Below are positions 1-64,000 of a stretch of DNA of 64,000 nt, piece by piece (positions within the stretch are counted from its first letter, which is position 1; every line of letters starts with the position of its first letter). This stretch comes from an uncultured Bacteroidia bacterium (lineage in GTDB: Bacteria > Bacteroidota > Bacteroidia > Bacteroidales > UBA932). The notes beneath the pieces are model-generated. The model was not told where the DNA came from, made no database searches, and saw only the letters and a program-made list of their open reading frames with translations. The stretch covers positions 54,054-118,053 of the forward strand of contig CADAND010000008.1 in assembly GCA_902789245.1 (NCBI GenBank). Reading direction: 5' to 3'. The position numbers and the translations under genes were made by a program.

Positions 1-149
1 ACAGCCGTTTCTACACCATCTCTTCCCACGAGGCTATCGATCGTGGTGACAAAGTTGGTTTCGTCGCTGGCAAGAACGAGTTCTTCCCTTATCCGACTTC
101 CGTGATGGACAAGAACCCGAACCTTGTCCAGAACCCGGGCTGGGAATAA
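1..149 (+). CDS. SusD/RagB-family outer-membrane lipoprotein, C-terminal fragment
   Basis: Only the last 48 codons lie in the window; the gene starts upstream. The translation ends in FFPYPTSVMDKNPNLVQNPGWE-like sequence, the usual SusD ending in which Phe/Pro-rich residues precede an N-P-N-L-x-Q-N-P-G-Y/W terminus. The complete SusD at 3523-5217 ends almost the same way (NPNLVQNPGY), so the two are paralogues. SusD proteins are surface lipoproteins that bind glycan or peptide and cap a SusC transporter. A terminator-like hairpin follows at 193-224, so this gene closes the upstream operon. Confident in family; substrate unknown. Confidence 0.85.
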   Translation, partial: SRFYTISSHEAIDRGDKVGFVAGKNEFFPYPTSVMDKNPNLVQNPGWE

Positions 150-192
150 TAGACGCCTATTCGTTCTACATACGAATAATTTGTTAGTGGTT

Positions 193-224
193 GGGAGGCA
201 CCCTGTGAAGGCTGCCTCCCTTTT
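193..224 (+). terminator. Rho-independent terminator after the upstream SusD gene
   Basis: Eight-base-pair stem GGGAGGCA (193-200) with TGCCTCCC (213-220), followed by TTTTATT. It lies 44 nt after the SusD stop and before the next SusC promoter. Confidence 0.8.
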
Positions 225-301
225 ATTAAAAATCCGTACTTTCTGACCGAATAATTATAAAAAACAACCGAGAATTTTCTCAGAATAACCGCGCTATTTA
301 T

Positions 302-309
302 TATATTTG
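302..309 (+). promoter_or_regulatory. Bacteroidota -7 promoter box (TATATTTG) for the SusC-SusD pair
   Basis: TATATTTG matches the Bacteroidota sigma-ABfr -7 consensus TAnnTTTG. It lies 65 nt upstream of the SusC start at 375 and downstream of the terminator at 193-224. No clean -33 TTTG is visible. Confidence 0.5.
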
Positions 310-374
310 CGTGTTCGAATTCGTTCGAGCGCATGGGACCCGCAACCCTTTTTAACCAAAATATTATTAATTCT

Positions 375-3300
375 ATGACCAAACAATTGTTTGCGAAGGC
401 GGCAACGGTCATCATGATCTTTGCTGCAAGTCTCTTGGGAATGAGCTCAGCTCTCGCCCAGAATCCTGCCATTCGCGGTAATGTGGTCGATTCCGGCAAC
501 CAGCCGGTGATCGGCGCAGCCGTCGTGGTGCCCGGCACCACCAATGGCGTCACGACGGATCTCGACGGTAAATTCGAAATCCGTGTCGCTCCCGGCACTA
601 CGCTGGAAGTTTCCTGCATCGGTTACACCACCAAGCGCGTTTCCGCCGCCAACGGTATGACCATCGTTCTCGAAGACGACGCAGAAATGCTCGAAGAGAC
701 CGTCGTCATCGGTTACGGCGTCCAGAAAAAGAGCGACCTGACCGGCTCCGTGGCCTCCGTCCGCGAGGACGACCTGCAGAACCGCTCCACGTCCGACGCT
801 GCCGCCGCCCTCCAGGGCAAGGCTGCCGGCGTGCAGGTCATCCAAGCTTCCGGTGCTCCGGGCAAGGCCGCTGAAATCCGCGTCCGTGGTTACTCCTCCA
901 ACTCCGGAAACATCGGACCGCTCCTCATCGTGGACGGCCTGAAGGTGGACAACATCCAGTACCTGGATCCGGAAATGATCGAGTCCATGGAGGTCCTGAA
1001 GGATGCTGCCTCCGCTGCCATCTATGGTGCCGAGGCCGGTAACGGTGTCGTGCTCATCACCACCAAGTCCGGCAAGAAGGGCGAGGGCAAGGTTTTCTAC
1101 AACGGCCAGTTCACCCTCTCCAGCCTGTCTCGTAAGCTTGACATTATGAACGCCGCCGACTACATCGCCTTCGAGAAGAAGTGCGGTTACCTGAGCGATC
1201 AGGCTCTCAGCGATGCCCATTACGACGGGCTCGATGTGAACTGGAGCAATGAAATCTTCACTCCGACCTGGAGCAACCGCCACACGGTGGGCTTCTCCGG
1301 TGGCAACGACCGTGGCAATCTCTTCGTCTCCCTGAACAACGTCCACAACAACGGTATCGTCCGTGGTGACAAGGATGTGTACGATCGTCTGACCTTCCAG
1401 GTTAACGCCGACTACAAGATCAAGGATTGGCTGACCGTCGGCGTCAACAACTCCATCGAGCGCTGGAGCACCAGATCCGTGTCCGAGGCGAACGACAACG
1501 GCTCCTTCATGCTGTCCGCCATCACTTCTTCTCCTTTGTTCCCTGCCGCTGGCGACCGGGCTCTGCTCGAGAAGTACTATGCGAATATGATCGACTATGA
1601 GAAGAAAGGATATACCCTGATCACCGACCCTGATTCCGGCCTGTATTGGCTTCCTCCCCGTATCGGTTCCACCCAGTCCGGCCACCCGTTCGTGCAGCGT
1701 GATGCGACCGACAGCAAGAGCAGCGGCTTCAGCATCCGTGGCGTCGCCTACCTGAACTTCATGCCGTTCAAGGGCTTCGTGTTCACGTCCCGCTTCGGCT
1801 ATCGGATCTCCCAGAACAACAGTCACAGCTATTCTGCTCCTTACTACAGCAGCAATACGGTGAAGTCCGACAACTACAGCATTTCCGCCTCGGCCAACAA
1901 TGGTTGGTACTACCAGTGGGAGAACTTCATCAACTACAACCGCACCTTCGGCAAGCACGATGTCGGCGCGATGGCCGGTATGTCCTATATCGAGAACAAC
2001 TGGGACAACGTCAGCGCTTCCGCTTCCGGTACCGACATCCTCAAGGGCTATGCCGAGAACTTCCGTTATCTGGACTACCTGCTGTCCGACGGCGTCACCA
2101 AGAACATGAACAATGCTCCCGGCCGTTCCGCCAGCCTGTCCTACTTCGGTCGTCTCTCCTATTCCTATGACAACCGCTACAGCATCCAGGCCAACTTCCG
2201 CGCCGATGCGTTCGACTCCTCCAAGCTTCCGTTCAACAAGAAGTGGGGCTACTTCCCGTCGGTGTCCGCTGGCTGGACCATCAGCAACGAGCCGTTCTTC
2301 AAGAACAACGTGGACCGCAGCGTGGTCTCCTTCCTGAAGCTTCGCGCCAGCTGGGGTATCAACGGTAACATCAACGTGCTGAACAACTACCCGTACTCCA
2401 CGTCGATCATGGCCAACGCCGTGTACTATCAGTACGATCCTACCAGCCCGACCCTGTCGATGGGTTCCATCCCTTCCGGTCTTGCGAATCCTGATCTGAA
2501 GTGGGAGACCTCCGTCCAGCTCGACTTCGGTCTTGACGCCCGTCTGTTCAACAACCGCCTGACCATCGGTATCGATTACTTCAACAAGGACACCAAGGAC
2601 CTGCTGGTCGGTGTGAGCCCTGTGAAGGAAGTCGGTCTTCCTGCCTTCGGTGACCTGGGTGTCGCCACCAACGTGACGATGAACGCCGGTTCCGTGAACA
2701 ACCGCGGTGTCGAGCTTGAGCTCGGCTGGCGTGACCAGATCGGTGACTTCAGCTACGCCATCAACGGCAACGCCTCCTGGCTGAAGAATACGGTCACCTA
2801 TGTCGAGCCCACCGTCGGCCAGATTACCGGCCGCGTCCCGCAGGGCTGCGAAATGGGTACCTACTTCGAGCAGGGCCACAGCATCTGGTACCTCCTCGGT
2901 TATCAGGCTGTTGGCTTCGACGACGAGGGCAACGCCCTGTACCGCACCGCTGACGGTGGCCAGACCGCCTCTCCTTCGCAGTCCGACCGCGTTGACCTGG
3001 GTTCCGGTATTCCTAAGTTTACCTACGGTCTGACCATCAACCTCAGCTGGAAGAATTTCGACCTCACGATCTTCGGTAACGGTATCGCAGGCAGCAAGAT
3101 TTTCCCGACGTCCTGGCGTCCTGACCGCAAGGAGTGCAACACCTACTCCTACTACTGGGCCAACTCCTGGGACAATCCTGCTGTGACCAAGGCCAACGCC
3201 AAGTTCCCGGCTGCCGACAAGTGGTCCACGCAGGCCTTCTCCTCCACGCTGACCCTCTTCGACGGTTCCTACTTCAAGATCAAGCAGATCCAGTTGGGTT

Positions 3301-3503
3301 ACACCCTGCCGAAGCAGCTGACCCAGAAGGCCAAGATCAACAACCTCCGCATCTTCGCCGCCCTGGACAACTACATTACCTTCACCAACTACATCGGGCT
3401 GGATCCGGAGACGGCTACCAACGGTGGCTCCGCCGCCGGTATTGACATGGGTAACTACCCGACTGCCAAGTCCCTGATTCTCGGTGTCAACCTCGAGTTC
3501 TAA
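375..3503 (+). CDS. SusC/RagA-family TonB-dependent outer-membrane transporter
   Basis: A 1042-residue TonB-dependent receptor that should import an oligosaccharide or peptide captured by its SusD partner. I chose ATG 375 because it gives a clean signal peptide (MTKQLFAKAATVIMIFAASL, ending near SSALAQ); an in-frame ATG at 333 would only add an odd leader. After the signal come a carboxypeptidase-regulatory-like domain (about residues 30-110, with TDLDGKFEIRV), the plug (ETVVIGYGVQKKSDLTGSV, then VRGYSSN, LLIVDG and EVLKDAASAAIYG) and a long beta-barrel ending in a hydrophobic GVNLEF. No STN domain is seen. The SusD gene follows after 19 nt. No CAZyme, protease or regulator is adjacent, so the substrate cannot be read from context. 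Confidence 0.93.
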   Translation: MTKQLFAKAATVIMIFAASLLGMSSALAQNPAIRGNVVDSGNQPVIGAAVVVPGTTNGVTTDLDGKFEIRVAPGTTLEVSCIGYTTKRVSAANGMTIVLEDDAEMLEETVVIGYGVQKKSDLTGSVASVREDDLQNRSTSDAAAALQGKAAGVQVIQASGAPGKAAEIRVRGYSSNSGNIGPLLIVDGLKVDNIQYLDPEMIESMEVLKDAASAAIYGAEAGNGVVLITTKSGKKGEGKVFYNGQFTLSSLSRKLDIMNAADYIAFEKKCGYLSDQALSDAHYDGLDVNWSNEIFTPTWSNRHTVGFSGGNDRGNLFVSLNNVHNNGIVRGDKDVYDRLTFQVNADYKIKDWLTVGVNNSIERWSTRSVSEANDNGSFMLSAITSSPLFPAAGDRALLEKYYANMIDYEKKGYTLITDPDSGLYWLPPRIGSTQSGHPFVQRDATDSKSSGFSIRGVAYLNFMPFKGFVFTSRFGYRISQNNSHSYSAPYYSSNTVKSDNYSISASANNGWYYQWENFINYNRTFGKHDVGAMAGMSYIENNWDNVSASASGTDILKGYAENFRYLDYLLSDGVTKNMNNAPGRSASLSYFGRLSYSYDNRYSIQANFRADAFDSSKLPFNKKWGYFPSVSAGWTISNEPFFKNNVDRSVVSFLKLRASWGINGNINVLNNYPYSTSIMANAVYYQYDPTSPTLSMGSIPSGLANPDLKWETSVQLDFGLDARLFNNRLTIGIDYFNKDTKDLLVGVSPVKEVGLPAFGDLGVATNVTMNAGSVNNRGVELELGWRDQIGDFSYAINGNASWLKNTVTYVEPTVGQITGRVPQGCEMGTYFEQGHSIWYLLGYQAVGFDDEGNALYRTADGGQTASPSQSDRVDLGSGIPKFTYGLTINLSWKNFDLTIFGNGIAGSKIFPTSWRPDRKECNTYSYYWANSWDNPAVTKANAKFPAADKWSTQAFSSTLTLFDGSYFKIKQIQLGYTLPKQLTQKAKINNLRIFAALDNYITFTNYIGLDPETATNGGSAAGIDMGNYPTAKSLILGVNLEF

Positions 3504-3522
3504 TCTTAGAATGACTACGAAT

Positions 3523-5217
3523 ATGAAAAAGATATTTATCGCCCTGACCGTTGCAGCCGCTTCCCTGATGTTCGTGGGATGTGAGAGTCGCCTGGATATC
3601 CCCCGCAAGGGTGTGATCGACATGTCGACCTTCTACCAGACCGACGCCGATGCCGAATCCGCGCTCGTGGCTGCCTATTATACCGCCGGCCGTTTCCTCT
3701 CCAACACGATGTGGACCACCGCCGGTTGGAACGACTGCCCGTTCCTCTCCATGTGGGAGTACGCCTCCGACGAGATTTTCGTCGCCGGTTCCGATAAGAC
3801 CGACGGCCAGTCTGGTAACGAAATCCAGGCTTTCCGTGCGGACTACAACAACTCCTTGATTGCAGGTACGTATGAGTGCTACTACATGATCATCAAGGCC
3901 GCCAACGACGTGATCGATCATTTCGCCGAGGCTGCCGACACGCAGGTCAAGAAGCGCTGCGTGGCCGAGGCCCGCATCCTCCGCGCCCAGGCTCAGCTGC
4001 TCCTCGCCCTCGCCTGGGGCACCCCTCCGATTGTCGAGAGCAACCTGGCCGGTGACGCCAAGCCGGAGAATGCCGCCTCTCAGGACGCTGTCCTCCAGTG
4101 GGTCGCCGACGAGTGCGACAAGGCCATCCCTGACCTGACCTCCAAGACTTCTGTCGATGACAAGAAGGGCGCCGTGAAGGTTACGAAGGAGTTTGCTTAT
4201 GCCCTCAAGGGCAAAGCCCTCATCAGCAAGCACGACTATGCCGGTGCGAAGACCGCTCTCAAGGAAGTTATCGATTCCAAGCTCTACAAGCTGGTTCCGG
4301 GTGATCAGATGGCTTCCCTGAACCACAACAGCGGCCGCGCTTCTACCGAGGCGGTGTTCGAGCTCAACTTCCAGTTCTTTGACGGCATGAATGCCTATGG
4401 CCGTACGCAGCCGAACTTCCGCTGGCTGTGGTCCTGGCGTTCCGACCACATGAACTCGCCGACCGGCGATGGTTCCGAGCTGGTCGTCGGCGGCTGGGGC
4501 TGGGTCAACCCTTCCCAGAAGTTCGTGAACAAGATTCTTGAGTATGACGGCATGGATTCCTATCGCCGCAAGGCTTGGATCAAGAGCTATGACGAAGTGC
4601 TCTACGATATGCCGTACACCTCCGACAAGGACGGTGTCGACAAGAAGACGGACAAGACCCGTGGTGTCATGGATTCCGGTCTTTACGGTCACGTCGGTTA
4701 CTTCATGTGGAAGCGTCTCTTCCGCCAGGAGGACCGCGTGATGGCCGACGGCAACGTCGCCAACTGGAACCTCACCCTCATGCGTTACGCCGAGGTGCTC
4801 CTTCTCTATGCAGAGTGCTGCGCCCAGACCAACGATGACGGCAGCGGCCTCGCCGCCCTGAAGCTCGTCAACGAGCGTGCCGGTTCCAAGACTCCGGTCA
4901 CGGTGTGCGACATGAAGACGGTCAAGTCTGAGAAGTTCCTCGAGGGCTGGCTGGACGGCACCCGCTTCCAGGATCTCATCCGTTGGGGTGATGCCGCGAC
5001 GGAGCTTGCCGACAACGGTAAGTACTATCCCACCTTCTACGATGCAATGTCCAAGAAGGGCGAAGCGGAACACCGCGGCTACATCGACGAAAGCGATGCT
5101 GATTGGTGCGCCAAGCTCTACAATGTCGGTTTCAAGACCGGTAAGAGCGAGCTCTTCCCGTTCCCGTTCAACGAAATGCAGCTGAACCCGAACCTGGTCC
5201 AGAACCCTGGCTATTAA
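3523..5217 (+). CDS. SusD/RagB-family nutrient-binding lipoprotein
   Basis: 564 residues from ATG 3523; ATG 3511 is an in-frame alternative only four codons upstream. The start gives MKKIFIALTVAAASLMFVGC, a lipoprotein signal with the lipobox Cys at position 20. TPR-like helices follow (for example AEARILRAQAQLLLALAWGTPP and the LMRYAEVLLLYAECCAQ region typical of SusD), ending in LFPFPFNEMQLNPNLVQNPGY. SusD proteins sit on the cell surface over the SusC barrel. It is co-transcribed with the SusC gene just upstream and followed by a strong terminator at 5240-5271. Its C-terminus closely resembles that of the SusD fragment at 1-149, which points to tandem duplication of SusC/D pairs. Confidence 0.93.
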   Translation: MKKIFIALTVAAASLMFVGCESRLDIPRKGVIDMSTFYQTDADAESALVAAYYTAGRFLSNTMWTTAGWNDCPFLSMWEYASDEIFVAGSDKTDGQSGNEIQAFRADYNNSLIAGTYECYYMIIKAANDVIDHFAEAADTQVKKRCVAEARILRAQAQLLLALAWGTPPIVESNLAGDAKPENAASQDAVLQWVADECDKAIPDLTSKTSVDDKKGAVKVTKEFAYALKGKALISKHDYAGAKTALKEVIDSKLYKLVPGDQMASLNHNSGRASTEAVFELNFQFFDGMNAYGRTQPNFRWLWSWRSDHMNSPTGDGSELVVGGWGWVNPSQKFVNKILEYDGMDSYRRKAWIKSYDEVLYDMPYTSDKDGVDKKTDKTRGVMDSGLYGHVGYFMWKRLFRQEDRVMADGNVANWNLTLMRYAEVLLLYAECCAQTNDDGSGLAALKLVNERAGSKTPVTVCDMKTVKSEKFLEGWLDGTRFQDLIRWGDAATELADNGKYYPTFYDAMSKKGEAEHRGYIDESDADWCAKLYNVGFKTGKSELFPFPFNEMQLNPNLVQNPGY

Positions 5218-5239
5218 CAGTCGATTCCGACTATATGTC

Positions 5240-5271
5240 AAAGGAGCCGCGCCTGAAGCGCGGCTCCTTTT
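5240..5271 (+). terminator. Strong rho-independent terminator after SusC-SusD
   Basis: A 13-bp stem pairs 5240-5252 (AAAGGAGCCGCGC) with 5258-5270 (GCGCGGCTCCTTT) around a 5-nt loop. T-rich sequence follows, 22 nt after the SusD stop. Confidence 0.9.
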
Positions 5272-5282
5272 GTGTAAATGGT

Positions 5283-5412
5283 AAAATTAAAACGGGTTAC
5301 GCTCACGCGGAACCCGTTTCCCACAATACAATTAACCAAAATCTACCACCCGTGTTTTGCGAAGAGGCAGGCCCGGGTGAATGCCCACCGTCATAGTGTT
5401 ATTCTAGTTTGA
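5283..5412 (-). ncRNA. Candidate standalone small RNA, about 130 nt
   Basis: On the minus strand a perfect TACCTTTG -7 box (5418-5425), with TTTA near the -33 position, is followed about 100 nt later by a textbook terminator. That terminator has an AACGGGTT/AACCCGTT stem (5291-5298 with 5311-5318), extra CGC/GCG pairs, a GTGA loop and a T-rich tail. Between them is no credible ORF, but there is an internal CACCCG/CGGGTG stem closing a loop with a small TGC/GCA hairpin. The transcript would converge on the SusD terminator. I could not match it to SRP RNA, tmRNA or RNase P RNA. The 6S-like RNA is at 15422, so it is probably not 6S. It could belong to a described Bacteroidales RNA motif that I cannot verify. 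Confidence 0.6.
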
Positions 5413-5417
5413 CGATA

Positions 5418-5425
5418 CAAAGGTA
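5418..5425 (-). promoter_or_regulatory. Promoter -7 box (TACCTTTG) of the minus-strand small RNA
   Basis: Plus-strand CAAAGGTA reads TACCTTTG on the minus strand, an exact TAnnTTTG match. The predicted start is near 5412. Confidence 0.6.
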
Positions 5426-5667
5426 TTTCTTTTTTTTGTAGGTAAATTTCACGGAAAGACCAATAACAAGCAATTCTGTTTCAAAAGTCGGATTGTGCAG
5501 ATAATGAACGGTTTCGGCTGCGCCGGCCGAAACGGGTGTACAGGATGCCGGCAGATTGTCCACCCGGCTTTTTCCCGTTATTTCCGGGCATGAAGCAGAA
5601 TTGACGGGAATTGGTCCGCGAGTGATAGTTCTCCCGGGCCCGGGCCGTCGAATCTCGTTTTTTTGTG
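5426..5667. other. Gene-free stretch with stacked hairpins
   Basis: I see no credible protein gene here. It holds GTTTCGGC/GCCGAAAC (about 5513-5532) and a GGGTG...CACCC hairpin around 5535-5570 followed by GCTTTTT, which would read as a weak plus-strand terminator. A CCCGGGCCCGGG palindrome lies at 5633-5644. These may be part of a short transcript or repeat debris. Confidence 0.4.
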
Positions 5668-5675
5668 TATATTTG
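5668..5675 (+). promoter_or_regulatory. -7 box (TATATTTG) directly before the aminotransferase
   Basis: TATATTTG ends 4 nt before ATG 5680. Transcription would begin at or next to the start codon, giving a leaderless or near-leaderless mRNA. Confidence 0.45.
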
Positions 5676-5679
5676 CGAT

Positions 5680-6876
5680 ATGGAAATCTCGCAGCGAGCA
5701 CAGAATATGCCGTCTTCCCCGATCCGGAAGCTGGCTCCGTATGCCGACGCGGCCAAGCGCAACGGCGTACACGTCTATCACCTCAATATCGGTCAGCCGG
5801 ATATCAAGACCCCGCAGTGCGGTCTCGACGCCCTCAAGGCCGTGGACCGCAGCATCCTGGAGTACAGCCCCTCCGACGGCTATCTCTCGCTGCGCACCAA
5901 GATGGTCCAGTACTACGCTGAGTACGGGATTTACCTTTCTCCGGAGGAGATCATCGTCACCACCGGCGGCTCCGAAGCGGTGCTGTTCGCTTTCCTGGCG
6001 TGCCTCGGGCCGGGCGACGAAGTGATCGTCACGGACCCGTTCTATGCCAACTACATGGCCTTCGCCATTTCCGTGGGCGCCGTGATCAAGAGCGTCAAGA
6101 CGAACATCGAGGACGGCTTCCGCCTGCCCTCCGTGGAGGCGTTCGAGGAGCAGATCACCCCGCGCACCAAGGCCATCCTCATCTGCAACCCCAACAACCC
6201 GACGGGCTACCTCTATACCCGCAAGGAGATGCAGCGCCTGCGCGATATCGTCAAGAAGCACAATCTCTTCCTGTTCAGCGACGAGGTGTACCGTGAGTTC
6301 ATCTACACGGGCATGCCCTACATTTCCGCCTTCCACATGGAGGGGATCGAGGAGAATGTCGTGCTGTTTGACTCCGTGTCCAAGCGCTACTCGGAATGCG
6401 GCATCCGCATCGGCTGCCTCTGCACGAAGAACAAGGCCGTGCGCGACGCGGTGATGAAGTTCTGCCAGGCGCGCCTGTCCCCGCCGCTGCTCGGCCAGAT
6501 CGTGGCCGAGGCGTCGCTGGGCGTGCAGAAGGAGTATCTGCACGGCGTCTATGAGGAGTACCTGGAGCGACGCAACTTCCTGATTGACGGGCTGAACAAG
6601 ATCCCCGGCGTGTATTCGCCCATCCCGATGGGCGCCTTCTACACGATGGCGAAGCTCCCGGTCGATGATGCGGAGAAGTTCTGCATCTGGTGCCTGCGCG
6701 ACTTCCAGTACGAAGGAGCCACGGTGATGATGGCGCCCGGCGCCGGCTTCTACACCGAGCCCGGCGAGGGTCGGCAGGAAGTCCGCATCGCCTACGTCCT
6801 CTGCAAGGAGGACCTCGCCAAAGCCCTGGTCGTCCTCCAAAAAGCCCTCGAATCCTACCCCGGCCGCACCGAATAG
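5680..6876 (+). CDS. PLP-dependent aminotransferase, class I/II (aspartate aminotransferase fold)
   Basis: 398 residues, a normal length for a fold-type I aminotransferase. The start MEISQRAQNMPSSPIRKLAP fits the family; a GTG at 5665 would put the promoter box inside the coding sequence. Visible signatures are NIGQPDI near the N-terminus, the cofactor-binding TTGGSEA and NPNNPTG, SDEVYREF, and SVSKRYSECGIRIG with the probable Schiff-base lysine at about residue 235. It should transfer an amino group between an amino acid and a 2-oxo acid in the cytoplasm. The exact substrate (aspartate, aromatic or branched amino acids) cannot be decided. It is not in an obvious operon: hairpins lie upstream and the Y1-transposase cassette lies convergent downstream. 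Confidence 0.9.
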   Translation: MEISQRAQNMPSSPIRKLAPYADAAKRNGVHVYHLNIGQPDIKTPQCGLDALKAVDRSILEYSPSDGYLSLRTKMVQYYAEYGIYLSPEEIIVTTGGSEAVLFAFLACLGPGDEVIVTDPFYANYMAFAISVGAVIKSVKTNIEDGFRLPSVEAFEEQITPRTKAILICNPNNPTGYLYTRKEMQRLRDIVKKHNLFLFSDEVYREFIYTGMPYISAFHMEGIEENVVLFDSVSKRYSECGIRIGCLCTKNKAVRDAVMKFCQARLSPPLLGQIVAEASLGVQKEYLHGVYEEYLERRNFLIDGLNKIPGVYSPIPMGAFYTMAKLPVDDAEKFCIWCLRDFQYEGATVMMAPGAGFYTEPGEGRQEVRIAYVLCKEDLAKALVVLQKALESYPGRTE

Positions 6877-6982
6877 AACCTTCCCGGCTACGTCTTCCCG
6901 ACCTGACCGGTTTTCTTCCATTTTCGGCCTGGCCTGCCGCCTGGCCCTCGTCCTGCCACCGGCCTGGAATCCGGAACAGAAC

Positions 6983-7058
6983 AAGGCCCAAAACAGTTAC
7001 GGAATCGCAAATTTGCGATTCCGTAACAATAAATGTCGTTTTTCTGTTACCGATTCGG
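6983..7058 (+). repeat. Palindromic repeat next to Y1 transposase 1 (left copy)
   Basis: The core is a perfect 32-bp palindrome at 6996-7027 whose left half is GTTACGGAATCGCAAA. It is followed by an AT-rich spacer and a third half-site (TTTTCTGTTACCGATTC). A diverged copy in the same orientation lies at 8643-8716. The repeat includes the stop codon of the transposase gene (7047-7049). Confidence 0.8.
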
Positions 7059-7997
7059 ATTCTGAGCGGAGCAGGGGACTCCTTTTTTGTATGAAGCGGG
7101 GAAGAGCGCTTCCAGAACCGTCGGGTCCATCTTCAATATGCGTTTGATTTGACGTGGGGCGGCTTTGTAATCGAAGTGCAATTTCCTGGCCAGGGTATTC
7201 TTTGCTTCCGGGGGCAGGCTGGTCAGGCTACGCACGCCGTATTCCTGGGCCGCTAGTGTACGCGCTACGCCGAACATCTCTTCGTCTGTCAGGTATGCCG
7301 TATCCGCCAGCCGCTTGGCGATGCCGCTCCCGGCTTCTTGATTCCTGCTCAAGAGCCGGAAGTACTGATGGGCGTTGCGATAGTACGCTTCTCCTTCCTG
7401 GATGGAGCAAAAAGAGAGCGGATGGATCATCTGCCCCGTAACCTCGTACTCCTTAGGTAATTCAATCAGCCTGCCGTGGTAGAGTTTCCGTTGCTCCGGC
7501 TGGGATAGGGAGGATAATCGGATTCTTGGCACCGCGGCCAGCAGGGGATTGAAATAGTATACGCCTGCACTCCACGGGTAGGAATATGGAGTATGCTCAG
7601 GCTGAACGACATAACCGTTCCGGTTGACGTACACGATTTCGTTGCGCAGGGCTTGCAGGTCGGGAATCTCGAAGGCGTCCGGAACGAGCGCCGACAAATC
7701 CGGATATCGTCCCTGCCCGGCCAGGAAACGCTTCAGCCGTTTCCTGTAAAGTGCGAAAAACGAAAGCGCATCCTCCCGGCTTCCTGCCAGGATGATGTGA
7801 AAGTGATTGTTCATCAGCGTGAAAGTGACAATCCGCAAGCTTGGAAACGCCGCCAGGCAGACTGCCATCAGGTTCATGCCGACGATGAAATCCTCCGGGG
7901 ATGTAAAGATGATTTCTGTCAGATCTCCCGGCGTGTAGATGTGCCAATAGGGGCCCTTGCTGCGAAAGTCGAATTCGCAGACTTCATCGTTTCTCAT
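7047..7997 (-). CDS. REP-associated tyrosine (Y1, HUH) transposase-like protein, copy 1
   Basis: 316 residues. The N-terminal half matches the IS200/Y1 fold: the HUH motif is seen in TLMNNHFHIILAG, and a candidate catalytic tyrosine in EIVYVNRNGYV. The C-terminal third is a helical domain resembling the DnaA-like C-terminus common in Bacteroidota Y1 proteins (LTDEEMFGVARTLAAQEYG...). This architecture is that of RAYT proteins, which nick and rejoin single-stranded DNA at palindromic REP sequences. Its stop codon lies inside a palindromic repeat (6983-7058). A SANT-like gene sits 11 nt upstream on the same strand, probably co-transcribed. A second, diverged homologue is at 26350-27240. Both HUH histidines and the Tyr are present, so it may be active. 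Confidence 0.8.
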   Translation of the reverse strand: MRNDEVCEFDFRSKGPYWHIYTPGDLTEIIFTSPEDFIVGMNLMAVCLAAFPSLRIVTFTLMNNHFHIILAGSREDALSFFALYRKRLKRFLAGQGRYPDLSALVPDAFEIPDLQALRNEIVYVNRNGYVVQPEHTPYSYPWSAGVYYFNPLLAAVPRIRLSSLSQPEQRKLYHGRLIELPKEYEVTGQMIHPLSFCSIQEGEAYYRNAHQYFRLLSRNQEAGSGIAKRLADTAYLTDEEMFGVARTLAAQEYGVRSLTSLPPEAKNTLARKLHFDYKAAPRQIKRILKMDPTVLEALFPASYKKGVPCSAQNPNR

Positions 7998-8008
7998 CCG
8001 TGACTGGA

Positions 8009-8560
8009 TTAAGCCCTTCTCGGGACACCGGCTTCTATCCCCAGATTGACCCCCAGGCGGCCAAGACGCAGCTTGATGGCATTGGCATTCCGGCCGAATT
8101 TGTGGCCCAGTTCATTCCAGTGGACCTTTTTCTCCCCCTCGGAGGCTATCGCATACTGGCTGAGTAACTCGGCGTCTTCTTCCGGGGTCCATTTTTGGTA
8201 AGCCTTTGGGAATCGGGCCCTGAATCCTTCCTGCTGCATCCGGAAAAGGTCCAGAAAATCGGAAAACCGGCGGTACCTGTCTTTATCCGTGTTCCCGGCC
8301 AGCCATCCCTCCAATTCTCCGGCCTCGGTCTGTTCGTAGATTTGCTTCAGCAGGAATGGAGCCAGTCCGCAGACCTGCTTGTCGAAGCTGATTCTTTTCC
8401 CGGAATCCTTTGCGGTGCTGGCAAGGAGCTTTCCCACTTCTGCGAAGGCTTCATGCATTAAATCTTCTACGGCATCTTGTGCGGCAGATCGGAGCGGCGA
8501 GAGAATCTCGCGCATCTGGGCCTCCAGGGAGGAGGCAGGAAGGGTTTCAATAGTTTCCAT
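8009..8560 (-). CDS. Protein with a C-terminal Myb/SANT-like DNA-binding domain
   Basis: 183 residues. The N-terminal 115 residues are helical and unrecognised. Residues from about 122 read KWTPEEDAELLSQYA, then WNELGHKFGRNANAIKLRLG, a Trp-spaced Myb/SANT-type helix-turn-helix seen in many bacterial proteins. It is immediately upstream of the Y1 transposase gene (11-nt gap, same strand), and the pair is bracketed by the two copies of the palindromic repeat. A role in repeat recognition or in regulating the transposase is inference from position. The second Y1 transposase in the window lacks such a partner. Confidence 0.6.
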   Translation of the reverse strand: METIETLPASSLEAQMREILSPLRSAAQDAVEDLMHEAFAEVGKLLASTAKDSGKRISFDKQVCGLAPFLLKQIYEQTEAGELEGWLAGNTDKDRYRRFSDFLDLFRMQQEGFRARFPKAYQKWTPEEDAELLSQYAIASEGEKKVHWNELGHKFGRNANAIKLRLGRLGVNLGIEAGVPRRA

Positions 8561-8642
8561 TTTTCATGAGTTTTAGTATTCAACGACAAGATAGGAAAAA
8601 TGGAGAAAACGGCAAAAGGAGAAATCAATCCGTGACTGAAAA

Positions 8643-8716
8643 AGGGCGGAAACTGTTACAGAATTGCAAAATCGCGATTCTGTAACAAAATTTCGGCCTT
8701 TTCTGTAACGGAATCC
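8643..8716 (+). repeat. Palindromic repeat related to Y1 transposase 1 (right copy)
   Basis: Imperfect 32-bp palindrome at 8655-8686 (outer arms GTTACAGAAT/ATTCTGTAAC, three mismatched pairs in the middle), then TTTTCTGTAACGGAATC. It aligns with 6983-7058 in the same orientation. It lies just after the HD-protein stop codon, as the left copy lies at the transposase stop codon. Confidence 0.75.
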
Positions 8717-9336
8717 TATCGCTCCGCGTCGAAGATAGCTTCGAAGAGGGTGCGGAGGCGGGGGAGGTCGTCGATGAGGGCGCGGAGCTCGGCGAGGCGC
8801 GCGGCGTTGGGGGATTCGGGAATCCAGAGCTTGAGGTAGCCGCCCTCCGCATATTTCTCGTGGAGGTGGTCCAGGGTGCGGCGCCAGTGCTCCTCGCGGT
8901 CCAATTCCGGGTAGTGGCCCAGGCCGAACTGGACGGTGCGCCGGACGATGGTCTCCGGCTCGATCTGCCGGTCGGCCTCGGCGATGATGCGTCCGTAGAT
9001 GGAGCGGGGCTCGTGGTCGAGCGAGGCGCGGTGGTCCTCCGCGGCCTGCGCGATGACTTCGATCTGTCCGGGGGAGAACCAGCGGGGCAGGGCCGGGTCG
9101 TCGCGGATGATGCGTCCCGAGACCAGATGGTGCGTGGCGCGGTCCGCGCAGAGGCCCGTGTCGTGGAAGGCCGCCGCGGCGTAGATCATGTCGCGGTCGA
9201 CGGGGTAGTGCGCCGCGAGCGCCAGGGCGTCGCGGATCACGCGCTCGACGTGCGGGCGCCGGTGCGCCTTGTCGAAGGCGTCGTAGCGGGGGAGGATCTC
9301 CGCCTCCACGTAGGCTTGCAGCTCGGATCGAATCAT
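8716..9336 (-). CDS. HD-domain metal-dependent phosphohydrolase-like protein
   Basis: 206 residues from ATG 9336. Longer in-frame starts exist upstream but would run through the divergent gene's promoter and leader. The first half carries a compact HD signature: HRRPHVERVIRDAL, then AAAAFHDTGLC (the HD pair) and a downstream EDHRAS histidine. Such small HD proteins hydrolyse phosphomonoester or phosphodiester bonds of nucleotides, but the substrate here is not recognisable. The gene is divergent from 9377-10057 across about 40 nt, with TATCTTCG on the minus strand as a weak promoter box. The palindromic repeat follows its stop. Confidence 0.7.
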   Translation of the reverse strand: MIRSELQAYVEAEILPRYDAFDKAHRRPHVERVIRDALALAAHYPVDRDMIYAAAAFHDTGLCADRATHHLVSGRIIRDDPALPRWFSPGQIEVIAQAAEDHRASLDHEPRSIYGRIIAEADRQIEPETIVRRTVQFGLGHYPELDREEHWRRTLDHLHEKYAEGGYLKLWIPESPNAARLAELRALIDDLPRLRTLFEAIFDAER

Positions 9337-9376
9337 AGCGAAGCGAAGATACGGAAAAAATTCGCATCTTTGCAGT

Positions 9377-10057
9377 ATGAAACGCATTCTGTTAATCGTC
9401 TCGCTGCTGCTCGCAGGCTTCGTCGCCCGGGCGGGCGAGCCGTATTCTTGCACGCAGCCCGGCCGCACGCTGACCTACGAGCGGACCAAGGCGAACGGCC
9501 GCTTCGAGCGGACCGTCACGATGGAATACACCACCGTCCGCCGGAGCGGTTCCGCGCGCCTGGTGGACTGCATCCTCACGGTACGCGGCCCGAGCGGAAG
9601 AGAACTCTATGGCGGCCCCTCGAAGCAGACGACCGTCGTCACCGGCAACGGCACGGTGGAGCAGAACCTGGCGGAGTCGCTCCGCACGGTGCTGCACAAC
9701 ATGTTCCCGGGCGCTTCGCAGAGCGCTGAGGGCACACCCGCCATCCTGCCGGCCGACATGAAGCCGGGCGACAAACTCCCGGACGGCCGCTGCACGGTCA
9801 AGACCGGCATCATGACGCACTCTATGGAAATCATCGAGCGGGAAGTGCTCCGCTACGAGCGCATCACCGTGCCTGCAGGCACCTTTGACTGCGTCGTGGT
9901 GCGCGAGCGCAAGATCGAGCGCGGCATCGGCCTCGGCCGCGACACCGTCTGCGAGAACTGGTACGCGCCGGGCGTCGGCCCCGTCCGCCACGACTCCTAT
10001 AATTATAATAATGGCAAGCCCACCTTCGGGGCACGCGAAGTCCTGAAAAAGTATTAA
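9377..10057 (+). CDS. Secreted TapB/DUF3108-like protein of unknown function
   Basis: 226 residues with a clear signal peptide (MKRILLIVSLLLAGFVARAG). The mature protein resembles Bacteroidota DUF3108/TapB-like lipocalin-type proteins: an early PGRTLTYER strand, VPAGTFDCVVVRER in the middle, and a closing NWYAPGVGPVRHDSY, the usual W/F-x-x-G-V-G-x-V-R pattern. Function unknown; periplasmic or envelope location inferred. A CATCTTTG box (9365-9372) ends 4 nt before ATG, so the mRNA may be nearly leaderless. The next envelope gene starts right after its stop. Confidence 0.6.
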   Translation: MKRILLIVSLLLAGFVARAGEPYSCTQPGRTLTYERTKANGRFERTVTMEYTTVRRSGSARLVDCILTVRGPSGRELYGGPSKQTTVVTGNGTVEQNLAESLRTVLHNMFPGASQSAEGTPAILPADMKPGDKLPDGRCTVKTGIMTHSMEIIEREVLRYERITVPAGTFDCVVVRERKIERGIGLGRDTVCENWYAPGVGPVRHDSYNYNNGKPTFGAREVLKKY

Positions 10058-10062
10058 CTTTG
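10055..10062 (+). promoter_or_regulatory. -7 box TAACTTTG overlapping the previous stop codon
   Basis: An exact TAnnTTTG match whose first three bases are the TAA stop of 9377-10057. It ends 6 nt before ATG 10069. Confidence 0.5.
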
Positions 10063-10068
10063 CAGGAT

Positions 10069-11352
10069 ATGAGAATGTTCCACCGCCTCCTGGCCATCCT
10101 GCCGCTGCTGACGCCGCTCGTGTCGGCGGCCCAGGTCCCGTCCGATACCCTCACGCTGGAGGAGTCCCGCGTCGAGGCGGCGGCGCGCCACCTGGTGGAA
10201 GCGGGCTTCACGAACGTGCGCGCCGTGGAGACTGCATCCTTCACGGCCTTCACCGTGGAGAACGACTACTACAAGCTCCCGGCGGAGGGCTTCGCCCGCG
10301 CCGTGCAGATCCTGGAGGGCGCCGGTCTCGACGAGTCCAAGCCGATCAAGATCATCGGCACCTACTTCAAAGTCCCCGAGGTCACGATCATCTACAATCC
10401 TTCCGAGGGCCGCTGGCGCACGACCAAGCGCCTGGACGCCGCCTGGGGCACCGTGCGCCGGCAGCCGATGCTGAACAACTCCTTCGGGAAGGCGGACATT
10501 ACCGTGTACCCGCAGGTCTCGCTGATGAACCTCATCATCACGCAGGTGTACCAGTCGCTCTGGCAGCTCAGCCCGACGCTTGAAGTGCCGCTCTGGCCGG
10601 GCGCCAAATTCTCCTTCCAGGTGAAGATCCCCGTCGTGAATGACGGCTATGGCGTTACGGAGGGTGTGCCGCATCCGGGCTTCATCACGCTTTCGCAGCG
10701 CTTCCGCGATCCCTGGAATCTGAATGTTTTCGGCAAGGCCACGCTGGGCATCTTCAATTCCAGTTATATGGGCGGCACCCTGGAGCTGGCCTACTGGTTC
10801 CCCAACGAGCGCTTCTGGGTGGATGCGAAGCTGGGCTATCTGGACCAGGTCCGTTTCGGCCCCTCCACGGTCGCTTCCGGCGGTGTCCGCAAGAAGGGTC
10901 CGCTGCCCGAATGGCTGGTCGGTTTCTGGTTCCACCCCAACGCCACGCCCAACTGGCGCTTCGTGTGGAACGTCGCGGCCAATTATTACTGTCCCTTCCT
11001 CCAGACGCAGTTCACCCTGCGCTTCGAGCGCTACCTGCTGCGGGATTATGGCTTCAAGTTTGAGATGATCCGGCATTTCCGCCACTGCTCGATCGGCTTC
11101 TATGCCATGAAGGGCCTGGACCGGGCCGCCCACACCAATGGCGGATTCCGTTTCCAGATCGCCCTGCCGCCCTACCGGAACCGTCGCTACGGGTATGTCC
11201 CCCGGATCACGACCTCCGGCCAGATGGGCATGAGCTACAACGCCAACAACGAGCGCTATTATTATAAGGAGTTCCGTTCGGAGGCTTCGGACAACATCAT
11301 GTCGAAGAATTATTTCAATCCCTATTATATAGAGGCGGCGGTCAACCGATAA
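10069..11352 (+). CDS. YjbH-like outer-membrane beta-barrel protein
   Basis: 427 residues, with signal peptide MRMFHRLLAILPLLTPLVSA and possible cleavage before AQVPSD. A short alpha/beta region (about residues 25-130) is followed by many alternating hydrophobic/aromatic strands such as GGTLELAYWFPNERFWVDAK and NWRFVWNVAANYYCPFLQ, typical of a barrel. The overall pattern resembles YjbH-type exopolysaccharide-associated proteins of Bacteroidota; I hold that family call loosely. The protein ends with a Tyr-rich tail (NNERYYYKE, NPYYIEAAVNR). It probably sits in the outer membrane and may be expressed with the preceding secreted protein. Confidence 0.5.
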   Translation: MRMFHRLLAILPLLTPLVSAAQVPSDTLTLEESRVEAAARHLVEAGFTNVRAVETASFTAFTVENDYYKLPAEGFARAVQILEGAGLDESKPIKIIGTYFKVPEVTIIYNPSEGRWRTTKRLDAAWGTVRRQPMLNNSFGKADITVYPQVSLMNLIITQVYQSLWQLSPTLEVPLWPGAKFSFQVKIPVVNDGYGVTEGVPHPGFITLSQRFRDPWNLNVFGKATLGIFNSSYMGGTLELAYWFPNERFWVDAKLGYLDQVRFGPSTVASGGVRKKGPLPEWLVGFWFHPNATPNWRFVWNVAANYYCPFLQTQFTLRFERYLLRDYGFKFEMIRHFRHCSIGFYAMKGLDRAAHTNGGFRFQIALPPYRNRRYGYVPRITTSGQMGMSYNANNERYYYKEFRSEASDNIMSKNYFNPYYIEAAVNR

Positions 11353-11375
11353 TTTTCCGTCATTTTTTAAAATAA

Positions 11376-11407
11376 TTTGTTTATTTCTTTTTTTAGTTGT
11401 ACCTTTG
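11376..11407 (+). promoter_or_regulatory. Complete Bacteroidota promoter (TTTG-N20-TACCTTTG)
   Basis: TTTG at 11376-11379, a 20-nt AT-rich spacer and TACCTTTG at 11400-11407. The predicted start near 11414 gives an ~80-nt leader to the lipoprotein gene at 11496. This is one of the best promoter matches in the window. Confidence 0.75.
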
Positions 11408-11495
11408 TCGGCTGGAGAGTGGTATGTCCTGACGTGACGTGCATTTTCCCAACAGGTTAGATATTAGTTTAATGTTTAATATTTATTTTAAAGAA

Positions 11496-12464
11496 ATGAA
11501 AAAGTTTTTTTCACTCATCGCGTTAGTTGGTGTGTTTGCCGCTTGCGAGCCTGAGAATCTTCAGACCGCCTTCAATGTGGCCGATGCCACTGCTACGGTC
11601 AATGAGAAGATCGTCTGCTTTGCTCCCGATTTTGATGAGTCGGAAGTGACCGTTACCTATGGCTGGTCCGTCGGGACCGGTCTCTCCACTAAGTCTATCA
11701 CGGGTAACCCTGCCATCGAAGCTGGTACCGTCACGGTGAAAGCTGAGTACAGGGGCGCCACCGCTGAAACGGTTGTTTCCTTCCCGAAGATTTATGCCGG
11801 TATGCACGCTGACCTGAACGCTACGATTTTCCTCCCGTATAACGCTGGCGGCTATGAGCTCGAAGTCGTTTATGATTACGAAAACGCAGAGGATGATATT
11901 GAGATCTACGGCCTCCAGGCTTCCGAGCATGGACATGGCTATGCTGCCACCCAGAAGATCTCCATCTGGGACGAGGAGTATGAGGTCTATATGATGCAGA
12001 ACGCTACCGAATTCCTGCTTGAGGATTCCTACACGTATGATGAATACTTTGGTTACGATGTGGATGAATTCGAGGTCCTCAATCCTGATTTCGCAGAAGG
12101 AAGCTTCCTGCAGTACATGTACGAGGTTATGAAAGGAGAGGGCGGTATCGATTGGGAGGAGAAGTCCTATGAATTCACCGTCAGCGCCTGGTCTCTCTAC
12201 AACGTGATCAACCCGGTTGATTACTGCGAGATCCCGTGCTATGTCGTCGCTACGCCTGTTGAGGGTTCCGGCAATCCTGAATTCGACAGCCCTGTTGCCA
12301 GCTTCGTCATTACTGTGCCCTACACTTACTGCGAAGTGTTCGAGATGGCTCACCCGGATCACGCCAGCCACTATCACGCCGGCCACGGTCACTACACCCA
12401 CGATGGTCACGCTCTCCACGGTGACAACAACAACGCCGGTGGTGGTATCATCGAGGCTGAGTAA
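11496..12464 (+). CDS. Lipoprotein of unknown function with a histidine-rich C-terminal tail
   Basis: 322 residues from ATG 11496, chosen because MKKFFSLIALVGVFAAC gives a lipobox Cys at 17. The start CEPENLQTAFNV parallels CTPESLDSAFTV of the protein at 13785-14798, and both share the segment YEFTVSAWSLYN / DFTVSAWAMWN, so they are paralogues. The family resembles Bacteroidales DUF3869-type lipoproteins (loose call). The C-terminus holds nine histidines in a short stretch (HYHAGHGHYTHDGHALHG) followed by DNNNAGGGIIEAE. His clusters suggest metal binding; that is inference. The OmpA-like gene starts 46 nt downstream. Confidence 0.7.
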   Translation: MKKFFSLIALVGVFAACEPENLQTAFNVADATATVNEKIVCFAPDFDESEVTVTYGWSVGTGLSTKSITGNPAIEAGTVTVKAEYRGATAETVVSFPKIYAGMHADLNATIFLPYNAGGYELEVVYDYENAEDDIEIYGLQASEHGHGYAATQKISIWDEEYEVYMMQNATEFLLEDSYTYDEYFGYDVDEFEVLNPDFAEGSFLQYMYEVMKGEGGIDWEEKSYEFTVSAWSLYNVINPVDYCEIPCYVVATPVEGSGNPEFDSPVASFVITVPYTYCEVFEMAHPDHASHYHAGHGHYTHDGHALHGDNNNAGGGIIEAE

Positions 12465-12510
12465 TCCAGACCGAATAATCTTTGTATAACGAAATTTAAA
12501 ATTTACAGAT

Positions 12511-13674
12511 ATGAAACTCAAAGCTCTCGCACTGTCTATTGCTCTCGCAGCCGGTATGTTCGCTGCGAACGCGCAGACTGCTTACAAGGGGAATGACGTT
12601 TTCGTCGGCATCGGTGGCGGTGTCATCTCCGTCTACAACGGTGGCTTCAACACCCCTAACGTGTACGGCAACATCATGGTCGGTAAGTACATTACGCCGG
12701 TCTTCGGTGTCCGTGGTGTCATCGGCGGTCCTTTCCAGACCCTCGATCAGAAAGCGGGCAACGCTTACGATAACAACGGTGGCCTCAACGTCCCCCGTGG
12801 CTTCAAGAACCAGCTCTTTGGTGAGCTGAATCTCGATGCGATGATCAACTTCAGCAACATCTTCGCTGACGATCTCGCCAAGTTCGATGTTTACGCCTTC
12901 CTCGGCCCGACCGTGAACTTCTCCAAGGAGAACTCCAAGTTCGCGAACACCGCCCTGCAGGATGCCGTCGCTGTCAAGGTCGTTGAGAGCGACGCCTTCA
13001 AGGCTCGCTTTGGCGCCACCGCCGGTCTCGGTCTCGGTTACAACATCACCAACGCTTTCGAGCTCGCTATCGAAGGCCGTTTCGGCGTCACCCCGTCCAT
13101 CTTCGGCGATGCTTCCCAGTATCGCAAGGCTGAGGGCACCGGCCGCGTGACCCTGAACGCCATCTGGACTGTCGGTGGCAAGCATGGCAAGTTCGCCCGC
13201 GCTGCTGCCGCCGCCGCTGCTGCCGGCTACCTCTCCAAGGAGGCTGCTGACGCTCTGGCCCGCGAGTACGCTGAGAAGAACCCGAAGATCATCGAGAAGG
13301 TGGTCGAGAAGGAGGTCATCAAGGAGGTCGAGAAGCTCGTCAACAAGGAGATCCCTGCTTCCACCGCTGTCTTCTTCGATATCAACAAGGCCGTCCTCAC
13401 CCAGAAGGACAAGGCTCGCCTGCAGATCTATGCTGACGAGATCAAGGGTGTCGATGCCAAGTTCGTCGTCGCCGGTTATGCTGACAAGAAGACGGGTAGC
13501 GCCAAGCGCAACCAGACCCTCTCCGAGCAGCGCGCCAAGGCCGTGTACGACTTCCTCCTTGCCCAGGGTGTCCCTGCCAGCAAGCTCGAGACTGTCGCCT
13601 ACGGTGGTGTCGATCCGCTGTTCTTCAACAACGATGTGCTGAGCCGCACCGTTATCATCAAGCCGAAGAATTAA
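12511..13674 (+). CDS. OmpA-family outer-membrane protein
   Basis: 387 residues: signal peptide MKLKALALSIALAAGMFAAN (AQ at the cleavage site), an N-terminal eight-strand-type barrel (about residues 25-225), an Ala-rich and charged linker (AAAAAAAAGYLSKEAADALA, then KVVEKEVIKEVEKLVNKE) and a C-terminal OmpA peptidoglycan-binding domain. That domain has FFDINKAVL, VAGYADKKTGSAKRNQTLSEQRAKAV and VAYGG. Family members anchor the outer membrane to peptidoglycan. It sits between two paralogous His-tailed lipoproteins and is followed by a strong terminator. It is likely highly expressed. Confidence 0.92.
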   Translation: MKLKALALSIALAAGMFAANAQTAYKGNDVFVGIGGGVISVYNGGFNTPNVYGNIMVGKYITPVFGVRGVIGGPFQTLDQKAGNAYDNNGGLNVPRGFKNQLFGELNLDAMINFSNIFADDLAKFDVYAFLGPTVNFSKENSKFANTALQDAVAVKVVESDAFKARFGATAGLGLGYNITNAFELAIEGRFGVTPSIFGDASQYRKAEGTGRVTLNAIWTVGGKHGKFARAAAAAAAAGYLSKEAADALAREYAEKNPKIIEKVVEKEVIKEVEKLVNKEIPASTAVFFDINKAVLTQKDKARLQIYADEIKGVDAKFVVAGYADKKTGSAKRNQTLSEQRAKAVYDFLLAQGVPASKLETVAYGGVDPLFFNNDVLSRTVIIKPKN

Positions 13675-13705
13675 TTTAATTCTTTAGATAAATATTACTC
13701 TCCCG

Positions 13706-13744
13706 GAGAACCCGTAACTTCTGTTGCGGGTTCTCTTTTTTTTC
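13706..13744 (+). terminator. Rho-independent terminator after the OmpA gene
   Basis: Nine-base-pair stem GAGAACCCG (13706-13714) with CGGGTTCTC (13727-13735), then a run of eight T. Confidence 0.92.
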
Positions 13745-13784
13745 GTATCTTCGCATATTGTAACAGAATATAACTACGTTTATT

Positions 13785-14798
13785 ATGAGAAAATGTATTG
13801 CATTCCTGGTACTGGCCGCTTTGTTTGTCGCCTGTACGCCTGAGTCGCTTGATTCTGCATTCACCGTGAAAGGTGCTTCCGGTAACATTACCGTCGACGT
13901 CTTCCGTCTGGATGGAGCCGTTTTTACCGATGAATTTGCCATTTCCGGTTTTGAGGCGCTGCCCGGTTCTACGGTATCTTACAGCGAGGGCCAGGCCGTC
14001 ATCTCCTTCCAGGCTGCCGAAGGCGAAGCCGTCAAACAGACTTCGCTTACCCTGACGGTCAGCGGCGCGACCATTCTCAAGTCCAAGACCTTCCCCGTGA
14101 TTGTCCCGACGACCTTCGCCGGCGGTCATTCGGAGGTGGCTTCCGAGGTGATGGTCGGAGAGCTAGTCGATAACTATTATATTGATACGGCGACCATCTA
14201 TGGCGAAGGTGATGAACTTCAACTGCGCTTTGGCTATCTGTATAATCCTCACTATTCAACCTATGCTTACAGCTATTCTGAATATGATTCTTATTGGGAC
14301 TGTGACATTCCGATCAATACCTGGTATGTGAACAATTCCGATATGCTTCTTTTCGGCCAGGTGGACGTTGACGGCGTTTATGGGCACATCGGCGGCGAAA
14401 CCACGATCGTGAAGAAAGTGAGCGGTTTCGAAAAATATTACGATGCTTTTGTGGCCAGGATAGAAAAGGATAAAATTAATAAGTACCAGAGAACAGAGGA
14501 TTTCACCGTGTCTGCCTGGGCTATGTGGAACTTTGTCTATATCACCCAGCGTCGGACGGTACATCACTTCCTTTATGCCTATCCGCGGGATTCTTACGTG
14601 CCGAGATATATGACTTCTGCCCAGGATATTGAACCTGCGATGATTCTTGCCCAGGGGACCTGGACGGACATCGACTTCGATTATTTCGAGATAGAACTTC
14701 CTTATCCCGAGATGCCGGCACATGCGCACTATGAGGAGGGCCATGGCCACGGACACGGCGGGGACAACGCCGGTGGCGGTATCATCGTGAGCGAATAG
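13785..14798 (+). CDS. Lipoprotein paralogue with His-rich tail
   Basis: 337 residues. MRKCIAFLVLAALFVAC places the lipobox Cys at 17. It is a paralogue of 11496-12464: same N-terminal CTPESLDSAFTV, a beta-rich middle, DFTVSAWAMWNFVY, and a C-terminal HAHYEEGHGHGHGG followed by DNAGGGIIVSE. The last motif is nearly identical between the two proteins although the histidine tracts differ. Function unknown; envelope metal binding or a surface role is possible but unproven. It has its own weak upstream box (TATCTTCG at 13746-13753) just after the OmpA terminator. Confidence 0.7.
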   Translation: MRKCIAFLVLAALFVACTPESLDSAFTVKGASGNITVDVFRLDGAVFTDEFAISGFEALPGSTVSYSEGQAVISFQAAEGEAVKQTSLTLTVSGATILKSKTFPVIVPTTFAGGHSEVASEVMVGELVDNYYIDTATIYGEGDELQLRFGYLYNPHYSTYAYSYSEYDSYWDCDIPINTWYVNNSDMLLFGQVDVDGVYGHIGGETTIVKKVSGFEKYYDAFVARIEKDKINKYQRTEDFTVSAWAMWNFVYITQRRTVHHFLYAYPRDSYVPRYMTSAQDIEPAMILAQGTWTDIDFDYFEIELPYPEMPAHAHYEEGHGHGHGGDNAGGGIIVSE

Positions 14799-14801
14799 TT
14801 C

Positions 14802-14832
14802 TTGATGATTTGACGAAATTTTGTTATATTTG
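14802..14832 (+). promoter_or_regulatory. Promoter (TTG-N20-TATATTTG) for the zapA operon
   Basis: TTG at 14802-14804, a 20-nt spacer and TATATTTG at 14825-14832. The predicted start near 14839 is about 20 nt before ATG 14860. Confidence 0.65.
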
Positions 14833-14859
14833 CGTATTGTATTTTAGGTATCGTCTGCG

Positions 14860-15129
14860 ATGCTCGAAGATGTCAAGTCAAATATCGCCAGGTTGATTGC
14901 GCTGTACGAGGCCGAAAGGCAGCGGGCGGACACACTTGCCGGGAAATTGGCTGCGAGCGAGGAGAAGAACCTGCAGTACAAGGAGCAGATTGCTGATTTG
15001 AACCAACAGATAGACAATCTCGACCTGCTGCGCGCTTTCCAGGCCGCCGGCGACCCTGCGGAGTCCAAGGCCCGGATCGACCGGCTGATTCACGAGATTG
15101 ACAAATGCATAAAGCTGCTGGAGAACTGA
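14860..15129 (+). CDS. Short coiled-coil protein upstream of zapA
   Basis: 89 residues, nearly all heptad-like helix rich in Glu, Lys, Leu and Gln (ERQRADTLAGKLAASEEK, KEQIADLNQQIDNLDLL). No catalytic motif. It ends 1 nt before the zapA start, so the two are translationally close. Small coiled-coil proteins encoded directly before zapA are common in Bacteroidota and are often taken to be division-associated. ZapB-like behaviour is inference from size and neighbour only. Confidence 0.65.
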   Translation: MLEDVKSNIARLIALYEAERQRADTLAGKLAASEEKNLQYKEQIADLNQQIDNLDLLRAFQAAGDPAESKARIDRLIHEIDKCIKLLEN

Positions 15130-15130
15130 T

Positions 15131-15421
15131 ATGGCCCAGGACATCACATTGAAAGTTGCGGGCAAGCCGTATCGCCTCAGTGCCGCCTCTCCCGAGATGG
15201 AGCAACTGATGCGCCTCGCGGCTGCGGAAGTTTCCGAGATGGTGACCAAGTTCGACGCCCGGTTCCCTGACAGCAGTCCGGAGGACAAGCTGGTCTTCGT
15301 GGCGATCCAGGAAGCAGCCGGCAAGCTCTCCGCCCAGAAGAAAATGTCCCGCCTCGTGGAGGAGGTGGAGGCGCTTCAGGGGGATGTGGCAAGCTATCTG
15401 GAGGGTATAACGAAAAAGTAA
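15131..15421 (+). CDS. zapA: Cell division protein ZapA
   Basis: 96 residues, the usual ZapA length. The N-terminal domain reads ITLKVAGKPYRLSA, then EMEQLMRLAAAEVSEMV. The C-terminal coiled coil runs from about residue 45 (EDKLVFVAIQEAAGKLSAQ, SRLVEEVEALQ). ZapA binds and bundles FtsZ filaments at the septum. The 6S-like RNA follows directly, and then rny. The zapA-6S neighbourhood is also found in proteobacteria, which supports both calls. Confidence 0.88.
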   Translation: MAQDITLKVAGKPYRLSAASPEMEQLMRLAAAEVSEMVTKFDARFPDSSPEDKLVFVAIQEAAGKLSAQKKMSRLVEEVEALQGDVASYLEGITKK

Positions 15422-15576
15422 TAGCCGTCAGGCCCATCTTCTGAAAACAACAAGTTCTTCGGAACCGGGTCAACTCGCGCTGAGGAAGGCAAGCCCGCTG
15501 GACGGGAAGCCCGATACAGAACGGAGCCCAAAACATGATCAGAGGCTTTCTGAAAGCTCGGCTGACGGCTTTTTTC
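15422..15576 (+). ncRNA. ssrS: 6S-like RNA (RNA polymerase-binding regulatory RNA)
   Basis: The 155-nt space after zapA folds end to end. AGCCGTCAG (15423-15431) pairs perfectly with CTGACGGCT (15562-15570), followed by a T run that also ends the transcript. Inside are further paired segments and a small AGGCTTTC/GAAAGCT-type hairpin near the 3' end, leaving a large internal loop. That is the rod-with-central-bubble shape of 6S RNA. Position next to zapA is the classical ssrS context. There is no ORF. 6S RNA mimics an open promoter and sequesters the housekeeping holoenzyme in stationary phase. No separate promoter is obvious, so it may be processed from the zapA transcript or started inside zapA. 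The family call rests on shape and context. Confidence 0.68.
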
Positions 15577-15577
15577 A

Positions 15578-15614
15578 TAACAGTATCTGCTTCGAAGTAA
15601 AGTAGATACTGTTA
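15578..15614 (+). promoter_or_regulatory. Inverted repeat in the rny leader
   Basis: An 11-bp perfect inverted repeat pairs TAACAGTATCT (15578-15588) with AGATACTGTTA (15604-15614), ending 17 nt before the rny start. It could be an operator or an mRNA hairpin near the ribosome entry site. It lacks a T tail, so it is not a terminator. Confidence 0.55.
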
Positions 15615-15631
15615 ATTATATATACTAACCT

Positions 15632-17170
15632 ATGTTTTTGTACTACATCCTAGCAGCAGTTGCCGGAGCCGCCCTGGCCCTTGCAATTTATATACTCGTC
15701 AGCCGCTCCGCTTCCAAAGGACGCGCGGACGCCATCATCGAGAAGGCAAAGCTCGAGGCCGAAAGCATCAAGCAGCAGAAGATTCTGCAGGCCAAGGAGA
15801 AGTTCCTCCAGCTTAAGGGCGAGCACGAGAATTTCGTGAACAATAAGAACAATGAGCTTCGCGATCGCGAAAACAATATCAAATCCCGCGAGGGGCAGCT
15901 CAAGCAGCAGCAGGGCGAGCTGGACCGCCGCCAGCACGACCTGGACTCCCAGAAGGGCCAGGTGAACGCCCTCAAGACCAAGTTGGACGCCAAGCTGGAA
16001 GAGTGCGAGCGCGTGACCGCGCAGGTCAACAAGGAGCTGGAGAACATCGCCGGCATGTCCGCCGAGGACGCCCGCAAGATGCTTGTCGAGAACATGAAGG
16101 CCGAGGCGCGCAGCGAAGCGCAGGCCTTCATCAACGATACGATGGACGAAGCGCGCCTGAACGCCGCCAAGGAGGCGAAGCGCATCGTCATCAACACCAT
16201 CCAGCGCACCGCTACGGAAACGGCCATCGAGAACGCCGTGACGACCTTCCCGATCGAGAATGACGAGGTCAAGGGCCGCATCATCGGCCGTGAGGGACGC
16301 AACATCCGCGCCCTGGAGGCTGCCACCGGCGTGGAGATCGTGGTGGACGATACGCCCGACGCCATCCTGCTGTCCGCATTCGACCCGGTCCGCCGCGAGG
16401 TGGCGCGCCTGGCGCTGCACCAGCTGGTGATCGACGGCCGCATCCACCCGGCCCGCATCGAGGAGGTGGTGACGAAGGTGAGCAAGCAGCTCGAGGACGA
16501 GATCCTGGAGACGGGCAAGCGCACCTGCATCGATATGGGTATCCACGGCCTGAACCTGGAGCTGGTGAAGCTGATCGGCCGCATGAAATACCGTTCTTCC
16601 TACGGACAGAACCTCTTGCAGCACTCCCGTGAGGTGGCGAACATCTGCGCCATCATGGCCGCTGAGCTGAACCTGAATCCGAAGATCGCCCGCCGCGCCG
16701 GTCTGCTGCACGATATCGGTAAGGTGAGCGACCTGGATCCGGAGCTGCCGCACGCCCTGCTCGGTGCCAAGCTCGCAGAGCAGTACAAGGAGCGTCCCGA
16801 AATCTGCAACGCCGTGGGTGCGCACCACGAGGAGATGGAGATGACCTCCATTTACTCTCCGCTGGTGCTGGTGGCCGACGCCATTTCCGGCGCCCGTCCG
16901 GGTGCCCGCCGCGAGGTGATCGAGTCCTATATCAAGCGTCTCCGGGGCATGGAAGACCTGGCCGCGTCCTATCCGGGCGTGACGAAGTCCTACGCCATCC
17001 AGGCCGGCCGCGAGCTGCGCGTGATCGTGGGTGCGGAGGAGGTGTCCGACGACCAGGCCGCCCGCCTGTCCACCGACATCGCCCAGCGTATCCAGGATGA
17101 GATGACCTATCCCGGCCAGGTGAAGATCACCGTCATCCGCGAGACGCGCTCTGTCGCCATCGCGAAGTAA
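15632..17170 (+). CDS. rny: Ribonuclease Y
   Basis: 512 residues, standard length. An N-terminal membrane segment ([20 protein letters not shown]) is followed by a long coiled coil (about residues 30-200). Then come a KH RNA-binding domain ([25 protein letters not shown], about 210-260) and an HD domain with [15 protein letters not shown] and [10 protein letters not shown], which supply the metal ligands. The enzyme is a membrane-anchored endonuclease that starts mRNA decay. It follows the 6S-like RNA and a leader hairpin; dsbD follows after 25 nt. Confidence 0.96.
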
Positions 17171-17195
17171 TGATCCTGTAAACCGTTAGTATCCA

Positions 17196-19064
17196 ATGTT
17201 TTTTCGCCTGACCCTCTCGCTGGTGATGCTGCTGCAGCTGGCCCCGGAGATCCACTGGAAATCCGAGGTCCGGCAGACTCAGGACGGTGCCAACCAGATT
17301 GTCCTGACGGGCGACCTGGACAAGGAGATCGACCACGTGACCGGCACGGTCACGTATATGCCCTGCGCCGGCGATGCCTGCTATATGCCCGTCGACTGGG
17401 ATTTCGAAGCTTTCATCGATCTTGTTTCCGGGAACAGCGGCTCTGGGTCTGCGGATGTCCCGCTGCGCGGGACCCCTCCCACCGCTACGCGGCGGGCCCC
17501 TCCCTCTTACGAAGCCGAGGGTGGCTACGATCCGCAGACCCAGACCGCTGCTTCCCGGAAAGACATGGGGGCTACGGTTTCCCGGGCCGACAGTCCATCC
17601 GGGAATGATGCAGATCCGCAGCCTGGAGCGTCTGGCCTCTGGGCGCTGATCCTGGAGGCGATACTGTGGGGATTCGCCATGCTGCTGACGCCGTGCGTCT
17701 TCCCGATGGTCCCGATGACCGTCTCCTTCTTCATGAAGGGCAGCGAGAACCCCCGTCAGGGCCGACTGAAAGCCTTCTTCTACGGTCTCTTCATCGTCCT
17801 GCTCTATACGGTCCCGATCAGCGCCATCATCGGTGTGACCTGGCTCGTGGGCGGCAGCGGCGTCACGGCCGACATCTTCAACTGGCTCTCCACCCACTGG
17901 CTGCCGAACCTGATCTTCTTCCTGGTCTTCATGACCTTCGCCGCCAGCTTCTTCGGCGCGTTCGAAATCACGCTGCCGTCCAGCTGGACCAACGGCGCAG
18001 ACAAGAACAGCGACCGCAAGGGCCTGGGGGGCATCTTTTTCCTCGCGCTGACGCTTGTGCTCGTCAGCTTCAGCTGCACGGGGCCCATCGTCGGCACGGT
18101 CCTGATCAAGAGCACCCAGGGCGAATTCTGGACGCCGATGATCACGATGCTGGCCTTCAGCGTCGCCTTCGCGCTGCCCTTCACGGTGCTGGCGCTCTTC
18201 CCCTCGCTGCTCAAAAAGCTCCCCAAGGGCGGCGGCTGGCTCAATTCCGTCAAGGTGGTCCTGGGCTTTATCGAGATCGCCCTGGGCCTGAAGTTCCTCA
18301 GCACGGCCGACCAGACCTACCACTGGCATCTGCTCGACCGCGAGGTGTACCTCGCCATCTGGATCGCCGTCTTCACGCTGCTGGGGCTGTACCTCATCGG
18401 CAAAATCCGCTTCAAGAACGACACGCAGCTGGAGTACCTTAGCGTGCCGCGCCTGACGCTCTCCATCGCGGTTTTCGCCTTCGTGGTGTATCTGTTGCCC
18501 GGTATGTGGGGTGCGCCGCTCAAGGCCATCTCCGGCTACCTGCCTCCGATGGAGACGCAGGACTTCGTATTGCGGGAGGTTCCGGGTCAAGCCCGGAATG
18601 ACTATCATGGTGCCGTGCAGGAGGATGAAGCGGGGACGATTACGATCGCCCACGGGCTGCGGGCGTACGACAATCTGCCCGACGGGCTCGCCGCCGCGAA
18701 AGCCGCCGGCAAGCCGGTCTTCCTCGACTTCACGGGCTACGGCTGCGTGAACTGCCGGGAGATGGAGGCGCGCGTGTGGTCGGACCCGGAGGTGCTGCGC
18801 CGCCTGCGCGACGACTTCGTCATCGTGGCGCTGCACGTCGATGACAAAACGAAACTTCCTGAATCTGAGTGGGTTGTAAACGATAAGGGCAACACCCTCA
18901 AAGATGTCGGGCGGGTTAACTCCTACATTGCCTTGCACGACTTCGGCGTCAACGCCCAGCCCAACTATTTTCTCTTGGACGGCGACGGGAACCGCCTCGC
19001 CGGTCCCCGTCCCTACAATCTGGACATCCCCGGCTTCATCGCTTTCCTGGATTCTGCGCTGTAG
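17196..19064 (+). CDS. dsbD: DsbD-type thiol:disulfide interchange protein with repeat-derived insertions
   Basis: 622 residues. DsbD passes electrons from cytoplasmic thioredoxin across the inner membrane to periplasmic thiol proteins. The N-terminal domain (about residues 15-75, with VTYMPCAGDACYMP) looks shortened relative to usual DsbD alpha domains. The eight-helix membrane region (about 145-445) keeps its two cysteine motifs, LLTPCVFPM and SFSCTGPI. The C-terminal thioredoxin domain has GYGCVNC with Cys at about 517 and 520. The linker at residues 77-138 is low-complexity and encoded by palindromic DNA (17425-17561 and 17579-17605). A second insertion (residues about 461-470, VPGQARND) is encoded by the 28-nt palindrome at 18576-18603. 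Both keep frame and lie outside core domains. A repeat element follows the stop. Confidence 0.92.
   Translation: MFFRLTLSLVMLLQLAPEIHWKSEVRQTQDGANQIVLTGDLDKEIDHVTGTVTYMPCAGDACYMPVDWDFEAFIDLVSGNSGSGSADVPLRGTPPTATRRAPPSYEAEGGYDPQTQTAASRKDMGATVSRADSPSGNDADPQPGASGLWALILEAILWGFAMLLTPCVFPMVPMTVSFFMKGSENPRQGRLKAFFYGLFIVLLYTVPISAIIGVTWLVGGSGVTADIFNWLSTHWLPNLIFFLVFMTFAASFFGAFEITLPSSWTNGADKNSDRKGLGGIFFLALTLVLVSFSCTGPIVGTVLIKSTQGEFWTPMITMLAFSVAFALPFTVLALFPSLLKKLPKGGGWLNSVKVVLGFIEIALGLKFLSTADQTYHWHLLDREVYLAIWIAVFTLLGLYLIGKIRFKNDTQLEYLSVPRLTLSIAVFAFVVYLLPGMWGAPLKAISGYLPPMETQDFVLREVPGQARNDYHGAVQEDEAGTITIAHGLRAYDNLPDGLAAAKAAGKPVFLDFTGYGCVNCREMEARVWSDPEVLRRLRDDFVIVALHVDDKTKLPESEWVVNDKGNTLKDVGRVNSYIALHDFGVNAQPNYFLLDGDGNRLAGPRPYNLDIPGFIAFLDSAL
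17425..17561 (+). repeat. In-frame palindromic element inside dsbD (covarying-hairpin family, copy 1)
   Basis: Arms of 32 nt at 17425-17456 and 17530-17561 are nearly perfect inverted repeats (TTTCCGGGAA at one end, TTCCCGGAAA at the other). Between them are GTCCCGC/GCGGGAC (17457-17473), a CCGC-TAC-GCGG hairpin (17482-17492) and a core whose minus strand aligns with 19094-19151. It translates as a Ser/Gly/Pro/Arg-rich linker without a stop. Confidence 0.8.
17579..17605 (+). repeat. Second palindrome inside the dsbD linker
   Basis: TTCCCGG (17579-17585) pairs with CCGGGAA (17599-17605). It is followed by TGATG, resembling the end of the 28-nt palindrome at 18576. Confidence 0.55.
18576..18603 (+). 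repeat. 28-nt palindromic repeat inside dsbD, identical to 34330-34357
   Basis: The palindrome TTCCGGG-TCAAG-CCCGGAA (18580-18598) with flanks GAGG and TGACT is base-for-base identical over 28 nt to 34330-34357, which lies in an unrelated gene on the other coding strand. Confidence 0.9.
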
Positions 19065-19065
19065 G

Positions 19066-19193
19066 CGCTGACAGGCAGTACCCCCGGCAAAACCGTGGCC
19101 GCCCGTGGCCTCGTGAACGGGAGGGGCCCGCTTCCGAAGGAAGTGGGAGGGATGAGCGAAGCGAAGTTTTGCGGGGGTAGCTGCCTGCCAGCG
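19066..19193 (+). repeat. Long hairpin element between dsbD and punA (covarying-hairpin family, copy 2)
   Basis: Arms of 28 nt at 19066-19093 and 19166-19193 (CGCTGACAGGCAG... against ...CTGCCTGCCAGCG) pair with only a few mismatches or bulges. The interior (19094-19151) aligns with the minus strand of the dsbD insertion: GGGAGGGGCCCG and TGGGAGGG are shared around a small hairpin that is CTTCC-GAA-GGAAG here. It fills the whole gap between two convergent stop codons and could serve as a two-way terminator. Confidence 0.8.
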
Positions 19194-19195
19194 AC

Positions 19196-20023
19196 CTACA
19201 GGGCTGAGATCATCTTGGAGAAGAGGCCGGACATCCTCGTCGCGGCGGCGTCAGCCTGCTTGACGACGTCCTCGCCGTCGTTGAAATTCTTCGGCTGGTT
19301 GTCGAAATTGGCGCAGTTCGTCACCACCGACATGCCGAAGACGCGCATCCCGCAGTGGCGGGCGACGATCACCTCCGGAATGGTCGACATGCCGAGCAGG
19401 TCGGCACCGATGGTGCGGTAGAAACGCACCTCGGCCGGCGTCTCGTAGGTCGGTCCCGTGCTGCCGAAATACACACCCGTGCGGGGCTCAAAGCCCATCT
19501 CCGCGGCACATTGCCGGGCGAGGGCCTGCAGCTCCAGGTCGTACGCGCAGGTCATGTCCGGGAAGCGCGGGCCCATCTCGTCGAGATTCGGGCCGATCAG
19601 CGGGTTCGGGAACATGCTGATGTGGTCGCGGATGATGACCAGGTCCCCCACGCGGAAGTCCGGATTCGCCGCGCCTGCGGCGTTGGACACGAAGAGGAAC
19701 TTCACGCCGAGCACGGCCATCGTGCGCACGCCGATGGTCACGAGATCCATCGGATAGCCCTCGTAATAGTGGAAGCGGCCCTGCATGGCCATGACGGTCT
19801 TTCCGCCCAGGCGGCCGATGATGAAATTGCCCTTGTGGCCCACCGCGGTCGACACCGGGAAGCCCGGGATGTCGCGGTAGGGGATGACGACCGGCTGCTC
19901 GATGTTGTCGGCCAGGCGGCCCAGGCCGCTGCCGAGCACGATGCCCACCAGGGGCGCGTAGCCGCCGGTCTGCTGGCGGATATAGTCTGCTGCTACTTGG
20001 TAGGTGCGAATTCTGCTATCCAT
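19196..20023 (-). CDS. punA: Purine nucleoside phosphorylase (inosine/guanosine type)
   Basis: 275 residues, the size of trimeric PNPs. Family signatures are GIVLGSGLGRLAD (phosphate site), MQGRFHYYEGYP, FVSNAAGAANPDF, GVYFGSTGPTYETPAEVR and GMSTIPEVIVARHCGM, ending TNCANF. It phosphorolyses purine nucleosides to base and ribose 1-phosphate in the cytoplasm. It follows the amidohydrolase gene by 21 nt on the same strand, which fits purine salvage. The downstream space is filled by the hairpin element at 19066-19193. Confidence 0.95.
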   Translation of the reverse strand: MDSRIRTYQVAADYIRQQTGGYAPLVGIVLGSGLGRLADNIEQPVVIPYRDIPGFPVSTAVGHKGNFIIGRLGGKTVMAMQGRFHYYEGYPMDLVTIGVRTMAVLGVKFLFVSNAAGAANPDFRVGDLVIIRDHISMFPNPLIGPNLDEMGPRFPDMTCAYDLELQALARQCAAEMGFEPRTGVYFGSTGPTYETPAEVRFYRTIGADLLGMSTIPEVIVARHCGMRVFGMSVVTNCANFDNQPKNFNDGEDVVKQADAAATRMSGLFSKMISAL

Positions 20024-20044
20024 AGTATTGTCTGTTTCAGTGTT

Positions 20045-21319
20045 TTACGAAATCTTGGCGAGGACCTTGCGGGCCTCTGCGATGATCTCCCGCTCGCCGG
20101 GAATCTCGCGGTGGCGCATCAGGAACTTGCCGTCGCAGATGACGGAGTCGATGCAGTCGGAGTGGGCCGAATAGACCAGATTCGCGAGGAACGGGCCAGG
20201 GGAGAGGAAGAAGGTGTTGTCGGTGTCCACGAGCGCAAGGTCGGCCACCGCGCCCTCCTCGATGCGTCCGGCGTCGATGCGGAGCGCCCGCGCGCCGTTG
20301 CGCGTGGCCATGTCGAGCAGCTCGGGCAGCGGAAGGGCCGAAGGGTCCTCGCGCCAGGACTTCTGGAAGAGGGCGGCGGTCTTCATGGCCTCGAGCAGGT
20401 CGAGGTTGTTGGACGAAGCGCAGCCGTCCGTGCCCAGGCAGAGGTTGATCCCGGCGTCGCGCATCTCGTTGTAGAGGAAGCGGTAGCCGGAAGCGAGCTT
20501 GGTGTTCGAGTTGATGTTGTGGATGCAATGCACGCCGTGCGCGGCGAGCAGCTCGATGTCGTGCGGCGTGAGCCAGAGCGTGTGGGCGGCCAGCAGGCGG
20601 GGCGAGAGGACGCCCAGGCGGTCGAGGTACTCGACGGGCGTGAGCCCGCCGTGCGCCGCCTTGCAGTTCTCGACCTCCCCGAGCGTCTCGCAAAGGTGGA
20701 TGTGCAGGGGAATGTCGTACTTCCGCGCCAGCTCGCTGGTCCAGACGATCATCTCCTCGCTGACGGAGTAGATGGCGTGGAAGGCGAGCGTGCAGATGTG
20801 GCCGGGGTCGCCGGCGTGCAGGAAGGCCTCGCTCTTGGCGATGCACTGCTCCTTCTGGCGCTCCGACTCGCCGCGGTTGCCCTTGTCCATGACGTCGTAG
20901 CCCGTGGCGATGCGCATGCCCATCTCGCGGGCGGCCTGGACGGAGGAGTCGAAGAACCAGTACTGGTCGTTGAAGGTGGTGGTGCCGGTGCGGATCATCT
21001 CCAGGCAGGAGACCTTCGTCGCCCAGTACACGAAATCGTGGTCCAGATGCTCCTCGACCTGCCAGATCTTGTCCAGCCAGGCGGGGAAGAGCATGTCCTC
21101 GCCGATGCCGCGCATCAGCGACATCGGGGAATGCGTGTGCATGTTGATCAGGCCCGGGATGGCCACCATCCCCGAACAGTCCATGCTGTCCAGGTCGCCG
21201 GCAAGCTCCCAGTCGGCACACGAGCCGACGGGCCCGATCCGCCGGATCCGGCCCTGCCCGATCAGGATGTCCTTGCGTTCATCCCCGAGGGTGACATCCC
21301 TGAGGAGAATGGAGGTCAT
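20045..21319 (-). CDS. Amidohydrolase of the SAH/MTA (adenosine-type) deaminase family
   Basis: 424 residues. Metal-ligand and active-site motifs in order are PGLINMHTHSPMSLMRG, HIHLCETLGEVE, AAHTLWLTP and CLGTDGCASSNNLDLLEAM, as in the 5-methylthioadenosine/S-adenosylhomocysteine deaminase branch of the amidohydrolase superfamily. The reaction would convert the adenine moiety to hypoxanthine. The neighbouring punA could then cleave the product, so a salvage route is plausible. Its start codon overlaps the DUF3276 stop by one base (TGATG), indicating translational coupling. Related deaminases (guanine, atrazine-type) cannot be excluded by motif alone. Confidence 0.85.
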   Translation of the reverse strand: MTSILLRDVTLGDERKDILIGQGRIRRIGPVGSCADWELAGDLDSMDCSGMVAIPGLINMHTHSPMSLMRGIGEDMLFPAWLDKIWQVEEHLDHDFVYWATKVSCLEMIRTGTTTFNDQYWFFDSSVQAAREMGMRIATGYDVMDKGNRGESERQKEQCIAKSEAFLHAGDPGHICTLAFHAIYSVSEEMIVWTSELARKYDIPLHIHLCETLGEVENCKAAHGGLTPVEYLDRLGVLSPRLLAAHTLWLTPHDIELLAAHGVHCIHNINSNTKLASGYRFLYNEMRDAGINLCLGTDGCASSNNLDLLEAMKTAALFQKSWREDPSALPLPELLDMATRNGARALRIDAGRIEEGAVADLALVDTDNTFFLSPGPFLANLVYSAHSDCIDSVICDGKFLMRHREIPGEREIIAEARKVLAKIS

Positions 21320-21660
21320 CAGAGATTCTCGAAATCCGCCTCGCCGAAGCCCTCGGAGGTCCGCTGGGGGATCTCACCGTGGAAGCAGGTGTCGCGGATG
21401 TAGGCGACCACCTCTTCCAGCCCTTCGGCAAATTTCTCGAAGTCTTCTTTATAAAGGAAGATTTTATGCTTGTCGTAATTAAAGCTGCCGTCCGGATTGG
21501 TCCGGCGCTTGCTCTCCGTAATCGTCAGGTAGAAATCCTTGCGGCCTTTGGTGGCCTTGACATCGAAGAAATAGGTCCGCTTTCCGGCCCGAACGGGCTT
21601 GGAGTACACATCTTCTGCATCCCGGCTTTCGTAGCGCGAATCGTAATCGTCTCTGTACAT
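21319..21660 (-). CDS. DUF3276 / PUR-alpha-like nucleic-acid-binding protein
   Basis: 113 residues. The core reads KPVRAGKRTYFFDVKATKGRKDFYLTITESKRR, then KHKIFLYKEDFEKFAEGLEEVVAYI, the PUR-type whirly beta-beta-beta-beta-alpha pattern of the Bacteroidota DUF3276 family. Related PUR proteins bind single-stranded DNA or RNA; the cellular role is unknown. It is first in a three-gene minus operon and divergent from nusB. Confidence 0.88.
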   Translation of the reverse strand: MYRDDYDSRYESRDAEDVYSKPVRAGKRTYFFDVKATKGRKDFYLTITESKRRTNPDGSFNYDKHKIFLYKEDFEKFAEGLEEVVAYIRDTCFHGEIPQRTSEGFGEADFENL

Positions 21661-21686
21661 AGCGTTTTTTGGTTGATATCTTCTTA

Positions 21687-21694
21687 CAAAAATA
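21687..21694 (-). promoter_or_regulatory. -7 box TATTTTTG for the DUF3276-amidohydrolase-punA operon
   Basis: Plus-strand CAAAAATA gives TATTTTTG on the minus strand. The predicted start near 21681 is about 20 nt before ATG 21660. Confidence 0.5.
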
Positions 21695-21716
21695 GGATTT
21701 TTTATCGATTACTTGT

Positions 21717-21724
21717 TATCTTTG
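21717..21724 (+). promoter_or_regulatory. -7 box TATCTTTG for the nusB operon
   Basis: An exact TAnnTTTG match 21 nt upstream of ATG 21746, divergent from the minus-strand box at 21687. Confidence 0.6.
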
Positions 21725-21745
21725 CAGGTAAATTTGTTTGAAAGT

Positions 21746-22666
21746 ATGCTCAACCGAAGAATTCTCCGTATCAAGGCCTTCAAGACCATTTACTGCTACG
21801 CGGAAAACCACGGTATGACTCTCAAGGAAGCGGAGTCCCTGCTGGACCTCTCGTGTGAGTCCACGCGGGACCTGTATCTTTTCCTGCTGGCCCTCGCTGG
21901 CCCGCTCACGGAGGAGGCCCGGAGCCGCATCGAAGCGGCCCGTGCCAAGTTCAATCCCACGGAGGAAGAGTTGCATCCCAATCTCAAGTTCGTCAATAAC
22001 AAGATCGCACCCCTGCTGGCGCAGGACCCCGATTTCAGCAAGCTCGTGTCCCGGAAGAAATTCGCCTGGGACCAGTACGACGTGCTGCTTCGGCGCCTCT
22101 ATGAGCGCATCCGCGGCCGCAAGTATTTCCAGGAGTACCTGGCGAGCGGGGAGGACTCCCTGGAGGAGGACGCGCGCCTGTGGTGCAAGATCTACGAACG
22201 CGAACTGGAGGACAGCGAAGACCTGTCCGGGATCCTGGAAGACCTCTCCATCCACTGGAACGACGATCTGGGCTACGCCCTGGGCTGGTGCATCCGCACG
22301 ATGCGCGAGCTGGGACAGGGCGAGGTGTGGCGCCTGCCGCCCCTCTACCAGAGCGACCTCCCCGGCGGGGAAGCCCTCGAGAGCGACAAGAAGTTCGTGG
22401 TGAACCTGTTGCGTACGGCGTACGCCCATTATGATGATTTTTGTGCGCAGGTCGCGGCGCTCACGCCCGGCTGGACGCGCGACCGCCTCTGCACGACCGA
22501 CCTGTGCCTGATCGCCTGCGGCATGGCCGAAGCGAAGATGTCCCCGGCGGTCTCGCCGCGCATCATCATCAACGAGTATGTCGAAATCTCGAAGTATTAC
22601 AGCACGCCCGAGAGCAGCGCTTTCGTGAACGGCCTGCTGGACAAATTGATTAACCAACACGAATAG
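21746..22666 (+). CDS. nusB: NusB-family transcription antitermination protein
   Basis: 306 residues from ATG 21746 (MLNRRILRIKAFKTIYCYAE). The NusB fold is in the C-terminal ~130 residues (FVVNLLRTAYAHYDDFCAQV, RLCTTDLCLIACGMAEAK, IIINEYVEISKYYSTPESSAFVNGLLDKL). The long N-terminal extension is normal for Bacteroidota NusB. NusB with NusE binds boxA RNA in rRNA antitermination. It opens an operon with yajC, ybbR, coaE, DUF5606 and rimO, all spaced by a few bases or overlapping. Confidence 0.92.
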   Translation: MLNRRILRIKAFKTIYCYAENHGMTLKEAESLLDLSCESTRDLYLFLLALAGPLTEEARSRIEAARAKFNPTEEELHPNLKFVNNKIAPLLAQDPDFSKLVSRKKFAWDQYDVLLRRLYERIRGRKYFQEYLASGEDSLEEDARLWCKIYERELEDSEDLSGILEDLSIHWNDDLGYALGWCIRTMRELGQGEVWRLPPLYQSDLPGGEALESDKKFVVNLLRTAYAHYDDFCAQVAALTPGWTRDRLCTTDLCLIACGMAEAKMSPAVSPRIIINEYVEISKYYSTPESSAFVNGLLDKLINQHE

Positions 22667-22669
22667 AAT

Positions 22670-22999
22670 ATGAATATGATGCTTTTACAGGCAGCCCCCG
22701 CTGCCCAAGGTGGCAGCAGCTGGAGCTTCCTCCTGATGCTCGCCCTGATGTTCCTGGTGATGTGGCTCTTCATGATCCGCCCGCAGCGTCAGCAGCAGAA
22801 GAAACTCGAGGAGATGCGCAACGCGCTCAAGAAGGGTGACAAGGTCATCACCGCCGGCGGTATCTATGGTACCATCGCCGACGTGGACGAGCGCACCGTG
22901 CTCGTGAAGGTGGACGGCGAAGTGAAGATCCGCGTGGACAAGAGCTCCATCAACAAGGACACCACCGCCGAAGCCGCCGCTCCGTCCGAGAAGAAGTAA
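22670..22999 (+). CDS. yajC: Preprotein translocase accessory subunit YajC
   Basis: 109 residues. One membrane helix (WSFLLMLALMFLVMWLFMI) is followed by the conserved RPQRQQQKKLEEMRNALKKGD and VITAGGIYGTIADVDE of YajC. It is a small inner-membrane partner of SecDF/SecYEG. It starts 3 nt after nusB and ends 3 nt before the YbbR gene. Confidence 0.95.
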   Translation: MNMMLLQAAPAAQGGSSWSFLLMLALMFLVMWLFMIRPQRQQQKKLEEMRNALKKGDKVITAGGIYGTIADVDERTVLVKVDGEVKIRVDKSSINKDTTAEAAAPSEKK

Positions 23000-23002
23000 G
23001 AC

Positions 23003-23932
23003 GTGAAAGTCTGGGTACAGTTCCTGCTCTGCGTGCTGTTCTCGGCCAGTATCTGGCTCGTTCTCAATCTGTCACAGAATTATGTGGCGGTCGTGAGCGT
23101 CCCGATGACGGCCCGGAGCAACATCGAGGGCCGCGCCGCCCTGTCGCAGTCGGAGGCCACCGTGACCGCCCAGGTCGCGGCGTCCGGCTATCGGCATGTG
23201 GTCCTGGCCCGGCGGCATAAGCGCACCGGACAGGTGGACTTTGCCGCGGCGGACTTCCGCTATCTGGGCGGGGACCGGTACGCGATTCCCAATACCTCCC
23301 TGTACCGCTACGCCGCCCAGATTTTCGGGGAAGGCGTGACGGTGGAGAGCTTTATCTCCGAGGATCCTGTATTCTCCTTCCCGGAGGAGACCTACAAGAA
23401 AGTGCCCGTCCGGGCTGTCCTGGACGTCGACTTCGCGCCGCAGTACATGGCGCTGAAGCCGCTGCAACTGCAGCCGGACTCCGTGCTGGTGTATGGCGAA
23501 CCGTCGCGGTTGGAGAACGTGTCCGTCGTGTCGACGAAGCCGCTCGAGCTGGACGACCTGCGCAGCAGCGTGCACGGCAAGCTGCGGCTGGAGACGCCCT
23601 CCGGCGTGCGCCTCTCGCACGAGGAGTGTGTGTACTCGCTGGAGGTCTCGCGCTTCGTGGAGCTGCGCTCCGAGGTGCGCATCGAGACGCGCAATGTCCC
23701 GTCCTGGGTGAACCTGGCGGTGCTGCCGTCCACGGCCACGGTCGTGTTCCGCTGCGTCTTCCCGACCGCCACGGACCCGGCTTCGCGCGCGAAGTTCTAC
23801 ATTGACTACAACGACTTCGCCGGTTCGCTGAGCGGCCGTTGCGTGGCGCACTGCGAGGAGCTCCCGGCCAACGTGATCGATTATGTAATCACGCCGGAAG
23901 TGTTTGACTGTCTGGTGAAAACGTCGGAGTAG
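23003..23932 (+). CDS. YbbR-like membrane-anchored protein
   Basis: 309 residues, starting with GTG at 23003. An N-terminal membrane anchor (VQFLLCVLFSASIWLVLNLS) is followed by repeated beta-rich YbbR-type domains (for example LQPDSVLVYGEPSRLENVSVVSTKPLELDDL). In Firmicutes the YbbR protein CdaR regulates diadenylate cyclase; in Bacteroidota the gene usually lies between yajC and coaE as here, and the role is unproven. The nearest downstream gene, coaE, starts 2 nt later. Confidence 0.8.
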   Translation: MKVWVQFLLCVLFSASIWLVLNLSQNYVAVVSVPMTARSNIEGRAALSQSEATVTAQVAASGYRHVVLARRHKRTGQVDFAAADFRYLGGDRYAIPNTSLYRYAAQIFGEGVTVESFISEDPVFSFPEETYKKVPVRAVLDVDFAPQYMALKPLQLQPDSVLVYGEPSRLENVSVVSTKPLELDDLRSSVHGKLRLETPSGVRLSHEECVYSLEVSRFVELRSEVRIETRNVPSWVNLAVLPSTATVVFRCVFPTATDPASRAKFYIDYNDFAGSLSGRCVAHCEELPANVIDYVITPEVFDCLVKTSE

Positions 23933-23934
23933 CG

Positions 23935-24456
23935 ATGCGTACGGTACTGGTCACGGGCCCCATCGGGAGCGGCAAGAGCGTGGTCTGCAACTACCTCGCG
24001 TCGATGGACTTTCCGGTCTATGAGTGCGATGCGCGCACCAAGATGCTCTACTCGCTCGTTCCGGGCCTGAAGTGCAGCATCGAGGAACGGCTGGCTCTGC
24101 CCTGGTCGGAGATCGGCCGCGTCTTTGCCGAGCCGGACAAGCTTCGGACCCTGGAGGAGATGGTGTACCCGCACGTGCTGGAGGACCTGAAGGCTTGGAA
24201 GGCCGCCCAGCACTCGCCGCTGCTCTTCGTCGAGTCCGCCATTGCGCTGGACAAGCCGCAGTTCGACGGTCTGTACGACAAGGTCCTGCTCGTCACGGCG
24301 CCCTACGAACTTCGCGTGCAGCGCAACCCCAAGGCTGCGGAGCGCGACGCCCTGCAGACCTTCGACCCCGCGCGGGCCGACCTGATCCTGGAGAATCAGG
24401 GAACAAAAGAAGAATTGAACATTAAAATACGACAACTGATATGCAAACTGATTTAG
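23935..24456 (+). CDS. coaE: Dephospho-CoA kinase
   Basis: 173 residues, slightly short for CoaE (usually about 190-205). The P-loop VTGPIGSGKSVVC is at the start, FPVYECDA follows, FVESAIALDK is the LID/CoA region, and LILENQGTKEELNIKIRQL matches the family C-terminus (normally with N-x-G). It phosphorylates the 3'-hydroxyl of dephospho-CoA in the last step of CoA synthesis. It overlaps the following DUF5606 gene by 16 nt. Confidence 0.9.
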   Translation: MRTVLVTGPIGSGKSVVCNYLASMDFPVYECDARTKMLYSLVPGLKCSIEERLALPWSEIGRVFAEPDKLRTLEEMVYPHVLEDLKAWKAAQHSPLLFVESAIALDKPQFDGLYDKVLLVTAPYELRVQRNPKAAERDALQTFDPARADLILENQGTKEELNIKIRQLICKLI

Positions 24457-24860
24457 CACGAATCCTTTCCGTGGCAGGCCAGCACGGCCTGTTCCAATAC
24501 GTGGCGCAGGCCCGCGGCGGCGCGATCGCCGAGAGCCTCGAGACCAAGCAGCGCAAGGTGTTCTCCACCTCCAGCCGCATTTCCACCCTGGCCGACATCG
24601 CCATCTATACCAGTGAAGGCGAGATGAAGCTGGACCAGGTGTTCCTGGCCCTCAAGGCGGCGCTCGGCGACGCCGAAGCCCCGTCTCCCAAGGCGTCCGA
24701 GAAGGAGATCGTCGCCCTGTTCCAGAAGGCGATTCCGAACTACGACGCCGACCGTTTCTACGTCTCCCATATGCGCAAGGTGATCGACTGGTACGACCAG
24801 CTCGTCAAGTACGCATCCCTGGATTTCGTGAAGGAAGATGAAGCAGCCCAGGAGGCTTAA
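24441..24860 (+). CDS. DUF5606-family protein
   Basis: 139 residues. It starts MQTDLARILSVAGQHGLFQYV, the usual beginning of the Bacteroidota-specific DUF5606 family, and continues with STSSRISTLADIAIYT and a conserved FYVSHMRKVIDWYDQLVKYASLDFV. No catalytic motif is known. It overlaps coaE at its start (16 nt) and rimO at its end (23 nt), so translation of the three is likely coupled. Confidence 0.85.
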   Translation: MQTDLARILSVAGQHGLFQYVAQARGGAIAESLETKQRKVFSTSSRISTLADIAIYTSEGEMKLDQVFLALKAALGDAEAPSPKASEKEIVALFQKAIPNYDADRFYVSHMRKVIDWYDQLVKYASLDFVKEDEAAQEA

Positions 24861-26127
24861 AGTCATCACTCTCGGCTGTTCGAAGAACACCGTCGATACC
24901 GAGCATCTGCTGGCCCAACTGCCGGCGGATGCTTTTACCATCGTCGAGGGGGAAGAGGCCTGCGACGTGCTGATGCTGAACACCTGCGGCTTCATCGGCG
25001 ACGCCAAGGAGGAGTCGGTGAACGCCATCCTGGCGGCCGTGGAGGCCAAGAAGCGGGGCGAGGCGGGGGAGCTGGTCGTGTTCGGCTGCCTGTCGCAGCG
25101 CTATCCCGCCGAGCTGCGCGCCGAGATCCCCGAGGTGGACGCCTGGTTCGGTGCGCGCGATCTCGCGCCCGTGCTGCGGCACCTGGGCGTGCAGCCCGGG
25201 CCGCTGACTGCACGGCGCATTTCCCGCCCGCAGGGCTACGCCTATCTGAAGATTTCCGAAGGCTGCGACCGCCGCTGCTCTTACTGCGCCATTCCCTTCA
25301 TCCGCGGCGCGCACCGCTCCGTGCCGATGGAGGAGCTGGTCGAGGAGGCCACCTCGCTCGCCGCCAGCGGCGTGAAGGAGCTGATCCTGATTGCGCAGGA
25401 TACGACCTACTATGGCCTGGACCTGTATCACCGCCGCGCGCTGGGCGAGCTGCTGGAGCGTCTGTCGGCCATCCCCGGCATCGTGTGGATCCGCATCCAC
25501 TACTCCTACCCGGCCGATTTCCCGGAGGACGTACTGACTGCGATGGCCAGTAACCCCAAGGTCTGCCGCTACCTGGATATCCCCCTGCAGCACATTGCGG
25601 ACGGGATGCTGGAGCGGATGCACCGCCATGTGGACGGTGCCTGGACGCGCCGCCTCATCGCCCGCCTGCGGGCGGAGGTACCCGGCGTTGCGCTGCGCAC
25701 GACCATGATCGTTGGGCATCCGGGCGAGACGGAAGAAGAATTTGCGGAGCTGCTTGATTTTGTGCGCGAGGCGCGCTTCGAGCGCCTGGGCGCCTTCACC
25801 TATTCCGAGGAGGAGGGGACCTGGGGCGCGGAGCATCTGCGCGACGACGTCCCGGCGGAGCTGAAGCAGGAGCGGCTGGACCGCCTGATGGAGCTGCAGC
25901 GCGAGATCTCCCTGGCCTGCAACCAGGCCCGCGTGGGGACGGAGTGCCTCGTCATGGTCGACGGCTTCCTGGACGGGATGGCCGTTTGCCGCAGCGAGTT
26001 CGAGAGCCCCGAAGTCGACGGCGAGATCCTGCTGCGCAACCCCGCGCCCGGCCTGCGGGTCGGTGATATGCTCCGCGTGCGCATCGTCGCCGCGGAGGAC
26101 TACGACCTCATCGCCGAAGCAGTATAG
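24838..26127 (+). CDS. rimO: Ribosomal protein S12 methylthiotransferase RimO
   Basis: 429 residues. The UPF0004 domain has TLGCSKNTVDTE, LNTCGFIGDAKEES and FGCLSQRY, giving the three Cys of the auxiliary 4Fe-4S cluster. The radical SAM domain has EGCDRRCSYCAIP with the CxxxCxxC cluster site. A TRAM-like domain forms the C-terminus. The spacing and the KNTVDTE variant favour RimO over MiaB. It adds a methylthio group to Asp of ribosomal protein S12. It is last in its operon, and a structured repeat follows immediately (26151-26350). Confidence 0.95.
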   Translation: MKQPRRLKVITLGCSKNTVDTEHLLAQLPADAFTIVEGEEACDVLMLNTCGFIGDAKEESVNAILAAVEAKKRGEAGELVVFGCLSQRYPAELRAEIPEVDAWFGARDLAPVLRHLGVQPGPLTARRISRPQGYAYLKISEGCDRRCSYCAIPFIRGAHRSVPMEELVEEATSLAASGVKELILIAQDTTYYGLDLYHRRALGELLERLSAIPGIVWIRIHYSYPADFPEDVLTAMASNPKVCRYLDIPLQHIADGMLERMHRHVDGAWTRRLIARLRAEVPGVALRTTMIVGHPGETEEEFAELLDFVREARFERLGAFTYSEEEGTWGAEHLRDDVPAELKQERLDRLMELQREISLACNQARVGTECLVMVDGFLDGMAVCRSEFESPEVDGEILLRNPAPGLRVGDMLRVRIVAAEDYDLIAEAV

Positions 26128-26150
26128 CTACCCTGGCTTGCCTTTCCCTC

Positions 26151-26350
26151 GCGGGCGGACGAAAATTATTTTTCGTGCGGTAGCCCGAAAAACCAATTTC
26201 CGCTCCGCCCTCCGCAACGCCAACGCACGGCAAGCTTTTGTTTTATGTCGAAAAAAGGTAAAACCGGCCAGAAAACAGTAGGTTTTTCTGGCCGGTCCCC
26301 TGTTTTTTGGGGGGACCTGGCAGGTTTTGCCGGGTTTTTCTGCCCGGTTT
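26151..26350 (+). repeat. ~200-bp structured repeat at the 3' end of Y1 transposase 2 (copy A)
   Basis: It matches the reverse complement of 31337-31529 almost throughout, including GAAAAACCAATTTC, AACGCCAACGCACGGCA, the 13-bp hairpin at 26263-26296 (ACCGGCCAGAAAA with TTTTCTGGCCGGT) and CTGCCCGGTTT at its end. Internally it is a row of hairpins: CCGGCCAG..CTGGCCGG, CCCC..GGGG, ACCTGGCAGGT and CCGGG..CCCGG. The last base is the first base of the transposase stop codon. Confidence 0.9.
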
Positions 26351-27240
26351 TACTCAAAAATCCTCTTCAAGTCACTTAGAGGTAAGTGGGAGATTCGGGC
26401 CAGCTGCTTCAAAGATGCCCTCGTTTCCTTCTTCACCAATCTGCAAAGCCTGATCCGATCCTGCACGTCCAGTCTGGCTATTTCATTAGCACCGAACTGT
26501 CTTTGGGCTATCTCCCGGGCAATCCGGGCCACATCTTGATCCGGAAGAGAAATGGTCTCCCCATACATTTGCTGATTAATCTCCGTTTCGACATTCTGGT
26601 TCAGAAAATACAATAGATTCCGAGGATGGCCGAATAGCTTTTCAACACGTTTGAAGTCCGTATAGTCCCCCGGCCAAATCAATCCATCTTGCAATAGATG
26701 CCATTCTGCAGGTAGTCCTATCTTGGATTCGAAGGCATTGCGAAACTCATATGAAGACAGGGACCCGATGCTTCGCGCCCCTTCCGGAAGCACACCGTAA
26801 TCCGAGAACACCAGCCGGGCTGAACTCCAGCGATATCCTTGCGGCGTAAAACCCATTCTTGCAACCGTCGGATTCCGGAAAACATAAGCAATCTTCTGTT
26901 TCAAATCCTCTTCGTCATACACTTGCCAGGCGTCATAGTCCCACGGTTCATCGACAGGATCCGCTTCCCGATGGCTACGCTGCCACATCATGGTAAGCTT
27001 GTGGTACAGTGCCATCCACTTAAGACAGGCCTCTCGACTGCCGTACAAAACCACATGTAAATGATTATCCATTAGACAGAAAGCGATAACTATCACAGGT
27101 GAAATCTCTTTTAGTTTCGCTGTGCAGAGCGCGACACGGTTCATCCCGGCAATAAACTCCCGGGGATCTGCGAAAAGGACACAATGGTCAAAGCCTTTGG
27201 TCGCGCAATGGTAATAATGAGGGGAGGTTGAAGTTTTCAT
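26350..27240 (-). CDS. REP-associated tyrosine (Y1, HUH) transposase-like protein, copy 2
   Basis: 296 residues from ATG 27240 (MKTSTSPHYYHCATKGFDHC). An in-frame ATG at 27294 adds 18 residues that lack family character. The HUH motif is in FCLMDNHLHVVLYG and the candidate catalytic Tyr in QKIAYVFRNPTVARMGF. The C-terminal helical region (LPDQDVARIAREIAQRQFG... DLKRIFE) aligns by pattern with copy 1 at 7047-7997. Its stop codon touches the structured repeat at 26151-26350, whose second copy is at 31337-31529. That is the layout of a RAYT gene and its cognate REP elements. No inverted terminal repeats of a normal insertion sequence are seen. Confidence 0.8.
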   Translation of the reverse strand: MKTSTSPHYYHCATKGFDHCVLFADPREFIAGMNRVALCTAKLKEISPVIVIAFCLMDNHLHVVLYGSREACLKWMALYHKLTMMWQRSHREADPVDEPWDYDAWQVYDEEDLKQKIAYVFRNPTVARMGFTPQGYRWSSARLVFSDYGVLPEGARSIGSLSSYEFRNAFESKIGLPAEWHLLQDGLIWPGDYTDFKRVEKLFGHPRNLLYFLNQNVETEINQQMYGETISLPDQDVARIAREIAQRQFGANEIARLDVQDRIRLCRLVKKETRASLKQLARISHLPLSDLKRIFE

Positions 27241-27319
27241 TTTTTTCAGCAAGTTACTTCCGGTCTCCGGGAACAGCAAGGATTTTCGTCCCATTCCTCA
27301 CAAATTGTGAAATTTTACA

Positions 27320-27341
27320 TAGTAAGATAAATTTTACTATT
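27320..27341. promoter_or_regulatory. AT-rich inverted repeat upstream of Y1 transposase 2
   Basis: ATAGTAA and TTTACTAT flank a short AT-rich centre about 80 nt upstream of the transposase start. This is a possible operator; no clear TAnnTTTG box is seen nearby. Confidence 0.3.
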
Positions 27342-27359
27342 GTCGGGGACGAATAATTA

Positions 27360-27389
27360 GGCCCCCGGCTGCTTCCGCAGCCGGGGGCC
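27360..27389 (-). terminator. Strong hairpin terminator after the carboxylesterase gene
   Basis: A 13-bp perfect stem (27360-27372 with 27377-27389, GGCCCCCGGCTGC and its complement) closes a 4-nt loop, 30 nt after the minus-strand stop at 27419. The tail is AT-rich (TAATTATT) rather than a pure T run. Confidence 0.75.
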
Positions 27390-27418
27390 TGTTGCTGTAT
27401 GTGTGTTAAACTAACCGA

Positions 27419-28903
27419 TTACGGAACGATGGGCTCGCCGACTTCGGAGTTCTCCTTGTCCTGGGCGTCCAGCTTGAAGAGCATGAACTTGCTGTTGTCC
27501 TTGGTGTAAGGCTCCCAGCCGAGGCCCGGATCGCTGGTCTTGGCGAAGTTGGTCCAGGCGGTCAGCATCTTCTCGGAGAGATCCCAGTCACCCTGGGTCC
27601 AGGGACGCCAGCAGTGCTCGAGGGACTTGAAGACGAACCACAGGTCGGAGGAGTGGAACGCACCCTTCAGGCGGGCGGTCACCTCCGGATGGGAACCGTC
27701 GTCAGGCAGCGGGCGGGCAAACTCGTAGGCCCAGGCCTTGGCACCCTTCTCCTCACGGTTGAGGCAGAAAGCGGCGATGCCGCCGGACATATTGCCCATA
27801 TCGTTGAGCGTGTAGCCGATCATGTAAGGGACATCGGCGAGCGAGCCATCCTTGGCGGCGTCGTCAAAGCTCTCCTTGCTGACATAACCGTCCACCATCG
27901 GCATACCGGTGAGGGAGCCGAACTTGCCGCTGGCGCCATTGTAGATGGTGCTGAGGGCATAGAGGGTCTCGGTGGAGGCGGCACGCATCTTCTTGAGGTC
28001 GGTCAGGCCGGCCCAGTCGAGGATCTCCTTGCAGGCCTGCTCGGCTTCCTTGATGTTGGTCGGGCGGAACATGCGCATCATGCCGGCAGGCATGGCGGGC
28101 ATACCGGCGGGACGGCCGGCGGGAGCGGCTGCAGGAGCCGGCTGCGGGACGGTGATGCCGCCGCCGGACATGATGACGGCCTTGTGGAAGAGACCGCGGG
28201 CGAGCGGGGACTCGCAGATGGTCTTGACACTGCCGGCGCCGGCGCTCTGGCCGAAGATCATGACGTTGTCAGGATCGCCGCCGAACTGGGCGATATTCTT
28301 CTTGATCCACTTCAGGGCCTCGATCTGGTCGAGGATACCGTAGTTGCCGGACACACCGTGCGGGCTCTCGGCGGAGAGCTCAGGGTGGGTCAGGAAGCCG
28401 AACACACCGAGGCGGTAGTTGATGGACACGAGGACGACGTCCTTCTCGCCCCAGGCCTTGGCATCGAACTCAGGCTCGGAGCCCCAGCCTTCGCGGTAAC
28501 CGCCACCATGGATCCAGAGGGCCACGGGGAGCTTCTTGTCGGGCTGGCCGGAGGCCTTGGTCCAGACGTTCAGGTAGAGGCAGTCCTCGCTGTAGGGAGC
28601 CTCGTCGCCATAACCCCACTCGGTGAAGTAACCACCGGGGTACTGGATGGCCTGGTAGCTCGGATGACCGAACTTGTCGCAGAGTTTCACGCCCTCCCAG
28701 GGAACGACCGGCTGGGGCTCCTTCCAACGGTTCTCACCGATAGGCGGAGCGGCATAGGGAATGCCCCGGTACACGAGCACACCGGGAATCTCCGTGGTAA
28801 CACCTTTCACCTGGCCTCCCTCGATGGTGAGGACCGGCGTGTCAACAGCCTTGCTGCACCCGAACAGGGCGAGCACGGACAACAAAAGAAGTGCTTTTTT
28901 CAT
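27419..28903 (-). CDS. Carboxylesterase type B family lipoprotein
   Basis: 494 residues; MKKALLLLSVLALFGC gives a lipobox Cys at 16. It has an alpha/beta-hydrolase fold with EDCLYLNVWTK, the oxyanion-hole LWIHGGGYREGWG, and the nucleophile elbow FGQSAGAGS with Ser about 220. The C-terminal HSSDLWFVF carries a probable catalytic His. A Pro/Ala/Met-rich insert (residues about 255-285) interrupts the cap region. Family members hydrolyse carboxylic esters, and in polysaccharide-degrading Bacteroidota often remove acyl groups from glycans. The gene stands alone with its own terminator, so the substrate is open. Confidence 0.88.
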   Translation of the reverse strand: MKKALLLLSVLALFGCSKAVDTPVLTIEGGQVKGVTTEIPGVLVYRGIPYAAPPIGENRWKEPQPVVPWEGVKLCDKFGHPSYQAIQYPGGYFTEWGYGDEAPYSEDCLYLNVWTKASGQPDKKLPVALWIHGGGYREGWGSEPEFDAKAWGEKDVVLVSINYRLGVFGFLTHPELSAESPHGVSGNYGILDQIEALKWIKKNIAQFGGDPDNVMIFGQSAGAGSVKTICESPLARGLFHKAVIMSGGGITVPQPAPAAAPAGRPAGMPAMPAGMMRMFRPTNIKEAEQACKEILDWAGLTDLKKMRAASTETLYALSTIYNGASGKFGSLTGMPMVDGYVSKESFDDAAKDGSLADVPYMIGYTLNDMGNMSGGIAAFCLNREEKGAKAWAYEFARPLPDDGSHPEVTARLKGAFHSSDLWFVFKSLEHCWRPWTQGDWDLSEKMLTAWTNFAKTSDPGLGWEPYTKDNSKFMLFKLDAQDKENSEVGEPIVP

Positions 28904-29024
28904 ATTGATTTGAAAAATTGGTTAGTGTTTCCGCACAAAGTTTCACAAAGTTACTTTTTGCTGCGCAGGATTCCTAACAATGATGGATCAAAAATATAAA
29001 AAAATGCGCATCTTGCGTTGTCGC

Positions 29025-29055
29025 TTTGGCAATTGCCAAGAATTGCGTAACTTTG
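29025..29055 (+). promoter_or_regulatory. glsA promoter (TTTG-N19-TAACTTTG) with a palindromic operator
   Basis: TTTG at 29025-29028, a 19-nt spacer and TAACTTTG at 29048-29055 form a full match. A perfect 14-bp palindrome, TTGGCAATTGCCAA (29026-29039), overlaps the -33 box. Repression by a dimeric regulator is a plausible inference. ATG 29063 is only 7 nt after the -7 box. Confidence 0.65.
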
Positions 29056-29062
29056 TCTAACT

Positions 29063-29881
29063 ATGAGCACCACTGACAGTGTACAAGACCGCCTGATCGA
29101 CCTGGACAAGGTCGTGGCTACCAAGTTCAAGGGGAAGAAGCTTCCCCGTTTCGTCGTCAATTTCTTCAAGCGATTCATTCACCAGGACTGGTTGAACGAG
29201 GTGCTCGCGCGCGGCTATGACGGTGCGGAATTCTGCGACGACACCCTTCGGTTCATGGACGTGAAGATCGAGGTCGAAGGCCTGGAGAACGTCCCGAAGG
29301 ACGGCACGCTCTACACCTTCGCCTCCAACCATCCGCTCGGCGCAGCCGACGGCCTGGCCCTGTGCGGGCTGATCTCGCGCGAGTTCGGCAAGGTCTGCAT
29401 GCCGGTCAACGATTTCCTGATGTTCCTCAAGCCCCTGGCGCCGCTCTGCGTGCCCATCAACAAGACGGGCACCCAGGTGCGCAACCTGCCGCAGCTGATG
29501 GACGACGCCTTCCGCTCGGACGACCAGATCATGATCTTCCCGGCGGGTGTGTGCTCCCGCCGCATCCAGGGCAAGATCCAGGACTTCCCCTGGACCAAGA
29601 CCTTCATCACCAAGAGCGTGGATACCGGCCGCCCGGTGGTGCCGGTGCACTTCATCGGCCGCAATCCGGGGCGTTTCTACCGTGCCGACTGGTTCTTCCG
29701 CAAGGTCTTGAAGACGAAGTTCAACATCCCGATGCTCTTCCTGCCCGATGCGCTGTACCACACGCAGCACAAGACTTTCAAGATCATTCTCGGCAAACCC
29801 ATCCCGGCTTCCACCTTCGACAACAGCCGCAAGCCCGTCGAGTGGGCGGCATGGGTGCGCGAAAAAGTATATCAACTCTAG
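29063..29881 (+). CDS. glsA: PlsC-type O-acyltransferase for glycine-lipid synthesis (GlsA-like)
   Basis: 272 residues. It has a PlsC/LPLAT fold with ASNHPLGAADG (acyltransferase block I with a longer His-Asp spacing, typical of this branch), DFLMFLKPLAPLCVPINKTG and the block III-like IMIFPAGVCSRR. GlsA O-acylates N-acyl-3-hydroxy-acyl-glycine to give glycine lipids, membrane lipids of Bacteroidota. It pairs with glsB 6 nt downstream, the known order of the glycine-lipid genes, which is the main reason for choosing GlsA over a general lysophosphatidate acyltransferase. The gene has a strong promoter with an overlapping palindrome. Confidence 0.82.
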   Translation: MSTTDSVQDRLIDLDKVVATKFKGKKLPRFVVNFFKRFIHQDWLNEVLARGYDGAEFCDDTLRFMDVKIEVEGLENVPKDGTLYTFASNHPLGAADGLALCGLISREFGKVCMPVNDFLMFLKPLAPLCVPINKTGTQVRNLPQLMDDAFRSDDQIMIFPAGVCSRRIQGKIQDFPWTKTFITKSVDTGRPVVPVHFIGRNPGRFYRADWFFRKVLKTKFNIPMLFLPDALYHTQHKTFKIILGKPIPASTFDNSRKPVEWAAWVREKVYQL

Positions 29882-29887
29882 CGAGTC

Positions 29888-30967
29888 ATGGAAAAAATCA
29901 TCGATCCGGTAAGCGTGGACCTGCTGAAAGCGGAACTCACCCCCGACAGAAAACTGTGCGACACCAATAAATCCGACAACGAGATTTACGTGGTCAACTG
30001 CCACAATGCGCCCAATGTCCTGCAGGAGATCGGCCGCCTGCGCGAGATTGCCTTCCGCGACAGCGGCGGCGGCACGGGCGCGTCGGTCGATCTGGATGAT
30101 TTCGATTTCAAGGACGACCGGCTCTACCAGCAGATCGTCATCTGGGATCCCGATGCCTCGGCCATCCTGGGCGGCTACCGCTACATCCTGGGCACGGACG
30201 TGAATCTCGACGCGGAGGGGCAGCCCATCCTGGCTTCCGCGCACCTGTTCCATTTCTCGGATGAGTTCATCCAGGACTACCTCCCGCACACCATCGAGCT
30301 CGGCCGCTCCTTCGTGGCGCCCGAGTACCAGAGTTCCAAGGCCGGCGCGAAGGCCATCTTCGCCCTGGACAACCTCTGGGACGGCCTCGCCGCGGTTATG
30401 CTCCAGCATGCCGACATGATGTACTATTTCGGGAAGATGACCGTCTATCCGGACTACGACAAGGCGGCGCTCGACCTGATCCAGCGCTTCCTGTGGAAGC
30501 ATTTCCCGGATGCCGACGAGCTGATCCGGCCGAAGCAGTCCTACGATATCGTGACGAATCCCCGGCTGCTGGACCTGATCCTCAAGGACGAGGACTACAA
30601 GATGGACTACCGCAACCTCAAAGATGCGATCCGCCGTCTCGGAACGGGGATTCCGCCGCTGGTCAATTCCTATATGAATGCGTCTCCGAAGATGAAGATG
30701 TTCGGCAGCGCCATCAACGACGAATTCTTCGATGCCATCGAAACGGGCATTCTGATCGGCTTCGAGGAGATGTACGCCGACAAGCGCGACCGCCACAAGG
30801 AGCCGTACTTCAAACATCTGGCGGAGACACTGCTGCATCGCGGCGCGATCCGCGCGGAGCTGTCGGAGCTGAAGGACAAGCTGCTCAGCAAGAACGCACG
30901 GCAGCGCGCACGCCGCTTCAACGCTTTCCTGAAGAAGAAAAAGAAAATAGAAAAGGTGGAGCCGTAA
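29888..30967 (+). CDS. glsB: GNAT-like N-acyltransferase for glycine-lipid synthesis (GlsB-like)
   Basis: 359 residues. The first ~200 residues match the OlsB/GlsB-type acyl-ACP N-acyltransferase fold: VLQEIGRLREIAFRDSGGGTG, ILGGYRYILG and TIELGRSFVAPEYQ. The remainder is a helical extension ending in a Lys-rich tail (KKKKKIEKVEP). GlsB transfers a 3-hydroxyacyl chain to glycine, the first step of glycine-lipid synthesis. Its last codons overlap, on the opposite strand, the 3' end of RNase P RNA: the A-rich lysine codons are the T-rich terminator tract of that RNA, and GAAAAGGTGGAGC is one strand of its helix P1. Confidence 0.85.
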   Translation: MEKIIDPVSVDLLKAELTPDRKLCDTNKSDNEIYVVNCHNAPNVLQEIGRLREIAFRDSGGGTGASVDLDDFDFKDDRLYQQIVIWDPDASAILGGYRYILGTDVNLDAEGQPILASAHLFHFSDEFIQDYLPHTIELGRSFVAPEYQSSKAGAKAIFALDNLWDGLAAVMLQHADMMYYFGKMTVYPDYDKAALDLIQRFLWKHFPDADELIRPKQSYDIVTNPRLLDLILKDEDYKMDYRNLKDAIRRLGTGIPPLVNSYMNASPKMKMFGSAINDEFFDAIETGILIGFEEMYADKRDRHKEPYFKHLAETLLHRGAIRAELSELKDKLLSKNARQRARRFNAFLKKKKKIEKVEP

Positions 30968-31303
30968 GCCGGTTTCTGTTCACGTATTTTCTGCCATTTA
31001 TCTTCGCAACCTACCCCCTGGCATCGGACGGGCCGTCCTCGTCTGCCAGTATATTTGGTCTTGCAGGTCCCGGTGTCGTACCCGCACGACATCGCTGCCG
31101 TGCGTCGTGGGCTCTTGCCCCGCGTTTTCACCCTTACCCTTCCGAGATCCCCGATCTAGTCGGGGATGACGGAGGAGGCGGTTGTTTTCTGTTACGACGG
31201 GCGTAAGGTTACCCCTACCTGTGCTTTCCACAGCGGGATGCCCTGTCCTGTCCGGACTTTCCTCCCTTGCGGGCGGCAGATCGCCCCACCTTTATTTCAA
31301 TTG
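30947..31303 (-). ncRNA. rnpB: RNase P RNA (M1 RNA)
   Basis: On the minus strand the universal RNase P segments occur in order. GAGGAAAGTCC (5' P4 strand) is at 31254-31264. GGGTAAGGGTGAAAA then GGGGCAAGAGCCCACG is at 31106-31140. ACAGAAACCGGCTTA (3' P4 strand) is at 30965-30979. Helix P1 can be drawn as 11 bp between 31283-31293 and 30952-30962 with one G-U pair. P12 is formed by a palindrome at 31146-31170. A TATCTTTG promoter box lies at 31310-31317. The 3' end enters the glsB coding region, where lysine codons supply a T-rich tract. RNase P RNA is the catalytic subunit that matures tRNA 5' ends. Confidence 0.93.
31146..31170 (-). repeat. REP-style palindrome forming helix P12 of RNase P RNA
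   Basis: ATCCCCGA-TCTAG-TCGGGGAT followed by GAC on the plus strand. It sits exactly between the P10/P11 strand and the GGGTAAGGG segment, where P12 belongs. Its style, including the GATGAC end, resembles the palindromes at 18576 and 34330 (which end GAATGAC). Confidence 0.6.
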
Positions 31304-31309
31304 ACGGCG

Positions 31310-31317
31310 CAAAGATA
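31310..31317 (-). promoter_or_regulatory. rnpB -7 promoter box (TATCTTTG)
   Basis: Plus-strand CAAAGATA. The -33 region lies at the edge of the repeat at 31337-31529. Confidence 0.65.
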
Positions 31318-31336
31318 ATCATTTTCTTCGAACCTG

Positions 31337-31529
31337 AAACCGGGCAGAAAAACCCGGGAAAACCTGCCAGGTACCCCCAAAAAACAGGGGACCGGCCAGA
31401 AAACACCATGGTTTTCTGGCCGGTCCTGCTGTTTCAGCTGGCGGGTGCCGTGCGTTGGCGTTGTGAAGGGCGGAGCAGAAATTGGTTTTTCGAGCTGTTG
31501 CACGAAAAATTATTTCCGGCCGTCCGCGT
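31337..31529 (-). repeat. ~195-bp structured repeat upstream of rnpB (copy B)
   Basis: Reverse-complement match to copy A at 26151-26350. The main hairpin is 14 bp here (ACCGGCCAGAAAAC at 31391-31404 with its complement at 31411-31424), with a loop different from copy A. There is no transposase gene next to this copy. It lies between the rnpB promoter and the 3' end of the GH3 gene. Confidence 0.9.
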
Positions 31530-31554
31530 GGGAGCACCCGCCGGCCGTAATCGC

Positions 31555-34164
31555 TTACAGGACCTGGAAATCCAGGGCCTTCAGGTCCTCGTCGCGGGAA
31601 GAGGAGCCGTAGAGGATGCGGTACTTGCCCGGGCGGACGGACAGGCCGTCCACGGAGGCGTCGTAGTACTCGAAGGCCTCGTCGTCGAGGGTGATGGAGA
31701 CCTTGGCCGTGGCACCCGGGGCGAGCTGCACCTTGTCGAAGCCCTTGAGGGCCTTGATCGGGGCGTCAGGGTTGTCGAGGGCCTGCACATAGACCTGGGC
31801 GATCTCGGCGCCGGCCACGGAGCCGGTGTTCGTCACCGGGAAGGTGACCGTGACCTTGCCGCCCTTCTTCATGGAGCTCTTGTTGAGCTTGCCTTCGCCA
31901 TAGCCGAAGGTGGTGTAGCTCAGACCGTAACCGAAGGCGTACTGCGGCGTGCCGCGGAAGTAGCGGTAGGTGCGGTTCTCCATGTTGTAATCCAGGAAGT
32001 CCGGAAGATCGGCGGTGGAGGCGTAGAAGGTGACAGGCAGCTTGGCGGACGGGTTGTAGTCGCCGAAGAGCACGTCGGCAAGGGCCTTGGCGCCGCCCTG
32101 GCCGGGATACCAGGCCTGCAGGAGGGCGTTGTACTGACCCTCGACGCTCGCGAAAGCGATGGCGGAGCCGGAGCAGTTCACGAACACCACCGGCTTGCCG
32201 GTCTCGTGCATGGCACGGACGAGGCGCTGCTGCACGGCGGGGAGCTCGATGTCGGCCTTGTCGCCGCCTTCGCCCTCCATCTGGGCGGAGATGCCGCCGA
32301 TGATGATGATGGCGTCGGCGTCGGCCGCCAGGGCCTTCTCCTCAGCGAAGTCAGCGTACTTGCGCTCGACGAAGTCGGCGCGCAGCATGGCGAAGGGACC
32401 CGCACCGCGGCGGTATTCGATCTCGATGTCGAGCGGCTTGCCGGCCTGGACGTCGAACGTCTTATAGGAGGCGCCGCCGCGACGGCCGAAGCCGAAGCCC
32501 ATGCCGCCCATGGCGGGCTTGGCGTTCTCCACCACGCGGCCGTTGACCTTGAGGGTGTAGCCGTTGTCGGAGGAGACGGTGTAGCTCATCGGACCGGAGA
32601 AGTCAGGCACGAAGCGGCCCTTGATGCGGACGGAGATCTTGTCCGTAGGGATGCCTTCGGCGAAGCCGTATGCGCCGAAGGTGCTGAAGTTCAGCTCTTT
32701 GTAGTAGCCGCTGGTCTTCGGCTGTCCCTTCATTTCGCTGTTGTCCCAGAACTCCACGAACACGCCCTGGCCTTCGTTGAACTCCGGCAAGTGGTAGATC
32801 GTGTTGTAGTCGTCGGCGAGGGTGCAGCCCTTGGAATAGAGGACGTTGGCCTCAGGCAGGGCGTTCTTGATGCCCTCGAGCAGGGAGTGCTTGTGGTTGT
32901 CGGTCGGGGTGCCGCCGTAGTTGCCGTTGAGCAGGGCGACATCGTCGGCGTTCGGGCCGACCACGAGGACGGTCTTCAGGCTCTTGGAGAGCGGGAGGAT
33001 GCCGTCGTTCGCAAGGAGAACCATGGACTCGCGCGCGGCCTGGGTGGCCAGGGCGTCGTGCTCCTCGCTGCTGATCACGTCTTCGCCGAGCTTGGACCAG
33101 GGCACCATGTCGGCCGGGTCGAACATACCCAGCTCGAAGCGGCCGCGAAGCGTGCGGCGCAGGTGCTCGTCGAGGTCAGCCTCGCTGATCATGCCCTTCT
33201 CCAGGGCCTCGGTGAGGGCCATCATGGTCTTGCCGCACTCGAGGTCGGTGCCATGCAGGACGGCGTCCACGGTGGCGTGGAGGGCATCCGGCTGGGTCTC
33301 GTGCTGGCCGCGGGTGAAGTAGTTGTTGATGGCGTCGCAGTCCGTCAGGACGATGGCCTCATAGCCCCACTTGTTGCGCAGGATGTCCGTCAGGAGACGG
33401 TCGTTGGAGCAGCAGGGGACGTCCTCGTAGCGGTTGTAGGCGCACATGACTTCGCGCACGTCACCGTCCACGACAAGTTTCTCGAACGCGGGGAGGTAGG
33501 TCTCGAAGAGGTCACGCTGCGAGACGTGGGCGTTGTAGGTGTGGCGCAGGGGCTCCGGACCGCTGTGCACGGCGTAGTGCTTCGCGCACGCGTGAGTCTT
33601 GTAGTAGCGGGGATCGTTGCCCTGCATGCCGAGCACGGTCTGCACGCCCAGGACGCCGGAGAGGTAGGGATCCTCGCCGCAGGTCTCCTGGCCACGGCCC
33701 CAGCGCGGGTCGCGGAAGATGTTGACGTTCGGGCACCAGAAGGTGAGCTCCGGGTTGCCGGGGTAGTAGGTCACGCCCATCGGCACGTTGAAGATGTCGT
33801 GGTCGGAACGGTTCCAGTTGGCGCGGGCCTCGTCGGACACCTGCGAGAAGACGTCGTACATCTGCTGCGGGTTGAAGGCGGCGGCCATGCCGATCGGCTG
33901 GGGATAGACGGTGTAGCCGTCCTCACGCACGCCGTGACAAGCCTCGCTCCACCAGTTGTAGGAGGGAATGCCGAGGCGGTCGACGGAGATGGATTTGTTC
34001 ATCATCAGACCCACTTTCTCTTCGGGGGTGAGCAGGGAGATCAGGTTCTCCACGCGGTCCTCGATTTTGAGTTTCGGGTTCTGGAACGGGTACTCGTAGG
34101 TCTGCTTGGGGCCGCAGGCGGCCAGCAGGACCAGGGAGGAAAGAATAATGAGTGTTTTACGCAT
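31555..34164 (-). CDS. Glycoside hydrolase family 3 lipoprotein (beta-xylosidase/beta-glucosidase type) with PA14 insert
   Basis: 869 residues; LLAACG gives a lipobox Cys at 17. The GH3 (alpha/beta)8 domain (about 35-330) includes NWWSEACHGV, TFWCPNVNIFRDPRWGRGQE, KHYAVHSGPE and IVLTDCDAI with the probable nucleophile Asp about 275. An alpha/beta sandwich begins near SMVLLANDGILPL and is interrupted by a PA14-like insert (about 440-590, SDNGYTLKVNGR). The closing FnIII-like domain has LSYTTFGY. It should release terminal beta-linked xylose or glucose. It is last in the operon with a GH43-CE1 fusion and a CE1 esterase, which favours xylan-type substrates. Confidence 0.92.
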   Translation of the reverse strand: MRKTLIILSSLVLLAACGPKQTYEYPFQNPKLKIEDRVENLISLLTPEEKVGLMMNKSISVDRLGIPSYNWWSEACHGVREDGYTVYPQPIGMAAAFNPQQMYDVFSQVSDEARANWNRSDHDIFNVPMGVTYYPGNPELTFWCPNVNIFRDPRWGRGQETCGEDPYLSGVLGVQTVLGMQGNDPRYYKTHACAKHYAVHSGPEPLRHTYNAHVSQRDLFETYLPAFEKLVVDGDVREVMCAYNRYEDVPCCSNDRLLTDILRNKWGYEAIVLTDCDAINNYFTRGQHETQPDALHATVDAVLHGTDLECGKTMMALTEALEKGMISEADLDEHLRRTLRGRFELGMFDPADMVPWSKLGEDVISSEEHDALATQAARESMVLLANDGILPLSKSLKTVLVVGPNADDVALLNGNYGGTPTDNHKHSLLEGIKNALPEANVLYSKGCTLADDYNTIYHLPEFNEGQGVFVEFWDNSEMKGQPKTSGYYKELNFSTFGAYGFAEGIPTDKISVRIKGRFVPDFSGPMSYTVSSDNGYTLKVNGRVVENAKPAMGGMGFGFGRRGGASYKTFDVQAGKPLDIEIEYRRGAGPFAMLRADFVERKYADFAEEKALAADADAIIIIGGISAQMEGEGGDKADIELPAVQQRLVRAMHETGKPVVFVNCSGSAIAFASVEGQYNALLQAWYPGQGGAKALADVLFGDYNPSAKLPVTFYASTADLPDFLDYNMENRTYRYFRGTPQYAFGYGLSYTTFGYGEGKLNKSSMKKGGKVTVTFPVTNTGSVAGAEIAQVYVQALDNPDAPIKALKGFDKVQLAPGATAKVSITLDDEAFEYYDASVDGLSVRPGKYRILYGSSSRDEDLKALDFQVL

Positions 34165-34168
34165 TGTT

Positions 34169-35260
34169 TTATAGAATATTGATTCTGATTTCTTTGGCAG
34201 GGCGCAGGGGGTCGTTGCTGAAGACCGTCAGGCGCAGGTCGTTCTGTGTGGAGCCGGATAGCTTCGACCGTCCGGCCGAACTATCCAGCTCCAACTGCAG
34301 CTCGAGCGTCTGGCCGGGGGCGATGGCCAGAGGTTCCGGGTCAAGCCCGGAATGACTGGAAGGGCGGTCCAGGGAGATCCCGTCGGGCAGCTCGATGGCG
34401 TGCAGGATCAGGTCGGAACGGCCGTCGTTGCTGATCTCGAGGACGCCGTGAAGCTTGCGTGACAGCAGCCCCTTGCGGAGCTCCACGGTGGCGTTGCGCA
34501 GCCGCGGGGCGTCGGGGGATTCCGGCGCCTGGGTGAGACAGAGCCCGCTGACGGGCAGTTCCCGCAGGGCGGGAGTGCCGTCGGGCGTGAGCCGCAGCGA
34601 GGCGCGCAGGGTGGCGAAGAACGCCGGATCGGCGGGCGTGTCGCACCAGAGCTCGAGGCGGGCCTCTTCGCCCGGGGCGAGCGTTTCGGGGAAGACCGCC
34701 CGGAAACGGGTGCCCGCGAGCCCTTCGGCGCGCAGGCGCATCGTCCGCCCGGAGGCGTTGGCGATGAAGATGACCTTGCCGCTGGCGCGGCCGCGCTCGA
34801 GGTAGCCGAAACGGATGTCGGCGCGGCTGGCATAGAGCCCTTCGGCCAGGACGACGGGGTAGCGCTCCTGGATGCTCCGGTCAGCGGGCAGCACGTCCGC
34901 GCGTATGCTCAGCAGGCCGAGGCTGCGGCCGCCGGCCGCCTGGATCTCGACGTTGCGCTCCACGAGTCCGGCTGCGCCGGCAGGGGTGAAGCGGACGAGC
35001 ACGGTGGCGGACTGCCCCGGGGCGATGGCCTCCGCGGGCAGGGAAGCGCTGATGCAGGAGCAGCCGGGGATGGCGCGCGATAGGCGCAGCGGCCGGCTGT
35101 CGCCGTTGAAGACGGTGAACGCGTGGGTGACCACGCCGTCGGCTTCGCGGATGGCGCCGAAGTCCCACTCCCGGGAATCGAAAGCCGCCGGCCCTTCCTG
35201 TGCCGGAAGGACCGGGGCGGCTGTCAATAACGCCAGAAGCAGCAGGGCGCCTTTTCTCAT
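34169..35260 (-). CDS. DUF1573-containing periplasmic protein
   Basis: 363 residues with a signal peptide (MRKGALLLLALLTAAPVLPA). The DUF1573 Ig-like domain is at about 25-110 (REWDFGAIREADGVVTHAFT, then IPGCSCISASL, APGQSATVLVRFTPAG). Further Ig-like regions follow. Function unknown; DUF1573 proteins are common in the Bacteroidota envelope. It is unusual as a member of a CAZyme operon and sits 1 nt after the CE1 gene and 4 nt before GH3. Residues SHSGLDPEPL near the C-terminus are encoded by the 28-nt palindromic repeat (34330-34357), apparently an in-frame insertion. Confidence 0.8.
   Translation of the reverse strand: MRKGALLLLALLTAAPVLPAQEGPAAFDSREWDFGAIREADGVVTHAFTVFNGDSRPLRLSRAIPGCSCISASLPAEAIAPGQSATVLVRFTPAGAAGLVERNVEIQAAGGRSLGLLSIRADVLPADRSIQERYPVVLAEGLYASRADIRFGYLERGRASGKVIFIANASGRTMRLRAEGLAGTRFRAVFPETLAPGEEARLELWCDTPADPAFFATLRASLRLTPDGTPALRELPVSGLCLTQAPESPDAPRLRNATVELRKGLLSRKLHGVLEISNDGRSDLILHAIELPDGISLDRPSSHSGLDPEPLAIAPGQTLELQLELDSSAGRSKLSGSTQNDLRLTVFSNDPLRPAKEIRINIL
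34330..34357 (-). repeat. 28-nt palindromic repeat inside the DUF1573 gene
   Basis: Identical to 18576-18603 over 28 nt on the plus strand. Here it is read from the opposite strand and in frame. Confidence 0.9.
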
Positions 35261-35261
35261 G

Positions 35262-36434
35262 CTATTTGAAGAGCAACTGGGCGATGTGCGTGAGGTAGTC
35301 GCGGCAGTTCATCCAGGTGTGGCCTCCGTCGGGGGTGTAGAAGGTGTGCTTGACACCGTTCTTCGTCAGGAAGGCATCCAGTCCGCGGGACGGTTCGATC
35401 AGGAAATCGGAGGTGCCGGTACCGAGCCAGATGAGCTTGTAGTTCTTGTTGAGGGTGTTCACCGGGACGTAGGTGCCGTTGGTGAAGTTGGTCTCGTACT
35501 CGTTGCCGAAGATGGCCGGCGCCATGGCGCAGACCCACGCGAACTCCTTCGGGTGGCCCAGGCCGGTGGCAAGCGCCTGCCGTCCGCCGAGCGAGAAGCC
35601 GGCCACGGCGCGGTCGCGCGCGGAAGTCTTGACCTTGTAGTTGGCCTCGATGAAGGGCTTGACGTCATTGATGATCTCGGCGGCCACGCGGTCGGTGTCC
35701 ATGGAGTCATAGCGGTCGGCCAGGCCCTGGCGCATCATCTCGATGTAGGGGTTGGCATAGGGCATCACGATGATCATGCGCTTCGCCAGACCCTTCGCGA
35801 TGAGGTTGTCCATGATGTTGTTGACGTGGCCCACCTTGAACCAGGTCTCATACGTGTCCGTCATGCCGTGGATGAGGTAGAGGACCGGGAGCCGCTCGTT
35901 GCCGTTCGGATTGTATCCGGCCGGCGTGTAGACGGTCAGCGGACGGTCGATGCCGCAGGTGTTGGAATGATAGAAACGGTAGGACACCTTGCCGTGCGGC
36001 ACGTCCTGGATGTCCTGCAGGGACGGTTCCGGACCGCGCACGTCGGCGAGCGAGTATTTGAATCCCTCGTTGGGGAAGATGAACATGTTGTTGGGGTCGG
36101 CGATCTTGGTCCCGTCGACCACGAAGGCATACGGGTAGATGTCCGGCTTGCCCGGCGTCACGGTAATGCTCCAGACACCCTTGTCGTCCTTGGTCATCGG
36201 CAGGGCCTGCGGGAACATCTGGCAGTCGAGCTCGACCACCTTGGCGTTCGGGGCCTGGCAGCGGAAGGTCACGGAGCCGTCGGCGTGGTAGTCCGGCGAC
36301 ACGACGCCGGCGGGGAACAGGCGCGCCATGACCTGCGGGGTGAGGCGCTGGCCTTCGCCGGCCTGCGGCTGGGCCTGGGTGAACAGCGGGGCGAATAAAA
36401 GGGCCGCCGCGAAGAGAATTCTATATGCTTTCAT
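35262..36434 (-). CDS. CE1-type esterase with N-terminal CBM48-like domain
   Basis: 390 residues with a signal peptide (MKAYRILFAAALLFAPLFTQ). Residues about 40-130 form a CBM48/E-set-like domain (VTFRCQAPNAKVVEL, GVWSITVTPGKPDIYPYAFVVDG). The esterase domain follows: RLPVLYLIHGMTDTYETWF, the nucleophile elbow AGFSLGGRQA and the His motif DGGHTWMNCRDYL. Such enzymes remove feruloyl or acetyl groups from hemicellulose. It resembles the C-terminal half of the neighbouring 1062-residue protein, so the two probably arose by duplication. Second gene of the four-gene operon. Confidence 0.87.
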   Translation of the reverse strand: MKAYRILFAAALLFAPLFTQAQPQAGEGQRLTPQVMARLFPAGVVSPDYHADGSVTFRCQAPNAKVVELDCQMFPQALPMTKDDKGVWSITVTPGKPDIYPYAFVVDGTKIADPNNMFIFPNEGFKYSLADVRGPEPSLQDIQDVPHGKVSYRFYHSNTCGIDRPLTVYTPAGYNPNGNERLPVLYLIHGMTDTYETWFKVGHVNNIMDNLIAKGLAKRMIIVMPYANPYIEMMRQGLADRYDSMDTDRVAAEIINDVKPFIEANYKVKTSARDRAVAGFSLGGRQALATGLGHPKEFAWVCAMAPAIFGNEYETNFTNGTYVPVNTLNKNYKLIWLGTGTSDFLIEPSRGLDAFLTKNGVKHTFYTPDGGHTWMNCRDYLTHIAQLLFK

Positions 36435-36445
36435 ATCTCGTCGTC

Positions 36446-39400
36446 TTATTCTTGGAACAGAAGGGGAAGGGACTCGTCGAGCCAGTATTTGGCATTCATC
36501 CAGGTGTGGCCGAACTTGTCGTCGGTGAACACCTTGACGTTGTTGATGCCTTTGCTGTCAAGGAAATCCATGTATTCTTTGGCGTTGCCGTAGAGGAAGT
36601 CGTCCGTGCCTACGCCGAGCCAGAAGAGGTGGATCTGCTCGTTGAGCTTCGCGGCATCGTCATAGACGCCGTTCAGGTTCATGTCGGTGAAGGAGCTGTA
36701 GGAGCACAGCCAGGAGAACTTGCCCAGGTGCGTCAGGCCGATGGAGAGGGCCTGGTTGCCGCCGCGGGAGAAACCGCCGATGGCGCGGTGGTCGCGGTCG
36801 TTGATGGTGCGGTAGTTCTTCTCCACGAAGGGCAGCAGGTCGTGCATGACGTCGCGGGTGAAGCTGTGGCCGTTGAGGTTGCCCTCGCCCGGCTTGAAGT
36901 ACTTGGACGGGTTGCCGTACGGCAGGACGATGATCATTTCCTTGGCCTTGCCCGCGGCGATGAGGTTGTCGAGGATGAGGTTCATGCGGCCGACCTTGAA
37001 GTAGACCTCCTCGGTGTCGGTGGTGCCGCTGATGAGGTAGAAGACCGGGTATTTCTTATTCTTGTTCTTGTCGTACATCGGCGGGGTGTAGACGATGGCG
37101 TTTCCCCAGGTGTTCAGCGTGTTGGACCAGTAGTTGACGTAGTCCACGCTGCCGTGCGGCACGTCCTTGAGGGCGTGGAGCAGGGGCTCTCCCGTGCCGC
37201 GCACGTCCACGAGGCTGTTCTTGAAGGTCTCGTTGGGGAACCACTCGGGGTTCTGCGGGTCCATGACCTGCACGCCGTCCACGTCGAAGCTGTACGGGTA
37301 CATGTCCGGAGCCACGGGGCCGAGGGTGACGGTCCAGACGCCGTTCGCGCCTTTGGTCATTTCCTGCGTGCCGGCGAACTGGGTGTTCACCTTGACGGAC
37401 TTGGCGTTGCGGTCGGCATAGTTGAAGGTGACGGTGTTGTCCGGGTTGACGATCGGGGAGGAGACGCCGCCGCCCATCTGCGGAGCGCCCATCGCGCCGC
37501 CCATCATGCCGGGCCAGCCGCCGCGGCGGCCCTGCCGGCGGATCTCGATGATGACCTTGCCGGTCTCGGGACCGCGCTCGACCTTCATCCACATCTCGGC
37601 GTTGACCTGGGTGCCGACGCCCATCTCGGTGAGCTTGGCCTCGATGCCCGGCTCGCCTTCGCCGACGAGGTCGGCCTGCGTGAGCTCGCCGGCCCAGAGG
37701 ACGGGGCCGTAGCTGTGGTTGATAACCCAGTAGCCCGGGTCGATGCCGTCGAAGACATAGCGGTCCACGCCTTCCTTGATCATCACGCGCTTGGTGTCGG
37801 CGTTACCGCCGTAGCCACCGCCGCGCTGACCGGGCGTGCGCTTGTTGATCTCGACCTCACCGCCGGTGCCGTTGACCTCCTCGGTCTTCGGATAGAAGTA
37901 GTCCAGACCGGAGTCGAAGGACTCCACTTCGAAGGTGTAGTCGGACTCGGTGTTGAGGCTGTGGAGCTTGAAGTAGTTCTTGTCGTAGACAATGTAGCTG
38001 TTGTAGAGCTTGCCCGGCTCGATGCCGTAGCGGATGATGTAGCCGTCGGCACCCGGCACGGGATCCCAGAGGAGCTCGGCCTCGCGGCGGTCCTGCGGAT
38101 TGCGGACGACCTTGACGCCCGCCACCTTGACGGAACCGGCGGAGTACGGGTTGCCGAAGATGCGGAGATCCTTGACGCTGAACTTGGCGCCGTCGTGGCA
38201 CTGACGGGCGTTGACGACCTTCACGAAACGGGCCTGCACGGGAGTCTTGAGCTCGGTGTAGTCGTGGTGGAAGTCCATCTTGTTCGCGCTCTTGTCGATG
38301 ATCTTCGTCCAGTTCTGTCCGTCCAGGGATGCCTCGACGGTGAAGCACTGGTAGTATTCGGGGTTGGCGGGCGCGGGACCGCCGAAGCTGAAGCCGCCGG
38401 CCTGCTGCGTCGCGCCGATGTGGTCGAAGTTGCACTGGATGGCGTAGATGTCGGCCACCTTGCCGAGGTCGACCTGGAAGAATTCGCCCGGGTTGCCGGT
38501 CTCGGCGGCCCAGTTGGTCATGAAGTTCTCATCCACGCCGTTCTCGGGAACATAGTTCTCGAAGGTGGAGGAGACGGTGACCTTCTTCTGGTGCGAGAGG
38601 AGCTTCCAGCCGGTCCAGTTGTGGTCCACCGCGTCGGTGCGGGTGCCCGGCCAGTACTGCGGATAGTCGCCGAATTCGACGTTGGAGTGCATCACGCCCT
38701 CCTCGTCGACGGCCGTCGGGAAGATGGCGAGCTCGGAGCCGCGGCCGGCTCCGCCGTAGCTGGACGGAATCATGCAGATGGTCCAGAGCTGGCCGTTCTT
38801 GTCATGGAAGGTGCTGCCGTGGCCGGCGCCCACCGCGAAGCCCGTGGTCTTGAAAGTCAGCGGGTTGTGCTGCGAGTAGGTGAAGGGGCCCATCGGGCTG
38901 TCGGACACGTACACGCCGTGCGAGTAGGAGAGGAGCTCCAGGCCGATGGCGGCGTACTGGAGGTAGTATTTGCCGTTATGCTTGGTCATCCACGGACCCT
39001 CGATCCAGGGATATTCCTCCTCGAAGTAGTCGCGGCGGCCGTTGAAGATCGAGTAGATCACGTCGTCGTGGGTGCGCTTCTCGAAGCCGTGCTTCTTATA
39101 GTCGCTGAAGAAGAGGACCTCGGGGCCGGCGATCTCCTTGAAGGTCGTCTTGTCCAGCTCGACGACCTTGAAGGGCATGAGCTGAGACCAGCCGTAGTAG
39201 AGGTAGAGGTGGCCGTCGTCATAGAACAGGTTGGCGTCTCCGTAGCGGTCGCTGTCGAAGGTGCCGACCTGCTCCCAGGTGCCTGCTTTGGGGTCGATGG
39301 CCTTGTAGACGTTCTTGTTGTTCATGGAACATCCGTAGAGGCTGCCGTCCATCTCCACGACGGAGACCACGCCGCCCGGGTAGTTCGGGGCATCGACGTA

Positions 39401-39634
39401 GGTCCAGTTCTTGAAGTCGGGGGAGTACCAGTAGCCCTTGCGGTGCGAGACGAAGAGGAAGTAATCGTCCTGGTAGATCAGCACGACGGGCTCTCCGCCG
39501 CGGTAGGAACGCTCGCCGGGAACCACCAGGTCGAGCGGGTTGCAGAATGTGGTCTTGTCCTGTCCGTGCAACGAGAGAGACAGGCACAGTGCGACGGCCG
39601 CAAGAAGGGCACGCGCGATGGTTTTGGTGTGCAT
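36446..39634 (-). CDS. GH43-like glycosidase fused to a CE1-type esterase
   Basis: 1062 residues from ATG 39634; longer in-frame starts give no signal peptide, while MHTKTIARALLAAVALCLSL does. Modules: a GH43-like five-blade propeller (about 25-350, with IEGPWMTKHNGKYYLQYA), an F5/8 type C-like binding domain (about 365-510, ENGVDENFMTNWAAETG), an FnIII-like domain, a Gly/Arg/Met-rich linker (RGGWPGMMGGAMGAPQMGGG), a CBM48-like domain and a CE1 esterase (GGFSRGGNQAL, FGHTWMNAKYW). The N-terminal position where GH43 enzymes usually have a catalytic Asp before Pro reads RGGEPVV, so the base residue may be Glu or the assignment may be to a relative of GH43. It likely removes arabinose or xylose and ester groups from the same hemicellulose chain. 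First gene of the operon. Confidence 0.85.
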   Translation of the reverse strand: MHTKTIARALLAAVALCLSLSLHGQDKTTFCNPLDLVVPGERSYRGGEPVVLIYQDDYFLFVSHRKGYWYSPDFKNWTYVDAPNYPGGVVSVVEMDGSLYGCSMNNKNVYKAIDPKAGTWEQVGTFDSDRYGDANLFYDDGHLYLYYGWSQLMPFKVVELDKTTFKEIAGPEVLFFSDYKKHGFEKRTHDDVIYSIFNGRRDYFEEEYPWIEGPWMTKHNGKYYLQYAAIGLELLSYSHGVYVSDSPMGPFTYSQHNPLTFKTTGFAVGAGHGSTFHDKNGQLWTICMIPSSYGGAGRGSELAIFPTAVDEEGVMHSNVEFGDYPQYWPGTRTDAVDHNWTGWKLLSHQKKVTVSSTFENYVPENGVDENFMTNWAAETGNPGEFFQVDLGKVADIYAIQCNFDHIGATQQAGGFSFGGPAPANPEYYQCFTVEASLDGQNWTKIIDKSANKMDFHHDYTELKTPVQARFVKVVNARQCHDGAKFSVKDLRIFGNPYSAGSVKVAGVKVVRNPQDRREAELLWDPVPGADGYIIRYGIEPGKLYNSYIVYDKNYFKLHSLNTESDYTFEVESFDSGLDYFYPKTEEVNGTGGEVEINKRTPGQRGGGYGGNADTKRVMIKEGVDRYVFDGIDPGYWVINHSYGPVLWAGELTQADLVGEGEPGIEAKLTEMGVGTQVNAEMWMKVERGPETGKVIIEIRRQGRRGGWPGMMGGAMGAPQMGGGVSSPIVNPDNTVTFNYADRNAKSVKVNTQFAGTQEMTKGANGVWTVTLGPVAPDMYPYSFDVDGVQVMDPQNPEWFPNETFKNSLVDVRGTGEPLLHALKDVPHGSVDYVNYWSNTLNTWGNAIVYTPPMYDKNKNKKYPVFYLISGTTDTEEVYFKVGRMNLILDNLIAAGKAKEMIIVLPYGNPSKYFKPGEGNLNGHSFTRDVMHDLLPFVEKNYRTINDRDHRAIGGFSRGGNQALSIGLTHLGKFSWLCSYSSFTDMNLNGVYDDAAKLNEQIHLFWLGVGTDDFLYGNAKEYMDFLDSKGINNVKVFTDDKFGHTWMNAKYWLDESLPLLFQE

Positions 39635-39732
39635 ATGCGGAATGGTTTTGGTTTTCCTAGTCTCAAAGATACGCACACCCGCGCGTAAAAGCAAGAGCCA
39701 GCGCCGCAAAATCTTTCGTTTTCCGTTCACTG

Positions 39733-39763
39733 TTGCTTTTTCAGAATGCAGTTCGTATCTTTG
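39733..39763 (+). promoter_or_regulatory. Promoter (TTG-N20-TATCTTTG) for the MBL lipoprotein gene
   Basis: TTG at 39733-39735, a 20-nt spacer and TATCTTTG at 39756-39763, 25 nt before ATG 39789. Confidence 0.65.
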
Positions 39764-39788
39764 AAACTGCAATTAACCAAATCTTTTT

Positions 39789-41483
39789 ATGAACCTCAAA
39801 CAGTTCCTGCCGGCGCTCGCGCTGGTAATGCTGGCCGCATGCGCCGGTCCCAAGGACGTCGAAGTCGGACCTTACACCGTGTCCGTCATCGAGAAGAATG
39901 TGTATCACATCCAGGATTACAACAGTACCAACCCCGCCGGAGAGACTTTCGATGCGGAAGGCAACAAGACCCACTTCAACAATTGCTCGGACATCTATCT
40001 CTTCGTCGGCGAGAAGAAGGCCCTGATGCTGGACCTGTCCAATCCCATCGACTGGGCGGACAACGCCGCCGAGTCGCTCCGCGCCATCGTCTGGGAGCGC
40101 GTGGGCGGCATGCCGCTGACGGTCACCTTCACCCACAACCACGGCGACCACACGGGCATGCTTCCCGCTTTCGTGAATGATCCGGGTGTGCAGTTCGCCC
40201 TGCCTGAGACCGATTTCGCGCGCTTCGCGGACCGCTTCCCCGAGGAGCGGACCAGTTTCTACGACGAGGGCGAGATCTTCGACCTCGGCGGCCTGAAGCT
40301 GGAGGCCATCGGCGTGCCCGGCCACACGGCCGGCTCGATGGTCTTCCTCCTCGAAGGGCATGACCTGCTCTTCTCCGGCGACGCCGTCGGCTCCGGCCAC
40401 GGCGTGTGGCTGTTCAACGCCGAAGCCTTCAATCAATACGTCTCCGCGGTCCCGTACCTGATCCGGGCGCTCGAGGAGCGCGGCGTGAACGAGAAGCGCC
40501 TGAAGATTTACGGCGGCCACTACTGGCAGAAGGACTGGCTGAACCTCCCGAAAGGCACCGAACTCGGCATGCAGTACCTGCGTGACATGAAGGCGCTCTG
40601 CGACGAGATCGAAGCCGGCACCGCCGCCACCGAGCCCTCGAACCTCGGCCGGCCGGGCCTGGACACCTACTTCCGCCACGGCAACGCCATCATCACCTGG
40701 AGCGCCGAGCAGGCGGAGCAATTCCGCAACCAGTATACCGAGAAATTCGTCTACCGCGACGCGGACATCGTCTTCCGCCAGATCGACGAGCACACCTGGG
40801 AAGGCAACGGCTACCAGGTCTACAACGAATCCGTCTACGTCGTCGAGGGTGAGGACAAAGCCCTCGTCATCGACGCCGGCGCCTACATGCCGCACCTCGA
40901 CGAGGCCGTCGCCAAGCTGACCGACAAGCCGGTCATGGTGGCCCTCACGCACGGCCACGGCGACCACGTCGGCGGCATCGTCTGCTTCCCGGAAGTCTGG
41001 ATCCATCCCGCTGACATTCCGATGATTGCGCGCGACGGCAAGGGCTACCAGGGCGAAATCCACGAGCTGAACGACGGCGATGTCATCGACCTCGGCGGCC
41101 GCCAGATCGAAGTGCTCCACACGCCCGGCCACACCTCCGGCTCCATCACCTTCTTCGACAAGGAGCATCACTACGGCTTCAGCGGCGACGCCTTCGGCTC
41201 CACGAACCTGCTGCTCTTCGTCCCGTCCTTCAGCGGCCTGATCGAGACCTGCACCCGCACGGCCGACTACATGCAGAAGAACGGCATCGAGAAACTTTTC
41301 CCGGGCCACTACGGCGGCCCGAACGTGGAGACGCTCCAGCGCGTGCTGGACGAGAAGAAAATGTCGCAGGAACTCCTCGCCGGCAAGCGCCAAGGCGTGG
41401 AAGAGCGCGCCAACGGCCTGAACCGCTACATCCGCGACTACGGCGTCACCATCCGCTACACCGATCCGGACGCCCTGAACTAG
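39789..41483 (+). CDS. Lipoprotein with two tandem metallo-beta-lactamase-fold domains
   Basis: 564 residues; LAACAGPK gives a lipobox Cys at 18. Two complete MBL domains are visible. The first has FTHNHGDHTG (His about 116, 118, Asp 120, His 121), VPGHTAGSM and FSGDAVGS. The second has LTHGHGDHVGG (His about 388), TPGHTSGS and FSGDAFGS. Both keep the full HxHxDH metal motif, so both may be catalytic, unlike many duplicated MBL proteins where one half is dead. The reaction cannot be stated. It is transcribed divergently from the GH43-CE1 operon and overlaps the MBOAT gene tail-to-tail by 4 nt. Confidence 0.85.
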   Translation: MNLKQFLPALALVMLAACAGPKDVEVGPYTVSVIEKNVYHIQDYNSTNPAGETFDAEGNKTHFNNCSDIYLFVGEKKALMLDLSNPIDWADNAAESLRAIVWERVGGMPLTVTFTHNHGDHTGMLPAFVNDPGVQFALPETDFARFADRFPEERTSFYDEGEIFDLGGLKLEAIGVPGHTAGSMVFLLEGHDLLFSGDAVGSGHGVWLFNAEAFNQYVSAVPYLIRALEERGVNEKRLKIYGGHYWQKDWLNLPKGTELGMQYLRDMKALCDEIEAGTAATEPSNLGRPGLDTYFRHGNAIITWSAEQAEQFRNQYTEKFVYRDADIVFRQIDEHTWEGNGYQVYNESVYVVEGEDKALVIDAGAYMPHLDEAVAKLTDKPVMVALTHGHGDHVGGIVCFPEVWIHPADIPMIARDGKGYQGEIHELNDGDVIDLGGRQIEVLHTPGHTSGSITFFDKEHHYGFSGDAFGSTNLLLFVPSFSGLIETCTRTADYMQKNGIEKLFPGHYGGPNVETLQRVLDEKKMSQELLAGKRQGVEERANGLNRYIRDYGVTIRYTDPDALN

Positions 41484-43039
41484 AACTGATAATAGATAAA
41501 GGGCTGGATGTCGCCGCTGCGCAGCTGGATGACCAGCTGGACGGCGAGTAGAAACACCAGGAAGATGACCACCCAGGGCAGGCGCTTGAAGCCTGCCCTG
41601 AGTGCGTTATAAGCACCCGGCGGGATCAGCAGCCCGGCCGCGGCGACCGCCAGCGCGACGCACCAGAGCTTACGTGCGGCCCAGAAAGGCGCGGCGTAGG
41701 CTAGGTCAAACTCCGTGAAGATACGGCGAAAAATCTCCCACACATCGTCCAGGCTGCCGGCGCGGAAGAACACCCAGCACGCCATCACGAACGCCATCGT
41801 CAGCAGCCAGCTGACTGCCTTGACGGGCCAGGTGTCGGGAATCTTCTTCAGCCAGCCCCGGCAGAGCTTGTGCACCGCGAGGCCCGCGCCGTGCAGCGCG
41901 CCCCAGAGCACGAACATCCAGGTGGAGCCGTGCCAGAGGCCAGCCACGACCATGGTCAGGAAATTGTTGAGCAGCGTGCGCGCCTGCCCCTTTCGGTTGC
42001 CGCCGAGGGGGATGTAAACATAGTCCCGGAACCAGGTGGAGAGCGAAATGTGCCAGCGGCGCCAGAACTCCGTCAGGTTCAGCGAGCGGTACGGGAAAAG
42101 GAAGTTGTCGTCGAGGCGGAATCCCATCAGGGCGGCGATGCCGATAGAGAGGTCGCTGTAGCCCGAGAAATCCAGATAAATCTGCATCGTGTAGCCCAGC
42201 ACCGCCATCAGCAGCTCGTAGCCGGAATAGGCGAGGGGACTGTCGAAAGCGAGGTTGTTGTAAACGGCCAGGTAGTCGGCCAGCACGCCCTTCTTCAACA
42301 GGCCGCAGACGACCAGCCAGAGGCCCAGGCGCAGCTCGCGGCGCGTCGCGGGCCGGGCCCGCCGGATCTGCGGCAGGAAGCGCCCGGCGCGCGTGATCGG
42401 GCCCGCAAGCAACAGCGGGAAAAAGGACAGATAGAAGCAGAACTCCAGGAAATCCGGCCGCCCGTCGTACGTCCCCCGATACACATCCACCGAATAGCTG
42501 ATGGCCTGGAAAGTATAGAACGAAATCCCGATCGGCAGCACGATCTCGCCGAAGGTCAAGTTGCTGCCCGTCAGCGAATTCCATATCCCGGCGAAGAAGC
42601 CCGCATATTTGAAATACACCAGCGCCCCCAGGTCCAGCAGGACAATCAGCGCCAGCAGCCATTTCCGACCAGCCCCGCGGGTGCTTTCCTGCGGCCCGGT
42701 GTGCCTGCGCCTCGGCTTCCATCCTCGCTTTCCGCTTTCGCGGAAACCGGATTCGGCGCCACGAATCCTGCTGCGGCTGAGCCTTCGGCTACAGGCAACA
42801 CCGGCGCCGCTGCTGGTTTCAGCACCCGCTGGTTGGCGCAATAATTCGGTGAGGAAGTAGTTGACGGCGGCGGTGGCGGGGAGGAGGAGCATCAGATAGC
42901 CGTTGGCCTGCCAGAAAAAGAACAGGTCAAAAGCGAGCACCCAGAGCAGCATCGCCGTCCGCGACCACCGCTTCAAGAAGATGTAAACCAGGAAAAACGC
43001 ACAGAACGCCGCCCAGAAGCTGATACTGATAAAATTCAT
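41480..43039 (-). CDS. MBOAT-family O-acyltransferase (AlgI/DltB type) with a repeat-derived insertion
   Basis: 519 residues from ATG 43039; longer starts lack family character. It is a multi-pass membrane protein with the MBOAT signature FWRRWHISLSTWFRDYVYIPLGGNR and the catalytic-His motif AGLWHGSTWMF (His about 370). It moves acetyl (or another acyl) groups across the inner membrane for polysaccharide O-acylation. Residues about 70-122 form an Arg/Gly/Ser-rich stretch between the second and third membrane regions. They are encoded by an imperfect 166-bp palindrome (42668-42833) and have no counterpart in the family core. The SGNH partner starts 8 nt upstream. Confidence 0.9.
   Translation of the reverse strand: MNFISISFWAAFCAFFLVYIFLKRWSRTAMLLWVLAFDLFFFWQANGYLMLLLPATAAVNYFLTELLRQPAGAETSSGAGVACSRRLSRSRIRGAESGFRESGKRGWKPRRRHTGPQESTRGAGRKWLLALIVLLDLGALVYFKYAGFFAGIWNSLTGSNLTFGEIVLPIGISFYTFQAISYSVDVYRGTYDGRPDFLEFCFYLSFFPLLLAGPITRAGRFLPQIRRARPATRRELRLGLWLVVCGLLKKGVLADYLAVYNNLAFDSPLAYSGYELLMAVLGYTMQIYLDFSGYSDLSIGIAALMGFRLDDNFLFPYRSLNLTEFWRRWHISLSTWFRDYVYIPLGGNRKGQARTLLNNFLTMVVAGLWHGSTWMFVLWGALHGAGLAVHKLCRGWLKKIPDTWPVKAVSWLLTMAFVMACWVFFRAGSLDDVWEIFRRIFTEFDLAYAAPFWAARKLWCVALAVAAAGLLIPPGAYNALRAGFKRLPWVVIFLVFLLAVQLVIQLRSGDIQPFIYYQF
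42668..42833 (-). repeat. In-frame long palindromic element inside the MBOAT gene
   Basis: The outer arms ACCAGC...GCGGGTGCT (from 42668) and AGCACCCGCTGGT (42821-42833) continue into partly matching CCGGTGT..GCCTG segments. Nested hairpins are TTTCCGC-TTTC-GCGGAAA (42729-42746) and GGATTCG/CGAATCC (42749-42755 with 42762-42768). It is read through without a stop. Confidence 0.65.
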
Positions 43040-43047
43040 GGCGCGCG

Positions 43048-43812
43048 TCAGTCTTCGGGCGGCATGAGCAGCGTCACGCCGTGGGTCTTGGGTGTATCCT
43101 GCGCCGGAATCTCCCAGCGGATGGGATGGGCGGAAGAATCGCGCAGCCAGGTCGAAACCGAATCCGCCCACATATTGTAAGAACGCATCACCGGATGCGC
43201 ACCGTCGCTTGCGCGCTCATAACTCAGCCGCAGGCTGGGATAATACCGCTTCCGGCCGCACAGGCGGAGAAGGATGTCGTTGATGCCCGTGTCAGGCTTC
43301 CAGTTGGGCGGACCGATCCAGATAAAAGGCAGGTCGCCCATCTCGCGGATGATCTTCCCGACGGCCGCCTCGCGCTCCTCCAGATTCCTGACAAACAGCT
43401 CGTTGGCACCCATGCAAACGAAAATGTAGCTGGGGTCGAAGCGGCGGATAAAATGCGAAAGCGTGTCGCCCTGGGCCCAGTACTTCGACGAAGAACTGTA
43501 CCAGATCACGCACTCCATGCTGTGCCCGTTGGCCGTGGCGTACTGCGAAAGCCGGTAGCGCAGCCCCTCCACCATCGAATCGCCGATGAACAGGATGCGG
43601 TGCGCGCTGGTGTCCGGCCCCGCGGGCTCCGGGATCGGCGCGGGCGGGGGAACGGGCGGAAGGACGAGGGTGTCCGTCCGCGGCGCCCAGACGCCCAGGT
43701 CGATGCGGCGCAGGCCCTTCTCCGGATGCTGCGGCGGGCAGTACCGGGCGAAGGCCACGATGCAGAGCAGCGCGGCGGCGAGGACGGCAAAAGCGGACAG
43801 GGAATGCTTCAT
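43048..43812 (-). CDS. SGNH/GDSL-type periplasmic protein paired with MBOAT
   Basis: 254 residues. An N-terminal signal or anchor helix is followed by a Pro-rich linker (LPPVPPPAPIPEPAG) and an SGNH domain: ILFIGDSMVEGL (block I Ser), VCMGANELF (block III Asn) and the C-terminal SDGAHPVM, the DxxH of block V. In MBOAT/SGNH pairs such as PatA/PatB or AlgI/AlgJ, the SGNH protein puts the exported acetyl group onto the glycan. The adjacent MBOAT gene supports that role. All catalytic blocks are present. Confidence 0.82.
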   Translation of the reverse strand: MKHSLSAFAVLAAALLCIVAFARYCPPQHPEKGLRRIDLGVWAPRTDTLVLPPVPPPAPIPEPAGPDTSAHRILFIGDSMVEGLRYRLSQYATANGHSMECVIWYSSSSKYWAQGDTLSHFIRRFDPSYIFVCMGANELFVRNLEEREAAVGKIIREMGDLPFIWIGPPNWKPDTGINDILLRLCGRKRYYPSLRLSYERASDGAHPVMRSYNMWADSVSTWLRDSSAHPIRWEIPAQDTPKTHGVTLLMPPED

Positions 43813-43818
43813 GCGCTT

Positions 43819-44907
43819 CTATTCCAGTACTTTGGCCTCGAGCGGCCAGCCGGTGATCGTGGAAATATAGGGGAGGATGGCGTAAGCCTTCTTCAGCTGG
43901 CCCCGGTAGTTGGGATGAAAGCTGGCGCCCAGCTCGTCGGCGCTGTCGTGCACCTTGCCGGTCAGTACCATGTAGCTCACGTTCTTCATCTTGTTCTGCA
44001 GCATGGCGCCCTTGATGTAGTCGAACATCAGGTCGCGTCCCTTGGGCACGATACAGAGCACGGGATGGTCGGCGCCGTAGTTGTCCTTGGCCTCCCGGAT
44101 GAGGCGCAGGTAGTTCTGGATGAATGCCTCGCGGGCGGGCTGCTTCTGGCCGGAGACATCGTTCGTGGCCAGGTAAATCACCGTCAGGGCGGGCGTGACG
44201 CCGTATTGTTTCGCCGACCAGGCGGGCTGCTTCTTCTCGTCGAAGGTCTGCAGGTAGCGGTCGGGCATGTACCAGCCGGGGAACTTGTCGCCGTAGTTGC
44301 GCGCGACGCCCATGCCGGAGTGGGCGATGAGCCAGTAGTCCGCCCCGAAATGGCGCGCGATGATGGCTGCGTAGGTCAGGTTGCAATCCTCCGTCTCGGG
44401 GGTGAAGGGATCCCGGGCGTTGTGGCTCAGCGTGCCGTAACCGCAGGTGTAGGAGTCTCCGACGAATTCGATCACGCGCTCCCGCAGGGGCCGGGCCGCT
44501 CCGAGGTCGTCGGCGATGAAGGCGTGGAAGGTCGCACAGCCCTGCTCGCCCTCGGTGCGCTTCTGGATGATGGCCGTGTGGAAGTCCATGCGGCCGGTCT
44601 TGACGACGCTGACCGTCTGCCCGTCGCCCTGCAGGCAGAAGGTGCCGAAGGGCTCCGCCGACATCTCGTCCAGCCAGACGTTGAAGTAATCCTTGCCGCT
44701 GTCGGAAGCGCGCAGCCGGAGCTCGTCCCCGAAGAAGCGGACGATCGCGTAAACGCCGCTCCAGTCGAAAGATACGTCGCTGCCCTGCACCTCCGTGCGG
44801 CCGACCCAGGTGATGCGCGCGTCGGAAGCGGGGAACTCCCCGGCACCGGCGCGGCAGGCGCTGGCGGCGGCCAGGAACAGGCAGACAAGAAAGATTTTTC
44901 CCTTCAT
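43819..44907 (-). CDS. CE2-type SGNH carbohydrate esterase
   Basis: 362 residues with a signal peptide (MKGKIFLVCLFLAAASACRA). An N-terminal jelly-roll domain (about 30-135, ITWVGRTEVQGSDVSFDWSG) and an SGNH esterase domain (EFVGDSYTCGYGT with the nucleophile Ser; ELGASFHPNYRGQ with the His) are the order seen in CE2 acetyl-xylan or acetyl-glucomannan esterases. Encoded 6 nt upstream of the SGNH/MBOAT pair, it could trim acetyl groups from the same polymer or from dietary glycans. First gene of the three-gene operon. Confidence 0.82.
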   Translation of the reverse strand: MKGKIFLVCLFLAAASACRAGAGEFPASDARITWVGRTEVQGSDVSFDWSGVYAIVRFFGDELRLRASDSGKDYFNVWLDEMSAEPFGTFCLQGDGQTVSVVKTGRMDFHTAIIQKRTEGEQGCATFHAFIADDLGAARPLRERVIEFVGDSYTCGYGTLSHNARDPFTPETEDCNLTYAAIIARHFGADYWLIAHSGMGVARNYGDKFPGWYMPDRYLQTFDEKKQPAWSAKQYGVTPALTVIYLATNDVSGQKQPAREAFIQNYLRLIREAKDNYGADHPVLCIVPKGRDLMFDYIKGAMLQNKMKNVSYMVLTGKVHDSADELGASFHPNYRGQLKKAYAILPYISTITGWPLEAKVLE

Positions 44908-44934
44908 AACGTTTGCGAAGATACGAAAAATCGA

Positions 44935-44942
44935 TATATTTG
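44935..44942 (+). promoter_or_regulatory. -7 box TATATTTG for ftcD
   Basis: An exact TAnnTTTG match, 21 nt before ATG 44964 and divergent from the CE2 gene. Confidence 0.55.
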
Positions 44943-44963
44943 AAGATAGTTCAAAGTGCCATT

Positions 44964-45956
44964 ATGGAAAAAATCATCGAGTGTGTCCCCAATTACAGCG
45001 AAGGCCGCGACCGGTCTGTCATCGATGCGATCGTCGGCGCCATCGCGTCTGCGGAAGGGGTCCGGGTGCTCCATGTGGACCCGGGCCAGGCGGCGAACCG
45101 CACGGTCGTGACCTTTGTCGGCGCACCCGAAGCGGTGGTCGAAGGCGCCTTCCGCGGCAGCGCCATGGCGCAGGAGCGGATCGATATGCGCCGCCATCAC
45201 GGCGAACATCCGCGCATCGGCGCCACCGACGTGCTTCCGCTCGTTCCCGTGAGCGGGGTGCGCCTGGAGGAATGCGTCGCGCTCGCGCGCGGGCTCGCGC
45301 GCAGGATGTATGAGGAGTTGGGGATTCCGTGCTACTGCTACGAGGCTGCCGCCTTCAAGCCCGAGCGGCGCAACCTGGCGGTCTGCCGGGCGGGGGAGTA
45401 TGAGGGCCTGCCCGAGAAGATGGCGGACCCCGCGCGCCGGCCCGACTTCTGCGGCGCCTGGGACGAAAGGGCCGCCCGCAGCGGCGCCTCGGTTGTCGGC
45501 GCACGCAATTTCCTGATCGCGGTCAATTTCAACTTGGATACGAAAGATGCCCTCCTGGCCACGGAGGTGGCCATGGATGTGCGGGAGAAAGGCCGGAAAC
45601 TGCCGGACGGCAGCTGGAAGCGGGGCCCGCTGAAGGGTTGCAAGGCCATTGGCTGGTATATCGAGGAGTATGGCATTGCCCAGGTGTCCATGAATGTCAC
45701 GGACATTGCGGCTACGCCCCTGCATGTCGCTTATGAGACCGTCTGTGGGGCGGCCGCTGCGCGCGGACTGCGCGTCACGGGCACGGAAATCATCGGCATG
45801 GTCCCGCGGCAGGTTCTGCTGGATGCCGGCCGCCACTTCCTGCAGCAGGACGGACCTGGGGAAGAAGCGCTGGTGCAGGCCGCTGTCCGGGGGATGGCGC
45901 TGGACGATCTCTGTCCTTTCGATCCACACCGGAAAGTGATAGAATACATGCTATAA
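44964..45956 (+). CDS. ftcD: Glutamate formimidoyltransferase
   Basis: 330 residues from ATG 44964 (MEKIIECVPNYSEGRD, the family start). Other motifs are VDPGQAANRTVVTFVG, HHGEHPRIGATDVLPLVPV, the substrate-site ARNFLIAVNFNLDT and VSMNVTDIAATPLHV. It transfers the formimino group of formiminoglutamate to tetrahydrofolate in histidine breakdown. Only the transferase part is present, with no fused cyclodeaminase. No hut genes lie nearby, so the rest of the pathway must be elsewhere. Confidence 0.93.
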   Translation: MEKIIECVPNYSEGRDRSVIDAIVGAIASAEGVRVLHVDPGQAANRTVVTFVGAPEAVVEGAFRGSAMAQERIDMRRHHGEHPRIGATDVLPLVPVSGVRLEECVALARGLARRMYEELGIPCYCYEAAAFKPERRNLAVCRAGEYEGLPEKMADPARRPDFCGAWDERAARSGASVVGARNFLIAVNFNLDTKDALLATEVAMDVREKGRKLPDGSWKRGPLKGCKAIGWYIEEYGIAQVSMNVTDIAATPLHVAYETVCGAAAARGLRVTGTEIIGMVPRQVLLDAGRHFLQQDGPGEEALVQAAVRGMALDDLCPFDPHRKVIEYML

Positions 45957-45961
45957 AAAAT

Positions 45962-45992
45962 GAAGGGTCGCGCTGTCACAGTGCGACCCTTC
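45962..45992. terminator. Hairpin after ftcD
   Basis: Ten-base-pair stem GAAGGGTCGC (45962-45971) with GCGACCCTTC (45983-45992). The A run just before it makes it look more like a minus-strand terminator, but its position suits ftcD. 45993-46170 holds nothing further I can name. Confidence 0.6.
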
Positions 45993-46174
45993 CCCCATCA
46001 AGTATATTTACTAACTAACTGAAAAATATAAGGAAATTGTATCGTGTTTTCCTGAGTACAAAGGTAGGCAAAGTATTTGAGGTGGCAGGACAACTTTCCG
46101 TCAATTCCCGATAAATTATCTTCAACACGACATTATCTGCGCTGTGGAGGCTTTCCCGTACCAAATTATATAAG

Positions 46175-46182
46175 TACTTTTG
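46175..46182 (+). promoter_or_regulatory. -7 box TACTTTTG for the hybrid regulator
   Basis: A TAnnTTTG match with TTTC at the expected -33 position (46152-46155). The predicted start near 46188 gives a leader of only 4-16 nt. Confidence 0.5.
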
Positions 46183-46203
46183 TGCTGTCGAATGAACGAA
46201 ATC

Positions 46204-49200
46204 ATGAAGAGGCTGTTTCTCTTTTTTCTCCTGATTTTTTCCGCCGCGTCCATCCACGCGGTCAACAGCGGATATTCCTTCAACCTTTATAATACCCGGG
46301 ACGGTCTGCCGAGCAATACCGTGTACTGCACGATGCAGGACCGAAACGGTTTCATCTGGGTGGGTACGGACGATGGGCTCTGCGTGTATGACGGATACCG
46401 CTTCACCCCCCTGGGCAGACAGAATCCCGAAAGCCTGATGCGCGGCATGTCCACGGCCCTGTGCGTGGATCCGGACGGCCTGATGTGGTTCTCCACCGTG
46501 GGCGGCTGCGGGTATTTCGATCCTACGATCGACCAGGCGGTCAATGTCGGCATCCACGAGCGGGTTCCGGCTTCCTCCGTCGTCGTGGATGAAGACGGAG
46601 GCGTCTGGTTTCAGTTCCAGTCGCTTTACCGGTATGACAAGGAGACGGAACTGCTGATCAGGTATCCGGCCGAGGAGTACTTCCGGGTTTCCTCCCTGAC
46701 GGTCGATTCATACGGCACGCCCTGGTGCACTTCCGATACGGGTGAATTGTACCGCTACGAGCATCGCACGGACCGTTTCCGCAAGGAGCGGACCGACGGT
46801 ATCCGCATTGTCAAGGGTATTTCCAACGGCCTGCTGCTGCTCGTGGACGAAGCGGAAGACGTGTGGGTGATGGATCCGGAGAACAACCGCGAGGAATGCA
46901 TCTTCCGCTGTGCCCAGAGCGGTGGCAGGAGCGTGCTTTCCCTGTTGGAGCGCCGTCCCGGGGAGTACTGGATCGGTACGCAGGTGGGCATCTGGATCTA
47001 TATCCAGGGCGAAGGGCTGAAGAGCCACATTGTCCGCTCCGATTCGGACCGCAAATCGCTTTCCTCCAATTATATTACGAACCTGTACGCGGACGCGGAA
47101 GGAAATGTCTGGGTCGGCACGAACTACCGGGGCCTGAACGTGTGGCTGAACAGCCACGATGCATATTCCGTCTATTGTCCGGATAACAGCGAGCATTCCA
47201 TGCGCGGACGGATTGTCCGCACCATCAAGCCCGATGCCTCCGGCACCATCTGGATGGGCACCGAGGACGGGATGCTGAACCGCTTCTATCCTGAGACGGG
47301 CCGTTTCGAGCAGCATGAGCTTTCCGCTTCCTATATCAATATCCAGGATATCCTTGTGCAGGAGAACGAACTCTGGGTGGCCACGTTCGGGAAGGGGCTG
47401 TACCGCTATGATCCTGCGCTGCGGCGTCAGACCGCGCATCTGAGTGTCGGCGACAATCGGCTTGCCAGCCTGTTTCGGTCCTCAGGCGGCACGGTCCTGG
47501 CCGGGGCGGGGAACGGCCTGTATCGCTACGACTCCGCGCAGGGCCGCTTCGTCTTCGTTCCGGCCGCCGGGGACAACCTGGTGCAGTGCATGCTCGAGGA
47601 CAACAGCGGACGGATCTGGATCGGAACGGAAGGATCCGGCATCTTCATCCTGGACAGCGACCTGAATCTGCTCCGGCATCTGGAGCCGGAACTGGATATC
47701 CCGGGGGTCGGGCGCATTACCTCGTTCTTCGAGGATGGATGGAAGAGAATGTGGGTGACGACCGGCGGCGCCGGTGTCCTGGTGGCTGACCTGACTGATG
47801 AGGAGATCCGTTTCCAGAGCTTTACCCGCGAGGACGGCCTGCCCTCGAACAATACCTGTTCTGTGACGGAAGACAATGCCGGGATGCTCTGGGTGTCCAC
47901 CAACAAGGGCCTGTTCATGATGCACCCGGACAATTTCCAGATGACGACGTTCTTCGACGATCCGCAGATGATCGGCAACCAATATTCCTACAATGCCTCC
48001 TACCTCGCGCCGGACGGAACCATTTATCTGGGCATGACGGACGGCGTTTTCGTCTTCGATCCGGAGATCCTGATGGGGCTGCGTCGGAACTCGGAGATAT
48101 TCATCATGGATGTTTCCGCCTTCGTGGGCGACCGGGTGACGCGCCTGTCGGGCACCAGCTCCGCGGTCCATTATTCCCAGCAGCTCCGCGTCAGCTACAA
48201 GGACGTCTCGCTCCTGCGCATCGCTTTCGCCGCCCCGAACTTCTCCAACGTGCTGGCGACCCGCTATGAGACCACCATGACTTCGGACGAGCTGGATATC
48301 CACGAGGTATCCACCCAGAACGTCGTCCAGTATGCGAATATCGGTTACGGGAAACACGTCTTTACCGTCGGTATCTACGGCAGTGACGAGCCCGCTTCCC
48401 GCAAGAGCCTGGAAATCTACGTGACGCCTCCTTTCTCGAAAAGCATCGCGGCCAAGGTGCTCTGGGGCCTGCTGCTCGTGACTGTCTGGTGGCTGATTAT
48501 GTATGGCACCCAGCGCCTGCGCAGGGCCAAGCGTGCACGGCAGCTCGAGGCGCTCGAGCAGATGAAGCAGCGCGAGCTGTATGAATCCAAGAACAGTTTC
48601 TTCACGAATATCACCCATGAGATCCGCACGCCGCTGACGCTGATCAAGATGCCGCTTGACAAGATCATCCGCCGGAAGGAATATGCTCCGGAGGCCGAAA
48701 AGGACATGCTGGTCATCCAGGCCAACACCGAACGGCTGATCTCGCTGACCAACCAGCTGCTCGACCTGAAGAAACTGGAGAACGGTGACGAGAAACTCGA
48801 GTTCACGCGCCAGAACATCTGTGACACGGTGCGGAAGATCTGTGAGCGCTTCGCACCGATGGCTGCCGAGCAGGAGGTGCACCTGAAGGTCAACATTCCG
48901 GACGAGGATATCGAGATGCAGTATGCCGTCGACAGCGTGGAGAAGATCATCAGCAACCTGCTTTCCAATGCGATGAAATACGGCCAGGGCCTGATCGACC
49001 TGACCCTGGAGCGCGTGGAAGACGGGAAGAAGGTCGCCGTGCGCGTGGACAGCAACGGCTGGCCCATCCCGGAGGCCGAGCGCGAGAAGATTTTCGAGAA
49101 ATTCTACCAGGGCGGCAAGGGCACCGGCCTTGGTCTGCCGCTGGCCCGCACCCTCGCGGAGCTGCACGGCGGCCGTCTGTACCTGGACGCGGAACGCACG

Positions 49201-50067
49201 GACCGCAATTCCTTCGTGCTCGAGCTGCCCGTCGGCCATCCCGAGCAGGTGGAGGTGATGCATTCGGCACCGGCCGAGGAAACCCGGGAGATCTCCGATT
49301 ACGACAGCACCCGCTCCTCACTGCTGATCGTGGAAGACAATCAGGAATTCCGGCTCTACCTGGCCCGCGAATTCAATGAGGAATACAACGTGTTCCTGGC
49401 CGCCAACGGCAAGATGGCCATCGAGGTGCTCCAGACCCAGAAGATCGATCTGGTGATCAGTGACATCATGATGCCGGTGATGGACGGTTGCGAACTCTGC
49501 AACGAGATCAAGTCCAATCCCGAGTTCAGCCACATCCCGGTGCTGCTGCTTACCGCTGCCGTGGGCACGGAAACGCGTATCGAGACGCTCCAGGTGGGTG
49601 CTGACGGCTACATCGAGAAACCTTTCCCGATCGAGCTGCTCCGCGCCAACATCACCAACCTCTTCAAGAACAAGGAGATCGCGTACCGCCAGTTCACCTC
49701 CTCGCCGCTGTCCCACTTCAGCAGCGCCGCCAGCAAGATGGACGAGGCGTTCATGGAGCGGCTGCACAAGATCATCCAGGACAACATGGCCGACAACAAC
49801 CTCGGCCTGGACGAGCTGGCCTCGCAGATGAGCACGAGCAACTCCACGCTCTACCGTAAGGTCAAGGCCAATACGGGTATGAATGTCAACGAGTACGTGC
49901 GGCTCTGCCGCCTCAAGCGTGCAGCGGAGCTGCTCGCCACGCAGCAGTACCGCATCAACGAGGTGGCCGACATGCTGGGCTTCTCGTCGTCGTCCTACTT
50001 CGCGGCCAGCTTCCAGAAGCAGTTCAACATCTCCCCGTCCGCGTTCGTCAAGAACCTGAAGCGCTAG
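46204..50067 (+). CDS. Hybrid two-component system regulator (sensor kinase plus AraC-type response regulator)
   Basis: 1287 residues from ATG 46204; ATG 46192 adds four residues. The signal peptide MKRLFLFFLLIFSAASIHA leads to a periplasmic two-propeller sensor (about 25-640) made of repeats such as NGFIWVGTDDGLCVYDG and GTIWMGTEDGMLNRF. A Y_Y_Y domain, one membrane helix (VLWGLLLVTVWWLIMYG) and HisKA with NITHEIRTPLTL (His about 805) follow. Next are HATPase_c (IISNLLSNAMKYG, GTGLGLPLARTLAELHGG), a receiver domain (DLVISDIMMPVMDG, Asp about 1087, then EKPF) and an AraC HTH. Such regulators sense a glycan fragment and activate the adjacent utilisation genes, here the SusC/D-TlpA set just downstream. 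All catalytic residues are present. Confidence 0.95.
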   Translation: MKRLFLFFLLIFSAASIHAVNSGYSFNLYNTRDGLPSNTVYCTMQDRNGFIWVGTDDGLCVYDGYRFTPLGRQNPESLMRGMSTALCVDPDGLMWFSTVGGCGYFDPTIDQAVNVGIHERVPASSVVVDEDGGVWFQFQSLYRYDKETELLIRYPAEEYFRVSSLTVDSYGTPWCTSDTGELYRYEHRTDRFRKERTDGIRIVKGISNGLLLLVDEAEDVWVMDPENNREECIFRCAQSGGRSVLSLLERRPGEYWIGTQVGIWIYIQGEGLKSHIVRSDSDRKSLSSNYITNLYADAEGNVWVGTNYRGLNVWLNSHDAYSVYCPDNSEHSMRGRIVRTIKPDASGTIWMGTEDGMLNRFYPETGRFEQHELSASYINIQDILVQENELWVATFGKGLYRYDPALRRQTAHLSVGDNRLASLFRSSGGTVLAGAGNGLYRYDSAQGRFVFVPAAGDNLVQCMLEDNSGRIWIGTEGSGIFILDSDLNLLRHLEPELDIPGVGRITSFFEDGWKRMWVTTGGAGVLVADLTDEEIRFQSFTREDGLPSNNTCSVTEDNAGMLWVSTNKGLFMMHPDNFQMTTFFDDPQMIGNQYSYNASYLAPDGTIYLGMTDGVFVFDPEILMGLRRNSEIFIMDVSAFVGDRVTRLSGTSSAVHYSQQLRVSYKDVSLLRIAFAAPNFSNVLATRYETTMTSDELDIHEVSTQNVVQYANIGYGKHVFTVGIYGSDEPASRKSLEIYVTPPFSKSIAAKVLWGLLLVTVWWLIMYGTQRLRRAKRARQLEALEQMKQRELYESKNSFFTNITHEIRTPLTLIKMPLDKIIRRKEYAPEAEKDMLVIQANTERLISLTNQLLDLKKLENGDEKLEFTRQNICDTVRKICERFAPMAAEQEVHLKVNIPDEDIEMQYAVDSVEKIISNLLSNAMKYGQGLIDLTLERVEDGKKVAVRVDSNGWPIPEAEREKIFEKFYQGGKGTGLGLPLARTLAELHGGRLYLDAERTDRNSFVLELPVGHPEQVEVMHSAPAEETREISDYDSTRSSLLIVEDNQEFRLYLAREFNEEYNVFLAANGKMAIEVLQTQKIDLVISDIMMPVMDGCELCNEIKSNPEFSHIPVLLLTAAVGTETRIETLQVGADGYIEKPFPIELLRANITNLFKNKEIAYRQFTSSPLSHFSSAASKMDEAFMERLHKIIQDNMADNNLGLDELASQMSTSNSTLYRKVKANTGMNVNEYVRLCRLKRAAELLATQQYRINEVADMLGFSSSSYFAASFQKQFNISPSAFVKNLKR

Positions 50068-50096
50068 GCTTCCCCCGGACCCGGATTCATGGATTA

Positions 50097-50129
50097 CGCC
50101 GGCAGCGTCAAGCACGCTGTCGGCGTTTT
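50097..50129 (+). terminator. Terminator after the hybrid regulator
   Basis: Eleven-base-pair stem CGCCGGCAGCG (50097-50107) with CGCTGTCGGCG (50115-50125), one G-U-type mismatch, then TTTTA. It separates the regulator from the susC promoter. Confidence 0.8.
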
Positions 50130-50164
50130 ACGGCATTCAGTGTACGTTTTTTCACGAAAATGTA

Positions 50165-50172
50165 TATATTTG
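50165..50172 (+). promoter_or_regulatory. -7 box TATATTTG for the regulated SusC operon
   Basis: An exact TAnnTTTG match about 31 nt before ATG 50203. No good -33 box is visible, which suits an activator-dependent promoter. Confidence 0.55.
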
Positions 50173-50202
50173 TCATAGTTAGTACCATTACTTTATAGTA
50201 TT

Positions 50203-53200
50203 ATGTTAGTTAGTAGTTTGAAAAAAGCTCCCTTCGTGGGGGCTATCTTGCTGACAGTGTTTCTGTTGGTCTTCGCCCTTCCGGCCAAGGCCCAGAACGC
50301 TTCCTCCCGCGGCATCGAACTGAAGGGACGTATCACGGACCCCGAAGGACTGCCCGTCGCAGGCGCCACCATCCAGAATCTGACGGAGAAGACTTACACT
50401 ACCTCCGACCAGGATGGCCGCTATGCTCTCTCTGTTAAAGATCCCCGGAACGCAACGATCGAGATCTCTTTCCTGGGTATGAACACGGTGACTGAGGCGC
50501 TGGCCGGTCGCACGCAGCTGGATGTGCAGCTGTCGGAAGACAAGGTATTCCTGGAAGGATCCGTCATCACGGGTTACCAGGAGATCCAGCTGAAGAAGGT
50601 GACGGGCGCCGTCTCCACCATCAGCGCCCAGACCATGGAAGAGCGCTACAGCCCTTCCATCGTCCAGAACCTCGAGGGCCGCGTGGCAGGTCTTTCGACC
50701 TATGGCGGCAAACTCACGATCCGCGGTATCAGCTCCATGTACGCCGAGTCCAGCCCGCTGCTGGTCGTGGACGGCCTGCCCATCGAGGGTGATATCGACG
50801 ACCTCAATCCCTATGATATCGAGAGCGTGAACGTCCTGAAGGATGCCGCTGCCGCGGCCATCTACGGTGCGCGCGCTTCCAACGGTATTATCGTCATCAC
50901 CACCAAGAACGCCCGCGAGAAGGGCCGCATCGATGTGGATTTCTCTTCCAACATCACGGTCTATCAGAAGCGCAACCTGGACTACGGCGCGAATTTCTAC
51001 CTGACGCCGGCCCAGCAGGTGCAGGTCGAGAGCGACTATTATAAGTATTACTTCAATACGCCCGAAGAGGTTCCCGATCCGTTCACCTCTTTCGAGAACA
51101 GCCTCCAGCATTTCGCCAACCGCATCTCTCCCGTCGAGTATGCTTACTACCAGCAGGCCAAGGGCGAGATCTCGCAGTCGCAGCTGGATGCCGTCCTGGC
51201 CCGGCTCTCCGCCAACAATTTCGCGAAGGAGTACGGCGATGCGGTCTATCGCCGCCAGGTGATCCAGCAGTATGACCTGGCGCTGCGCAGCCGCAGCGAC
51301 AAGGGCCAGAGCAACTTCGTGCTGAACTTCCGCACCGACAACTCCGGGATCATCAACAGCTTCGACAACCAGATGTCCATCAGCTACAAGGGTGCCTACG
51401 ACGTGGCGCCCTGGCTCACGGTCAACGTGGCCGTGAACGGCATCTACGGCCGGCAGCGCCAGAAAGGCGCCGGCGCCTCCTATTCCCCGTGGTCCTACCC
51501 GGCCTACGAGACGCTGACCGCCGAGGACGGCTCCTACCGCCTGGTGGGCAGCAACGCCTACCGGGACAATACCGAGGGCGGTGTGTTCAAGGAGCTGGGC
51601 GTGAACCTGGCTGAGGAATATTACAACAATGTGCAGAATACGTCCCGCCAGTACATGCGTTACCACGGCGACCTGCTCTTCAAGATCGTCGAGGGCCTCA
51701 CGGCCAATGCACAGTTGGTGTATGAGACCGACCACCGCACCACGGACTGGCAGGCAGGCCAGGAGAGCTACGTGGCCCGTCTGTTCTACAATGCCTATAA
51801 GGAGGTCGATCCCGACACGGGAATGGCCATCTACCATACCCCCGAGACCGGTGGCTTCCGCAACGTGACCAACATGGACGGCCGCTACTGGACCGCCCGC
51901 GGGCAGGTGAACTATTCCGGCACCTTCGGCAAGCACGAGATCGTGGCCCTGGCCGGAACTGAATTCCGCGAGACCCTCTACGCGGGCACCCGCAGCCTGA
52001 TGCTGGGCTATGACGACCAGCTTCAGAACGCCGCCACCCAGCTGGTGAACTTCGGCGAGCTGAGCCAGATGATGAACAGCCCGTCCTACCAGAAGACGAC
52101 GAGCAGCTCCTATCCGGCCTACTACAATGTGTATCTGCCTTATATTGACGGCAGTATGAGCCCGATTGTGGAGCAGCACCACCGCTATGCTTCCGCTTAC
52201 GCCAACTTTACCTATACTTACGACAGCCGCTACAATGTGTTCGGATCCTTCCGTAAGGACTATGCCGATGTCTATGGCCTGAATGTCAAGCTTCGCGGCC
52301 GTCCGCTCTGGTCGGCCGGCGTGGCCTGGAACATCGGCGAAGAGGCGTTCGCCAAGAAACTCGGCTGGATCAACACCCTAAAGCTGCGTCTGAGCTACGG
52401 CGTCACCGGTAACATCTACCAGGGCGCCACCAGCTACATGACCGCCAAGAGCGATGAGCTGAACACGCTCACCGGTCTGCCGTACGGCTATATCGAGAGC
52501 CCGGCCAACCCCAACCTGCGCTGGGAGCAGACCCGCACGTTCAACGTCGGTGTCGATTTCTCCTTTGTGGACAACCGCTTCCGCGGCTCCCTGGACTACT
52601 ACCGCAAGCGTGGCCTGGACCTGTTCTCCTTCAAGACACTCGATCCGACGACCGGCTTCACGCAGATGTTCGTCAACTCGGCCGACATGACCAACAACGG
52701 CTTTGAACTCCTGTTCACCGGCGACTGGTTCCGGGAGAAGAGCCGCCGCGGTTTCGGTTGGAGCAGCACCCTGACCTTTGCGTTGAACAAGAACAAGATC
52801 ACCAGCGTGGACAACCCGGCCATCCAGGCCTACCAGCGCTTCAGCAACCCGTACGTGGTCGGCTATCCGACCAGTGCGCTGTGGAGCTACGAATTCGCCG
52901 GCATCAGCGATGCCGAGGACTCCCGCGGCAAGACCCTGTGGTATGGTAAGGTGAATCCGGAGACCGGCGAAAAGACCGTCCTCACTTCTGCGCAGGGCCA
53001 GCCCGTCGACGTGCTGGTGTACTCCGGCCAGACGGAGCCCGTGGTGATCGCCGGCCTGGACAACCGCTTCACCTGGAACGGCTTCAGCCTGAGCATCCTG
53101 ATGGCCTACTACGGCGGCCACAGGATGCGCGCCCTCATCGAAGAGGAAGTGTCGGGCATCGGCAACAACACGGCGCTGCCCGCTTATTTCGCCAATGCCT

Positions 53201-53553
53201 GGACGCCGGAGCACAAGACCCTCACGCCCGGTATCGGCCGCTATGCCAGTACCGCCATCGCCGCTCCCTCCACCGGTGAGCCCAACCACAGCGACATCTC
53301 GGTCCGCAACGCTTCTTTCCTGAAGATACGCAACATCGTACTGGGCTATGAACTGCCGCAGCGCTGGGCGAACGCCATCGGCGCCGACCGGGTCAATCTC
53401 CAGTTCCAGATTGACAACATCCCTCCGGTCTGGACCGCTTTCCGCCCGGGCCGGGAGATGAGCTACTATGCCAAAAATGCCGTTTTTGATCCCGAGACCG
53501 GCGGTATTCCGCTCAGGAGCTCCTACATCTTCGGCGTCCATGTCAATTTCTAA
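50203..53553 (+). CDS. SusC/RagA-family TonB-dependent transporter
   Basis: 1116 residues. The signal region is KKAPFVGAILLTVFLLVFAL with cleavage near KAQNA. A carboxypeptidase-regulatory-like domain (about 38-115, GRITDPEGLPVAGATIQNL) and the plug (TGYQEIQLKKVTGAVSTIS, IRGISSMYAESSPLLVVDG, VLKDAAAAAIYGARASNG) precede a long barrel ending SSYIFGVHVNF. The TonB-box region reads EGSVITGYQ rather than the usual ETVVIGYG, a mild deviation. It is controlled, by position, by the hybrid regulator upstream, and partnered with SusD 12 nt downstream. No glycosidase or protease is in the locus. Confidence 0.93.
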   Translation: MLVSSLKKAPFVGAILLTVFLLVFALPAKAQNASSRGIELKGRITDPEGLPVAGATIQNLTEKTYTTSDQDGRYALSVKDPRNATIEISFLGMNTVTEALAGRTQLDVQLSEDKVFLEGSVITGYQEIQLKKVTGAVSTISAQTMEERYSPSIVQNLEGRVAGLSTYGGKLTIRGISSMYAESSPLLVVDGLPIEGDIDDLNPYDIESVNVLKDAAAAAIYGARASNGIIVITTKNAREKGRIDVDFSSNITVYQKRNLDYGANFYLTPAQQVQVESDYYKYYFNTPEEVPDPFTSFENSLQHFANRISPVEYAYYQQAKGEISQSQLDAVLARLSANNFAKEYGDAVYRRQVIQQYDLALRSRSDKGQSNFVLNFRTDNSGIINSFDNQMSISYKGAYDVAPWLTVNVAVNGIYGRQRQKGAGASYSPWSYPAYETLTAEDGSYRLVGSNAYRDNTEGGVFKELGVNLAEEYYNNVQNTSRQYMRYHGDLLFKIVEGLTANAQLVYETDHRTTDWQAGQESYVARLFYNAYKEVDPDTGMAIYHTPETGGFRNVTNMDGRYWTARGQVNYSGTFGKHEIVALAGTEFRETLYAGTRSLMLGYDDQLQNAATQLVNFGELSQMMNSPSYQKTTSSSYPAYYNVYLPYIDGSMSPIVEQHHRYASAYANFTYTYDSRYNVFGSFRKDYADVYGLNVKLRGRPLWSAGVAWNIGEEAFAKKLGWINTLKLRLSYGVTGNIYQGATSYMTAKSDELNTLTGLPYGYIESPANPNLRWEQTRTFNVGVDFSFVDNRFRGSLDYYRKRGLDLFSFKTLDPTTGFTQMFVNSADMTNNGFELLFTGDWFREKSRRGFGWSSTLTFALNKNKITSVDNPAIQAYQRFSNPYVVGYPTSALWSYEFAGISDAEDSRGKTLWYGKVNPETGEKTVLTSAQGQPVDVLVYSGQTEPVVIAGLDNRFTWNGFSLSILMAYYGGHRMRALIEEEVSGIGNNTALPAYFANAWTPEHKTLTPGIGRYASTAIAAPSTGEPNHSDISVRNASFLKIRNIVLGYELPQRWANAIGADRVNLQFQIDNIPPVWTAFRPGREMSYYAKNAVFDPETGGIPLRSSYIFGVHVNF

Positions 53554-53565
53554 GTCAGTACCGTT

Positions 53566-55032
53566 ATGAAAAAGATATTTACCGCTATTGCTGCAGTCCT
53601 GGTGCTGGCCTCCTGCGCCAAGTTCACGGACCTCAAGCCCAAGGGTATGAATATGCTCTCGTCTGCCGACGAGCTCGAACTGCTGCTGAATGCAGAATTC
53701 AGGGATTTCTACCACAACGACATGTACCAGATCCCCGGCGATCTGCTGATTACCACCACGCCCGTCGCCAACTTGATCTCCCAGCCTACGCCCAGCCGCA
53801 ACTCCATCCTGATCACCTGGGACGGGAGTTACGCCGAGCGCTTGGCGGAACTGACCAGGAGCGATGACGACTACAGGACGCTGTACGGCTATATCGGCCA
53901 GATCGCCAATCCTATCCTTTCTTCCGTGGATTTCGCCAGCGGCGATGCCGCGAAGCTTGCCCAGATCAAGGCGGAAGCCCTCTGCCTGCGGGCCTGGGCC
54001 CAGTTCATCCTGGTGAACAAGTTCGCCGCCGCCTACAATCCGGCCACGGCGGCCTCCACGCCCGGCATCCCGTACCTGATGGAAGACTGGGACATCTCCA
54101 TCCCGCCGGAGAGGTGGACCGTCAAGCAGGTGTATGACCAGATCGTCGCCGACTGCGACGAGGCCATCGCAACGAACGCGCTTCCTGTGAAGAACGTGAA
54201 CCAGATGCGCTGGAACAAGGCCTGCCCCTATGCCATCAAGGCCCTGGCGCTGATCGCGATGCAGGATTACGAAGGGGCGGAGGCGGCCGCGAAGGAATCC
54301 CTGAAGGTCAATGACGCCATCACGGATTACTGGTCTCCTGCCTATACGAAGACGCTGACGGCGTTCATGCCGCCTTTCAATCAGTATGAAACGGTGGGCC
54401 GCTGGCCGTTCGCCTGCGAGGAAGACCTGTTCCATACCTACACCCAGTTGATCTTCGGCCCTTTCCGCACCACGGACTGTGAGGCCAAACTGGAGGAAGG
54501 ACACTCCGCCCTCGTCAGGATGCCGCTGGATATCAACATGTTCAACGACAATCCCATGATGGGTATGGGTATGACCATCGGCATTCCCACGTATGTGGCG
54601 GTCGGCGCCATGGGAACGGGAGCCGGCACCAGCTGGAATACCTACGGCCTCAAGACCACCCAGCAGTATCTGATCGTGGCCGAGTGCGAGATCCGCAAGG
54701 GGAACTACTCCGAGGCCATGAAGTACCTGGACGCCATCCGTGCCAAGCGCATCGATCCGGATCTCTACGCTCCGCTGGAGGGTGCCGTGACGAGCAAGGA
54801 TGACGCCTTGGCGCACCTCAAGCAGACCGCGCTGGGCGAGAACCTGTATTCCATCTTCAACTTCGTCGAGCGCAAGCGCTGGAACCAGCTGGACGACATG
54901 AAGGAAACGCTCAGCAGGACCTTCAACCTGATCAGCGGCCAGTCCTACACCTTCACCCTGGCTCCCGACTCTCCGCTGTGGACCTTCCCGTTCCCCGGCA
55001 ATGCCGTAGACAACAACCCCAACCTGAAATAG
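53566..55032 (+). CDS. SusD/RagB-family nutrient-binding lipoprotein
   Basis: 488 residues; MKKIFTAIAAVLVLASCAKF gives a lipobox Cys at 17. TPR-like helices include KAEALCLRAWAQFILVNKFA, the early SusD-type TPR. The later YLIVAECEIRKGNYSEAMKYLDAIRAKRI and the end FPFPGNAVDNNPNLK are SusD-like but shorter than the classical NPNLxQNPGY. It sits on the cell surface with the SusC barrel. The TlpA-like gene follows after 10 nt. Confidence 0.9.
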   Translation: MKKIFTAIAAVLVLASCAKFTDLKPKGMNMLSSADELELLLNAEFRDFYHNDMYQIPGDLLITTTPVANLISQPTPSRNSILITWDGSYAERLAELTRSDDDYRTLYGYIGQIANPILSSVDFASGDAAKLAQIKAEALCLRAWAQFILVNKFAAAYNPATAASTPGIPYLMEDWDISIPPERWTVKQVYDQIVADCDEAIATNALPVKNVNQMRWNKACPYAIKALALIAMQDYEGAEAAAKESLKVNDAITDYWSPAYTKTLTAFMPPFNQYETVGRWPFACEEDLFHTYTQLIFGPFRTTDCEAKLEEGHSALVRMPLDINMFNDNPMMGMGMTIGIPTYVAVGAMGTGAGTSWNTYGLKTTQQYLIVAECEIRKGNYSEAMKYLDAIRAKRIDPDLYAPLEGAVTSKDDALAHLKQTALGENLYSIFNFVERKRWNQLDDMKETLSRTFNLISGQSYTFTLAPDSPLWTFPFPGNAVDNNPNLK

Positions 55033-55042
55033 CATTCCTGCG

Positions 55043-56032
55043 ATGAGAAGTAAACTGTTTGCAGGTCTGATCCTTTGTGCCGTCGCTGCAGGCCTCTGCG
55101 CCTGTGGCGGCAGCAAGGGTTATACCATCCAAGGCCCTGCGGAGGGCGAGGGTTATGCCGTGCTTCGCATCTTCAATGTCGGGGGGACGACCCTGTGCGA
55201 CACGACTGCCATCCAGAAAGGCCAGTATGTTTTCTCCGGATCCGTCGATGATGTCTATATGGGCGAGGTGCTGGTGTTCGAAGAAGGGAAGGAGCCTGTG
55301 CGGCATTTCCTGTACGTGGAGAACGCACCGCTGGTCTGGAAGGACGGCTATTTCCGGGGCGGCCCCAACAACGACTTCAATGTCGAGATGGAAGCCGTTG
55401 GCGCCAGCCTGGATACGCAGGCCCCCGATTACCGGGAGCAGCTGACGGCGAAGATGAACGCCTGCTTCCTGTCGCATCCCGACGTGGAAGCGGCGGCCTT
55501 CTTCTACTATAATTTCAACCGCGAAGCCCCGCTGGAAGAATTCGAAGCGGGCTACAACACCTTCACCGAACGCGTCCGGAACAGCTTCATGGGCCAGAAC
55601 GGCCGCGACGACATCATCGCCCGCAAGGCGACCGGGGAGGGAACCGAAGCGCCTGCTTTCACGCTGAACGACCGGGAGGGCCATCCCGTGGCGCTCTCAT
55701 CCCTGCGCGGCCGGTATGTACTGCTGGACTTCTGGGCCTCCTGGTGCCGTCCCTGCCGTGCGAGCATGCCGCACCTGAAGGAGCTGTATGCGCAGTATCA
55801 TGGGAAGGGCCTGGAGATCCTGGGCATTTCGACGGATTCCAAGGTGGCGGACTGGATACAGGCCGTGAGCGAGGATGACACCCCCTGGATCCACGTGCTG
55901 GACCAGGGCGTCGCCGAGATCTATGGCGTCCATGCGGTTCCTACGTTCTTCCTGATCGATCCGGAAGGGATCATGGTTGGAAAGATCGACCACGATGACC
56001 TTGACGGTGTCCTGCAGCGGCTGCTGGACTAG
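55043..56032 (+). CDS. TlpA/AhpC-family thioredoxin-fold lipoprotein
   Basis: 329 residues; the signal ends LCACGG with a lipobox Cys at about 21. Residues about 25-135 are a beta-rich domain like the DUF4369 region often fused to TlpA in Bacteroidota. The thioredoxin domain (about 195-329) has APAFTLNDREGHPVALSSL, LLDFWASWCRPCRASMP with the CxxC pair, and the cis-Pro region VHAVPTFFLID. It is a periplasm-facing disulfide oxidoreductase. Its place directly after susD in a regulated operon suggests it acts on the imported material or on the operon's proteins. The usual CAZymes are missing, which may mean a peptide-like substrate (inference). Confidence 0.88.
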   Translation: MRSKLFAGLILCAVAAGLCACGGSKGYTIQGPAEGEGYAVLRIFNVGGTTLCDTTAIQKGQYVFSGSVDDVYMGEVLVFEEGKEPVRHFLYVENAPLVWKDGYFRGGPNNDFNVEMEAVGASLDTQAPDYREQLTAKMNACFLSHPDVEAAAFFYYNFNREAPLEEFEAGYNTFTERVRNSFMGQNGRDDIIARKATGEGTEAPAFTLNDREGHPVALSSLRGRYVLLDFWASWCRPCRASMPHLKELYAQYHGKGLEILGISTDSKVADWIQAVSEDDTPWIHVLDQGVAEIYGVHAVPTFFLIDPEGIMVGKIDHDDLDGVLQRLLD

Positions 56033-56051
56033 CTTGTCTTTTCTTCAGATG

Positions 56052-56084
56052 ACGCCCTTCGCCCCGTGGTGAAGGGCGTTTTTT
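56052..56084 (+). terminator. Terminator after the TlpA-like gene
   Basis: Nine-base-pair stem ACGCCCTTC (56052-56060) with GAAGGGCGT (56071-56079), then TTTTT. The T run doubles as the -33 TTTG of the riboflavin promoter. Confidence 0.9.
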
Positions 56085-56112
56085 GATTTCAGCGGGAAAT
56101 GTCGTACCTTTG
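56082..56112 (+). promoter_or_regulatory. Promoter (TTTG-N19-TACCTTTG) of the riboflavin operon
   Basis: TTTG at 56082-56085, a 19-nt spacer and TACCTTTG at 56105-56112, placing the start just before the FMN riboswitch. Confidence 0.75.
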
Positions 56113-56121
56113 CAGCCGATA

Positions 56122-56232
56122 TCTCTTCAGGGCAGGGTGCAATTCCCTACTGGCGGTATAGTCCGCGACTCCCCGAGAGGGGACTGAGCCGGTGAAACTC
56201 CGACACCAACGGTACAGTCCGGATGGAAGACG
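56122..56232 (+). promoter_or_regulatory. FMN riboswitch (RFN element)
   Basis: The conserved FMN-aptamer strings appear in order: AGGGCAGGGTGCAATTCCC, ACTGGCGGTATAGTCCGCGA, a GAGCCGGTGAAACTCCGA segment and CGGTACAGTCCGGATGGAAGA. P1 closes with TCTTC (56124-56128) and GAAGA (56226-56230). It ends 9 nt before the ribD start, so it probably blocks translation initiation when FMN is bound; no terminator is seen inside. Confidence 0.95.
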
Positions 56233-56240
56233 GGATAAGT

Positions 56241-57362
56241 ATGGAAAGAATTCTCAACACCTGGTCCGAGACCGACCGGGCATACATGCAGGAGGCGATC
56301 GCCCTTGCAGAACGCGGGCGCGGACACACGGCGCCCAATCCCATGGTAGGATGCGTCCTCGTGAAGGACGGCCGGACCATCGGACGCGGTTATCACCATC
56401 GATACGGAGACCTGCACGCGGAGCGCGACGCGCTGGCTTCGTGCACGGAGGACCCGGCCGGCGCGACGATGTACGTCACGCTCGAGCCCTGCTGCCATCA
56501 CGGCAAGCAGCCGCCCTGCACGGATGCGATCCTCGCGGCCGGCATTGCCCGCGTCGTGGTGGGCGCGACCGATCCCAACCCGCTGGTCGGCGGGCGGGGG
56601 ATCGCGCTGCTGCGCTCGGGCGGCGTTGCCGTCGAGGCCGGCCTGCTGGAGGCGGAGATCCGCGAGCAGAACCGCATTTTCCTGAAGTACATCACGCAGA
56701 AGCGCCCCTGGGTCAGCCTGAAGGTGGCGATGACCCTGGACGGGAAAATCGCCACTGCGGACGGCGACGCCCGCTGGGTGAGCTCCGAGGCGGCGCGCGC
56801 TTTTGTCCAGCAGCTTCGCGGACAGCGCAGCGGCATCTGCGTCGGCGCCGGGACCGTCCGGCTCGACGATCCGATGCTGAATTGCCGCGCCGAGGGGTAC
56901 AGGGATCCGGTCCGCATCCTGCCTGACAGCGCCGCATCCCTTTCGCCGGACAGTCGCATCGTGCGGAGTGCCGACGACATCCGCACCATCCTGGCGCACA
57001 CGGACGCGGCGCCGGCCGGCCGGCTGGAGCGCCTGCGCGCCTGCGGCGTCGAACTGCTGCCCTGCGCCGCCCGTGACGGCCGTGTGGACCTGCCCGACAT
57101 GCTCTCGCGCCTCGGTGCGCTGGGCATCGACTCCCTCCTCCTGGAGGGCGGAGAGGCGCTCAACGGCAGCTTCGTCGCGCAGGGGCTCGTGGACGAGTAT
57201 TACTTTTTCATCGCTCCGAAAATCTTGGGTGGGCAGGGCGCGAAAACCGCCGTGGGCGGCGCTGGATGCGCCAGAATGGCGGACGCGCAGGATCTCGACA
57301 TCCGCTCCGTGGAGCAGATCGGTCCCGACCTGCTGATCCACGCTTATCCGAAACAACATTAG
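56241..57362 (+). CDS. ribD: Bifunctional riboflavin deaminase/reductase RibD
   Basis: 373 residues from ATG 56241; the in-frame ATG at 56223 is inside the riboswitch and is not used here. The deaminase domain (about 15-145) has the zinc motifs GDLHAERDAL and TLEPCCHHGKQPPC. The reductase domain has VSLKVAMTLDGKIAT, RWVSSEAARAFVQQLR and LLLEGGEALNGSF. It carries out the second and third steps of riboflavin synthesis from GTP. First gene of the FMN-controlled operon. Confidence 0.96.
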   Translation: MERILNTWSETDRAYMQEAIALAERGRGHTAPNPMVGCVLVKDGRTIGRGYHHRYGDLHAERDALASCTEDPAGATMYVTLEPCCHHGKQPPCTDAILAAGIARVVVGATDPNPLVGGRGIALLRSGGVAVEAGLLEAEIREQNRIFLKYITQKRPWVSLKVAMTLDGKIATADGDARWVSSEAARAFVQQLRGQRSGICVGAGTVRLDDPMLNCRAEGYRDPVRILPDSAASLSPDSRIVRSADDIRTILAHTDAAPAGRLERLRACGVELLPCAARDGRVDLPDMLSRLGALGIDSLLLEGGEALNGSFVAQGLVDEYYFFIAPKILGGQGAKTAVGGAGCARMADAQDLDIRSVEQIGPDLLIHAYPKQH

Positions 57363-57366
57363 ACTT

Positions 57367-58014
57367 ATGTTCACTGGAATCATAGAAGAAATCGGCACGG
57401 TCCGCTCCATCGCAAATACGGCCACCGGAACCGCCCTGCGCATCGCCGCCGAGCGGGTGACGGAGGGGACGCGCGTCGGCGACAGCATCGCCGTGAACGG
57501 CGTCTGCCTGACGGTCACTTCCTGCTCCGGCCGGGAGTTTACGGCGGACGTCATGCCCGAGACCGTGCGCCTGACCAGCCTGGCCGGCCTCCGCGCCGGC
57601 GCGCGGGTCAATCTGGAGCGCGCCATGTCGCCCTCCGGGCGCCTGGGCGGGCACATCGTTTCCGGTCATGTCGATGCCTGCGGACAGGTCCTGGCCGTGG
57701 AGCCGGACGGCATCGCCCGGCGCGTGCGCGTCGCGCTTGAGCCGGCGCTGCTCAAGTACATTGCCCGCAAGGGCTCCGTAACCCTGGACGGCGTCAGCCT
57801 CACGGTCGTGGCCGTGGACGAGCGTTCCTTCTCGGTCTCGCTCATCCCCCAGACCCGCGCCGCTACGACCCTGGACGCGCTTCGGACCGGCAGCCGCATC
57901 AATGTGGAGGTGGATCTGCTGGCCCGCTATACCGAGCGCCTGCTGATGGCGCAGACTTCTCAGAATAAAACGAGCGGCCTCTCCCTGGAGTGGCTCGCGG
58001 AAAATGGATTTTAA
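57367..58014 (+). CDS. ribE: Riboflavin synthase alpha subunit
   Basis: 215 residues. Two lumazine-binding repeats: [12 protein letters not shown] with NGVCLTVTS and [10 protein letters not shown] in the first, then [13 protein letters not shown] and [15 protein letters not shown] in the second. It dismutates two lumazines into riboflavin. It starts 4 nt after ribD and overlaps ribBA by 11 nt. Confidence 0.96.
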
Positions 58015-59245
58015 CGACATGGAGAAAATACAGCTTGCATTGATAGAAGAAGCCCTGGACGAACTGAAGCAGGGCCACCTCATCGTCGTCATCGACGACC
58101 CCGAGCGGGAGAACGAAGGCGACCTCATCTGTGCCGCGCGTTATGCGACGCCGGACAACGTCAACTTTATGGCCACCCACGGCAAGGGCCTGATCTGCAT
58201 GCCGATGAGCGAGGCCTATACTTCCCGGCTCGGCCTCAATCCGATGGTGAGCTACAACACCGACAACCACCAGACGGCCTTCACCGTGTCCATCGACCAC
58301 GTGTCCACGACCACGGGCATTTCGGCCGTGGAGCGTTCCGTGACGGCGCTCAAGTGCATCGCGCCGGACGCGACGCCCGCCGATTTCCGGCGGCCGGGCC
58401 ACATGTTTCCGCTCAAGGCGCGCCGGGGCGGCGTGCTCATCCGCGCCGGCCATACGGAGGCCACCGTGGACCTGATGCGACTCGCCGGCCTGGAAGAATG
58501 CGGCCTCTGCTGCGAGATCATGCGCGAGGACGGCACGATGATGCGTACGCCGGAGCTGGCCCGTTTCGCGCAGGAGCATGCACTGAAGCTCGTTTCCATC
58601 GCCGACCTGATCCGTTACCGCCGTGCGCACGAAAAGACCATCGAGTGCGTCACGGTGGCCGACCTGCCGACCAAATACGGCCACTTCAAGGCCTACGGAT
58701 TCGAGAGCAAGATCACGGGCGAGCACCACATCGCGCTTGTCAAGGGCGACGTGACCACGCCCGAGCCGGTCCTTTGCCGTGTCCACTCCGAGTGCCTGAC
58801 CGGCGACGTGTTCGGCTCGCTGCGCTGCGACTGCGGCGAACAGCTCGAAGAGGCGTTGCGCCGCATCGAGCAGGCCGGTCGTGGCATTCTGCTCTACCTC
58901 CGGCAGGAGGGACGGGGCATCGGCCTGATCAACAAGCTCCGCGCCTATAAGCTGCAGGAGCAGGGGATGGATACGGTTGAGGCGAACCTGGCCCTGGGCT
59001 TTGCGCCCGACCTGCGCGAGTACGGCACCGGCGCCGCCATCCTCTCCGACCTGGGCGCCCGGCAGCTGATCCTGATGACCAACAATCCCGAGAAGATCAG
59101 CGGCCTGGACGGCTTCGGCATCGAAATCGTCGGCCGGGAACCGATCGAGATCCGCAGCAATGCCATCAACGACCGCTACCTGCGCACCAAATGCAGCAAG
59201 ATGGGGCACCTGCTTCACCTCGATACAGAAAACAATTTAAAATAG
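58004..59245 (+). CDS. ribBA: Bifunctional DHBP synthase / GTP cyclohydrolase II
   Basis: 413 residues. RibB part (about 1-210): [38 protein letters not shown] and [11 protein letters not shown]. RibA part: [23 protein letters not shown] with the zinc cysteines, and [10 protein letters not shown]. It makes the two precursors of the pathway, dihydroxybutanone phosphate and the pyrimidine. It overlaps ribE at its start. Confidence 0.97.
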
Positions 59246-59252
59246 AATAGTT

Positions 59253-59714
59253 ATGAAAACCATTGAAGGAAAGCTTATTGCATCTAAAATGAAGGTAGGT
59301 GTCGTCGCCTCCCGTTTCAACGAATTTATCACGGGCAAGCTGCTCGGCGGCGCCCAGGACGCTTTCGTCCGCCACGGCGGCAACGCCGAAGACCTGACCG
59401 TCGCCTGGGTTCCGGGCGCCTTTGAGATCCCCCTTGTCGCCCAGAAGATGGCCCAGTCCGGCAAGTACGACGCCGTCGTGTGCCTCGGCGCCGTGATCCG
59501 CGGCAACACCCCGCATTTCGACATGGTCGCGAACGAGTCCGTCAAGGGCATCGCCCAGGCCGGTCTGCAGAGCGGGATTCCCGTCATCTACGGTGTGCTG
59601 ACCACCGACTCCATCGAGCAGGCCGTCGAGCGCGCCGGCACCAAGGCCGGCAACAAGGGCTTCGACGCCATGACCTCCGCCATCGAGATGGTCAACCTGA
59701 CTCGGCAGCTGTAG
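59253..59714 (+). CDS. ribH: 6,7-dimethyl-8-ribityllumazine synthase
   Basis: 153 residues. Motifs: [53 protein letters not shown] (with the catalytic-region His) and [21 protein letters not shown], then a Lys-Gly-rich end. It joins dihydroxybutanone phosphate with the ribityl pyrimidine. It completes the riboflavin operon, in which all enzymes except the phosphatase are present. Confidence 0.97.
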
Positions 59715-59720
59715 TCTGGC

Positions 59721-60449
59721 TCAGGCTCTCGTGGCCAGGATGATGATGCCGCAGATGCCGATGTAGGCATAGACTACGTAGCGGAAGATCTTGGCCGGGA
59801 TGCGGTTGAAGACCTTGGCACCGAGGCAGGTGCCTAAGAATACTCCGGCGAGGCCGGCGAGGAATCCCTTGCCGACCGTCGCGGTCAGGAAACCATTGTG
59901 CGCCCGGAAGAAGGTCATGGCGAGGTTTCCAAGGCAGAAATACATCGAAATGACGGCCATGTAGCGGTCTTTGTCCGGCTCGGACGAGATGAAATACAGC
60001 ACGGCCGGCGGGCCCTGCATGCCGAAGAATCCGCCCATCAGGCCGCTGAGCGTGCCGGTGACGATTTGCGCCGCAGGCGTGGGCTTGATGTGGATCTTGC
60101 CGCCGAGGAAGATGAAATAGAGGCTGACGACGATCAGGATGATGCCCAGCATCAAGGTCAGTGAGTGCGTCTGCATCCGGGCGAGCACATAGATGGCCCC
60201 GGCGGAAACGACGACGAAGGTCGCCAGGATCAGCCACAAGTGTTTCCAACTGATCAGCTTCCACATCCGGATGCAGATGATGAGCGTCGTGGCGAATGCC
60301 AGCAGGCCCGACAGGGTCGTCGCCTCGCCGTACGACGGCATCAGGAAGGGGAGTACCGTCATGATGAAGATTCCGAAGCCGAAGCCCGTCGTCCGTTCGA
60401 CGAAACTGGCTCCGACTGCCAACAGCGCTATGAGCAGGAGATCGGTCAC
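59721..60449 (-). CDS. TauE/SafE-family (TSUP) membrane permease
   Basis: 242 residues beginning with GTG at 60449, which overlaps the stop of the upstream EamA gene as GTGA. It has about eight membrane helices. The family pattern ASFVERTTGFGFGIFIMTVL near the start and SGLMGGFFGMQGPPAVLYFI in the second half are the two TSUP repeats. Members export sulfite, sulfoacetate or other small anions; the substrate is not readable. It is convergent with ribH with only 6 nt between stops. Confidence 0.85.
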   Translation of the reverse strand: MTDLLLIALLAVGASFVERTTGFGFGIFIMTVLPFLMPSYGEATTLSGLLAFATTLIICIRMWKLISWKHLWLILATFVVVSAGAIYVLARMQTHSLTLMLGIILIVVSLYFIFLGGKIHIKPTPAAQIVTGTLSGLMGGFFGMQGPPAVLYFISSEPDKDRYMAVISMYFCLGNLAMTFFRAHNGFLTATVGKGFLAGLAGVFLGTCLGAKVFNRIPAKIFRYVVYAYIGICGIIILATRA

Positions 60450-61357
60450 CGGGCTTTCTTCGGAACGAAATTGACCAGGCCGACGCCGGTGAACACCAGC
60501 GCGGAGGCCAGCACTTTGAGGAGCGTGAGATGGTCCAGGCCCATCGCCAAGGCGATCACCATGGCGATGACGGGCTGGACGTAGGTGTACATGCACACCA
60601 CGACCGGCCGCAGGCGCTTCTGTGCGACGGGAATCAGGAAGTAGGAGATGAAGGTGGCGCCCACCACCACGTAGATGACCTGCCACATCACGTCCGCCGG
60701 CACGGCGGAGAGGTCGGAGGCCCCGAAGGCGCCGAAGGAGAAGGGGAGTGCCATCAGCGCGGAGAAGAGGAACATCCACTTCATGAACGTGACCACGGAG
60801 TACTTCTGGATCAGCGGTTTGAACACGCCCACGTAGGTGGCGAAGCTCAGGGTGTTGACAATCATCCCGAGGATGCCCCAGATGGAGGTGGAATCGGCTC
60901 CGGAGCGGATGGAGACGCAGTTGAAGATCAGGATCAGCACACCCGCCAGGCTCAGGACGATGCCCGTCACGCCGCTCCAGGTGATACGCTCGTGGATCAC
61001 GATGGCGGAGATGATGAGTGTCATGATGGGGCTCAGCGTGCTCAGGATGGAGGCGTCGATGGCCGTAGCCTTCGTGATGGCGAAGAGGAAGGACAGCTGG
61101 GTCATGAAGAGCCCGAGGAAGGAGGCGAGGGCGACTTTCCAGATGTCCGCCCGGGCAATCTGCTCTTTGGGGGCCGTGAAAAGCGACCAGATCCAGAACA
61201 GCGCCGTCGCCCCGAAGGCGCGCAGGCAGAAAAGTGCCATCGGCGTGATGTTTCCGTCGAGAGCTATGTTCTTGCAGCAGATGATATTGAACCCGAAAAT
61301 GGCGTATGCCGTAAAGCACGCCAGGTTCCCGATCAACGCTTGGCTCTGTTGCTTCAT
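60446..61357 (-). CDS. EamA/DMT-family transporter
   Basis: 303 residues with ten predicted membrane helices in two EamA repeats (ACFTAYAIFGFNIICCKNIAL ... LSTLSPIMTLIISAIVIHERI; then SFATYVGVFKPLIQ ... YTYVQPVIAMVIALAMG). DMT proteins move metabolites or amino acids, usually outward. Some family members next to rib genes carry riboflavin, but this one is on the opposite strand, so that link is only a possibility. It is translationally coupled to the TSUP gene. Confidence 0.87.
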   Translation of the reverse strand: MKQQSQALIGNLACFTAYAIFGFNIICCKNIALDGNITPMALFCLRAFGATALFWIWSLFTAPKEQIARADIWKVALASFLGLFMTQLSFLFAITKATAIDASILSTLSPIMTLIISAIVIHERITWSGVTGIVLSLAGVLILIFNCVSIRSGADSTSIWGILGMIVNTLSFATYVGVFKPLIQKYSVVTFMKWMFLFSALMALPFSFGAFGASDLSAVPADVMWQVIYVVVGATFISYFLIPVAQKRLRPVVVCMYTYVQPVIAMVIALAMGLDHLTLLKVLASALVFTGVGLVNFVPKKAR

Positions 61358-61408
61358 TGCCTTTCTGCAAAATAGTTCAAAAGTGGCCGCAAAATTACAA
61401 CTATTTTC

Positions 61409-61416
61409 TATCTTTG
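61409..61416 (+). promoter_or_regulatory. -7 box TATCTTTG for the GH95-like gene
   Basis: An exact TAnnTTTG match 41 nt upstream of ATG 61458. Confidence 0.55.
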
Positions 61417-61457
61417 TGAAACACTATGCTGATTCCTACACAAACAATTTTCCATCT

Positions 61458-63893
61458 ATGAAAAAGTTAATGTTTTTTTCCGCTTTTCTGTGCCTTGCGG
61501 TGGGAGCCGCCGGCATAGATACCAAGAAGCTCGAGTATCCCATCCCGTACATTCCGGTGGAGAATCGCTCCGACATCCTGCCGAAGCACAATATCTGCTC
61601 CATCGCCCCGGCGAATGAGCCCTCGGACAATTTCATCACCGGCAGCGGCACCCTGCGCCTCCAGGCTTCCGGCCAGCCCTATAACGAGGTGATGACCTAT
61701 ACCCAGGAGATGCTCTATGAGCCGAAATGGGCGGCGACGCCCCTGCCTCCCGATCTGCGCCCCTACCTGCCCCGCATCCGCCAGCTGCTGCTGGAGGGTA
61801 AACCGGATGAGGCGAACGCCCTGGTGGACGAGGCCCAGAAAAAGGCCGGCTTCGAAAAGTACATGAATTTCGACAACAGGATCCTGTACCCCGTCGGCGG
61901 GCCGTCCAGGCACACGGCCTTCACGCTCACCTTCCGGCGTCCGGAGCAGCCCGATACCCGGGACTATCTTCGTTTCCTGGACATGCAGAACGGCATGATC
62001 ACCTCCATGTGGACGGATGCGCGCGGCTCTTTCCGCAACGAAAGCTTCTGCGCCTATGACGGAGACGTCACCGTGAACCGCTTCTCCGCGCCGAAGGGAC
62101 AGTTGGACCTGGATGTGGAGATGGGGTTGCCCAGACTGTCCGGCAGCACCCATGAGCTGAAGATCGAGGACGGCGTGATCACGCTGGCTACAGCGTACAA
62201 TCCCGACTTCGGCAAAAAGGGCTACGCCGTGGTCATCCGCTTCCTGCCCAAAGGCGGCACCATGAAGAAGACCGAAAACGGCATGCGCATTTCCGGTGCG
62301 GACGCCCTGACGGTAGTCGCTAAGATCGAGCGCTTCGAAAACGACTTTACCTTTGAATGCGTCAAGCCCGTCCGGGACGCCCTGATGGCCATGAAGGTCG
62401 ATTTCAACAAAATGCTCAAGGGGAACGAAAATTACATCGGCGAGCGGATGGACCGTTCCCGGATCCACCTGAGCTCCGACGAAGACCTGCTGCTTTCCGG
62501 CGAAGAACTGCTCCGTCGCGCCCACAGCAAGAACGAACTGGATCCCACCCTGCTCGAGAAGCTCTATGACATGGGCCGCTTCTTCCAGATCTACGAGACG
62601 GGCAAGTATATTCCTCCTTTTACGGGCCAGCACAACATCAACACCAATCTGCAGGTCTGCGCGGGAAACAACACGGGACTCTTCGACGAGATGGACGTGT
62701 ATTTCAAGTATTACGAGACCAAGTTCGACGACTTCCGCACCAACGCACAGCTGCTCTACGGCGCCCGCGGCCTGCTGGCCAGCGTCCACTGCGACCCGGA
62801 TTCCGGCCTGTACTATCATTTCTCCCACACCTATCCGCATTACGCGTTTACGGGCGTCCTGGGTTGGGTTTACAACGAGTTGTGGGGTTACTACCTCGTC
62901 TCGGGCGACAAGGAATTCCTGCGGACCCGCCTGATCCCCGCCTACAAGGAAATGGCCCTGTTCTACGAGGATTACGCGTGCGACCGCGGCCCGGACGGCA
63001 AGGTCATCTTCTACCCGTCCTTCTCTCCGGAGAACCCGACCCCGAATCCCGGCTATGAGACGGTCACCAGCCGGGACATCAATCCCACGAGGATCAATTC
63101 CGTCATGGACATCGCCATCTGCCGCGAGATCCTGATGAACCTGATCGACGGCTGCAAGACCCTGGGCATCGAGCAGGAGAACATCCCCCACTGGGAGGCC
63201 CAGCTCGCATCCCTGCCGACCTATCTCCTGGACCAGGAAGGCGGCCTCAAGGAGTGGGCCTGGCCGACGATCGAGGAGAATTACAACCACCGCCACGTGT
63301 CGCACCATTATGACGTGTGGCCCGGCCGCGCGATCACGCCCGAAAAGGATCCCGCGCTGACGGAGGCCATCATCATCTCCAATCGCAAGCGCGCCCAGCA
63401 GGACGACTCCGCCCACGGCATTATCCATCGTGCCTTCACGGCCATCCGCCTGAAGGATATGGAAGAAGCTGTGCAGAACCTGAGCCAGCTGCTCAACCAC
63501 GGCTTCGTCCGCCGCACGCTGCAGACCAGCCATTTCCCGTACAGGGGCGTGTTCCCGGACCTGACGGGTGCCGTCCCGGCGTTCCTGGTGGAGATGTGCG
63601 TCTTCAGCGAGCCCGGCACGGTGGAATTCCTGCCGGTGATGCCCGACAACTTGATGCATGGCGCCATCGACGGCGTCTGGCTGTACACCTTCTCCAAGCT
63701 GAATCATATGGATTGGGACGAGAAGGGCATCCGTGCCTCCGTCACCTCCAATCAGGCCCAGACCCTGACGCTCCGCAACCGCCGGGAAGGCTGCCGCATC
63801 CTTGTGAATGGCAAGGAGATGGCCAAGGACGGCGACCATGTCCAGTACGCGTTCAAGGCAGGCGAAACTGCAAAGATCGAAATCATCTTTTAG
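61458..63893 (+). CDS. GH95-like glycoside hydrolase, secreted
   Basis: 811 residues from ATG 61458 (MKKLMFFSAFLCLAVGAAGI signal). Earlier in-frame starts lie within the divergent EamA gene and are not used. The N-terminal beta domain (about 25-310) is followed by a linker and an (alpha/alpha)6 barrel with FTGQHNINTNLQ, FSHTYPHYAFTG, NYNHRHVSHHYDVWPG and QDDSAHGIIHRAFTAIRL. This resembles the GH95 pattern HRHVSHLYGLYPG. GH95 enzymes are alpha-L-fucosidases or alpha-L-galactosidases. The motif differs enough that a related barrel family is possible. It stands alone between its own promoter and terminator. Confidence 0.75.
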   Translation: MKKLMFFSAFLCLAVGAAGIDTKKLEYPIPYIPVENRSDILPKHNICSIAPANEPSDNFITGSGTLRLQASGQPYNEVMTYTQEMLYEPKWAATPLPPDLRPYLPRIRQLLLEGKPDEANALVDEAQKKAGFEKYMNFDNRILYPVGGPSRHTAFTLTFRRPEQPDTRDYLRFLDMQNGMITSMWTDARGSFRNESFCAYDGDVTVNRFSAPKGQLDLDVEMGLPRLSGSTHELKIEDGVITLATAYNPDFGKKGYAVVIRFLPKGGTMKKTENGMRISGADALTVVAKIERFENDFTFECVKPVRDALMAMKVDFNKMLKGNENYIGERMDRSRIHLSSDEDLLLSGEELLRRAHSKNELDPTLLEKLYDMGRFFQIYETGKYIPPFTGQHNINTNLQVCAGNNTGLFDEMDVYFKYYETKFDDFRTNAQLLYGARGLLASVHCDPDSGLYYHFSHTYPHYAFTGVLGWVYNELWGYYLVSGDKEFLRTRLIPAYKEMALFYEDYACDRGPDGKVIFYPSFSPENPTPNPGYETVTSRDINPTRINSVMDIAICREILMNLIDGCKTLGIEQENIPHWEAQLASLPTYLLDQEGGLKEWAWPTIEENYNHRHVSHHYDVWPGRAITPEKDPALTEAIIISNRKRAQQDDSAHGIIHRAFTAIRLKDMEEAVQNLSQLLNHGFVRRTLQTSHFPYRGVFPDLTGAVPAFLVEMCVFSEPGTVEFLPVMPDNLMHGAIDGVWLYTFSKLNHMDWDEKGIRASVTSNQAQTLTLRNRREGCRILVNGKEMAKDGDHVQYAFKAGETAKIEIIF

Positions 63894-63910
63894 TAAGAGA
63901 GCATGGCATG

Positions 63911-63942
63911 AAAAAAGCCGTGGGTCGTCCCACGGCTTTTTT
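63911..63942 (+). terminator. Strong rho-independent terminator after the GH95-like gene
   Basis: Fourteen-base-pair stem AAAAAAGCCGTGGG (63911-63924) with CCCACGGCTTTTTT (63929-63942), a 4-nt loop and a T run. The A run makes it work on both strands. The last 58 nt of the window show nothing further. Confidence 0.95.
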
Positions 63943-64000
63943 CATAAGTCATTATATCAGTTTAATATTCTTCCTCGTTAAAAAAACATTACAGTGGCTT

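Follow-up and report, generated by a model that had tools for sequence, protein, structure and literature searches.

Rickettsia and Wolbachia have palindromic elements that lie in frame within protein-coding genes (PMC3767692). The Rickettsia palindromic elements (RPE-1 to RPE-3, among others) are sequences of ~100-150 nt that occur in many copies, both in intergenic DNA and in frame in unrelated conserved genes, with orthologues hit at the same or neighbouring sites (PMC10969869, PMC3767692). Hairpins within protein-coding genes are also described in the mitochondria of Nematomorpha, where they consist of perfect inverted repeats (PMC6649704). A different association is that of the RAYT/TnpAREP REPtrons, in which a Y1 gene is accompanied by its own imperfect palindromes, with more copies in the genome. 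RAYT subclass 2.6 (RAYT group 5), found mostly in Bacteroidetes, is described as having genes with atypical secondary structures at their flanks, copies of which occur elsewhere (PMC6006769). Our search of the open-licence PMC literature, from which the Porphyromonas gingivalis repeat and MITE papers (PMC4596501, PMC5771137) were left out, turned up no description of in-frame palindromes for the Bacteroidales.

The window analysed here is a stretch of 64,000 nt from the genome of an uncultured member of the Bacteroidales. A sequence-only reading had pointed out two inverted copies (A and B) of a ~200-nt repeat and suggested a single element moved by the adjacent Y1 transposase. The two copies are real, with 26151-26350 matching the minus strand at ~31337-31529 by 81% over query positions 1-200 in a similarity search of the own genome. 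Folded as DNA, copies A and B gave z-scores of -3.9 and -4.9, respectively, and none of 200 shuffles folded equally well. Copy A does reach the Y1 gene, the arms 26258-26275/26336-26353 containing its stop codon (26350-26352), and copy B is indeed placed between rnpB (30949-31292) and the ORF at 31555-34164, labelled GH3 in that reading.

The single element did not survive the genome-wide search. There are 34 matches in the own genome (40 of 50 first-look candidates scored), and not only the two copies whose isolation would have spoken against a mobile repeat. Both halves occur together only in A and B, whereas the other matches cover, wholly or in part, either query positions 1-99 or 111-197. 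Because the matches split in this way, a single ~200-nt element was ruled out: the unit combines two different mobile hairpins of DNA, E1 and E2, lying side by side (Table 1). It might still be argued that the whole array is a complex BIME or MITE of the Y1 RAYT, with the solo E1 and E2 copies as its breakdown products, given that the two composite copies share an identical relative arrangement and that short hairpins like degenerate E1 or its arms were seen by eye beside two solo E2 copies (L023 and L026). We regard this as unlikely: 27 matches are E1-only and four E2-only, the spacers between E1 and E2 are apparently unrelated in the two copies A and B, among the same 121 genomes of the genus E1 is present in 17 and E2 in eight, and the E1 core reaches high copy numbers where a close relative of the Y1 RAYT was not found.

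Table 1. Features of the composite repeat and of related sequences in the window.
Feature	Position	Strand	Description
Second, divergent RAYT	7104..7952	-	27% identity; other palindromes alongside
E1 copy A	26135..26235	+	Outer stem GGCTTGCC/GGCAAGC around the conserved E1 hairpin
Conserved E1 core	26164..26198	+	AATTATTTTTCG-N10-CGAAAAACCAATT; helix with A/CC asymmetric mismatch
E2 copy A	26258..26353	+	Hairpins inside terminal arms GTAAAACCGGCCAG/CTGCCCGGTTTTAC; right arm holds the Y1 stop codon
Y1/HUH gene, probable REP-associated tyrosine transposase (RAYT)	26350..27294	-	NHLH and YVFRNP visible in translation
Short palindrome inside rnpB	31144..31172	.	GAGATCCCCGATCTAGTCGGGGATGACGG; absent from G322, G097, G150 and G065
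E2 copy B	31334..31438	-	
E1 copy B	31440..31542	-	Outer stem differs from copy A: GGCGGGTGC/GCACCCGCC

The Y1 protein appears to be RAYT-like, as the sequence-only reading had held, with a match to NCBIfam NF047646 (REP-associated tyrosine transposase) at E 1.7e-6 and 28 bits, below the model cut-off of 80; Pfam returned no family, and a PDB search with the protein nothing relevant. Its two motifs, NHLH and YVFRNP, are presumed to have the roles that they have in the Y1/HUH RAYT family. E2, of ~95 nt and with several hairpins, abuts this gene and is present in at least six copies in the own genome, that is, in five further places (seven of nine candidates scored). The gene is thus flanked by palindromes repeated elsewhere in the genome, E2 behaves as the flanking REP that the anticipated RAYT-REP association would involve, and it is most likely the cognate REP of the adjacent RAYT. 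The size and several hairpins of E2 set this locus apart from typical REPtrons, as does the fact that E1 is tied to no single RAYT. Most of the 16 RAYT loci read by eye have different palindromes alongside.

E1 belongs to a separate and larger family than E2, with 29 matches of ~100 nt in the own genome, some of them truncated (40 of 50 first-look candidates scored). By blastn, E1 was found in 17 of 121 genomes of the genus; the exact E1 core was found in 52 of 400 (reversed control, 0), with 24 cores in G188 and 23 in G293. A scan of named species gave at least 111 stretches with the core, and among the matches listed 110 are titled Bacteroidales or Bacteroidia and one Clostridia; viral contigs gave none. 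The outer stems differ among copies, with types including GGCTTGCC and ATTCGCCGGTC, the latter also found as solo hairpins. Even though the lower and outer stems vary in sequence, they remain paired, and the A/CC REP-like mismatch of the stem is retained in all but two of 51 parsed copies. E1 does not fit the usual REP, a short extragenic palindrome of 20-40 nt, since it is often intragenic elsewhere and much longer, some in-gene forms being nearer 55-60 nt by eye. For comparison with the MITE of a DDE transposon, which has constant terminal inverted repeats and target duplications, the outer stems of E1 differ among copies and no clean duplication was found at the E1-free sites.

The E1 hairpin covaries. 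In an alignment of 69 of the 153 distinct cores, every one with a 10-nt loop, 93.4% of cells are paired and 177 are two-sided, against 66.7 in shuffled alignments (reached by 0 of 500) and 18-43 in slid controls; two of the five measures did not exceed the shuffles, namely pairs with two-sided change (66 of 500) and further pair types (404 of 500). Covariation, together with the existence of intergenic copies, would suit a structured RNA or a transcription terminator with a regulatory role. We consider this very improbable, as orthologous sites in a close relative are E1-free, in-frame copies lie in unrelated enzymes in both orientations, and Rfam at gathering thresholds matched neither copy A nor copy B.

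The mobility of E1 is deduced from comparison with the relative G322, which has E1-free orthologous sites matching filled sites in the own genome. The query comprised 21 own-genome copies (L019, L025 and the copies with no profile hit being left out), and a spanning match was found for seven of them (L018, L003, L009, L006, L016, L022 and L020), with another hairpin-like sequence at the site in L006, L022 and L020. Three sites are filled in both genomes (L004, L012 and L028), two have a different solo palindrome in G322 (L008 and L010), one has no match (L027), and eight are uninterpretable (L005, L007, with an E1 tail, L011, L013, L014, L015, L017 and L021). Both states of the comparison that the sequence-only reading had proposed are therefore found in relatives, and because of the E1-free sites, E1 appears to be mobile, outer stem included. 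The existence of outer-stem types had led us to consider that E1 inserts into the loops of pre-existing palindromes. However, at the cleanest E1-free sites (L018, L003 and L009) the outer stem is missing along with the core, which argues that it travels with E1 there. The junctions are ragged, and neither a clean target duplication nor a cleavage site was found at them. As for the 5-kb segment between A and B, a repeat-mediated inversion is not demonstrated: G080 and G322 are inverted and yet have no repeats there, and G108, which keeps the order of G000, lacks them too.

E1 is also found in frame within conserved genes, namely rfbD, trpC, atpG, ribF, trmH, mutY, rnpA and citC/citG. Among the matches listed, 51 of 92 cores fall within an ORF that reaches 180 nt or more on either side (80 of 111 stretches examined). 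A Pfam family was obtained for ORFs from 33 of 46 such loci, the run including one ORF from each of the 46 and ten loci picked for genic-looking frames. The Pfam-supported ORFs hold 44 listed cores under 22 gene labels, although the support is weak or away from the insertion for several of them (OMP barrel, U32, MBOAT, YhcH and pectinesterase). Of these 44, 36 are in sense orientation and in one phase (phase 0), giving the peptide NYF[S/L]....KNQF, and five are antisense. Other frames of the 153 cores are open too: the two remaining sense frames in 138 and 100 of them, and two antisense frames in 111 and 103. Orthology among many of the in-gene copies means that the independent events are fewer than 44. 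For RfbD, TrpC and AtpG, sequences with E1 were aligned with sequences that lack it. Two species have E1 in one loop of RfbD, yet in different reading frames, and hence through independent insertions. Several palindrome families share the loops used by E1. The genomes being mostly MAGs, the in-gene copies could be assembly chimaeras or pseudogenes, but this is scarcely credible: they come from MAGs of several studies, several species have them at the same loops, their reading frames are open, and Pfam domains or conserved residues often continue on both sides.

E1 works in the manner of the Rickettsia palindromic elements found within coding sequence, though in a phylum unrelated to theirs, which is a likeness of working and not a membership. 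It shares with them a palindrome length within ~100-150 nt and the in-frame location in unrelated protein genes. It differs in its host, Bacteroidales instead of Rickettsiales, in its conserved stem mismatch, in adjoining RAYT genes in some genomes, and in the sharing of loops among palindrome families. Compared with the perfect inverted repeats of Nematomorpha, E1 is a bacterial repeat family with a conserved core.

The evidence does not support the idea that the Y1 RAYT itself mobilises E1. The best E1 copies elsewhere, of 93% and 88% identity, are in G080 and G119, whose best RAYTs are only 31% and 28% identical to the Y1 protein; those of the E1-rich G188 and G293 reach 30% and 28%. Copies in genomes that never carried the transposase were what the sequence-only reading had set against its own proposal, and E1 in these four genomes is such a case, with the caveat that G080, G119 and G188 are only 76-83% complete (G293, 92%) and that the G188 copies diverge from E1 beyond the core. 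Mobilisation by some RAYT is plausible. Six E1 cores lie at five of 42 RAYT loci, against 0.62 expected under uniform scatter (five cores at four loci when the prompting locus is left out), and 37 loci have no nearby core; the events behind this test are few, the genome sizes entered as rounded values, and a liking for intergenic DNA common to both is left out of account, while the sample covers 42 of 61 fetched loci, hand-mapped to core-bearing genomes, the fetched loci being best matches and not all RAYTs. The presence of a RAYT in all 17 E1 genomes carries little weight, because RAYTs occur in 102 of the 121. TnpAREP of E. coli requires a bulge (PMC8266576), and the resemblance of the E1 mismatch to this bulge, along with the excess near RAYTs, suggests RAYT-type movement. 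E1 might be the REP of a broken RAYT (C22): in G000 this gene is adjoined by E1 and by a tandem array of one E1 arm, and so is its uninterrupted homologue in G080, but there is other palindromic sequence in between.

Movement by a non-RAYT enzyme, or spread and reshaping by replication template switching and gene conversion at hairpins, is a possible if somewhat doubtful alternative. It is in keeping with our failure to find an E1-specific transposase, with the diverse but paired stems, and with the tandem arm copies that G000 and G080 have at one RAYT locus. In the rfbD of G000 and G108, moreover, host coding sequence may make up the left outer arm (residues RLAA/LAAA, similar in E1-free relatives), of which the right arm is the exact reverse complement; template switching is discussed for the nematomorph coding palindromes (PMC6649704). 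Against it stand the retained REP-like mismatch and the combination of presence/absence at orthologous sites with dispersal to unrelated genes, which calls for a transposition-like step.

We favour, as a probable reading, a RAYT REPtron with E2 as its cognate REP and an independent, non-autonomous E1 spreading to intergenic DNA and genes. The site would be such a REPtron with two mobile hairpin elements adjacent, and E1 would copy itself, outer stem included, to both kinds of DNA. Within genes, survival would be limited to copies that preserve the frame in tolerant loops, mostly in sense and encoding the polar peptide, so that the frame bias may derive from protein tolerance rather than from insertion preference. 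A RAYT-type HUH enzyme may move E1 as a single-stranded DNA hairpin. That E1 is a RAYT-mobilised, REP-like selfish hairpin turned protein-coding, with an HUH system seeding the proteome of the genus with in-frame peptides in loops common to several palindrome families, is put forward only tentatively.

We know of no identified mobiliser for in-frame palindromic elements, nor of an earlier protein-coding palindrome with a link to a candidate transposase. If RAYTs did move the coding E1, this would be the first such case and a testable model for the spread of the Rickettsia elements. Coding palindromes are now seen in a lineage of the gut that is unrelated to those hosts and in which hundreds of species have been sequenced. 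Both E1-filled and E1-free sites occur there, one loop has been entered independently more than once, and the frame bias is strong; because these features occur together with candidate HUH enzymes beside some repeats, both the mover of coding palindromes and the tolerance of proteins become directly testable. In the window, rnpB and an FMN riboswitch are the only Rfam matches.

The two inverted copies, A and B, of the repeat beside the Y1 transposase gene are real, as the sequence-only reading had claimed: copy B aligned with copy A at 81% over query positions 1-200, and both fold stably (z-scores of -3.9 for A and -4.9 for B). The right-part terminal arms of copy A reach position 26353 and take in the Y1 stop codon, and copy B sits between rnpB and the next ORF. 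The same reading took the repeat for a single element of ~200 nt, and this had to be rejected. When the window's own genome (G000; 2.28 Mb, 28 contigs, 95% complete) was searched with the 200-nt repeat, 34 matches were obtained (40 of 50 candidates scored), of which only A and B span both halves, 27 correspond to the left half (E1) or part of it, four to the right half (E2) only, and the remaining one, inside B, lies on the opposite strand. The E1-E2 spacers of A and B look unrelated, and therefore the two pairings need not have a common origin. No E1, E2 or RAYT (REP-associated tyrosine transposase) was found at the A locus in G108, G080 and G322, three genomes of the same genus. The esterase-acyltransferase-GNAT-rnpB segment between A and B is inverted in the close relatives G080 and G322, which have neither repeat there (window 26128-31554 and loci L148, L149, L150).

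Features of the window (nucleotide positions)
Feature	Position	Remark
Copy A	26151-26350	
E1 (left half)	26135-26235	
E2 (right half)	26258-26353	
Y1 gene	26350-27294(-)	
Region of A, B and the segment between them	26128-31554	
Palindrome GAGATCCCCGATCTAGTCGGGGATGACGG	31144-31172	inside RNase P RNA gene rnpB; in G000 and G080
Copy B	around 31337-31529	minus strand
ORF following copy B	31555-34164	
FMN riboswitch	56119-56238	Rfam RF00050

The suspected RAYT-REP system holds for the E2 half; the E1 half is a protein-coding palindromic element family and the more interesting part of the repeat. For E2, the Y1 protein weakly matches the REP-associated tyrosine transposase family of NCBIfam, and scoring of 7 of 9 candidates put E2 at six places in G000, with weak matches in 7 of 120 other genomes. 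RAYT homologues occur in 102 of 121 genus genomes, with eight matches in G000, two being pieces of one broken gene; among 16 printed RAYT loci judged by eye, most have palindromes alongside, differing from gene to gene. The simplest reading is that the Y1 gene and E2 represent a RAYT with its cognate REP. Atypical flanking secondary structures are described for RAYT subclass 2.6 (Bacteroidetes) in PMC6006769.

E1 is a mobile, structured element tolerated in frame. It was found by blastn in 17 of 121 genomes, and its core pattern, AATTATTTTTYG-N4..14-CRAAAAACCAATT, in 52 of 400 genus genomes, with up to 26 copies (reversed control, 0). In a named-species collection the core occurs in at least 111 stretches; of the 111 listed, 110 are titled Bacteroidales or Bacteroidia and one Clostridia, many coming from rumen samples. 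No core was found in viral contigs. Across 69 cores, 93.4% of hairpin cells are paired, and two-sided cells number 177 versus 66.7 in shuffled and 18-43 in slid controls, with neither pairs with two-sided change nor further pair types above shuffles. The core pattern itself requires the A/CC stem mismatch, but of 56 profile-found copies 51 could be parsed, and only 2 of these have it repaired (judged from the printed table). As for mobility, G322 is ~87-90% identical to G000 at rimO, and comparison of 21 G000 copies with it gave seven spanning E1-free matches and three sites filled in both. At three loci (L018, L003, L009) the outer stem is absent from G322 along with the core.

Many copies lie inside genes. 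Among 92 cores (from 80 of the 111 listed stretches), 51 fall within an ORF reaching at least 180 nt on either side; a Pfam family was found for 33 of 46 ORFs, one per locus from those 46 loci, and for all ten further ORFs of our choosing. The hosts include MutY, TrmH, CitX, CitC-CitG, RibF, RnpA, TrpC, AtpG, YggS, RfbD, a DNA-alkylation repair enzyme, an epimerase, UDP-glucose dehydrogenase, MetH and an MFS transporter. Pfam-supported ORFs under 22 gene labels contain 44 distinct strict cores; the sense orientation accounts for 39 of these, and 36 are in sense phase 0. This bias is not forced by stop codons, since other frames are often open too: for 153 cores with 14 nt on each side, sense phase 0 is open in 150, the other sense frames in 138 and 100, and the antisense frames in 111, 103 and 37.

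In RfbD, E1 occupies one common loop in G000 and G108, after LRLAA and LRDLAAA, respectively, in different frames, which indicates independent insertions. A second E1 lies further along RfbD of G108, and RfbD of G058 has a decayed one. Compared with RfbD in the PDB, extra residues lie between query residues 17 and 71, a stretch longer than E1 alone. In rfbD of G000 and G108 (L027, L112), the two outer arms of E1 are exact reverse complements; the left arm may be host coding sequence, and its mirroring on the right a possible sign of template switching. In one TrpC loop, judged by eye, G108, G204, G364 and G177 carry E1; G000, G080 and G065 lack it, G119 and G150 have antisense E1-like peptides, and G283, G097 and G058 have short E1-tail-like peptides. 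AtpG has E1 peptides in two loops (G301, G177, G119, and twice in G283), which elsewhere carry other palindrome-derived peptides, such as IPDQVGDD. SERSEES-like peptides from another palindrome occupy the RfbD loops of G150, G283, G177 and G119. Other short palindromes, GTCATTCGCCGG..CCGGCGAATCTC and GTCATTCTGAGCGAAGCGAAGAATCT, are also repeated (L006, L007, L012, L026, L087, L243; RfbD and AtpG alignments), some being translated in frame (SERSEES, IPDQVGDD). The rnpB palindrome is absent in G322, G097, G150 and G065, and G108 has a different one.

E1 works like the Rickettsia palindromic elements, which PMC10969869 and PMC3767692 describe as 100-150 nt long, in many copies, and in frame within genes whose orthologues share sites. 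We do not class E1 among them, because the likeness is one of behaviour and the host phylum differs. The open-licence PMC papers searched yielded no report of in-frame palindromic elements in Bacteroidales.

Regarding what moves E1, we infer a RAYT-type enzyme as candidate. Among the 121 genomes, each of the 17 with E1 has RAYT homologues, as do all 15 chosen core-carrying genomes, which weighs little, as RAYTs are common anyway. Six E1 cores were found in the retrieved flanks of 42 RAYT loci, at five of these loci, with 0.62 expected by uniform scatter (P 4.6e-5 for at least six). This count includes the window locus, from which the question arose; with it removed, five cores at four loci are above the same expectation (P 4.5e-4 for at least five). 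The E1 core also resembles the bulged, imperfect palindrome that E. coli TnpAREP requires, according to PMC8266576. Mobilisation by the adjacent transposase, as proposed from the sequence, was not borne out for E1: G080 and G119 carry close E1 copies, and their best RAYTs are 31% and 28% identical to that of the window, which is therefore not required. At L110 (G000:C22:8000-15600), the broken RAYT adjoins an E1 that is accompanied by tandem copies of one E1 arm, (GGTTTGCCATCCCC)n. The region upstream of this RAYT recurs as an inverted duplicate beyond a neighbouring 818-codon ORF; a similar locus in G080 (L114) has an uninterrupted RAYT frame.
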